This document shows, piece by piece, positions 1 to 32,479 of a stretch of DNA of 32,479 nt (position 1 is its first letter; every line of letters starts with the position of its first letter). Source of the DNA: a virus; the IMG/VR virus record IMGVR_UViG_3300025117_000177, positions 1 through 32,479 of that record; one strand, 5' to 3'. The position numbers were made by a program, and so were the translations under genes. The notes beneath the pieces are model-generated. The model ran no database searches and was not told the origin of the DNA. It saw only the letters and a list, made by a program, of their open reading frames with translations.

Positions 1-814
1 TGATGTGTTGGACAGTATACGGCTCAAGCGGAATCATGGGAATATCATACAACGGCAGTCCGAACGGAGTTAACTGCACATTGCTGGTAAGCGCCCTGTC
101 ACCAAACACAGTCAAACGCTCAGCCACGCGCTCACGATAATTCTGAACCAGGTCGAAACTGGCAAGCAGAACACCATTGGCAGCCAACTGGCGACGATAC
201 TGTTCGGGCATCGCGCTCAACATACGGCTGAAAAGACGCTCGCTGATTTCAGCATTCTCAGCATCGATAACGTGACCGCCATCGTGAGCTTGCTTCAAAA
301 GGCCGTCATACAACGCGATATATGAATCTTTGACATAGAGACTGGTACTACCATTCTCACGCATGTCAGATTCAAGACGAGCATGGCCCAAGAGATTACC
401 GTGCCAAGCAAGTTCTTCGACATCATTAGCAGTCTGGTCACCCATCATGTCAAGAATGGTTGCCTCGACATTATCGCCTTCAATGTTGTATTGAGTGAAA
501 TTGTCACCAATTTCAAAAGGAACAATAATTTCCTTCGGAGTCAACGTGATCTTGCTGGTAGCAACACCGCGACGCAACGCGGGATCCTTGGCTTCAACAG
601 CCGGAAGTGCCACGCGAGAATGGACAGCGATCTTGTCGATATCCATTTGCTCTTCACGGAAAGCTACCATACGAGAAAACTGACTCAACTTGGTGAAGTT
701 GAAAGTACGACGCAGAAACATATCAGACTGCTTCGGGTTCAACTTACCGGCACTTGCAATCGCCTGCGCAGTGATGATTGCCTTCTCCAACATTTGCTCG
801 TTCGGGATGCCCAT
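1..814 (-). CDS. Major capsid protein (3' end cut by window edge)
   Basis: Open frame from an ATG at 814 to the window edge, 271 residues visible, starting MGIPNEQMLEK. A strong ribosome binding site (ACGGAGGAATCAA) directly precedes the ATG. I read it as the HK97-fold shell protein: it lies immediately after the prohead protease-scaffold gene and is the most GC-rich reading frame of the head module, as expected for the most abundant virion protein. The visible part has a helical N-terminus, then a region rich in beta strands (SKITLTPKEIIVPFEIGDNF, about residues 87-106) and an acidic helical segment (GDQTANDVEELAWHG), a pattern common in tailed-phage capsid proteins. No obvious cleaved delta-domain is seen before the folded part. 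Family assignment rests on synteny plus general pattern; the C-terminal half is missing. Confidence 0.85.
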   Translation of the reverse strand, partial: MGIPNEQMLEKAIITAQAIASAGKLNPKQSDMFLRRTFNFTKLSQFSRMVAFREEQMDIDKIAVHSRVALPAVEAKDPALRRGVATSKITLTPKEIIVPFEIGDNFTQYNIEGDNVEATILDMMGDQTANDVEELAWHGNLLGHARLESDMRENGSTSLYVKDSYIALYDGLLKQAHDGGHVIDAENAEISERLFSRMLSAMPEQYRRQLAANGVLLASFDLVQNYRERVAERLTVFGDRALTSNVQLTPFGLPLYDIPMIPLEPYTVQHI

Positions 815-855
815 TTGATTCCTCCGTTTGTAAATGTTACCTTGTGGTTTTTTTG

Positions 856-2742
856 TTATTTCACTTCACTTTGTTTTTCATCGGCATAATCAACGATCCC
901 AGTGAAGAAATCTTTGAAAATACCGTCTTCAGCTTTGTCTTCCTTCTTTGTCACTTCTGGTTCATCAACTTCTTCCGACTTTGAAAAACCCCTAAATTTA
1001 GAAAGAGCATCTGCAACAGCTTTTTGAACAACTTCTTCCACACTCACTTCTTTCTTAACCTCAGTAGACTTATCAGTAGTTTCTTCTTTCTTTTCAACCA
1101 TCGGTTCAGCCTTCTTTTCGACTTCTGGCTTAACCTCAGGATTAACCACTGGTTCTTCTTTCTTTTCAACCACTGGATCAGCCTTTTTTTCAACTTCTGG
1201 CTTAACCATGGCAACAGCGATCATTTGCTTGATCAACACTTTTTCATCTTCATCACCAGCTTCTTTCATCATGTCCTCAAGCCTAGTGCGAAGCTTAGCG
1301 ACATGGGCAGGTTCACCAGTTTTCACTTGATGAGCGATAGTACCAAAATCTTTCTGAAGATCATCAAACTTCTTCTGAAGATCCTCAATTGCTTTCTGGA
1401 CATTTTCGATTTCCATTTGCATCTCCTTTTGAAATTTTTGGGCTTCCTTCTTAATCAACTCTACTACTGTCGTCACTGTTTTTAAAATATTCTGCTTGAA
1501 TTCTTCGTCACCAAGACTAGCCAATTTCTCAGCTGCTTGATTAACTTGTTCAAGAATTACATCTTTATTTTCAGTGACGTTTTCCATTTTTTCTTGAATA
1601 TAACCTTTTTCTAACTCCTCCACCATTCTGCCAAATTCCGAATCTGTTTTCAAGAGAGAAGCTATTTCAGCTTCAAAAGCCGTTTCAGTTATGCCCAAAG
1701 CAGAACGATGTTTCTGCAAATGATCCATTACTTCAGCAGAAGCTTTTTGCCCAGAACGAGCACCATTAGCAGCAGCCCAGGCAGTATTGAGACCACCTTT
1801 ATGTAAATACATAACACCATCACTAATCCAATGATGCGGATATTTCCAAGTAGATTTTTTATCAGATTCTCCCATATCAGCGTGTGCTTCACGAGGAAGA
1901 GTTGTCTTGTCAACACTACCCCACGCAGGCTCTCCTTCTTTAATCTTACTGTTATGCTGATAAGCTTTTTCTAAATCATTTGAATTTTTGATGCCTTCTT
2001 CAGATTTTTGTGGCTTATCATCAGCTTTACTTTTATCTTTTTCCTTCTCTTTATCATCACTAACTAGGGATTCTTCACTCTTGGATACCACTGGAGATTC
2101 AAGAGTTATATTTTGATTTGTAGATTCAGCAGAATTATCGCAAGCTGAAAAAATACTATCCACGATACTCTTAGATATATAGGCTTCTGTTACCCTAGCG
2201 TTGTCATTGCCAGCCAAAGAAACGATACTTGCTTCAATCAACGCCATTTCAGTAATGAAACGGCGCATTCCTTGACCTTCAATCTCTTTGTATTCTGACT
2301 TCAAAACCCTTCCACGAATACTAAACTTACTAAGAGTTCCTTCCTGTACTTGAATCCAAAGATCATCATAAGCTTTAGCCTTGGTGAATCTACACATCAC
2401 CCAAAGACCCTTATCAGTTACTCTAGAATCCAAAACACGGCCAATAGTGGTGGCCGCATTATGATTTAAGAGCATAGTGCGATTAACCAGTAGATCGCGT
2501 GCGCTTTTTGCAAGAGCTTCAGCCGTGATTACATCATTATAATGATCTACGTGACTGGTACTTACAAAACCCTCGATAATGCGATCACCCTTCTTGGGTT
2601 TTTCTGGCTTATATTCATCAGCATCTGCGACTTCTGGAAGAGTTTTTTCTACTTCAAGAAAACGCTGAATTTCTTCATCATTCCATTCAATTGCTCTTGC
2701 AAAATTGAATGCACATTTAAACTCGAAGCTTTTATTATCCAT
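856..2742 (-). CDS. Prohead maturation protease fused to scaffold
   Basis: 628 residues. Residues about 50-190 form a HK97-type prohead serine protease (S78-like): strand EGFVSTSHVDHYNDVIT, then a candidate catalytic His94 in LLNHNAATTIGRV and a candidate Ser172 in LIEASIVSLAGND. Residues about 270-352 carry a second conserved phage module (YPHHWISDGVMYLHKGGLN, then WAAANGARSGQKAS and HLQKHRSALG). Residues about 425-470 are a heptad-rich coiled coil, followed by a Lys/Glu/Pro/Val linker made of two near-identical 24-residue units (511-558) and a short helical C-terminus. The fusion implies that protease and internal scaffold are made as one chain that chews itself out of the procapsid before DNA packaging. 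It sits between portal and capsid genes, the classic order. ATG at 2742; the upstream sequence GATGAAGGGGTTAGAAA supplies only a modest ribosome binding site. Confidence 0.88.
   Translation of the reverse strand: MDNKSFEFKCAFNFARAIEWNDEEIQRFLEVEKTLPEVADADEYKPEKPKKGDRIIEGFVSTSHVDHYNDVITAEALAKSARDLLVNRTMLLNHNAATTIGRVLDSRVTDKGLWVMCRFTKAKAYDDLWIQVQEGTLSKFSIRGRVLKSEYKEIEGQGMRRFITEMALIEASIVSLAGNDNARVTEAYISKSIVDSIFSACDNSAESTNQNITLESPVVSKSEESLVSDDKEKEKDKSKADDKPQKSEEGIKNSNDLEKAYQHNSKIKEGEPAWGSVDKTTLPREAHADMGESDKKSTWKYPHHWISDGVMYLHKGGLNTAWAAANGARSGQKASAEVMDHLQKHRSALGITETAFEAEIASLLKTDSEFGRMVEELEKGYIQEKMENVTENKDVILEQVNQAAEKLASLGDEEFKQNILKTVTTVVELIKKEAQKFQKEMQMEIENVQKAIEDLQKKFDDLQKDFGTIAHQVKTGEPAHVAKLRTRLEDMMKEAGDEDEKVLIKQMIAVAMVKPEVEKKADPVVEKKEEPVVNPEVKPEVEKKAEPMVEKKEETTDKSTEVKKEVSVEEVVQKAVADALSKFRGFSKSEEVDEPEVTKKEDKAEDGIFKDFFTGIVDYADEKQSEVK
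1081..1207 (-). repeat. Tandem 72-nt repeat inside the scaffold linker
   Basis: Two 55-nt copies (1081-1135 and 1153-1207) with only a few mismatches are spaced with a 72-nt period. The period is a multiple of three, and the encoded protein shows a 24-residue duplication (KPEVEKKADPVVEKKEEPVV followed by KPEVEKKAEPMVEKKEE). Probably a slippage or unequal-exchange duplication that lengthened a flexible, charged linker without disturbing the frame. Confidence 0.85.
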
Positions 2743-2820
2743 TTTCTAACCCCTTCATCGAGTTTTATTCTTATGCCATATTTTCAGTATCATATCAATT
2801 ATTCTCTTTTTCCAAAAACA

Positions 2821-2849
2821 ATTCTAACCCTTCGTAAGCATATAGACAA
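2821..2849 (-). promoter_or_regulatory. Promoter for protease-capsid transcript (TTGTCT-17-TAGAAT)
   Basis: Read on the minus strand: TTGTCT at 2849-2844, a 17-nt spacer, TAGAAT at 2826-2821. Four of six -35 bases and five of six -10 bases match sigma70 consensus, with ideal spacing. It lies in the 115-nt gap upstream of the protease gene, giving a leader of about 70 nt. The same -10 hexamer recurs before other virion genes. Confidence 0.5.
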
Positions 2850-2857
2850 TGAATTTT

Positions 2858-3367
2858 CTATTCAACATTTTCTAACCTATACCCTCTGCGCAAAAGTTCT
2901 TTACGAACATTGTCCAAAGTAATAAATTCTTTAGACTCTAAAATATCCAAAAGAAAAGCTGGATGCATCCTGGTTAAGTCAACAATCTTCTTTATTTTCT
3001 TTTTTACTACTGTTTCAAGTTTACCAATATATTCTAAATGAATGAGTCTGCGATCAGAAAGATCAACTATTCCTGCATCAAAAAACATCGTAAAAACATC
3101 ATTTTCTTGAAAAGTGTGTTCAATCAACAATCGCTTAAACTCTTCTTGATCAATAATTTTATGAATTTCAACAATACTTACTTTATCATCTTCTACGCGC
3201 TTACCAAAACCAATAAATTTCTCACTATTCAAAAGAGCTTGTACGATTGTTGAATCTTTATATAGTGAAGGCTCTAATACACCTTGTCTATCTAAAGAAA
3301 ATGTCTTATCAATCTTCTGATAGATGATTTTTCTATCTTCTATCAGGTCGTTCCTGACTTCCACCAT
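2858..3367 (-). CDS. Hypothetical protein between portal and protease
   Basis: 169 residues, MVEVRNDLIEDRK to RGYRLENVE, charged and mostly helical by composition, with no signal peptide, membrane segment or metal motif. The frame overlaps the end of the portal gene by 35 nt, and GAGG about 9 nt upstream of the ATG at 3367 is a usable ribosome binding site, so translation is probably coupled to the portal. In comparable phage head modules this slot often holds a small morphogenesis or internal head protein, but nothing in the sequence confirms such a role. Function not recognised. Confidence 0.75.
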   Translation of the reverse strand: MVEVRNDLIEDRKIIYQKIDKTFSLDRQGVLEPSLYKDSTIVQALLNSEKFIGFGKRVEDDKVSIVEIHKIIDQEEFKRLLIEHTFQENDVFTMFFDAGIVDLSDRRLIHLEYIGKLETVVKKKIKKIVDLTRMHPAFLLDILESKEFITLDNVRKELLRRGYRLENVE

Positions 3368-5012
3368 TGTCTGGCCTCGGGCTTTGTGCTGTAGGTGTTA
3401 CCCTTTCAGGAGTATCATTCTGATTTTTGGTTTCCTTAGCCAACTGAAGACTAAATGGAATATCAGGTTCAATTTTATCGTATTTTGCTCTATCTATTGC
3501 TTTAAAATCTCTATTAAACAAAGTAGCCAAAATAACATCCGCCTTACGAGGTGTCATTGTACCACTTCGTTCACCCATGTATAGAGTGCGAATCAAGTCA
3601 TCATTATCAACGAGATTAGGAGTATTAGTGCGAATAACATACTGAGCAATACCCAACAATGGCAAGAATTTATCATTGAAAAATTCATCAAAACTACGCC
3701 GTTCTGGATCAAACACCTGTTGTTCCGTGAGTTTACGCTGTTCTTTTATATCACCAGAATCAGACATGTCTCCAAGATATATTTTAGGCAGTCTAAAAGA
3801 TCCACCTGCAATTTTTTTACTATTACTCTGCGAATATGTTTGAAACAAAGCATCTCTTATTTGAACATCAGACAATGGTTTAATTTCTATTTTGATATTA
3901 CCGTTATCTGGGCCTATTCCTTCAGCATCCTCCACCAACGGTTCAGCTTCAAGCAATAAAAATTGAGAATAATTTGGATTTTGTGTGATATTTTTTTCAA
4001 CATATTGTTGTATTCTATCTATTGAACCACTAGTCAGTCTTCCATGACCACTAATCAAAATTGCCATACTTGGCACGTTATTTCTAGTTATTGTCATATA
4101 ATTGATTTCATCAGCGGAACGATCACCCAAAATTGTAATGAAATTACCAACCCAGCGAGGAATTCCGTATGGACTTCTGTTACTAAATAATTTATAGTGA
4201 ATGATCGGATTAGCGCGTTCTTCGTCTTCCAGTTTCTCGCCCGGTTCTATTGGCTTTCCTGTAGTTTTACTAATTATTCGAGGATCATACGGATGCTTAA
4301 AAAATACAAATTTACTATTATTACAAATTTGAACATATCTTCTAAAATAAATAGGAACATTTACATATTCTATTTCAAACAAACCCGTATTAAGATTAAA
4401 ATTCAATTGAGGAATATTTGCAATTGTTGGTTTTTCATCTGTATGTGTAATTCGCATAGTGGAAGAATTTACATGCTTAAAATGACCAGGAACCAACTTT
4501 TCTTTTCCTTCTCCTAAATCACGACTTCCAATCAATGTTGGAACTATTTCCCAATAAGCATTACCTGTATCTTCAAGATCTATTCTAGTTTTTTTTCTTA
4601 AATCTGTAAAAGATTCAGTAATAGCACAATTTCTTATGAAGTTTTTAAGAATAATTTCTTCTTCTTGTAAGCTCCTTTGAAGCTTTTTACTCAATTTTTC
4701 TGAATCTATTTCTGATCTTAAAAATACCTGTTGACCCAAACCATCAATATTATCTCGCATTACATCAAAACAACCAGGTAGTACCGTGCTGTATTCTTTT
4801 TGAAGAACAAGTTTCAAAAGATTAAATGGAGGTTCTATAATACCATGATTGCAATAAAGATCTCGAATTTCTCTAGGATCCTGATGAGAAGTCTCGGAAC
4901 GTAGCTTTTTAAACTCGTTCCGAGACTTCTTATCAGCTTTTGTTAGAGCACCTTCAAGTCGAATAATCTTTTCTTGCCTAGCAGCATTAGTATCTTTTTG
5001 CTTGTCAGGCAT
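3333..5012 (-). CDS. Portal protein
   Basis: 559 residues. Resembles the PBSX/HK97-like portal family: an N-terminal helical segment with YCNHGIIEPPFNLLKLV, a mixed region around DLEDTGNAYWEIVPT (the wing/stem region) and the motif NRSPYGIPRWVGNFI, matching the family signature YGxPxW in the clip/stem part. The C-terminus (about 525-559) is a Pro/Arg/Asn-rich tail (GGSQERPDRR). The protein would form the dodecameric ring at one capsid vertex through which the terminase pumps DNA. Its position between large terminase and protease is canonical. Full-length for the family (usually about 400-560 residues). The ribosome binding site before the ATG at 5012 is weak (AGAGCGAG). Confidence 0.9.
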   Translation of the reverse strand: MPDKQKDTNAARQEKIIRLEGALTKADKKSRNEFKKLRSETSHQDPREIRDLYCNHGIIEPPFNLLKLVLQKEYSTVLPGCFDVMRDNIDGLGQQVFLRSEIDSEKLSKKLQRSLQEEEIILKNFIRNCAITESFTDLRKKTRIDLEDTGNAYWEIVPTLIGSRDLGEGKEKLVPGHFKHVNSSTMRITHTDEKPTIANIPQLNFNLNTGLFEIEYVNVPIYFRRYVQICNNSKFVFFKHPYDPRIISKTTGKPIEPGEKLEDEERANPIIHYKLFSNRSPYGIPRWVGNFITILGDRSADEINYMTITRNNVPSMAILISGHGRLTSGSIDRIQQYVEKNITQNPNYSQFLLLEAEPLVEDAEGIGPDNGNIKIEIKPLSDVQIRDALFQTYSQSNSKKIAGGSFRLPKIYLGDMSDSGDIKEQRKLTEQQVFDPERRSFDEFFNDKFLPLLGIAQYVIRTNTPNLVDNDDLIRTLYMGERSGTMTPRKADVILATLFNRDFKAIDRAKYDKIEPDIPFSLQLAKETKNQNDTPERVTPTAQSPRPDNGGSQERPDRR

Positions 5013-5071
5013 TTGTTACGACTCGCTCTAATGTGAATTAAGAAATGTCCAAACAAAATGTGACAGAAGGA

Positions 5072-5386
5072 TCAGTAGGTTTCCTCTTCCCATTCAACAA
5101 TAAGCTGCTCTCCAGCGGTATCATTGATGTCTGCCAAGCTTGCAGCGACTGAAAAGCCAGTAGTAGAAAATGTAACTGCATTATTGATAACAGAACGAGT
5201 ACCATCAGCGATTGTTTTGATAGCTCCATTGGTTCCAACACCAGGATACGCCTCGATTTTAACATTATTGGTGAGATTTTGAATCTCAGCCTTCAACACA
5301 CCAAAACCATGATTGACCTGAATAGTTTTGGTCGGATCAGTTACGTTGATAATTTCAATAGCTTTCTTGAACTTCGTGCTAGCCAT
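5072..5386 (-). CDS. Small probable structural protein
   Basis: 104 residues, MASTKFKKAIEIINV to VEWEEETY. Composition is beta-strand-rich with many T, V, A and N residues and no cysteines, typical of small beta-sandwich virion proteins such as decoration or head-tail accessory proteins. A strong ribosome binding site (AAGGAGAGTAAGAAC) precedes the ATG at 5386, codon choice is more GC-rich than in the neighbouring replication genes, and a possible promoter lies just upstream, all pointing to high expression. It lies between terminase and portal genes. The structural role is inference; no family is recognised. Confidence 0.75.
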   Translation of the reverse strand: MASTKFKKAIEIINVTDPTKTIQVNHGFGVLKAEIQNLTNNVKIEAYPGVGTNGAIKTIADGTRSVINNAVTFSTTGFSVAASLADINDTAGEQLIVEWEEETY

Positions 5387-5457
5387 GTTCTTACTCTCCT
5401 TAATTGTTTATACACTTAAAAACAACAGACGTTCTCTGCTTGCCATTCTAGAAATGA

Positions 5458-5486
5458 ATTCTAAAGCAGGGTTTGATAAAAGTAAA
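5458..5486 (-). promoter_or_regulatory. Possible promoter (TTTACT-17-TAGAAT)
   Basis: On the minus strand TTTACT (5486-5481), 17-nt spacer, TAGAAT (5463-5458), in the 118-nt gap between the terminase stop and the 104-residue protein. A second TAGAAT follows at 5450-5445 but lacks a good -35. The -10 agrees with the ones found before the protease gene and before the plus-strand fibre genes. The -35 match is weak. Confidence 0.35.
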
Positions 5487-5504
5487 GAAAAAATCTAAAC
5501 TCAT

Positions 5505-7094
5505 TCAAAATACTCCTGGTTCTTTCTCTCTTTGTCTTATTTTAAATCTTTTAGTCAATCCATCCATAATATTTCCATAAGCATCAACTATATCTTTTCC
5601 TTCACGTGGAAAACTTATAAATTTGCTTACAACAGAGATCATTTTTGGATTTGATTCATTGTAATAAATAAAACCACGCTCAAAATCTGTACTATTCTTT
5701 TTAGCCCTTTGAATCTTATTACTAGAAGTGTATACAGGAAAAACATTCAATCTATTTTTTTCAGGATCTTCTGATTCTGAAAACTCTCTAACCTTCATAA
5801 ATTGATAACCATTAGCTTCTATAAAACATTTATCAACTTCCCATTTTTCATAATACCGCATAATTAGTTTAGACTGACCAAGATAAGTTGGAATTCCTTC
5901 CCAATAATCTAAAAGAATACGAATATTACTTTTAGCATGATAAGCCATCACTATGATAGCGAATTTTGACATTTTTCGACGCTTCGCGGCTGTGCCTTTT
6001 TCTTCTAAAGAGCTTTGAAGGTCAACACCCTCATAAATCATAAAATCTTCAACAGGTATATTCTCACGATCATTAAAAGTGAAATTTTTAACTCCATCAG
6101 TAGTAACAAGTTGAGCGCGTTTAAACCAAGCATATTGATAAATTTCACCCTTCATCGCTCCTGTGCGACCCATCATCTGGCTGTCAAAATACACGATACC
6201 CATACTTCTTCTAAGATCGTGCATTTTGTCAGAAGGAAATCTTAATGGACTCCTACTGATATCCTTATTATTTAATACTCCAACAATTTGAACATTTTTT
6301 AAAAACTCTGGATCATGTTCTTCAAAATGATTATAAAGATCATCATTATGCCAACGTGTACCAAGAAAATGAACTTCTCCAGATGGTTGTTTACATGCAG
6401 GACGAATAGTAGAATACCAAAATCTCTTAACCTCACCTCTCATTTCTTCTGTTTCTGAATTCTTACCATCAATCAAGTCATCGGCTAGAATAAGATCCCA
6501 ATGACGACCTACGATATTACCTTTAATTCCCAAACAATTAAATGTATTTTCCTTACGCAAAGGATTGTGACCAACAAGATTAACGCTGCGCACATCCCAT
6601 TTATCACCCTGACATTGACCAAATATTTCCAAAAATCTTGGATTACTAGTAAAATGTCCTTTTATTTCTGTCAAAAAGTTCTTTGGAGTATTTTCACTTC
6701 GACTACATAAAAGAATACAAATATCATTTTTTAACAAATATCTAAAAATGCTATAGCATATTGTCATAATAGTTGTTTTACCAGCACCACGCCAAGCTAT
6801 AATCAGACTTCTTTTACGCTCCATGCGAAATTTAGCCATAGCATAATGTATAGGCTCAAAAATAATAGGCTTTTCGTCTGTATGCAAAACAGCAGTACAA
6901 AGAATATCAAAACGATTTTCTTCTAACACCATTTTCTTTATTTTAGAAGCAGATAAAGCCCTAACTTTATTGATCTTTTCGATCAAATCGAACTTCATAA
7001 TTGAAACAGGAGTGCGAACTCTTCTTCGAGATATTTGTTCTGCACGCTCAATATATTCTTTGGAAGTATGAATAGTATCTAAGTTCTTTTTCAT
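5505..7094 (-). CDS. terL: Terminase large subunit (packaging ATPase-nuclease)
   Basis: 529 residues. ATPase domain: Walker A-type AWRGAGKTT (100-108), Walker B DLILADD (200-206, DD acidic pair), and coupling motif LGTRWH (244-249). Nuclease domain (RNase H-like): first acidic residue in YEGVDLQSS, second in CFIEANGYQ, third in KDIVDAYGN near the C-terminus. It powers DNA translocation through the portal and cuts the concatemer. The length is normal. Its ATG overlaps the stop of the primase gene in ATGA (7091-7094), so the replication and packaging genes are translationally coupled, an uncommon junction. No small terminase gene sits next to it; a candidate lies at 12442-13311. Confidence 0.95.
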   Translation of the reverse strand: MKKNLDTIHTSKEYIERAEQISRRRVRTPVSIMKFDLIEKINKVRALSASKIKKMVLEENRFDILCTAVLHTDEKPIIFEPIHYAMAKFRMERKRSLIIAWRGAGKTTIMTICYSIFRYLLKNDICILLCSRSENTPKNFLTEIKGHFTSNPRFLEIFGQCQGDKWDVRSVNLVGHNPLRKENTFNCLGIKGNIVGRHWDLILADDLIDGKNSETEEMRGEVKRFWYSTIRPACKQPSGEVHFLGTRWHNDDLYNHFEEHDPEFLKNVQIVGVLNNKDISRSPLRFPSDKMHDLRRSMGIVYFDSQMMGRTGAMKGEIYQYAWFKRAQLVTTDGVKNFTFNDRENIPVEDFMIYEGVDLQSSLEEKGTAAKRRKMSKFAIIVMAYHAKSNIRILLDYWEGIPTYLGQSKLIMRYYEKWEVDKCFIEANGYQFMKVREFSESEDPEKNRLNVFPVYTSSNKIQRAKKNSTDFERGFIYYNESNPKMISVVSKFISFPREGKDIVDAYGNIMDGLTKRFKIRQREKEPGVF

Positions 7095-8188
7095 TGTAGA
7101 TAACTCACAACAACCTTACATTTCTTACGTTTAAACCAGTTCTGTCTATTGTCAAAGATATGTTTAAGCTGGTCTATATTCAAGTCGCCAGGATCTTTAT
7201 CTTTTGGACAGCTACATATAAAAATTCTACAATCAAAAGCAAACTTGCTAATTACTGTCTTTTGAAGCGCATCTCCACCGACATCTCCTTCTTTCCAAAC
7301 ATAAATTTGTTTAAATTTACGATATATAGAAGCTTTATCCAATGGACCATCTGATGGTATTGCCACTCCAAGATTAGCAACTACATTTTTAAAGCCAGCT
7401 CTTGCCAAGGAAAAATAATCAAATACACCCTCACACAAATGTATATAATCCAAAGAAAAATCTATTTTATTATAAGGAAACACTATTTCTCTGATTTTAG
7501 ATTGACCAGGATATAAAACTCTCTTCTTTTTAGGAATACTTGGATCAATGCTTCGTGAAATCCAAGCCATGAGTTCTTCACCTTTATAAAAAGGTATCAC
7601 CACTGAATTTATTACCTTGGTTGCATATCTCTTTAGCTCACCATTTTTTTCTTTATAATAAATATATTTTCCAGAATTGCATTTCAATAAATCAAATTCA
7701 TCAATTTCTTCAGGCAAAACTTTACGCTTTATAAGATACTTATAATAAGAATCATTCTTTTCTATAAAATTTGTACCAATTGGAAGTGCTACTTCATTGA
7801 TATTTTTCTTTTCTTCTTTTAATTCACTCTTTAAGCGCATTGGTAAATCATAAATATCATCTTCTGCTATGTTTCCCTTTAAGAATACCTCAACAAGATA
7901 ATTTATAGCTGTATCACGATCCATTTCCTTTACTAATTGCGTAAGAGTTATAAAATCTCCGCTCATAGAACAACTAAAACAATGAATGCTGCCATGCGCA
8001 GAAGATCCATCGTAACACAAATCCATACTTGGATGAGTATCATTATGATCTGGATTCACACAACGAAAACGTAAATTTTTAGGACCAGATGTGTAATCAA
8101 CTCTCAAATGATTAAGCAAATCTTCCATATCTATTTTTGAACGTAGATATCTAGACGAAATAGTATTTACTACAGCTTTCTTTTTCAT
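7091..8188 (-). CDS. DNA primase (CHC2 zinc finger + TOPRIM)
   Basis: 365 residues. N-terminal CHC2-type zinc-binding domain: Cys43, His48, Cys70 and Cys73 in FRCVNPDH and IHCFSCSMSGDF. A TOPRIM domain follows: HLCEGVFDYFSLA (catalytic Glu253), YVWKEGDVGGDA (acidic motif 300-306), and CPKDKDPGDLN (328-337). It synthesises RNA primers for phage replication. It lacks the long helicase-binding C-terminal domain of DnaG, and the helicase is a separate adjacent gene. The start codon at 8188 shares one base with the helicase stop (TGATG), so the two are translationally coupled and probably made in fixed ratio. Confidence 0.93.
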   Translation of the reverse strand: MKKKAVVNTISSRYLRSKIDMEDLLNHLRVDYTSGPKNLRFRCVNPDHNDTHPSMDLCYDGSSAHGSIHCFSCSMSGDFITLTQLVKEMDRDTAINYLVEVFLKGNIAEDDIYDLPMRLKSELKEEKKNINEVALPIGTNFIEKNDSYYKYLIKRKVLPEEIDEFDLLKCNSGKYIYYKEKNGELKRYATKVINSVVIPFYKGEELMAWISRSIDPSIPKKKRVLYPGQSKIREIVFPYNKIDFSLDYIHLCEGVFDYFSLARAGFKNVVANLGVAIPSDGPLDKASIYRKFKQIYVWKEGDVGGDALQKTVISKFAFDCRIFICSCPKDKDPGDLNIDQLKHIFDNRQNWFKRKKCKVVVSYLQ

Positions 8189-9552
8189 CAGTTCATGAAT
8201 GGTGGATGATCTTGATCTTCTTGATAATCAGCTCTAAATTCACCAACTGTCTGTGTTTCACCTATAAATTCATAGCACACTACACGACCGACATTGCCTC
8301 CTCGACGTTGTTTCAAAATTGATATTTCAATAACATCATCATCAGCATCTGGATCTTCCATCTTATCTCTATACAAACCAAATATATTATCAAAACGCTC
8401 TTCAAACGCACCGCTATTCTTGATTTTTTCTAACTTTGGACGCTTATCACTTGTATCAGAAGCTTCATACTTACGACGTTGTTGAGTGGTGAAAAGAAAA
8501 TGAGCATTAGTGCGTTTCACACCTTCCTGAATAAATTTTAAATTTTCTGCAATTCTGCCTTGATCCAAAGAAACATCAGAAAGATTTTCGTACAGATCAC
8601 ACACAACAAGATCAAACTGTTTCATTTCAGCAAGAGCCAGCATTTCGCTAGTGGTAATACTACCGTCATATATATGTAAATGTTCTGTATCGAATAACTC
8701 ATCTAGCTGCTTCTTGATCTTTGCAAGCATCTTAGGTGTGATGGTCTGGGGGTTTTTTTCAATAATGTTGAGAGTAATCTTAGTGAGCGTAGATATATAA
8801 GTAGTAATTTGATCATGCCTTCCAGCTTCTAACGGCAACATCAAAACTCTTTTTCCACTTAACACACTCCTCATAACTATATTGCTTACCACGGCTGACT
8901 TACCATGCGAAGGACGACCAAAGATAAGAGTCATCTTCTTTGGTTTTAATCCTGTAACTAAATATTCATCAAGCTCTTTAAAGCCAGTTCCAACAAATTC
9001 TACATCATCATTAATGCTATCTTGAAGTTCTCTAAGATATTCTTCTTTTATCTTTTCAGGAGGTAATAATTTTGCTGAAACATTACTAGAAATAACTTTA
9101 TTGCGAAGATCATCAATTGATTCTAATATTTGATCAAACTCTGAACCTGGATCTTCAGCTGCTTCTTGAACCTCTTGTAAATATTCCGTAGAAAGTCTGT
9201 ATTTAAGTGTGTCAGTCTTTAAACGACTAACATGATATTCTATATTTTTGTTTTCATCCCAATGAGAAAGGATATTTTTAAGATACTTAACACCACCATA
9301 ATCACCAACATCATCAGCAGTTGCTAAAAATGAATCTACATTAAATTCAGCATGATTATTCGCAAGTTTTTGTAGTATGGAAAAAATTATTCGATGCCTA
9401 CGACCCATGAATGAATCTATTTCTAGTTCATTGGCTAGCCTAGCCATGACAGTTTTATTTTTCATCATGGTAGCTAGCACTATCTGTTCATTGAGAGTAT
9501 TTACTCTCAATAACTTTTCTTCTTTATGTTCAGAGTTGTTCTTCACTATCAC
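8188..9552 (-). CDS. Replicative DNA helicase, DnaB type
   Basis: 454 residues. N-terminal helical DnaB-type domain (1-110), linker, and a RecA-like motor: Walker A GRPSHGKSA (212-220), PLEA at 240-243 (the SLEM-like motif), Walker B region FDLVVCDLYENL, the sensor stretch TTQQRRKYEAS, and a C-terminal arginine-rich ILKQRRGG segment that supplies the trans-acting arginines. It unwinds the fork as a hexamer. Start is GTG at 9552 within the end of the loader gene (23-nt overlap). With primase downstream and loader upstream it forms a compact primosome operon. Confidence 0.94.
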   Translation of the reverse strand: MIVKNNSEHKEEKLLRVNTLNEQIVLATMMKNKTVMARLANELEIDSFMGRRHRIIFSILQKLANNHAEFNVDSFLATADDVGDYGGVKYLKNILSHWDENKNIEYHVSRLKTDTLKYRLSTEYLQEVQEAAEDPGSEFDQILESIDDLRNKVISSNVSAKLLPPEKIKEEYLRELQDSINDDVEFVGTGFKELDEYLVTGLKPKKMTLIFGRPSHGKSAVVSNIVMRSVLSGKRVLMLPLEAGRHDQITTYISTLTKITLNIIEKNPQTITPKMLAKIKKQLDELFDTEHLHIYDGSITTSEMLALAEMKQFDLVVCDLYENLSDVSLDQGRIAENLKFIQEGVKRTNAHFLFTTQQRRKYEASDTSDKRPKLEKIKNSGAFEERFDNIFGLYRDKMEDPDADDDVIEISILKQRRGGNVGRVVCYEFIGETQTVGEFRADYQEDQDHPPFMN

Positions 9553-10183
9553 TTCTCTTTGAATTTCCCATCAATTTCACAAATGTATATCTGCTTCTAA
9601 AAATATCTACCATGCTTGCATATTCATCCTTGAGATCCTTTGGCTTAATCTGTGAAGTAATGAATGTGCTTACGAGATTATGATCTCTTGTTTTAACAAT
9701 ATTTTCGATAATTTTAATATCTTTTTCACTGTTGACAAGTTTCCCTAGATCATCTATACAAAGAAGAGATACTTCTAACAAAGCATCACGTTTTTTTCTT
9801 TCTTTATTATCGTAAATACCACCCTTAAATATAACGCATAATTCCTCAGACATTGTAAAATATGCACTCATCGGATTATCACTTCTGCTAAGAAAATTAT
9901 TCTTAGCATTTTGCGCTTTTATCAAATCAATTGCGCGAATCATAGCTTGGGTCATCAGCGTGGTTTTACCAACACCTGTAGGACCAACAAACAATAAACC
10001 GTTTCCTTCTTTTAGATTATTTTCTAAATTATTCAAAAACTTCATATAGCTTTTGAAACTCTTTTTGCTTATTTCATCTGTGGACTTAAATGTTTTAATA
10101 TCAAAATCAAAAAATCTACGAGGAACATTATAATTTTTCCAATATCTATAACGCTTAGATTTTAATTCTTCTGTGGTAAACAT
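9530..10183 (-). CDS. Helicase loader, DnaC/IstB-type AAA+ ATPase
   Basis: 217 residues. Walker A GPTGVGKTT (67-75), Walker B LCIDDLG (141-147), and a sensor I-like TFITSQIKP; overall DnaC/IstB/DnaI layout with a short basic N-terminal region (KSKRYRYWKNYNVPRRFF) likely to contact the helicase. Predicted to open and deposit the DnaB-type hexamer encoded by the next gene, which it overlaps by 23 nt. GGTGACAGACA precedes the ATG as ribosome binding site. A transposase helper (IstB) role is ruled out by context. Confidence 0.88.
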   Translation of the reverse strand: MFTTEELKSKRYRYWKNYNVPRRFFDFDIKTFKSTDEISKKSFKSYMKFLNNLENNLKEGNGLLFVGPTGVGKTTLMTQAMIRAIDLIKAQNAKNNFLSRSDNPMSAYFTMSEELCVIFKGGIYDNKERKKRDALLEVSLLCIDDLGKLVNSEKDIKIIENIVKTRDHNLVSTFITSQIKPKDLKDEYASMVDIFRSRYTFVKLMGNSKRSDSEEQL

Positions 10184-10189
10184 TGTCTG

Positions 10190-10849
10190 TCACCAATCCT
10201 TACCATCTTTCCAATAATCTTCATTCGTACCTTCAACATCGGCGTTTTCTACGCTTTCTTTCTGATTTTTGAATTGCAGCCAACTATAATAATTGCCGCC
10301 AAACGGAAAAACATTTGAATAAACTAAGACTTTTCCCTTTTTCTTGAAGCTTCTAATAACATAAATAATATATTCCTTGATCATTTTTTGATCAACTAAA
10401 CTCATTTTTCTGCCAATAGCCTTGCTTACAAAATTATTAAACCTAGCAGGAAAATCAGTAAATATCTTTGCACTTACAGAACAACAAAATGCTGTATCTT
10501 CTTTTTTATAAACCTTCTTAAAATATGCAAGATAAATTCCCAAAAAGTCTTGTGCTGTAAAAACTTCTTTCTTTATATCTTTATCTTTCCATTCAACATA
10601 CTGAGGTCTACATGATGGATTATGTTCTAATTCTACATGATCATCTACAAGATTTTTGTTTCTTGCTTCTCTATATTCAGAACGCTCTATTTCAGTAACT
10701 TCTGCACCAAATGCACTCAAGGTTGATTTCGTAGCTAGAACTTTAAGTTTTTCCCTAACTTTTACAAAATCATTAGATTCTATCAATTGCCTGAGATATT
10801 CAAGCAATTCAACACTCACCAATACATATCTTTCTTTTGATTTCTTCAC
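10190..10849 (-). CDS. Hypothetical protein in the replication operon
   Basis: 219 residues. GTG start at 10849 overlaps the stop of the upstream SF2 helicase gene as GTGA, preceded by AGGAGATCT, so the start is well supported. The first 50 residues are helical and basic (ERYVLVSVELLEYLRQLI); the centre holds FTAQDFLGIYLAYFKKVY and the aromatic-rich VFPFGGNYYSWLQF; the last 20 residues are acidic (VEGTNEDYWKDGKDW). Two adjacent cysteines (FCCS) do not make a metal site. Position between the loader and an SF2 helicase suggests a replication accessory factor, for instance an origin- or SSB-like partner, but I recognise no family. Confidence 0.78.
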   Translation of the reverse strand: MKKSKERYVLVSVELLEYLRQLIESNDFVKVREKLKVLATKSTLSAFGAEVTEIERSEYREARNKNLVDDHVELEHNPSCRPQYVEWKDKDIKKEVFTAQDFLGIYLAYFKKVYKKEDTAFCCSVSAKIFTDFPARFNNFVSKAIGRKMSLVDQKMIKEYIIYVIRSFKKKGKVLVYSNVFPFGGNYYSWLQFKNQKESVENADVEGTNEDYWKDGKDW

Positions 10850-12393
10850 ACAGATCTCCTGACCGTGGAAGCATTAAAAAAATTCTTCAACTTTCTGCTA
10901 AATGGTCTAAATTTATCTATTTTTACATCGAGAAAATAATATGCCTTTGCGTCCTTCTTTTCAAAAACTTTACCATGATATACTCGCTTAGCGCGACCAA
11001 TTTGCTGCTTCATTCGTTCTTCATTTGAAGCACTATGAGATGTAATGAAAATGCGATTTAGAATTGGAATATCTAATGCCTCATCGGCTATCTTTGAAAT
11101 AGCAACTATAACGTGCAATTTTCCTTGTTTCATCAATTCTATAGCTTGATCACCTTCTTCCTTATACTTGTCACCACCAATGATTAACTTTGTTTCAATT
11201 CCAAGTTCTCTTATTCTTCTGATAAGTAAATGACAATGATCTATCCTGTCAGAAAGTATCAAACAAAAATTTCCTTCCTTAACTTCTTTTTGCATATATT
11301 CAATGATAAGTGTATTACGACGTTTATTTTTTATCATAGCACTAAGATAATCATTATGATTATTCTCAGGCAAACCATTTTCTTTAAACAAATCTTGTTT
11401 ATACTTTCTGAGTTTTTCTGCCTTTTCCATTGGTCTGAGCTTTCGCATTAAGGCTCGTTGAGTATCATATTCATCTTTGAATTTTTCACTCCAACCATAG
11501 TCAAAAAAGAAATCAGTTTCTACTATTTTAACTTGAACTTCCATTACAGCTGAATCTTCCTGTTGCTGCAATATTTTATCATTTATAATTGCGATTTTTT
11601 GCCCAAACTGATCTTCAATTCGTATTTCTTTACCATCACGTCGTGTCATCGTAGCACTAACACCAAAACGATATTGAGCGCCAATAACATCTATTACTTT
11701 GTCAAACGTAGGAGCAGAAAAATGATGTACCTCATCGCATATCAATACTTCAAAACTATCTTTAAATTCATCTATTCTCTTTCTAAGAGTTTGCTGCATT
11801 GCTATAGTAATTTTTCCAATTCGATTCTTTTGACCTTGTATAAGACCAATATCTTTTGAATCAATATCAAAACGCTGTTTAATACGAGCCACCCATTGAT
11901 CCATCAATTTCTGCGTATGAACTATAACCAGAGTTGGAGCCTGAATGCGATAAATAATATCTAACGCTATTTCAGTTTTACCGCTTGCACACACACCTTG
12001 AATTAACCCCTGCTTGCATCGTAGAGCCAACAAGCAGGCCATTTCTTGATCATCCCTCAGCTTGATACTGCCTGACGGTAGTTTTTTAAGATTGATAGGT
12101 GGAAGGCCAGATATGGTTTTATAAATTATTTCATAAGGAACTTTGTATGTGTTGAAAATCCTTTTGAGCTTTAAAATACCGCCTCGACATACACTCATGT
12201 ATTTTTTATTTTCTGTACGATATCCGTATAGTTTTTGTGGCTCGCTATATGTTGGAAAACCCATGCGACGCATTTTAATATAGTTTGGATTATTGTATGT
12301 AAATTCTTGAATAAGAACTCTACGCACCTGTGAAGGCAGCAAAGAAGAATCAAAATAAATACGACTTTTTATATACAGCTTCAATGGATCCAT
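10846..12393 (-). CDS. SF2 DNA helicase (type III restriction/XPB-like)
   Basis: 515 residues from the ATG at 12393, which has GGTGG just upstream; a TTG at 12429 would add 12 residues but has no ribosome binding site. Motifs: KLRDDQEMA (Q-like), Walker A GVCASGKTE (133-141), motif Ia LVIVHTQKLMDQW, DEVHH (220-224), motif III FGVSATMTRRDG, motif V AISKIADEALDIP, and motif VI MKQQIGRAKR. This is the UvsW/XPB-like group used by phages for fork remodelling, origin melting or the switch to recombination-dependent replication. The N-terminal 110 residues are unlike the restriction-enzyme subunits, and there is no partner methylase, so restriction is unlikely. Confidence 0.9.
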   Translation of the reverse strand: MDPLKLYIKSRIYFDSSLLPSQVRRVLIQEFTYNNPNYIKMRRMGFPTYSEPQKLYGYRTENKKYMSVCRGGILKLKRIFNTYKVPYEIIYKTISGLPPINLKKLPSGSIKLRDDQEMACLLALRCKQGLIQGVCASGKTEIALDIIYRIQAPTLVIVHTQKLMDQWVARIKQRFDIDSKDIGLIQGQKNRIGKITIAMQQTLRKRIDEFKDSFEVLICDEVHHFSAPTFDKVIDVIGAQYRFGVSATMTRRDGKEIRIEDQFGQKIAIINDKILQQQEDSAVMEVQVKIVETDFFFDYGWSEKFKDEYDTQRALMRKLRPMEKAEKLRKYKQDLFKENGLPENNHNDYLSAMIKNKRRNTLIIEYMQKEVKEGNFCLILSDRIDHCHLLIRRIRELGIETKLIIGGDKYKEEGDQAIELMKQGKLHVIVAISKIADEALDIPILNRIFITSHSASNEERMKQQIGRAKRVYHGKVFEKKDAKAYYFLDVKIDKFRPFSRKLKNFFNASTVRRSV

Positions 12394-12441
12394 TTTACCA
12401 CCAGAAACAGCTGATTTTTGATAATTCAAAACGTGGAAAAT

Positions 12442-13311
12442 TTAACTAGAAATTTTTATTTTTCTGATTCTCTTGATTTTTTTCATTCTAGGTTGAGTTA
12501 TTTTATTATCAGAAATAGTGTTTCTATTTCCTATATCGTTAAACTCATCAATATCTACAATCTGCTGAATTTCATCTGAATTAAGAATTCTTTCTTTAAC
12601 CTCATCACGCAGATCACTTTCAAGAATCTCTTCTTCACTCATTTCCATAATGATATTTCTACCAGAAGTAAGCTTCTGCAAACTCATAAGTTCTCTTTTG
12701 AGAACATCACTTAATTGTTTATTATCAAGAGCAACTAGATCTGTAACATCAGCCATATTATCTGCTGTCTTCAAAATACCAAATGATTCTCCCTTCGATA
12801 TAATTTTATCATAAATCTCAGCTTTTGCTCGAATAGCATTAACCTTGGCTGTCAAATCACCCTTTTGATTTCCTTGAACTCCACCGCTATCACGCACCAG
12901 TAAATCAAGTTCATGGATGCAACGTTCCATAAACATTTTATAGCGCATGAAATTTTCAAACTTATCTTGAGTAAGTAATATCTGACGTTCTTGAAATAGA
13001 AGGGTTTTGTATAAAAAGATATAATCTTCTTCATTTATCTTTAAAAATTCTATAATATCTTGTTTTTCATATCCAGCTACGAGATATGCCTTAAATTCTT
13101 GAACACAGATATTTATCTGCTGTTGAGTAAGATAATCTTCAAGAAATTTAGAATCAGTAGCTTTTCTGTTTTTAAACCATGTTACGTCAAATCCCTGTAT
13201 GCCTAGCTTACGAGCAAGCTTTATATCAAATTTTTTTCCTTGTAATGCTAACTGAAATGCAGTTGGCTCATCTTCTTTTTTATCTTTATCTTCCAAAATA
13301 TTCACCTTCAA
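12442..13311 (-). CDS. Putative small terminase-like DNA-binding protein
   Basis: 289 residues. The middle (about 75-110) reads as a helix-turn-helix (YLVAGYEKQDIIEFLKIN), followed by a long amphipathic helix with many charged residues and an acidic then strongly basic C-terminus (RMKKIKRIRKIKISS). HTH, central oligomerisation helices and a charged tail is the plan of small terminases, and no other TerS candidate exists here, but position far from terL argues for caution. An alternative is a replication initiator or transcription factor. The frame opens with TTG at 13311 overlapping the previous stop (TTGA); a TTG five codons later has a better ribosome binding site (AAGGTG), so the start is uncertain. 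Confidence 0.72.
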   Translation of the reverse strand: MKVNILEDKDKKEDEPTAFQLALQGKKFDIKLARKLGIQGFDVTWFKNRKATDSKFLEDYLTQQQINICVQEFKAYLVAGYEKQDIIEFLKINEEDYIFLYKTLLFQERQILLTQDKFENFMRYKMFMERCIHELDLLVRDSGGVQGNQKGDLTAKVNAIRAKAEIYDKIISKGESFGILKTADNMADVTDLVALDNKQLSDVLKRELMSLQKLTSGRNIIMEMSEEEILESDLRDEVKERILNSDEIQQIVDIDEFNDIGNRNTISDNKITQPRMKKIKRIRKIKISS

Positions 13312-14327
13312 ATTGTGCTATTATCTGAAGAAAATCTCCTGGTAGCCATTTTATCTTGCAACAAGGCAAATTTTTTTGCCAAAGAATCACTAAGAGACTC
13401 CAAACTCTTCTTTTCAGTATTAGCTAATTCAAGCTGGGCTCTCAAACTAATAACTTCTGCATACAAATCTTGTTTATTCCTATTTTCAAATTCATCTTCC
13501 TTAATATCTTTCAGTTTCGCAGGAACAACCTTTCCTGCCGCATCAAATTTGATATTTTTAGCATATTCATCTTTGGCTACAAATTCACGAGCTCTTTCTT
13601 CAAAAATATCTTTATATGCATTAACAGCTTCCCTAAAAATATTTTTACAATCTTTATAACCTCGCATATATGAATCAGAATTTAAAACATCACGATGTGT
13701 TCTTTTTGTTTTAAGATCAGAAAGCTTTTCAACACTAACTCCTCGTAAAGAAGCTAACTCTTTTTCTCTACGAGCCAATATAGTTTTAAGCCTATTAATT
13801 TCTTCATAAACAATCTTATTTGACTTAAATCTGTTTTTTAAATTTTTAAAATTAACAGCTTCTTGCATTGAGAGTTTACGTAAATACTCAGAAATCACTT
13901 TTTGTAAATATACTTCATGATCTTCAATCGCTTTTTCAATTTCATATAGACTTTCAAAAAGTTTTGGATCACAATGTACAGCTAAGCTTTCTTTAACCTT
14001 CTTATACTTTTTACGTAATTCTGAACAATATTCGCCAAGCTCTTGACGAACTATAGAAGTACGACACAAATAAAATGTCTCAATATCAAGATCTGGTTCA
14101 AACATTTGTTCCATCTTAAGGCCAAGAGCAAAACACAAACGATATAAATTGTAAGAGCTAATAAATGTCCTACGCTCAATTCCTTTAATTATTGCAAATT
14201 GATCCACCTCAAGCTTTCTACATGATCCAGCCATGCCACCAACTTCACTAGAAAGCTTGTCCTTAATTTTCTTCAAATTATTAATAAAAAGTTCTAACGC
14301 TTCATTTTTATCAAGAGGTACTAGCAT
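13308..14327 (-). CDS. XRE-like HTH protein with long coiled coil
   Basis: 339 residues. Residues about 8-78 resemble a Cro/C1-type helix-turn-helix: LEVDQFAIIKGIERRTF as the recognition part and LYRLCFALGLKMEQMF as the typical closing helices (compare 'ALGvsleelf' in XRE domains). The rest is almost entirely charged helix with coiled-coil periodicity (LKTILARREKELASLRG; ISLRAQLELANTEKKSLESL). The combination suggests a dimeric or oligomeric DNA-binding or nucleoid-organising protein rather than a simple repressor. GGAG about 10 nt before the ATG at 14327. It is embedded in the replication operon, so it would be expressed with the primosome. Function is inference. Confidence 0.75.
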   Translation of the reverse strand: MLVPLDKNEALELFINNLKKIKDKLSSEVGGMAGSCRKLEVDQFAIIKGIERRTFISSYNLYRLCFALGLKMEQMFEPDLDIETFYLCRTSIVRQELGEYCSELRKKYKKVKESLAVHCDPKLFESLYEIEKAIEDHEVYLQKVISEYLRKLSMQEAVNFKNLKNRFKSNKIVYEEINRLKTILARREKELASLRGVSVEKLSDLKTKRTHRDVLNSDSYMRGYKDCKNIFREAVNAYKDIFEERAREFVAKDEYAKNIKFDAAGKVVPAKLKDIKEDEFENRNKQDLYAEVISLRAQLELANTEKKSLESLSDSLAKKFALLQDKMATRRFSSDNSTI

Positions 14328-14328
14328 T

Positions 14329-14679
14329 TTATTTATTCTCCAAAATCATTGCTTCAACAAGTTGATAAGAACCTTCTTTCATGCACTCCCTAGCAAATTC
14401 TCTATCTGATTTTTTCTTATAAATATTTTCAAGTATATCAGTATTATCGCAAAGCATATCTATATTGGTATTTATTCGTTTTACAAGTGAATCAAAAATC
14501 TGTTTACGAGCTGCTGTTCTATCTTCAATATTTAACACCTCAATCAACGTATCAAAAATAACCTTAAACGTATTTACATATACAACTGGAGCATAAATGC
14601 ATGATGTCTGCATTTTGAAATCAGCTATAACTGTCGCTTTAGTAATTCCTTCAATTAACTTATTGCTATCAGAATCCAT
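14329..14679 (-). CDS. Hypothetical small helical protein
   Basis: 116 residues from the ATG at 14679, spaced 9 nt from GGAG; a TTG at 14694 would add five residues but sits on top of that ribosome binding site. The chosen start overlaps the end of the uracil-DNA glycosylase gene by 11 nt. The protein is mostly helical (TFKVIFDTLIEVLNI; FDSLVKRINTNIDMLCDN) with a mildly acidic end and no motif I recognise. It lies between a DNA-repair gene and an HTH protein. No function proposed. Confidence 0.72.
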   Translation of the reverse strand: MDSDSNKLIEGITKATVIADFKMQTSCIYAPVVYVNTFKVIFDTLIEVLNIEDRTAARKQIFDSLVKRINTNIDMLCDNTDILENIYKKKSDREFARECMKEGSYQLVEAMILENK

Positions 14680-15271
14680 ACTCATCAACTCCAATTAAAT
14701 GTTCAACACTTTTACAATATTCAATAGCATTAAGAATATCTTTAACAAAAACTTCTTTTTGACGACGCTGCTTAATAACGAATGATGGATGCCAAGTGCC
14801 CATTACAACAAAGTTGTGTTTTTTATTGAAAAACATACGACCCCTTAACAAACCAATTTTTTTGTCTGTATTCAGCATAAATTGTGTACTATACATTCCA
14901 AGACATATAATCAATTTTGGTTTATACACTTTTAATTGATCTTTTAAATAGCTTTTACATTTATTTACTTCATCAATATCTGGCCTACGATTTTTTGGTG
15001 TTCTACATTTTACAATATTAGTAATGAGACATCGATAAAAATTCTTTTCTCTATTAAAAAGTTTACATTCTTCTAATACTTTATCCAACAATCTTCCTAA
15101 TACTCCAATAAACGGTTCACCAATAATATCATCTTCACAACTTGGAGTATCGCCAAGTATCATAATGCCATATTTGGGATCACCCTTTTGCACGACAACT
15201 TTTCTTCGAGTATAACAAAGTTTACATCTATTACATCTTGAAAGATCTTGTAAAAATTCTTTTGAGTACAT
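14669..15271 (-). CDS. Uracil-DNA glycosylase, family 4-like (4Fe-4S)
   Basis: 200 residues. Features of family 4 UDGs: N-terminal cysteines CNRCKLC (13-19), plus Cys89 (IVKCRTPKNRRP) and Cys105 as further cluster ligands; motif 1 GDTPSCEDD (40-48), GEPFIGVLGRLL (51-62), and motif 2 TWHPSFV with His161. It excises uracil from DNA. Motif 1 departs from the usual GEAPGxxED (Asp for Glu, Ser for the last Gly), so activity or substrate preference may be shifted; such variation is known in phage and SPO1-type members. Strong ribosome binding site AAGGAG before the ATG. First gene of the long minus-strand replication operon, divergent from the membrane-protein/receiver pair. Together with dUTPase it would keep uracil out of the phage genome. 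Confidence 0.85.
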   Translation of the reverse strand: MYSKEFLQDLSRCNRCKLCYTRRKVVVQKGDPKYGIMILGDTPSCEDDIIGEPFIGVLGRLLDKVLEECKLFNREKNFYRCLITNIVKCRTPKNRRPDIDEVNKCKSYLKDQLKVYKPKLIICLGMYSTQFMLNTDKKIGLLRGRMFFNKKHNFVVMGTWHPSFVIKQRRQKEVFVKDILNAIEYCKSVEHLIGVDEYGF

Positions 15272-15340
15272 TATCGTAGCTCCTTGTCTACTAAGTTTTG
15301 TTAAATACGTTTTGAGAAAAATTCAAAAAGATAATCTCTA

Positions 15341-15356
15341 TGAATCTATGGATTCA
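15341..15356. promoter_or_regulatory. Perfect inverted repeat, candidate operator
   Basis: TGAATC-TATG-GATTCA, a perfect 6-4-6 inverted repeat lying 7 nt upstream of the -35 box of the plus-strand promoter and about 70 nt upstream of the minus-strand uracil-DNA glycosylase start. Its size and location in a divergent intergenic region fit an operator for a dimeric regulator. No binding protein can be named. Confidence 0.4.
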
Positions 15357-15363
15357 AAACTCT

Positions 15364-15392
15364 TTGATTGTGCTGACTATTTTTGATATAAT
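15364..15392 (+). promoter_or_regulatory. Sigma70-type promoter for membrane protein/receiver pair
   Basis: TTGATT (15364-15369), exactly 17-nt spacer, perfect TATAAT (15387-15392); predicted start near 15399, giving a leader of about 25 nt. This is the best promoter match in the window and serves two plus-strand genes embedded in a minus-strand region. Confidence 0.7.
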
Positions 15393-15424
15393 AAAATGTA
15401 GTTTTGAAATCATCTTGATAGAAA

Positions 15425-15880
15425 ATGACTGAATATGTAAAAGCCATACAGCTAGCTTCAGAACTAGCATCTAAGGGTGAATACGGACCAATCATATCTA
15501 AAATATTTCCAATTATTATCATATCTTTGACAGTATATTGGTTTTTTTATAAAGAATTTAGAGCAAAAAAATTAGCAGATATACGTGAAAAAGAAAACTT
15601 AGATCATAAAGCTCAGCTTTATAAATTAGCTGAAAACATGGGAAATTCCATAACAGAACTTTCAGTAATATATAACGCCCTCGATGAATTCATATCTAGC
15701 GTGGAAAAATTGGATATTAAACAATTTTGCATTGAGTCTAAACACTTTTATACTGGAAATGAAAAATATCAAATTGATATTAGAACAAAACTTGAAAGAA
15801 TTGAAGCATTGGGTATAGAAATAAGAGAAAAAGCAAACATTAACAGGGAGTTAATTCTCAATGCAAAACACAACGCTTAA
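15425..15880 (+). CDS. Small single-pass membrane protein
   Basis: 151 residues. After a 22-residue N-terminal helix comes one clear transmembrane segment (about 23-42, ISKIFPIIIISLTVYWFFY), then a positively charged stretch KEFRAKK, implying N-out/C-in topology. The cytoplasmic part (about 45-151) is helical and charged (LAENMGNSITELSVIYNAL; RTKLERIEALGIEIREKAN). The coding end overlaps the receiver-domain gene by 20 nt, so the two products are made together. There is no catalytic motif, no HAMP or histidine-kinase H-box, and it is too short for holin-endolysin logic (no lysis gene nearby). Best guess is a membrane anchor or sensor partner for the receiver protein. Unknown family. The ribosome binding site is weak. 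Confidence 0.78.
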   Translation: MTEYVKAIQLASELASKGEYGPIISKIFPIIIISLTVYWFFYKEFRAKKLADIREKENLDHKAQLYKLAENMGNSITELSVIYNALDEFISSVEKLDIKQFCIESKHFYTGNEKYQIDIRTKLERIEALGIEIREKANINRELILNAKHNA

Positions 15881-16364
15881 AAAAATCAGCAACATATTAT
15901 ACAAAAAATCACGAGTTATAATTGTTGATGATAATACTAAGCTTACAGAGATTGTTAAAAAGCATTTAGAAACGCAAGGTCGATTAATCGTAGATATTTC
16001 TGATAATGCAGAAGGCGCATTTAATAGAATAAAAATAATGAATTATGATATAGCCATAATTGATGTAATAATGCCTGAACATGATGGATTTTGGCTATTA
16101 GAACAAATAAAAACACTCAAAAAAGCACCACAAATAATAGTAATTTCTGGTTCATTAGATTTAGCAAAAAGCACAAAAGCTTATCAGTTAGGAGCAAAAC
16201 TTTTCATGCCTAAACCGTTTTCATGTATGGAATTGATAGAAGAAATAAAAAAGATTTTAAACAAATCAAATTTACGCGATCAAAACTATTATGAAGCGAA
16301 AAGCGCATTCAATTTAACAAACATGATGATGGAAAGATATTTTAGTGAAAAAGCAACTCGTTAA
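15861..16364 (+). CDS. Single-domain response regulator (receiver domain)
   Basis: 167 residues. A complete REC domain at about 17-134: acidic pair Asp23-Asp24 in IIVDDNTKL, phosphoacceptor Asp68 in IIDVIMPEHDG, Ser96 in VISGS (Thr/Ser switch), and Lys118 in MPKPF. All phosphorylation residues are intact. After the REC domain there are only about 33 residues (RDQNYYEAKSAFNLTNMMM) and no DNA-binding or enzymatic output domain, so it probably acts by protein contact, CheY/Spo0F style. GGGAG lies upstream of the ATG. No histidine kinase is present, so a host kinase would have to phosphorylate it. Its stop abuts the convergent dUTPase stop with no gap. Receiver proteins are rare in phages. Confidence 0.88.
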   Translation: MQNTTLKKISNILYKKSRVIIVDDNTKLTEIVKKHLETQGRLIVDISDNAEGAFNRIKIMNYDIAIIDVIMPEHDGFWLLEQIKTLKKAPQIIVISGSLDLAKSTKAYQLGAKLFMPKPFSCMELIEEIKKILNKSNLRDQNYYEAKSAFNLTNMMMERYFSEKATR

Positions 16365-16793
16365 TCATTTTCCTGTACTACCAAATCCACCAGTTCTCTT
16401 ATTATCTTCGATAAGCACATTTGACGGCCTTGTGTATGTTTTCACCATTGCCTGAGCAATTCTATCACCTTTTTTGATAACAGTAGTGCCAGGAGTATGT
16501 TTAACCAAGATAACTTTTATTTCATCTGGGTAATCTTCATCAACTGTTCCTGGAGAATTTGCAACAGTAACACCTTCTTTCAAGGCAAGCCCAGAACGCG
16601 GCCTAATCTCAAGATAATATCCATTCAGAAAGTTCTCAAGTTCCACAAAAAGTCCAGTAGAAAGAGCTTTTACTGATGATTGCTGCAAAACAACATCTTC
16701 TTCACCATCATAGAATAAATCAAAACATGCACTAAACGGTGTTTTATAAACCGGTAAATGTTTCTTGTTTTTTCCCTTATAAATCACTCTCAT
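16365..16793 (-). CDS. dut: dUTPase (dUTP diphosphatase)
   Basis: 142 residues, trimeric-type dUTPase with all five motifs in order: TPFSACFDL (1), RPRSGLALKEGV (2), NSPGTVDEDYPDEI (3), GDRIAQAMV (4) and RTGGFGSTG (5). It hydrolyses dUTP to dUMP and pyrophosphate, keeping uracil out of DNA and feeding thymidylate synthesis. Motif 3 carries Thr-Val-Asp where many members have Val-Ile-Asp, and the catalytic Asp is kept. Starts at ATG 16793, overlapping the previous gene's stop (ATGA). Last gene of the UvrD > zinc protein > unknown > dUTPase chain. Works with dCMP deaminase (28096-28608) and uracil-DNA glycosylase. Confidence 0.95.
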   Translation of the reverse strand: MRVIYKGKNKKHLPVYKTPFSACFDLFYDGEEDVVLQQSSVKALSTGLFVELENFLNGYYLEIRPRSGLALKEGVTVANSPGTVDEDYPDEIKVILVKHTPGTTVIKKGDRIAQAMVKTYTRPSNVLIEDNKRTGGFGSTGK

Positions 16794-17035
16794 TTTTTAT
16801 CTCCTAAAAATGAATACATTGAAGCTTCATCTATTGCCCCACAATTTCTTGTGAGCAAATTACATATTCTATCAAATGAAACTTTATAATGTTCATATAT
16901 TTCTGGTTTATTTTTTCTTAGTACTTCCAAAAGATCATCACAAAAATCTAAATCAGCTTCAAGAACCACATCATCAATAAAATTCTCTTTTATGTACTGA
17001 GCAATTTGTTCAATAAGAACTTCCTTCTTAATCAA
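16790..17035 (-). CDS. Small hypothetical protein with TTG start
   Basis: 81 residues. The start is TTG at 17035, inside TTGA formed with the stop of the preceding tiny gene, and is preceded at ideal spacing by AGGAGGTG, one of the best ribosome binding sites in the window, which offsets the rare start codon. The protein is helical and acidic (LEADLDFCDDLLEVLRKNKP; DRICNLLTRNCG), with three scattered cysteines not arranged as a zinc site. The end overlaps the dUTPase start by 4 nt. No family recognised. Confidence 0.75.
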   Translation of the reverse strand: MIKKEVLIEQIAQYIKENFIDDVVLEADLDFCDDLLEVLRKNKPEIYEHYKVSFDRICNLLTRNCGAIDEASMYSFLGDKK

Positions 17036-17199
17036 ATTGCACCTCCTCTAAAATTCTCAAAGTGCATAGCGCACAAAAAATAATTTCCTTTCTTTACTGG
17101 ATTATCACAACCATCCACACTACAAATACGCACACCTACAACTGGCTGCTTTATTTTCTTTGAAGAAGTGTATTTTCGTTTTTTCTTTTCTTCGGTCAT
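17032..17199 (-). CDS. 55-residue zinc-finger-like protein
   Basis: Short frame MTEEKKKRKYTSSKKIKQ... ending NFRGGAI. A basic N-terminus (about 20 residues, many Lys) is followed by Cys26 and Cys31 in RICSVDGCDNP and Cys43/His46 in YFLCAMH, a plausible C4C...C2H treble-clef-like zinc site. The ATG at 17199 overlaps the helicase stop (ATGA) and its own stop overlaps the next TTG start (TTGA), so it is locked into a translationally coupled chain, strong evidence that it is real despite its size. A nucleic-acid-binding or adaptor role is inference. Confidence 0.75.
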   Translation of the reverse strand: MTEEKKKRKYTSSKKIKQPVVGVRICSVDGCDNPVKKGNYFLCAMHFENFRGGAI

Positions 17200-19043
17200 G
17201 ATGATCTCGTTACTAAGTCTATTGCATTTGCCTCCAACAGCTCACGAATAAAACGTGATTCGTAAGTATCTATCTTCCTACCAAAATACATCATAGTTGT
17301 TGGTCTAATCAAATGCAATCTACGACGAGCCCTGGTTATGCCAACATAAAAAAGTCTTCTTTCTTCTTCAAAATCTGTTCCTTCATCATCTCCTAATCTA
17401 ATATAAGGCAAACATCCATCAGTAACAGAAGGAATTATAATAATGTCTGACTCAAGCCCTTTGGCTTTATGAATAGTCATCAAGACAACTTTAGTATCAT
17501 CATTTTCATTCTTATTTTCAGATTTATCAGACATAAATGAAATACCATCTATGGCTTCATTAAATGTTTTATATGAATTCATCAATTCTAGAAAATAATT
17601 CAAATCTTGTTTACGAGAATCAATATTTTCATCAATACCGTATTTAAGAGCTATCATATTTTCAAGATAAAACTTCAAGAAACTATTAAAAGAAGTAGAA
17701 CAATTTTCTTCTTCACTACATTCAATTAACAATTTAGAAAACCTACTCAATACAACCTTAGAACCTCCGTTGAAACTGTATGAAGAATTCTTTTGTATTT
17801 TTTCAATAATATCTTCTGCTGTTTTTCTACCAACCCCGCTGAACATTAACAAAAGTCTTTCCCAAGATACAGCATCTTTTATATTTACCATCACATTGAT
17901 GAACGCAATACAGTCTTTTATGTGTGATCTTCCAAAGAAACTTAAATCTCCCTTGATAATATATCTAATACCTCTAGCGGTAAGTGCCGTTTCAATTTCA
18001 TTAGACATAAAATTGGTTCGGTAAATAATATTTATTTCACGCGGCACAGCACCCAAATCAATGTACTGTTTCACGAGCATAGAAACAGCAGCAGCCTGCC
18101 TGTCGGTACTTTCAACAATATGATACTGACCTTTTTTACCGGGCTTCCTAACAGCAACTATGTTTTTTTCATATCCTTCATTACAGTGAGAAGCTATTAC
18201 ATTTGCAGCTAACGCTAATTCAGGAGAACAACGATAATTTTTAGTCATGTATAAATATTTAGCATTAGGAAAAGATTTTCCAAAATCAATGATGTTTTGA
18301 ACATTCGATCCACGAAATTTGTAAATAGATTGCTTTTCATCTCCATAAATACTTATATTTCCGTGTTTTGCAGCCAAACGCTTAACAATTTCAAACTCTA
18401 TGGTATTAGTGTCTTGAGATTCATCAACAAAAATATATTTAAAATTGTCTGCTAATATATCTCCAATTTTGGTTTCATGTATCAATTTATGGAAATATAA
18501 TTCTAAATCATCAAAATCTAATTGATTATTCTGAAGCTTCAACGACTGATACTTTCTAATAACACTTCTAAGCGAAGTTTCATTTGGCATTTTATGATTA
18601 ACACGCATTCGTGAATAAATGCCAAAAGTGAAACCTAGTTGCTTTAAATCAACATTTTCTTCTTTTGCAACACGCTTAAAGAGTGTTTCAGCTTCATTCG
18701 CTAAAATAGAATAATCGCTAGAAATATTTATATATTTTCCGTATTGACGCAACATTAACGAACAGAATGAATGGAAATTGCCAGATCTAACTGAATAAGC
18801 TCGCTTACCAATAAGCTTAGTCATGCGTTGCGTCATCTGTTTTGCTGCATTTCTTGTAAAAGTAAGCATAAGAATAGAATCAGGAGACACCTTCTGACAT
18901 TCAACAAGATATGCAACTTGATGAGTCATTTGATGAGTTTTTCCACTTCCTGGAACAGCCAAGATCAACCTTACGCCTTCATAATCTAACAAAATCTTAG
19001 TCTGTTCTTCATTGAGACTTTTAGAATATTTTGCTGGTAACAT
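17196..19043 (-). CDS. UvrD/Rep-type SF1 helicase
   Basis: 615 residues from the ATG at 19043 (a TTG one codon earlier is possible; AGG lies 8 nt upstream of the ATG). All SF1A motifs: AVPGSGKTHQM (Walker A), LMLTFTRNAAKQM (Ia), IFVDESQDT (II), YGDEKQSIYKFRG (III), KNYRCSPEL (IV), LMTIHKAKGLESD (V), FYVGITRARRRL (VI). Somewhat shorter than cellular UvrD/PcrA (about 720), mainly by loss of the C-terminal Tudor-like tail. A 3'-5' helicase for repair or recombination, or for clearing the fork (T4 Dda and phage UvrD homologues are precedents). First gene of the chain leading to dUTPase. Confidence 0.93.
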   Translation of the reverse strand: MLPAKYSKSLNEEQTKILLDYEGVRLILAVPGSGKTHQMTHQVAYLVECQKVSPDSILMLTFTRNAAKQMTQRMTKLIGKRAYSVRSGNFHSFCSLMLRQYGKYINISSDYSILANEAETLFKRVAKEENVDLKQLGFTFGIYSRMRVNHKMPNETSLRSVIRKYQSLKLQNNQLDFDDLELYFHKLIHETKIGDILADNFKYIFVDESQDTNTIEFEIVKRLAAKHGNISIYGDEKQSIYKFRGSNVQNIIDFGKSFPNAKYLYMTKNYRCSPELALAANVIASHCNEGYEKNIVAVRKPGKKGQYHIVESTDRQAAAVSMLVKQYIDLGAVPREINIIYRTNFMSNEIETALTARGIRYIIKGDLSFFGRSHIKDCIAFINVMVNIKDAVSWERLLLMFSGVGRKTAEDIIEKIQKNSSYSFNGGSKVVLSRFSKLLIECSEEENCSTSFNSFLKFYLENMIALKYGIDENIDSRKQDLNYFLELMNSYKTFNEAIDGISFMSDKSENKNENDDTKVVLMTIHKAKGLESDIIIIPSVTDGCLPYIRLGDDEGTDFEEERRLFYVGITRARRRLHLIRPTTMMYFGRKIDTYESRFIRELLEANAIDLVTRSS

Positions 19044-19119
19044 CAATTGAACCTAAAAATGGATCACAATGATGTTACTATTGATTTTTTTGGAAAAAGA
19101 CGGCGTGAGATAAGGAGAA

Positions 19120-19581
19120 TTATTCGTTCAAGGCCCTACGAAGATCACGAGACATCTTGAAACGAACAACCTTTTTGGCCTTGACGACAACAGTTTCACC
19201 GGTAAGAGGATTGCGTCCATTGTGTTCCTTCGTCTGTTTCATGGTGAAACGACCAAGGGTATCGATGCGAATCTTTTTACCAGCCAGAAGCGCCTTCTGC
19301 ATGATTTCAAAGATTTCATCGATAACAACTTCAGCATCCTTCCTGGAAGAGAAATACTTCTCAGCAACAGCCTTCATTATCACGCGCTTAGTGATAACAT
19401 CGAGGGTGTCGATAGTCTTCTTTTCCTTCTTTTCCTTTGCAGTCTTTACCTTCTTGACTTCCTTTTCTGCCTTAGCAGCTTTGACTTCCTTCATAGTCTT
19501 AGCAACAGGCTTCGCAGTTTCCTTCACAGCGGGCTTCGTAACAGTCTTCGCAACGGGCTTCTTCGTGGTTTCGGTAGCCAT
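19120..19581 (-). CDS. HU-family DNA-binding protein with H1-like tail
   Basis: 153 residues from the ATG at 19581, chosen because GGAGGAAATCAA directly precedes it; the frame extends 15 codons further upstream without a ribosome binding site. Residues about 62-153 form a complete HU/IHF fold ending in the DNA-intercalating arm GRNPLTGETV (proline tip at 125). Residues 1-55 are a low-complexity Lys/Ala/Pro/Thr tail (KPVAKTVTKPAVKETAKPVA), like histone H1 tails and seen in some bacterial HU variants. Likely to bend and compact phage DNA, or to act as a nucleoid or transcription architect. GC-rich codon use and a good promoter suggest abundant expression. Monocistronic. Confidence 0.92.
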   Translation of the reverse strand: MATETTKKPVAKTVTKPAVKETAKPVAKTMKEVKAAKAEKEVKKVKTAKEKKEKKTIDTLDVITKRVIMKAVAEKYFSSRKDAEVVIDEIFEIMQKALLAGKKIRIDTLGRFTMKQTKEHNGRNPLTGETVVVKAKKVVRFKMSRDLRRALNE

Positions 19582-19633
19582 TTGATTTCCTCCAAAGTTA
19601 CAATGTAAAAAGCCAAAACCAACCACTAAAAGT

Positions 19634-19663
19634 TTTATACATGACGCTAGTGCTGAAAATCAA
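19634..19663 (-). promoter_or_regulatory. Promoter for the HU gene (TTGATT-18-TATAAA)
   Basis: Minus strand: TTGATT at 19663-19658, 18-nt spacer, TATAAA at 19639-19634; start predicted near 19627, giving a leader of about 45 nt to the ATG at 19581. The -35 hexamer is the same as in the 15364 promoter. It explains the separate expression of this gene. Confidence 0.55.
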
Positions 19664-19741
19664 GCAAAAAATAGATTATTTTTAAAAAAAAATTCGGCAA
19701 ACAATCAATATTCAGATTTTAATTTTAACATTTTGTAATTA

Positions 19742-20374
19742 TTAAACGAATTTACAAGTTGGACAAACAATACATCCACTCATATCTGATTCTATGAAAA
19801 GAACATCATTATCAAAAAATCTTTTACAAACATAGCACTGATTAAAACCAAGACAATCTAAAACAATCAGTTTATTTCCACTATTTTTACCAACAGTATC
19901 CACCATATTTATACGCAGTTTTGAATTACACTTATGTAAATAATCATCCAATAAAAAAAAATTCTTATCTGTATCGATTTTTTTATATCTGTGCGACCAA
20001 ATAAAAAATGTAACACTATTTCTATTAACCTGTAAGCTTAATTGATGATGATTATTATAATCAGATAAAAAATCAAAAAATTCAATCTTTTGATTTGAAT
20101 AATTCAATTCAATTGAATCTTTTTTAAACAACGATTCAAATTTACTTTTATCAGAATTAGCATCTTGTATGGAATTAACAAATATCATCCAATAGAGCTT
20201 GGTATAAAAACTTTCTTCTTGATTTAATATCTTCGATTTTATGATATTTTTAATCAAATTATTCAAATCAGATGAGCCAAATAATATTTTTTTAGACAAA
20301 ATAATATCACTATTAGAACATTTCTTCTGAAGTTCTTCTAAACAACTATGAAAAAATAAACTTTTAATCTTCAT
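19742..20374 (-). CDS. Hypothetical protein with C-terminal zinc ribbon
   Basis: 210 residues. Ends in a four-cysteine zinc ribbon: CYVC (about 181-184) and CIVCPTC (about 201-207). The N-terminal 150 residues are rich in Ser, Asn, Lys and aromatic residues without a recognisable domain (FLSDYNNHHQLSLQVNR). The ATG at 20374 overlaps the DHH phosphoesterase gene by 11 nt. The ribbon suggests nucleic-acid or protein binding, and the neighbour suggests a partner or regulator of the phosphoesterase. Codon use is extremely AT-rich. Unknown family. Confidence 0.75.
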   Translation of the reverse strand: MKIKSLFFHSCLEELQKKCSNSDIILSKKILFGSSDLNNLIKNIIKSKILNQEESFYTKLYWMIFVNSIQDANSDKSKFESLFKKDSIELNYSNQKIEFFDFLSDYNNHHQLSLQVNRNSVTFFIWSHRYKKIDTDKNFFLLDDYLHKCNSKLRINMVDTVGKNSGNKLIVLDCLGFNQCYVCKRFFDNDVLFIESDMSGCIVCPTCKFV

Positions 20375-21284
20375 CTTGACTGGGCCAAACGATATTCAAT
20401 ATTGGAAAATTGCATAAATGTTCAGATTTTAATGAAAATCCAGCAGCATCTTTATGTCCACCACCACCATTAGCCTTAGCTAAAGCAAAAGCTCTGAGAT
20501 TTTTAGTACGAACATCTATACTTTTGTGCTTAGTATTTACATTCAATATGAAATCAGGCGCTTCTGGTCGAAGTTCTTCAAAAATCTTTTCACAAACATC
20601 AGAAACAGATATTTGACTATAAATCACTAAGGCTGTCTGTCCATCTGAATTCGACATAAAATGACCATTTTTTGCCCAATATAAAGACTCGTACTCGACT
20701 TGTTTTGTTCTATCATCAATTATCAAATTTTCATTTTCTGAAATAAGATTCTGACAACCAAGCAAGCGTTTAACAATCTTTTCAACAAAAATTTGAAATG
20801 AATCCATATAACGAAGAGTATTTAATCTACGACTTAATTTGCTAGTGTGCTTCCACAAATCATAATCATTTACCAAAAACATGAATTCTTCTAATAAAAG
20901 AAATGATTTTTCAGTTAATTTTCTCTTTAAATCGTTTTTAAAAAAATCAAACATCAAATAAGAACCACAATATTCTATAGAATGTCTTGAGTTAATAGGA
21001 AAATATTTTAAAAATTTCTCAGTTCCTTGGTGATGATCAAAAAAGAACGTTTCAGCAGGATGAGCCAATAAAATTTTAACGGACTCTTCTGATTGAGGTG
21101 CTATATCTGCTATGATAATTCTTTTAGCTTTTTTGTTATATTCACACGTTTTCTTTATGTGATTATCTACTGTTTTATAATTAGAACTAAGAATAAATAA
21201 ACTATCTTTATCGAACAACAATCTTCCCAATACAGCACATCCTGTACCGTCAAGATCACCATGAGTAATAAGAATGTTTTCCAT
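20364..21284 (-). CDS. DHH/DHHA1-family phosphoesterase
   Basis: 306 residues from the ATG at 21284, which follows GAGGAATTG and shares one base with the previous stop (TGATG); the frame extends 11 codons upstream without support. DHH domain: THGDLDG (Asp10, Asp12), IIADIAP (Asp60), FFDHHQG (83-85), VNDYDLW (138-144, Asp140). DHHA1 domain: NGGGGHKDAAGF (272-283). All metal ligands are present. Family members cleave phosphodiesters: RecJ exonuclease, oligoribonuclease NrnA/NrnB, or cyclic-di-AMP phosphodiesterase. Length and the absence of an OB domain favour a NrnB-like nanoRNase or cyclic-dinucleotide hydrolase over full RecJ. In a phage it could recycle nucleotides or degrade a cyclic-nucleotide alarm signal; the sequence does not decide. 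Confidence 0.88.
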   Translation of the reverse strand: MENILITHGDLDGTGCAVLGRLLFDKDSLFILSSNYKTVDNHIKKTCEYNKKAKRIIIADIAPQSEESVKILLAHPAETFFFDHHQGTEKFLKYFPINSRHSIEYCGSYLMFDFFKNDLKRKLTEKSFLLLEEFMFLVNDYDLWKHTSKLSRRLNTLRYMDSFQIFVEKIVKRLLGCQNLISENENLIIDDRTKQVEYESLYWAKNGHFMSNSDGQTALVIYSQISVSDVCEKIFEELRPEAPDFILNVNTKHKSIDVRTKNLRAFALAKANGGGGHKDAAGFSLKSEHLCNFPILNIVWPSQDED

Positions 21285-21619
21285 CAATTCCTCAAAGCTT
21301 GATAACGAACATGACACACATTTTCATAATAAAAATCAAATTGGAAAAGAAACTCAGCATTCAAACGAATTGCTAAAGCTAATTCATCATCTTCATTGTT
21401 CTTAATTATTTCATAGGCTTCAAGAATTTCTTTAATTTTTTCTTTAACTTTCAAATCTATCTGTGTTTTAAAATAATTCCAGTTTTCATTTGAAACAGGA
21501 AAACCGTATTCTACTCGATGAAGAATATTTTTCACATCTTCTGGAAAACTCTGATAAAACAGATAATACCACATCTGAAACATTTCTGAATGAGTTTCTG
21601 TTTCTATGTTTTTTAGCAT
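21284..21619 (-). CDS. Hypothetical protein upstream of DHH gene
   Basis: 111 residues, MLKNIETETHSEM to VRYQALRN. Acidic and helical, with aromatic-rich stretches (MWYYLFYQSFPED; FLFQFDFYYENV) that may form an interaction surface; too polar for a membrane helix. The stop overlaps the DHH start (TGATG) and the start overlaps the stop of a 37-codon gene by 7 nt, so it belongs to a coupled operon. No family recognised. Confidence 0.72.
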   Translation of the reverse strand: MLKNIETETHSEMFQMWYYLFYQSFPEDVKNILHRVEYGFPVSNENWNYFKTQIDLKVKEKIKEILEAYEIIKNNEDDELALAIRLNAEFLFQFDFYYENVCHVRYQALRN

Positions 21620-21726
21620 TTTTGATTTCGTTTAATACTACACACTTCAAACGGTCCAAAAAATGTTTTCTTTTTAACATCAATCTTTAAAAGACGTGTT
21701 TTATTGCAAATACAACATTCTTGCAT
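21613..21726 (-). CDS. 37-residue cysteine-rich micro-protein
   Basis: Frame MQECCICNKTRLLKI... to KRNQKC. Cysteine pairs CCIC near the N-terminus and VCSIKRNQKC at the C-terminus suggest one small zinc site. GGAGGAAG lies 8-11 nt before the ATG at 21726 (an in-frame ATG at 21744 lacks one), and the stop overlaps the next gene's start within ATGCTAA. It is the first gene of the DHH operon, downstream of a promoter and two hairpins. Small size keeps confidence moderate. Confidence 0.55.
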   Translation of the reverse strand: MQECCICNKTRLLKIDVKKKTFFGPFEVCSIKRNQKC

Positions 21727-21787
21727 TATGCAATCTTCCTCCATATTCAAAACAAAATCTTGATTATGCCAACAGCAAATATGATCT

Positions 21788-21806
21788 ATGGTTTTTTTTC
21801 AACCAT
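21788..21806 (-). promoter_or_regulatory. Second leader hairpin of the DHH operon
   Basis: ATGGTT/AACCAT, a 6-bp stem with a 7-nt A-rich loop as read in the minus-strand RNA, between the stronger hairpin and the first ribosome binding site of the operon. Not followed by a U-run, so not an intrinsic terminator. Possible mRNA-stability or regulatory element. Confidence 0.35.
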
Positions 21807-21822
21807 CTTTCTTCCATCAAAG

Positions 21823-21852
21823 GCAGCACCAATCAATACCAATTGGTGCTGC
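21823..21852 (-). promoter_or_regulatory. Strong leader hairpin (11-bp perfect stem)
   Basis: GCAGCACCAAT (21823-21833), 8-nt loop, ATTGGTGCTGC (21842-21852). With the minus-strand start predicted near 21865 this stem lies about 13 nt into the transcript. There is no T-run on either side, so it is not a standard terminator. Its AGCACC/GGTGCT core also occurs in the hairpin at 30403-30434. Candidate 5' stabiliser, operator or protein-binding RNA element. Confidence 0.5.
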
Positions 21853-21871
21853 GACACGAACCAGTTATTCA

Positions 21872-21899
21872 ATAATACAAACAAAATCAGAAAAATCAA
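21872..21899 (-). promoter_or_regulatory. Promoter for the DHH operon (TTGATT-16-TATTAT)
   Basis: Minus strand: TTGATT at 21899-21894, 16-nt spacer, TATTAT at 21877-21872. Same -35 as the HU and receiver promoters. It places the two hairpins in a leader of about 140 nt. Divergent from the plus-strand promoter at 21923. Confidence 0.5.
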
Positions 21900-21922
21900 T
21901 TAGATAGTGGAACTAAATCAAC

Positions 21923-21951
21923 TTGAGCTATCAAAGAACCAATGGTAGAAT
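21923..21951 (+). promoter_or_regulatory. Promoter for plus-strand fibre genes (TTGAGC-17-TAGAAT)
   Basis: TTGAGC (21923-21928), 17-nt spacer, TAGAAT (21946-21951); start near 21958, leader of about 23 nt containing the AAGGAG site. This decides the start of the next gene: translation cannot begin at an upstream ATG at 21942 because that lies before the transcript start. Confidence 0.6.
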
Positions 21952-21980
21952 TTGCGGGCTTTACTACAAAGGAGAAATAT

Positions 21981-22508
21981 ATGCCAGCTAGTATGTATGC
22001 CATAGATCCTGTTAGCGGTAAGAAAAGATTAGTAACCGGAAAAGAAGTTCCGCAGTCATTCGATCAACTAAAAGATAAAGGAATAGATGATGGAGGAAAA
22101 TCTCCTGATCGTTGTTTATCTGCAAAACGTATTCACAAACTTCTTAATTTAAAAGCTGAAAAAGATCACTCACACGAATATATGCCAGTCAAAAGATACA
22201 GAAATTTAGATCTAACTCAAGAAGCCATAATTGAATTAGAAACTGTAGAAAAAGATACAATTTGGACTTTAGGAACAATTTTATCTTCTTCAATAGAAGA
22301 AGTTACAGTGCAACCTGTGATAAAACTTATAGATAATGATGGTGATGTATCAAATGAAACAACATTAGACTTCACTGAGTCTCTTCAATGTAGCGGATTT
22401 AATGGTTTTCCAAAAAGTACAGCCAGGGGAGATACTTTAAAATTACAGATAGTAACTCCAGCAACTGCTAACTTATATAAGATAAATATTTTATTGGCTT
22501 GTTGGTAA
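21981..22508 (+). CDS. Hypothetical, probable virion-associated protein
   Basis: 175 residues from the ATG at 21981, preceded by AAAGGAGAAATAT and downstream of a good promoter. N-terminus MPASMYAIDPVSGKK, middle charged (LKAEKDHSHEYMPVKRYRN), C-terminal half a run of beta strands (VTVQPVIKLIDNDGDVSNET; LKLQIVTPATANLYKIN). The beta-rich C-terminus and the location immediately before the large beta-helix protein suggest a structural partner such as a fibre base, adaptor or decoration protein. No family recognised. Confidence 0.75.
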   Translation: MPASMYAIDPVSGKKRLVTGKEVPQSFDQLKDKGIDDGGKSPDRCLSAKRIHKLLNLKAEKDHSHEYMPVKRYRNLDLTQEAIIELETVEKDTIWTLGTILSSSIEEVTVQPVIKLIDNDGDVSNETTLDFTESLQCSGFNGFPKSTARGDTLKLQIVTPATANLYKINILLACW

Positions 22509-22576
22509 TGAATTCGTATTTCAAAACAAGTAGCGAAAAACTCGCTTTGCTTGCAACAACAAATTAAGGGGGAAGT

Positions 22577-24982
22577 ATGTCAAGGTTTTGTTTGAAAAAT
22601 CGTGTTTACATTGTCGTTGGAAAGAATAATCCTGCGGTGGACGCAGGTAATGTTCAAGCAGCACTCAATGATATGAATGATGGGGACGTTCTCAAACTAA
22701 AGGGGACGTTCGACTTTGGTTTGCAGGGTGTTAACTGCATGACCGAAGAAATCATCATTCAGGGCATTGGAATTCCGGTTATCAAAAACGCATTTTATGG
22801 GTTCCGCTTTGGTGGTGATCCAACTGCATTCTTTTCGTCCCCAACTTCGCACCCATGGCTCGAAATGCACCATATCAAATTCTTGAATCCCAAAGGTGCA
22901 GCTATCGCAATTCTGGGAACGACTGGTGGATCAATTCATCACTGCGATTTCGAAGGTGGTTTGCTGGACGAACAGTGGAAGACTGTTGGATTCCCTCCGC
23001 TTTGCAGTTACATTCAAATGACTACCATTCCGTATTCGTTCAATTCGACAGACATCGCATGGGATTTCACGGTTTCTCATTGCACGGCTGATGGTAAGGC
23101 TTATGAAGTTGCAGGACCGTCTGCACCTGCAAGACTCTCAAGTACAACTTGGACCGACAATCTGAACCCCGGTATGGTAACAATCACGCCCGACGTGAAT
23201 GATACTCTTGCACTCACAGTTAATGGTGATGCTCATGAAGTAGTCATTCCTGGGGATATGACTGGTTCAGCAGCTCTTCTCGATTCTGCTGTTTGGGATC
23301 CAAATAATCCCATTACACTAACTCCGACTTCAAATCGTCTGAAGCTGAAGTTGATCGACCCTCGTGGTACTCAATATGTTGAAACCACATTCCCGCTTAC
23401 AGAAGTGCAAGCTGATGTGGGATTCGTCCTTTCATCACCGTGGGCAGAATTTACCGTTCCCAATACGGTAACCATCGTTGAGAGTGTGAACGACGTTTTG
23501 TGTCTGGGTGTCAATGGTAACGAATTTACCATGACACTTCCGGCTGGTACTTACAGTAAAGAGGATATGCAGATTCAACTGCAAAATTCTCTTGAAGCTG
23601 CGGCTGCACCAGCTAGAGCAGCTATTTATGGGGCTGATGGTATTTATCTCCTTACACTGACCATCGGTTCTTCTTCAACAATCACTGTTGTAGACAGCCC
23701 AGTCAATACAGCAGCAGAAACCCTCGGGTACACTCTTGGTCAAACGGGTACAGGTGTTGATGCAGGTGAAGGAAATACACCGTACACTTTGTTCCAAGTT
23801 CGTTACGAAATAAACGCTGCATTCGGAACAGCAGATATTCACATGTCTGTTGATGCGATGGTGGATGATATTGCAAATCCATACCTGCGCATCAGAAGCA
23901 ACGCAATCGGGTCTGATGTTTCTATCACTGTTGTTGCAGCTTCCGAATATGATTGTTCAACTCTACTCGGTTATACCATCGGACAAGAGGCTGTTGGTGT
24001 GAACCCCGGTGTTCCCGCACCCAAAAACTATACTCTCGATGAAATGGTTTCTACACTCAACCAATTGATGGTTGACAATACAGTTCCAGTTACTTGGGAA
24101 CACGATGGTTGGGAACCCGAAAATGATTTCCTCACCTTCAAAACCAATCTTATTGGTGATGCGGCATCAATCACTATCACCGCAGCTTCCGAAGACGATG
24201 CGGCTTCTACTCTTGAGTTCGAGGTTGGTCAAACATCCACGGGTACTACTGGGGCACCGGGAGCAGTGGAATTTAACGGTTCTTGGTACACTGGTGCAGC
24301 AGTCTTCTGTCTTTGCGCGTTGACCGATCTGCGACTCAACTTCATTCACAATAACCCGGTCAACAATATGTTGGAAGCTATTCTGAGTTCGTTTGGTAAT
24401 AGCGATCGCGTTATAGCTTTTGCAAACCAGGGAGACATGGGTTCAATTGGTTGGGGTTACAACGCCCTCATCATTCATGGTTTCGAGACCTTTGAGACCA
24501 GTGTTGTTCAGAATTTCTTCCGTGCCTCAAAGGATCTGGACATTCCGGCTGGTATTATCCATGTGGAGTGTAGCAACTCGCTACTCCGTGGAAACCAAGT
24601 TACAGCTTACAACTGCAACAATGCAATTACGATCTGGGGGTCCAATAACACCGGCAAAAACAATCGTGTTATCGGAACAGGGTATGCTGGAATGGTGATC
24701 ATGGGTGATGCTGGTGGAACTGTGTCCGAGAATAATATTCTCGATAAATGCGAAGTGAAAAACTTCGATTCCACTTATGACATCGCGTTGTGGGAAGGGG
24801 CCAACTACAACACCATTCAATCAGACGAGATTGATGATGAGGTGTATGACGCTGGTGTGGGAAATGTAATTCTCAACGGGACCAAACTGCCAGGTGTTAT
24901 TCATCGCGAATTCATCACACGCATGAAAACTGAACGCAGCCAGTTTAATGCGTTCAAACGTCTCTATAACAAATACTGCTGA
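22577..24982 (+). CDS. Right-handed beta-helix fibre/tailspike-like protein with inserted repeats
   Basis: 801 residues after AAGGGGGAAGT. Residues 1-180 look like the start of a pectate-lyase-type beta-helix (DGDVLKLKGTFDFG; IIIQGIGIPVI; GSIHHCDFEGG). The helix resumes at about 570-770 with short N/G-rich coils (LLRGNQVTAYNCNNAITIWG; GGTVSENNILDKCEV). Between them, about 190-560, lies an inserted beta-rich region containing three copies of about 81 residues, each ending in a motif like TLGYTLGQTGTG (382-393, 462-474, 545-556). This resembles the hook-type IN repeats of flagellar FlgK/FliD. Likely a virion fibre, capsid fibre or tailspike binding or cutting a surface glycan. No catalytic residues can be assigned. 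The gene is clearly more GC-rich than its neighbours, like the capsid gene. Confidence 0.8.
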   Translation: MSRFCLKNRVYIVVGKNNPAVDAGNVQAALNDMNDGDVLKLKGTFDFGLQGVNCMTEEIIIQGIGIPVIKNAFYGFRFGGDPTAFFSSPTSHPWLEMHHIKFLNPKGAAIAILGTTGGSIHHCDFEGGLLDEQWKTVGFPPLCSYIQMTTIPYSFNSTDIAWDFTVSHCTADGKAYEVAGPSAPARLSSTTWTDNLNPGMVTITPDVNDTLALTVNGDAHEVVIPGDMTGSAALLDSAVWDPNNPITLTPTSNRLKLKLIDPRGTQYVETTFPLTEVQADVGFVLSSPWAEFTVPNTVTIVESVNDVLCLGVNGNEFTMTLPAGTYSKEDMQIQLQNSLEAAAAPARAAIYGADGIYLLTLTIGSSSTITVVDSPVNTAAETLGYTLGQTGTGVDAGEGNTPYTLFQVRYEINAAFGTADIHMSVDAMVDDIANPYLRIRSNAIGSDVSITVVAASEYDCSTLLGYTIGQEAVGVNPGVPAPKNYTLDEMVSTLNQLMVDNTVPVTWEHDGWEPENDFLTFKTNLIGDAASITITAASEDDAASTLEFEVGQTSTGTTGAPGAVEFNGSWYTGAAVFCLCALTDLRLNFIHNNPVNNMLEAILSSFGNSDRVIAFANQGDMGSIGWGYNALIIHGFETFETSVVQNFFRASKDLDIPAGIIHVECSNSLLRGNQVTAYNCNNAITIWGSNNTGKNNRVIGTGYAGMVIMGDAGGTVSENNILDKCEVKNFDSTYDIALWEGANYNTIQSDEIDDEVYDAGVGNVILNGTKLPGVIHREFITRMKTERSQFNAFKRLYNKYC

Positions 24983-24987
24983 TCATC

Positions 24988-25869
24988 TCACTTCCACAAA
25001 TATCTTATTATTTTACCCGCCATAAATGGATGCTGTAAAAATACCGTACCTAAACTAATCGAATCCGCAACTGCACCCATTATCACTGCGTCTTTGAAAG
25101 AATAAATACCTCCACCACCTATCACTGGCAATCTAACTGTATTTTTAATGCGTAGAACCGTTTCTAAAGCTGTTTCAAAAATAGGTATGCCTGATACTCC
25201 ACCGCCGCCAAATTTAGACAATGGCGAGGTTCTAGAACCATAAACGACTGACCATGGTATTGTATTTATGGCATCAATAGCGGCCACAAAACCCGATGAT
25301 TCTAAAAACTTCAAAATATAATCTGAAACATCGTAACCAACCTTTACAATGATTGGCAAATTTGTGTTTTCTTTGATACAACAACAAAAATGCCAAATTT
25401 TATTTGTCTGAAATTCATTGCAGCAAACATTTGGACACGATGAATTCAATTCTACAGCTATAAGATTACTACATTTATCTATAAGTTTTGCAGTTCTAGC
25501 TACTTCACGAATTGCTGTATCAAAATCATCTTCTGGATTTGGAGCTATAGATATAATAATTTTGTAATCATTTTTTTCTATGATTGGATAGCATTTATTG
25601 ACCCACCAATCAATTCCTTTATTACTTAACCCAAAAGAATTAACTGTTCCATTTTCTAAAAATCTGAATGTCTGCCAAGGTTTTATTGATCTAAAATTTC
25701 CTAATCTTGCTCTTGGAGTAATTGTTTTCGTTATAATTGTGATTTTTTTTACATCTATAACGTCAAACCACCGCAAAGGCCATTCCCAAAACCAACCTCT
25801 ACCAGTATAAGCTAATGAACCAGAAGCAGCCACTATTCTAGATATCTCTTTTCCATTTGAAAGTAACAT
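24988..25869 (-). CDS. pyrD: Dihydroorotate dehydrogenase, class 1
   Basis: 293 residues, about the usual length (300-310). Features: AASGSL near the N-terminus, TKTITPRARLGN (Lys48 and surroundings), catalytic base Cys145 in LNSSCPNV (141-148), Lys176 in IVKVGYD, Asn202 in AINTIP, GGGGVSGIPIFETAL and PVIGGGGIYSFKDA (FMN phosphate grip), and GTVFLQHP. A cysteine base marks class 1 (soluble; fumarate, or NAD with a PyrK partner); no pyrK is seen. It oxidises dihydroorotate to orotate in UMP synthesis. Unusual CC (149-150) and CCC (162-164) clusters lie close to the active-site loop. It begins 3 nt after the dihydroorotase stop, with GGTGAT as ribosome binding site, and converges on the fibre gene. 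Confidence 0.9.
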   Translation of the reverse strand: MLLSNGKEISRIVAASGSLAYTGRGWFWEWPLRWFDVIDVKKITIITKTITPRARLGNFRSIKPWQTFRFLENGTVNSFGLSNKGIDWWVNKCYPIIEKNDYKIIISIAPNPEDDFDTAIREVARTAKLIDKCSNLIAVELNSSCPNVCCNEFQTNKIWHFCCCIKENTNLPIIVKVGYDVSDYILKFLESSGFVAAIDAINTIPWSVVYGSRTSPLSKFGGGGVSGIPIFETALETVLRIKNTVRLPVIGGGGIYSFKDAVIMGAVADSISLGTVFLQHPFMAGKIIRYLWK

Positions 25870-25872
25870 AGA

Positions 25873-27141
25873 TCACCACATATTGAATTTATTAGAAACT
25901 CTATCAAAAACAAGACTTCCACGTATATAAGTAGCATCAACTACATATTGTAATTTTGTGTCAGAGTATGGAGACCAACTGCATTTTGAAAAACCACCAT
26001 CTTTAGGTATAGATACAGTATCTCCTAATTTAACGGGAGATACTATGCTAAAATCAGCATCTTTTCCAATCGCTAATTCTCCCTTTTTATGAAAATTCAC
26101 TATTTTTGCTGGATTTGTTGCATACCAATGAGCAATTTGAACCATAGAATGATGCTTAATAAGCATTATTGGCAGAATATATTGAATAGAAGGAAGTCCA
26201 GCAGGAACTAAATCAATTCTATTGCATTTTTCTGCAAGCAAGTGTGGAGCATGATCAGATGCAATACAATCAATTGTTTTATCGTACAATGCATTTAACA
26301 AAGCTTCATTATCTTGCCTTTTCCTTAAAGGAGGATTCACCTTATAAATATTTTCTTCAGCATTATCTTGATTCAAAAAAAGATGATGCAAAGTCACCTC
26401 ACAGGTAATTAGATGAGCTATATTCGGTCTTTGTCTTTTAAAATCTTTGATTATTTCAACTTCCATTTCTGTTGAAACGTGACAAATATGTAATCTCGCA
26501 TTGTATCTAGCAGCACACACTAAGCAATCTATAAGAGCATTCCTGATTGATTCTTCGCTGCGTATTTTTGAATGCGATCCAAAGATCAATTCATTTTGTC
26601 TGATTGTTACTTCATCTTCGCAATGCACAGCGATAAGAGTTTTTTGTCCAAATAATCTAAAAATTTCTTCTACATCTTTAAAATTATTGTATAGTTCTCC
26701 GCTTTTAGAGAGATACAATTTTATTCCTACTATTCTTGGAAGTAATTCTTCAATATTATTAAGATTTTTTATATCTTTAACACCCAAAAAAAATCCATAA
26801 TCGCAATATCTTTTTGCTATGGCTATCGCAAATTTTTGATCAAGAGTTATTCTATCCACTGTTGGCGGATCATTATTGGGCATATCAACTATACTAGTAA
26901 CACCTCCTGCTAATGCTGCTTTAGTACCACTTTCAAAATCTTCTTTATGGGTGGCTCCAGGATCTCTAAAATGGGTATGAATATCAACGCAACCAGGAAA
27001 AACAAACCCACCAGCACAGTCCAAAATATCTCCAGAATACTCATTGCTATCTGTAAAGCCTTTGATTTTACCATATTCAACCACCATGTTAGTTTCGTGA
27101 ATTCTATCCCATAGTACTAATTTTCCATTAGTAACTAGCAT
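25873..27141 (-). CDS. pyrC: Dihydroorotase, class I
   Basis: 422 residues from the ATG at 27141 (GGAG six bases before it; the frame extends 15 codons upstream without support). Amidohydrolase metal site intact: His55-Thr-His57 in DIHTHFRDPG, Lys141 in GIKLYLSKSGE, His173 in VHCED, His221 in HICHVS, Asp296 in ASDHAPH; the substrate-binding DMPNNDPPT segment is present. It cyclises carbamoyl aspartate to dihydroorotate, the step before dihydroorotate dehydrogenase, whose gene follows. The Asp-His-Ala-Pro-His signature favours a true dihydroorotase over hydantoinase or allantoinase. Transcribed with dihydroorotate dehydrogenase and the upstream small genes. Confidence 0.92.
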   Translation of the reverse strand: MLVTNGKLVLWDRIHETNMVVEYGKIKGFTDSNEYSGDILDCAGGFVFPGCVDIHTHFRDPGATHKEDFESGTKAALAGGVTSIVDMPNNDPPTVDRITLDQKFAIAIAKRYCDYGFFLGVKDIKNLNNIEELLPRIVGIKLYLSKSGELYNNFKDVEEIFRLFGQKTLIAVHCEDEVTIRQNELIFGSHSKIRSEESIRNALIDCLVCAARYNARLHICHVSTEMEVEIIKDFKRQRPNIAHLITCEVTLHHLFLNQDNAEENIYKVNPPLRKRQDNEALLNALYDKTIDCIASDHAPHLLAEKCNRIDLVPAGLPSIQYILPIMLIKHHSMVQIAHWYATNPAKIVNFHKKGELAIGKDADFSIVSPVKLGDTVSIPKDGGFSKCSWSPYSDTKLQYVVDATYIRGSLVFDRVSNKFNMW

Positions 27142-27187
27142 GAAAAACTCCAAAAAAATTATGTTCAAATGATGTTTTTGTTTCAAA

Positions 27188-27451
27188 CTACGATAGAAAA
27201 TTAAAACTTAGATATCTCAAAATCTTAATATTCCATTGCAATTCTGATTCTTTCAAGCTTATGTATCCAACAGAACAAACGCTACTACCTAAACAGTTTG
27301 CTGTATTGCAACCAGTTCTGTAAAATCCATCTTCATTTCTTCTAGTTTTTGCTTTTGAAAGACAGAACGGACATGGAAGAAAGAATTTAATTCTTTTCTG
27401 ATGATTGATCTTGAACAGTTTTATCTTGCGTAGCTTCTCCAACAGCAACAT
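27188..27451 (-). CDS. Small cysteine-rich zinc-binding protein (start uncertain)
   Basis: Up to 87 residues. The core is a four-cysteine or larger zinc site: LPCPFCLSKAK, then RTGCNTANCLGSSVC, followed by GYISLKESELQ; reminiscent of small phage restriction-alleviation (Lar-like) or zinc-ribbon proteins. The ATG at 27451 would overlap the lipoprotein gene by 65 nt and has no clear ribosome binding site; a non-ATG start just after the lipoprotein stop (near 27390) would give about 66 residues and keep the whole cysteine region. Sits just upstream of dihydroorotase. Function unknown. Confidence 0.6.
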   Translation of the reverse strand: MLLLEKLRKIKLFKINHQKRIKFFLPCPFCLSKAKTRRNEDGFYRTGCNTANCLGSSVCSVGYISLKESELQWNIKILRYLSFNFLS

Positions 27452-27608
27452 CCGTACTTACATCAGCCGAAGCATCCTGAGTAATAATAGCATCAATTTT
27501 CAAAGATTCGCCATCTTTCTTTTGTTCTGTACAGCTAAGAACAAAAATGCACATAGCGGTGAAAAAACAAGCACACATCGTTTTTAAGAAATGATCTTGA
27601 ATGGACAT
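27387..27608 (-). CDS. Small lipoprotein
   Basis: 73 residues. A signal peptide (MSIQDHFLKT then hydrophobic MCACFFTAMCIFVLS) ends in a lipobox FVLSC, with lipidated Cys about 26. The mature part of about 48 residues is hydrophilic, rich in Asp, Thr, Val and Gln (TQDASADVSTDVAVGEATQD), disordered in character. GGAG lies about 10 nt before the ATG at 27608. Membrane-anchored lipoproteins of this size in phages include outer spanins and superinfection-exclusion factors (as in T5 or TP-J34). There is no inner spanin or lysis gene nearby, so exclusion or envelope modification is the more open possibility. Confidence 0.78.
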   Translation of the reverse strand: MSIQDHFLKTMCACFFTAMCIFVLSCTEQKKDGESLKIDAIITQDASADVSTDVAVGEATQDKTVQDQSSEKN

Positions 27609-27677
27609 GTTTCAATCACTCCAATATTAAATCCGACAAAACAATAATCCATTTTAAAATAATTAGCAAATACAGAA

Positions 27678-27923
27678 TTATCTAGCCAATTCTCGCAATT
27701 TTAAACTTTCAATTCCAAAATTAGTCCAGCGCAAACCCCACTGAGATGGATGTTCACACAAAACCAATTTTTCACCATTAAAGCGATGCCAGGCGTTATC
27801 TTTGAATGTAGAAAATACTGGCAAATTACTAATTTTTTCTATAACAAGAATATTTGATTCTCCACAAACATCCAAACTATCAATAGATTTCCAATAGTAT
27901 GTAGACACAATTGGATTATTCAT
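27678..27923 (-). CDS. Hypothetical small protein
   Basis: 81 residues, MNNPIVSTYYWKS to KLRELAR. Mixed composition with tryptophan-rich stretches (STFKDNAWHRFNGEKLVL; PSQWGLRWTNF), compatible with a small beta-barrel fold. The ATG overlaps the preceding stop in TAATG, so it is coupled to a 58-residue gene and to dCMP deaminase. No family recognised. Confidence 0.7.
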   Translation of the reverse strand: MNNPIVSTYYWKSIDSLDVCGESNILVIEKISNLPVFSTFKDNAWHRFNGEKLVLCEHPSQWGLRWTNFGIESLKLRELAR

Positions 27924-28099
27924 TATCTTCTCACGATAAATTCATCTTTGAATGAAACCACCATGGATGGAACGTATCGTTTTTTGGTATGCAAAAAAAC
28001 TAAATTATTTACTGTTTCTATTTTGATCACCGGAGCGTATTGATCTACAGTTTCTATCCAATCTCCAATTTTAATGTTGGTTGCAAGAACCTTCTTCAC
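27923..28099 (-). CDS. 58-residue protein, coupled to dCMP deaminase
   Basis: Frame from GTG at 28099: MKKVLATNIKIGDWIET... to SFKDEFIVRR. The GTG overlaps the dCMP deaminase stop as GTGA and its own stop overlaps the next ATG as TAATG, so it is a link in a coupled chain although short and GTG-initiated. The sequence looks like a compact beta-barrel of SH3/KOW style (IKIGDWIETVDQYAPVIKIE). Possibly a small nucleic-acid or protein-binding module; unknown family. Confidence 0.72.
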   Translation of the reverse strand: MKKVLATNIKIGDWIETVDQYAPVIKIETVNNLVFLHTKKRYVPSMVVSFKDEFIVRR

Positions 28100-28608
28100 A
28101 ACTCCACTCTGCTCTTCAAAATATATTGTTCTGTTTTGACTCCTGCATGCCTAAACATCGCAACAGCAGCGTGCGTCATTGGCATATCAGCATATTTATT
28201 TTCAAGATAGATAATCCGTTTAATACCTGCCTGTATAATAATTTTAGCGCATTCATTACATGGAAACAGAGTACAATAAAGAGTGCAATCCTTGGTAGAA
28301 CCATTGCTGTTCAATATTGCATTTACTTCTGCATGAACAACATAGGTATATTTGCTGCGAAGCATTGAATCTTCCATGGTATCAGTTGGATTGATACCAT
28401 CTTTTCTAGTCCAAGGAAATAATTGATCGTCACAACCTCTTGGAAAACCATTATAGCCCAAACCAACAACAATATTCTGATCATTAACTATAACTGAACC
28501 AACTTTTGTATCTGGATCCTTAGATCTCAAAGCTATCAACTTAGACATTAAGCAAAATGTATCTTCCCAACACAAATGAGTGTTTCCTATCGGCTGAATA
28601 GTTCTCAA
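28096..28608 (-). CDS. dCMP deaminase
   Basis: 170 residues. Cytidine/deoxycytidylate deaminase fold with zinc site His92-Ala-Glu94 (VVHAEVNAI) and Cys117/Cys120 (LFPCNECAK), plus RSKDPDTKVGSVIV and the insert GYNGFPRGCDD typical of dCMP deaminases. It converts dCMP to dUMP, the thymidylate synthase substrate; many members are allosterically controlled by dCTP/dTTP. Length is close to the T4 and human enzymes. It acts with dUTPase and the two orotate-pathway enzymes in pyrimidine supply. Confidence 0.94.
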   Translation of the reverse strand: MRTIQPIGNTHLCWEDTFCLMSKLIALRSKDPDTKVGSVIVNDQNIVVGLGYNGFPRGCDDQLFPWTRKDGINPTDTMEDSMLRSKYTYVVHAEVNAILNSNGSTKDCTLYCTLFPCNECAKIIIQAGIKRIIYLENKYADMPMTHAAVAMFRHAGVKTEQYILKSRVEL

Positions 28609-28610
28609 TT

Positions 28611-28805
28611 TTATTTCTCCACTTCATTATTCAATGCGCATTCTAATTTAATTGCCGCTTCTTCAAATGCCTGATGTTTCGCAAAGTAGAATTCTGAAGA
28701 TTGTCCGTACGGAATACTACCACTTTGCGAAACATTTAAGTATCTTTGTGATTCTTTACGAAAATGATTCTGTAATTGTTTCAATGTATCTTTAGAAATT
28801 TCCAT
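28611..28805 (-). CDS. Small hypothetical helical protein
   Basis: 64 residues from the ATG at 28805, chosen for GAGGTTAAAA directly upstream; four more upstream codons are possible. The sequence starts MEISKDTLKQLQNHF and ends CALNNEVEK. It is helical, charged and cysteine-poor, with a tyrosine-rich middle (SGSIPYGQSSEFYFAKH). It overlaps the end of the upstream zinc protein by 14 nt and ends 2 nt before dCMP deaminase. Unknown function. Confidence 0.7.
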   Translation of the reverse strand: MEISKDTLKQLQNHFRKESQRYLNVSQSGSIPYGQSSEFYFAKHQAFEEAAIKLECALNNEVEK

Positions 28806-29097
28806 TTTTAACCTCAACTAAAATTTTTTGTTTAAGTTCTATGGAATCTTTTGCTTCTATTCTTTTACCATTCTCTAAAACGGCATAGCATTTGCTTATT
28901 TTATGTCCACAACAAGCATTCGCCACATGAGGCAAATCAGAAACACAATAATCATGACCTTTATGATTAGGAGATTTACCACACATCGGGCAGGCTCTCA
29001 TTCTATCTTTATCTAATTTTGTGTTATCTGAAACATACTTCCAAGAATTGATTTCAGCATCAAACCAAATCGCATGACCATTATGATACGCAATCAT
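28792..29097 (-). CDS. Phage zinc-binding protein with ACCGH motif
   Basis: 101 residues. Conserved-looking features: CPMCGKSPNHKGHDYC (about 36-51), then LPHVANACCGHKISKC (about 55-70). This CPxCG ... GHDxC ... lPxVxxACCGH layout recurs in small uncharacterised phage and bacterial proteins. N-terminus MIAYHNGHAIWFDAEINSW, C-terminus helical and charged. Probably binds one or two zinc ions. Function unknown. Confidence 0.75.
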   Translation of the reverse strand: MIAYHNGHAIWFDAEINSWKYVSDNTKLDKDRMRACPMCGKSPNHKGHDYCVSDLPHVANACCGHKISKCYAVLENGKRIEAKDSIELKQKILVEVKNGNF

Positions 29098-29163
29098 TGC
29101 ATTTGCAACCAGAAACTCACAAGATAATACTAGTCTACTCTTGATTGTTCAGAAAAATCATTT

Positions 29164-29709
29164 TCATCTTCCGTTTCCCCAACAATCAAAAACATTTTTG
29201 CATAATTCTTCAACTTTTCTTAAATCATCGTAGCTGAACATCTTAAATTCAAACTTGCAGTAGAACGGCAAACTAGCCGCCTTCTTAACATAAAATTCTT
29301 CATCAATAGCTACTTGATTTCCATTTTCAAACCACCATTCTGAAATGTGTCTTCCAAATGGTTTAATCCTACCGTGCAAAAAATCAAGCACAGCCTGAAT
29401 ACGATTATATCCATCAAGAAGAATCAAAGATGAATTATTTTTATATCCTATCCAATAATCACTTCCATTCCAACAAATAACATTATCTACAGATCCAAGC
29501 GTAGCTATTACGTTCTCTATATATTTTTCTTTATGCGCATTCGTCCAATCAAAACTATGTCTAAAATCCGATTTTAAAACAAGTTTTCCAGATTTTTCAA
29601 TTAAAAATTGGTTTTGTTTTTTCAACCAAAAATCTAAATATCCCCAATCTAAAGAAAAACTATTCGGTGATTGAGCAATTTCTTTTTTCTGAAATAGAAA
29701 CTTATCCAT
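29164..29709 (-). CDS. DUF262/ParB-like protein (DGYNR motif)
   Basis: 181 residues. Resembles the N-terminal domain of DUF262/GmrSD proteins and the ParB/sulfiredoxin fold: RHSFDWTNAHKEKYIENVI (compare R.F.Wt..k...fIesi) and LILLDGYNRIQAVLDFLHG where families usually have DGQQR or DGxxR, followed by IKPFG. This domain binds or hydrolyses nucleotides in GmrS-type restriction of modified DNA; here it is a lone domain without the HNH nuclease half and with Tyr-Asn replacing Gln-Gln. A possible anti-restriction decoy, nucleotide sensor or remnant. AGGAGATAAT precedes the ATG. A 66-nt gap follows. Confidence 0.75.
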   Translation of the reverse strand: MDKFLFQKKEIAQSPNSFSLDWGYLDFWLKKQNQFLIEKSGKLVLKSDFRHSFDWTNAHKEKYIENVIATLGSVDNVICWNGSDYWIGYKNNSSLILLDGYNRIQAVLDFLHGRIKPFGRHISEWWFENGNQVAIDEEFYVKKAASLPFYCKFEFKMFSYDDLRKVEELCKNVFDCWGNGR

Positions 29710-29721
29710 ATTATCTCCTGA

Positions 29722-29910
29722 TCATGGAGCACTTGGAAAACAACGTCTAGATTCGTCTGCTTTTTCTTTTCTTAAACAATTCTGACAAATATCAGTATCA
29801 GATCCATTAAAGAACCAATTTTGCTCATGCAAAATAACACGAGTTTGTTTTGGATTTTCTGTCTTTATCATTTCGCCACAAGAGTCACACATAATGTACG
29901 ATATCACCAT
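29722..29910 (-). CDS. Small zinc-ribbon protein
   Basis: 62 residues with two CxxC pairs, MCDSCGEMI and ICQNCLRK, about 31 residues apart, and WFFNGSDTD between them: a classic small zinc-ribbon pattern. Start ATG at 29910 after GGGGGTGACTG. The tail is basic then Pro/Ser-rich. Probably nucleic-acid binding; no specific family. Confidence 0.7.
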   Translation of the reverse strand: MVISYIMCDSCGEMIKTENPKQTRVILHEQNWFFNGSDTDICQNCLRKEKADESRRCFPSAP

Positions 29911-29920
29911 CAGTCACCCC

Positions 29921-30106
29921 CTAAAATGCTATGCCTTTGCTCAAAAGCTGTGAAACAATATCTTGTACTTTATGGAAATTAGGATGCTCACTATTTCTGT
30001 GAAACAAATTTTTGCTAAGCCAACCTGGATTGCGTCTTTTATGATCGGGAACATCCATTCCTTTAAGCATGATTTCAAGTTTGTCCAACATTTCATTCTT
30101 ATTCAT
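29921..30106 (-). CDS. Small hypothetical protein
   Basis: 61 residues, MNKNEMLDKLEIMLKG to LLSKGIAF, with a central basic HKRRNPGWLSKNLFHRN segment and amphipathic end helices. The start overlaps the stop of a 41-codon gene in ATGA. No family recognised. Confidence 0.65.
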   Translation of the reverse strand: MNKNEMLDKLEIMLKGMDVPDHKRRNPGWLSKNLFHRNSEHPNFHKVQDIVSQLLSKGIAF

Positions 30107-30228
30107 GATTTCTGAAAAAACTCCTCTGAAAAATTATCATCATCAACTTCTGATTGCTTTCTTTTATTTTGGAAAATTTGAAATTTAAATTCATCTTCGA
30201 TGCCGTATTCATCTTTTGCGTCTTCCAT
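30103..30228 (-). CDS. 41-residue acidic micro-protein
   Basis: Frame MEDAKDEYGIEDEF... ending EEFFQKS. A very good ribosome binding site (AGGAGAATAG) precedes the ATG at 30228 and the stop overlaps the next ATG (ATGA). Strongly acidic except for a short basic NKRKQ patch, a profile shared by some DNA-mimic or adaptor mini-proteins, but that is only a hint. First gene after the tRNA/tmRNA terminator. Confidence 0.62.
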   Translation of the reverse strand: MEDAKDEYGIEDEFKFQIFQNKRKQSEVDDDNFSEEFFQKS

Positions 30229-30250
30229 CTATTCTCCTACTCTAATTAAG

Positions 30251-30305
30251 TTTAATAAAAACCAGGAGTTAGTGAGAAAAGTGAGTATGACATGCCAACT
30301 CCTGG
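30251..30305 (-). terminator. Intrinsic terminator of the tRNA/tmRNA operon
   Basis: Minus-strand RNA: stem CCAGGAGTT (30305-30297) with AACTCCTGG (30270-30262), 26-nt loop, followed directly by TTTTTATTAAA. The 9-bp stem plus U-run fits a rho-independent terminator although the loop is long. It lies between tRNA-Pro and the 41-residue gene. Confidence 0.65.
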
Positions 30306-30313
30306 ATTTTAAA

Positions 30314-30387
30314 TCTGGATGGGGAGATTCGAACTCCCGACTTTCTGCTCCCAGAGCAGACACGCTACCAAGCTGCGCTACATCCAG
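30314..30387 (-). tRNA. tRNA-Pro (anticodon UGG)
   Basis: Minus-strand sequence starts CTGGATGTAGCGCAGC. Acceptor stem CTGGATG pairs with CATCCAG, discriminator A73. Anticodon stem-loop TCTGC-TCTGGGA-GCAGA gives UGG; T-arm GGGAGTTCGAATCTCCC. CCA is not encoded. Last gene of a tRNA-Ser/tmRNA/tRNA-Pro cassette. Confidence 0.95.
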
Positions 30388-30402
30388 TTTTCAAACAATC
30401 AA

Positions 30403-30434
30403 GGATAGCACCTAGATTTTACTAGGTGCTATCC
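30403..30434. other. Perfect 13-bp hairpin between tmRNA and tRNA-Pro
   Basis: GGATAGCACCTAG (30403-30415), loop ATTTTA, CTAGGTGCTATCC (30422-30434). On the minus strand the stem is followed by TTGATTGTTTG, only a loose T-run, so it may be a weak terminator that lowers tRNA-Pro output or an RNase III-type processing signal separating tmRNA from tRNA. Confidence 0.6.
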
Positions 30435-30465
30435 TCCACCCTCGTGCCGAAGGGTTTCTAAATAA

Positions 30466-30858
30466 TGGAGGTGTCGGGAATCGAACCCGAGTCCGAAGAA
30501 GCATCCACCAAGACATTTTTACAGGTTTAGGCACTCTGAGAACGACACATCAGAGCGAGTACCAGACTCTGAGTGGGTTGCCAGATTTACTGGCTAGGTG
30601 CTGGGAATTTACTACAAACCTTTTACCCAGCTTCAGGTTTGCAGGCTTATCTCACTAACTGGAAGCCATCCCAGTAGCTAGTCTCTAATGTACGCAACCA
30701 TCCGCCTAGAGACCTCGGCAGCGGTCACGGCTACTCAAGCAGCTTTAGCGTATTCGTCGGCACTTATACAGTGCGGTCGGCTTTTTAACGAGGCCATCCG
30801 ACCAACCCCGACCTGTGTCGTTAGATTCCGCAGTCCCCGTCGAAACCAGGTCACCCCC
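30466..30858 (-). ncRNA. ssrA: tmRNA (one-piece)
   Basis: 393 nt on the minus strand. 5' end GGGGGTGACCTGGTTTCGAC and 3' end with the T-arm GGGTTCGATTCCC and CACCTCC-A pair as the tRNA-like domain acceptor stem (7 bp with one G-U). CCA is not encoded. The internal tag frame is at 30761-30735. Several pseudoknot-like complementary segments lie downstream of the tag. It rescues stalled ribosomes by trans-translation with host SmpB; no phage smpB is seen. Phage-borne tmRNAs are known but rare. Bounded by tRNA-Ser upstream (17 nt away) and tRNA-Pro downstream. Confidence 0.93.
30735..30761 (-). other. tmRNA tag peptide frame (ADEYAKAA-stop)
   Basis: Within the tmRNA: resume codon GCC after ATAAGT, then GAC GAA TAC GCT AAA GCT GCT TGA, encoding ADEYAKAA. 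Most bacterial tags end ALAA or AVAA, the signal read by ClpXP; here Lys replaces the usual Leu. The resume codon is inferred from the conserved A-rich context upstream and from tag length. Confidence 0.8.
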
Positions 30859-30875
30859 AAATTTTCAATCAACTA

Positions 30876-30960
30876 AGGAGGGAGTGGGATTCGAACCCAC
30901 GGACCATTTCTGATCACCGGTTTTCAAGACCGGATCCATAAACCGCTCGGACATCCCTCC
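30876..30960 (-). tRNA. tRNA-Ser (anticodon UGA)
   Basis: Minus-strand sequence starts GGAGGGATGTCCGAGCGG, typical of tRNA-Ser. Acceptor GGAGGGA pairs with TCCCTCC; anticodon stem-loop CCGGT-CTTGAAA-ACCGG gives UGA; a long variable arm (GATCAGAAATGGTC) confirms class II; T-arm GTGGGTTCGAATCCCAC. The discriminator is U rather than the usual G of bacterial tRNA-Ser. CCA is not encoded. Confidence 0.95.
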
Positions 30961-31039
30961 ATTGAATGAATACTACATCAAAAAATGGAAAAAAACTGAA
31001 AATTTTTCATTTTTCTTTTTTCAAAGCATTAATGAAATT

Positions 31040-31603
31040 TCATCTATCTTTATGTAAAATATCCCATAAAGCTAAGAAAAGAGATTCGTTTTCATTATTA
31101 GTATCAACAGCAGTTTGAGTTTTGCTAGTTACAATTTTTACACGCCACGGTCTAATACTACCTTCACACTCGCATGATGGATTATAAACAACAGAATAAT
31201 ACCATTTTAAATCAACTATTCTTTGGATTATTTCACTCCTTCTTTCAACATTATTCCAATATAATAATCGATGTTGAATATTATTCCAATTAATTTCATT
31301 AAATTTCTTCTGATTCCATTGCAAACCTGTCTGCTCTATAACTGAAATAACTCTTGCTTCATCCCCTAAAAAACCCTTATGAATTGGAATAGAAATATCT
31401 TTATTGATATTAATTTCTTTTTGATCAACTTCATACCAACCAAGACCAAATAAGCGCATTCCAACATATATATCTATCGCTATTTCTTTTGAAGTATATT
31501 TTGAATTTATCCAACATGAACGACAAACCTTTTGTTTAGTAAATGGTGTTTCAATTTTAGCGAGCTCGTGACAGCCAGGAATAGTACATAATTCTTGTCG
31601 CAT
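31040..31603 (-). CDS. Hypothetical cysteine-rich N-terminus protein
   Basis: 187 residues from the ATG at 31603, which has GGAG 8 nt upstream (six further upstream codons are possible). An N-terminal zinc site: LCTIPGCHELA and KVCRSCW. The remainder is of mixed fold with tryptophan-rich stretches (INWNNIQHRLLYWNNVERR; VDLKWYYSVVY) and a CECEGSIRPWRVKIV segment. It lies upstream of the tRNA-Ser/tmRNA operon on the same strand and may be co-transcribed with it. Unknown family. Confidence 0.72.
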   Translation of the reverse strand: MRQELCTIPGCHELAKIETPFTKQKVCRSCWINSKYTSKEIAIDIYVGMRLFGLGWYEVDQKEININKDISIPIHKGFLGDEARVISVIEQTGLQWNQKKFNEINWNNIQHRLLYWNNVERRSEIIQRIVDLKWYYSVVYNPSCECEGSIRPWRVKIVTSKTQTAVDTNNENESLFLALWDILHKDR

Positions 31604-31617
31604 TACGAAAACTCCAA

Positions 31618-31692
31618 TCAATTTTCTTCTTTTTTACGATATTTTAAAAAATAATAACCTAAGCCATCGCATTCATAACAAATATAGTACAT
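31618..31692 (-). CDS. Possible 24-residue CxxC micro-protein
   Basis: Frame MYYICYECDGLGYYFLKYRK... with CYECDGLGY, half of a DnaJ-like CxxCxGxG zinc unit. It ends 15 nt before the next gene's ATG and has no ribosome binding site, so it may be the remnant of a longer gene cut by the adjacent IS607 insertion or a chance frame. Low confidence. Confidence 0.3.
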   Translation of the reverse strand: MYYICYECDGLGYYFLKYRKKEEN

Positions 31693-31718
31693 AAAAGTAT
31701 TTGTGTTATATAATTCTG

Positions 31719-31748
31719 TTGACAAATTTATATTGACTGTGATAGAAT
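31719..31748 (+). promoter_or_regulatory. Promoter of the IS607 recombinase (TTGACA-18-TAGAAT)
   Basis: Perfect TTGACA (31719-31724), 18-nt spacer, TAGAAT (31743-31748). The expected transcript start coincides with the ATG at 31755, so the mRNA would be essentially leaderless; no ribosome binding site is present. Confidence 0.5.
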
Positions 31749-31754
31749 TTTAAT

Positions 31755-32360
31755 ATGAAATCAAAAGAAGTATTAAAACTATTAAGAGTCACTAGACCAA
31801 CTCTTTCAAGATATGTCAAAACAGGATTATTAAAAGTTAAAGAATTACCAAATGGTTATTATGATTATGATAAAAATTCAGTATTTAAATTATTAAATGC
31901 CGATATTCCACAAGTTAATGGCATTTATTGTAGAGTATCAACTGCAAAACAAAAAAATGATTTAGAAAATCAACAAAATATATTAGAACAATTTTGTGTT
32001 AAAAATGGTCTTACAATACAGAAGATTTACAAAGATGTTGGATCAGGTATAAATTTTGACCGAAAAATGTTCAGAGAATTATTAAATGATGTGACAAATT
32101 ATAAAATAGATAAATTATTTATTACTTATAAAGATAGACTTAGTAGAATATCATTTGATATGTTTTTGAATTTATTTAAAGAATTTGGTTGTGAAATAAT
32201 AATACTTAATGAAATTGATGATGAAAAAACTATAGAAAAAGAGATATTTAATGAGATAATTTCACTTATTCATTGTTTTTCAATGAAAGTATATTCAAAC
32301 AGACGTAAAGAAAAACTCAAATTAATACAGAAAGATTTAGAATTAGAGATTGAATCATGA
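31755..32360 (+). CDS. tnpA: IS607-type serine recombinase TnpA
   Basis: 201 residues. An N-terminal MerR-like helix-turn-helix (MKSKEVLKLLRVTRPTLSRY) precedes the catalytic domain, the order typical of IS607 rather than phage integrases. Catalytic Ser62 in IYCRVSTAKQK; KLFITYKDRLSRISFD and a C-terminal EIISLIHCFSMKVYSNRR helix complete the resolvase core. It excises and inserts the element through a circular intermediate. Intact; appears functional. Leaderless start at 31755. Confidence 0.93.
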   Translation: MKSKEVLKLLRVTRPTLSRYVKTGLLKVKELPNGYYDYDKNSVFKLLNADIPQVNGIYCRVSTAKQKNDLENQQNILEQFCVKNGLTIQKIYKDVGSGINFDRKMFRELLNDVTNYKIDKLFITYKDRLSRISFDMFLNLFKEFGCEIIILNEIDDEKTIEKEIFNEIISLIHCFSMKVYSNRRKEKLKLIQKDLELEIES

Positions 32361-32479
32361 TGCTTGTCGAAAGACATATTGTCAAGAAAAACAAGCAGAT
32401 AGATGAGTTATGCTTTTTATCAAAAAACCTCTATAATTATTGTAACTATTTGCTTAGACAAGAGTTTTTCAAGAATAAA
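32357..32479 (+). CDS. tnpB: TnpB RNA-guided nuclease, N-terminus (cut by window edge)
   Basis: 41 codons visible from ATG 32357 (a second ATG at 32360), open to the window edge. HIVKKN, then LCFLSKNLYNYCNYLLRQEF matches the N-terminal signature of IS607/IS605 TnpB (SKNLYNxxNYxxRQxF). The start overlaps the tnpA stop (ATGA). The RuvC and zinc domains and the guide-RNA region would lie beyond the window. Confidence 0.85.
   Translation, partial: MMLVERHIVKKNKQIDELCFLSKNLYNYCNYLLRQEFFKNK

Follow-up and report, generated by a model that had tools for sequence, protein, structure and literature searches.

The window, which is the whole of IMG/VR record IMGVR_UViG_3300025117_000177 (32,479 bases, 34% G+C), carries the gene set of a tailed phage: head maturation protease, portal, large terminase, primase, DnaB-like helicase and dCMP deaminase, together with a dUTPase, a UvrD-like helicase and an HU-like protein. 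Toward its right end, a one-piece tmRNA gene lies with tRNA-Ser and tRNA-Pro genes in a tight cluster on one strand, the same as that of the phage genes (Table 1). The terminator-like hairpin within this cluster was the single hit of a terminator scan for which 1.2 were expected in shuffled sequences, and nine bases of one of its arms recur within the tmRNA at 30594–30602. At the IS607-type element near the contig end, the local G+C content falls to about 23–28%.

Table 1. Features of the tmRNA locus and its surroundings, in window coordinates.
Feature	Position	Strand	Detection and remarks
tRNA-Pro (UGG)	30314..30387	minus	Downstream of the tmRNA; ARAGORN, RF00005 61.8 bits
Perfect 14-bp hairpin with 6-nt loop, terminator-like	30402..30435	minus	Inverted repeat I5; between tmRNA and tRNA-Pro
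One-piece tmRNA (ssrA)	30466..30858	minus	ARAGORN; RF00023 129.1 bits, full-length model match
3′ tRNA-like end	30466..30501	minus	T arm CGGGUUCGAUUCCCG, acceptor CACCUCC, discriminator A
Tag frame GCC GAC GAA UAC GCU AAA GCU GCU UGA (ADEYAKAA*)	30735..30761	minus	ARAGORN coding part 98–124; UAUAAGU context
Lys codon of the tag	30744–30746	minus	
5′ acceptor strand GGGGGUG	30852..30858	minus	Holds G3 of the G3-U70 alanine identity pair
tRNA-Ser (UGA)	30876..30960	minus	17 nt upstream of the tmRNA; ARAGORN, RF00005 54.4 bits
IS607-type serine transposase, then a TnpB-like frame that is truncated where the contig ends	31755–32479	plus	

Two other gene pairs of the fragment may be mentioned. Adjoining genes for a dihydroorotate dehydrogenase-like protein (PF01180) and a dihydroorotase/amidohydrolase-like protein (PF01979) occupy 24988–27186 on the minus strand, so that this phage fragment encodes two pyrimidine synthesis steps; its dCMP deaminase and dUTPase genes lie elsewhere. 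A response-regulator receiver domain protein (PF00072) adjoins a small protein of no known family at 15425–16364 on the plus strand, opposite to most phage genes.

The tmRNA gene was recognised by two programs. ARAGORN placed it at exactly the positions in Table 1 with the tag ADEYAKAA*, and returned no tmRNA from 200 random sequences of equal length drawn from a Markov-1 model. The match to the Rfam tmRNA model RF00023 spans 30463–30858 and covers model positions 1–374, i.e., the full model, with an E-value of 1.8e-50 and a score far above the gathering score of 47, which is the cut-off for a covariance-model match; the model for two-piece, alpha-type tmRNA (RF01849) gave no match to it. All seven positions of the acceptor stem (GGGGGUG/CACCUCC) are paired, G3-U70 among them, the discriminator A is adjacent, and a T arm is present, in keeping with the tRNA-like end of tmRNA, which lacks an anticodon arm. 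CCA is not encoded, AUUA standing at that place. A plain minimum free energy (MFE) fold, nested and with pseudoknots left out, was modestly better than that of shuffled sequences (z −1.65), a value that is uninformative because tmRNA is normally held together by pseudoknots (usually four). The RF00023 model does align the pseudoknot region, but with variable helices that carry many unpaired marks and low posterior values.

The tag frame is preceded by UAUAAGU and closed by UGA. The resume context UAUAAGU-GCC is in agreement with the Rfam consensus, which fixes the frame and makes GCC the resume codon. In the tagged product, the alanine carried by tmRNA itself precedes the encoded tag. The C-terminal Ala-Ala of the ssrA tag, which directs proteolysis, can be read in ADEYAKAA. 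In sequence, the hallmarks of a working tmRNA appear intact. An earlier, sequence-only reading of this DNA had proposed a complete one-piece tmRNA with tRNA-like ends, a tag ending in A-K-A-A and this same resume frame, and had named an RF00023 search as the check on boundaries and resume codon; each of these points is upheld by the ARAGORN call, the full-length covariance match, the acceptor pairing and the resume context. Two of the outcomes that would have spoken against it, a resume codon in a different frame and an RNA unable to fold as tmRNA, did not come about.

Phage-encoded tmRNAs are an established class, found in 402 of 18,146 phage genomes (PMC9004378) and also in huge phages (PMC7162821). 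Those of Bacillus phage G, mycobacteriophages (e.g., Bxz1 and Wildcat), huge phages and Gordonia phages are likewise complete genes with a tag frame (PMC4131195, PMC9004378, PMC7162821). Their tags differ from the present one: most of those in IMG/VR end in LAA, those of Gordonia phages end in AALV, and AKAA occurs in none sampled. Two scans of IMG/VR with 5′-end patterns, which are samples and were counted as separate sets, yielded at least 154 unique tmRNAs by ARAGORN. Among the matches listed, 71 were one-piece tmRNAs, of which 55 have tags ending in LAA and only two have a basic residue in the third-last position. These two (L064, 1024–1374; L120, 6096–6447) are related to each other and have acidic tags ending in ELKAA (DEEEIYCELKAA and DEDEIYGELKAA). 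A scan of IMG/VR with an AKAA-tmRNA pattern gave 11 matches, which were rejected as chance since none is a tmRNA; ADEYAKAA as a degenerate pattern was not found in IMG/VR, nor was a D-E-[YF]-AKAA tmRNA in GTDB contigs. Lysine at the third-last position is therefore rare among the viral tmRNAs sampled. One further viral-contig tmRNA, at L021 3352–3763, has the unusual tag ANNTKHYASEPARMVA.

AKAA is, however, a natural ending in bacteria. Of 397 Campylobacterota genomes, at least 83 match the AKAA tag pattern (a minimum, as one or more Helicobacter AKAA tags escape it), and so does one of 398 Pseudomonadota genomes, where the tag is ANDSVYAKAA, a form close to that of the phage. ARAGORN returned ANNVKFAPAYAKAA, VNNTNYAPAYAKAA and similar tags from Campylobacterota genomes, and the published tag of H. 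pylori, VNNTDYAPAYAKAA, ends in AYAKAA (PMC12493166 Table 1). Many members of Campylobacter and Helicobacter thus have AKAA at the end of their chromosomal tag (PMC12493166 Table 1; PMC2862035). The term non-canonical holds for the phage tag only against the majority ALAA ending, and the suggestion that a third-last lysine lies outside the normal range finds no support, given these chromosomal tags and ANDSVYAKAA in Pseudomonadota.

One explanation would be that the phage tag copies, or descends from, that of a host whose own tag ends in AKAA, such as a member of Campylobacterota. The chromosomal tmRNAs of Campylobacter and Helicobacter (e.g., ANNVKFAPAYAKAA and VNNTDYAPAYAKAA) share YAKAA with the phage, the last five residues being identical, and VNNTNYAPAYAKAA has the same ending; in addition, proteins related to the IS607-type transposase near the contig end occur in Helicobacter and Campylobacter. 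However, those bacterial tags are longer, are encoded by a chromosomal gene and start with ANN or VNN, which is dominant in the Campylobacterota sample and unlike the ADE front of the phage tag. Tags of the Campylobacterota type are also absent from the 25 tmRNAs most similar to that of the window in a limited comparison set; 24 of these 25 carry AND-type tags, mostly ending in ALAA. The nearest tmRNA sequences in that limited set are Pseudomonadota ANDENYALAA types, with about 76% identity over 325 aligned positions, which share the tag form A.DE..YA.AA with the phage but have Leu at the third-last position in nearly all cases and a tag two residues longer. The transposase is only 45–47% identical to Helicobacter proteins, as against 57–58% for its best matches in Segatella and a Neisseriaceae assembly; these taxa are unrelated, which makes the transposase uninformative as to the host, and it was dropped as a host indicator. 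The terminase was dropped likewise, being equally distant from Campylobacterota and Pseudomonadota proteins. A tag matched to an AKAA host is accordingly an unlikely, although not far-fetched, explanation.

tmRNA genes are frequent sites of prophage integration, and some tmRNAs on viral contigs are consequently host genes. The LKAA-tag tmRNA of L064 has an integrase-like gene beside it (seen by eye, not by family search), which suggests that it is a host tmRNA used as an attachment site. The possibility that the tmRNA of the window is similarly a host gene that borders an integrated prophage draws on this precedent and on the region to the right of the tRNA cluster, which has no phage family match and only the IS607 element. 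However, the tmRNA lies between two tRNAs on the strand of the phage genes. Apart from the IS607 transposase, no phage integrase was recognised among the window proteins scanned, and the 3′ end of the tmRNA occurs only once in the window; the locus therefore does not resemble a host tmRNA at a prophage boundary. A host origin is judged very unlikely, and the tmRNA is most likely of phage origin, a judgement tempered by the short right-hand continuation, as the contig ends 1.6 kb beyond the tmRNA, inside the IS607-type element.

The sequence-only reading had further suggested that the lysine ending may protect tagged phage proteins from proteolysis. The tmRNA would then rescue ribosomes while its altered tag lets the tagged products escape the proteases of the host. 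Besides the absence of a third-last Lys from the other viral tmRNAs sampled, except for the related LKAA pair, this proposal could appeal to H. pylori tmRNA, which has the same Lys: with it, an E. coli ssrA mutant regains growth, but lambda-imm-P22 does not propagate, and the Lys is one of the possible reasons that its authors list for this failure (PMC2862035). Being short and without the AND(E/N) front of E. coli-type tags, the phage tag may also bind the adaptor SspB differently. However, ClpX recognition in E. coli is dominated by the last two alanines and the carboxylate, and changes of the third-last residue increase the KM of ClpXP only modestly (PMC7652416). The classical stabilising mutation converts exactly those last two alanines to DD (PMC2862035), and the final Ala-Ala-COO− is intact in ADEYAKAA. 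Together with the ordinary chromosomal occurrence of AKAA in Campylobacter and Helicobacter, these observations do not bear out the proposed protection. A modest weakening of the degron by the third-last Lys is plausible; sparing of phage products from degradation is unsupported, and a tmRNA with an attenuated degron is very unlikely. About as unlikely is the bolder form of this idea, in which the short tag would avoid the host adaptor and weaken ClpX binding such that rescued phage proteins outlast host-tagged ones and rescue is split from proteolysis.

The locus is best explained, with good confidence, as a conventional one-piece tmRNA that the phage encodes within a small cluster of tRNA genes. 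Alanyl-tRNA synthetase of the host would charge the phage tmRNA via G3-U70, and during infection host SmpB and EF-Tu would bring it to ribosomes that stall at broken or nonstop messages. Translation would resume at GCC, append A-ADEYAKAA and terminate at UGA, freeing the ribosome. The C-terminal Ala-Ala degron should still be readable by ClpXP or similar proteases of the host, perhaps with a somewhat lower affinity owing to the third-last Lys. This Lys would represent natural variation among working bacterial tags, arising by drift from an ALAA-type tag or as a match to a host with an AKAA tag. Against the conventional reading stands the finding that H. pylori tmRNA replaces E. coli tmRNA only partly, with Lys as one proposed reason (PMC2862035). 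The 32.5-kb fragment also contains no smpB, and no phage relative was found: searches of IMG/VR with the terminase, dihydroorotase and dCMP deaminase gave none that is close or syntenic, and DNA comparisons gave nothing beyond the tmRNA T arm among phages and nothing among plasmids.

The phage tmRNA described here is new in having a tag that none of the other viral tmRNAs sampled shares. The lysine ending of Campylobacter and Helicobacter recurs in one Pseudomonadota genome, in two LKAA loci of IMG/VR and in the present phage, and a departure from LAA should not by itself be taken as a sign of a stabilised tag. If it were true that the tag is stable in its host, the phage would provide a clean natural case bearing on whether phages want ribosome rescue without proteolysis.
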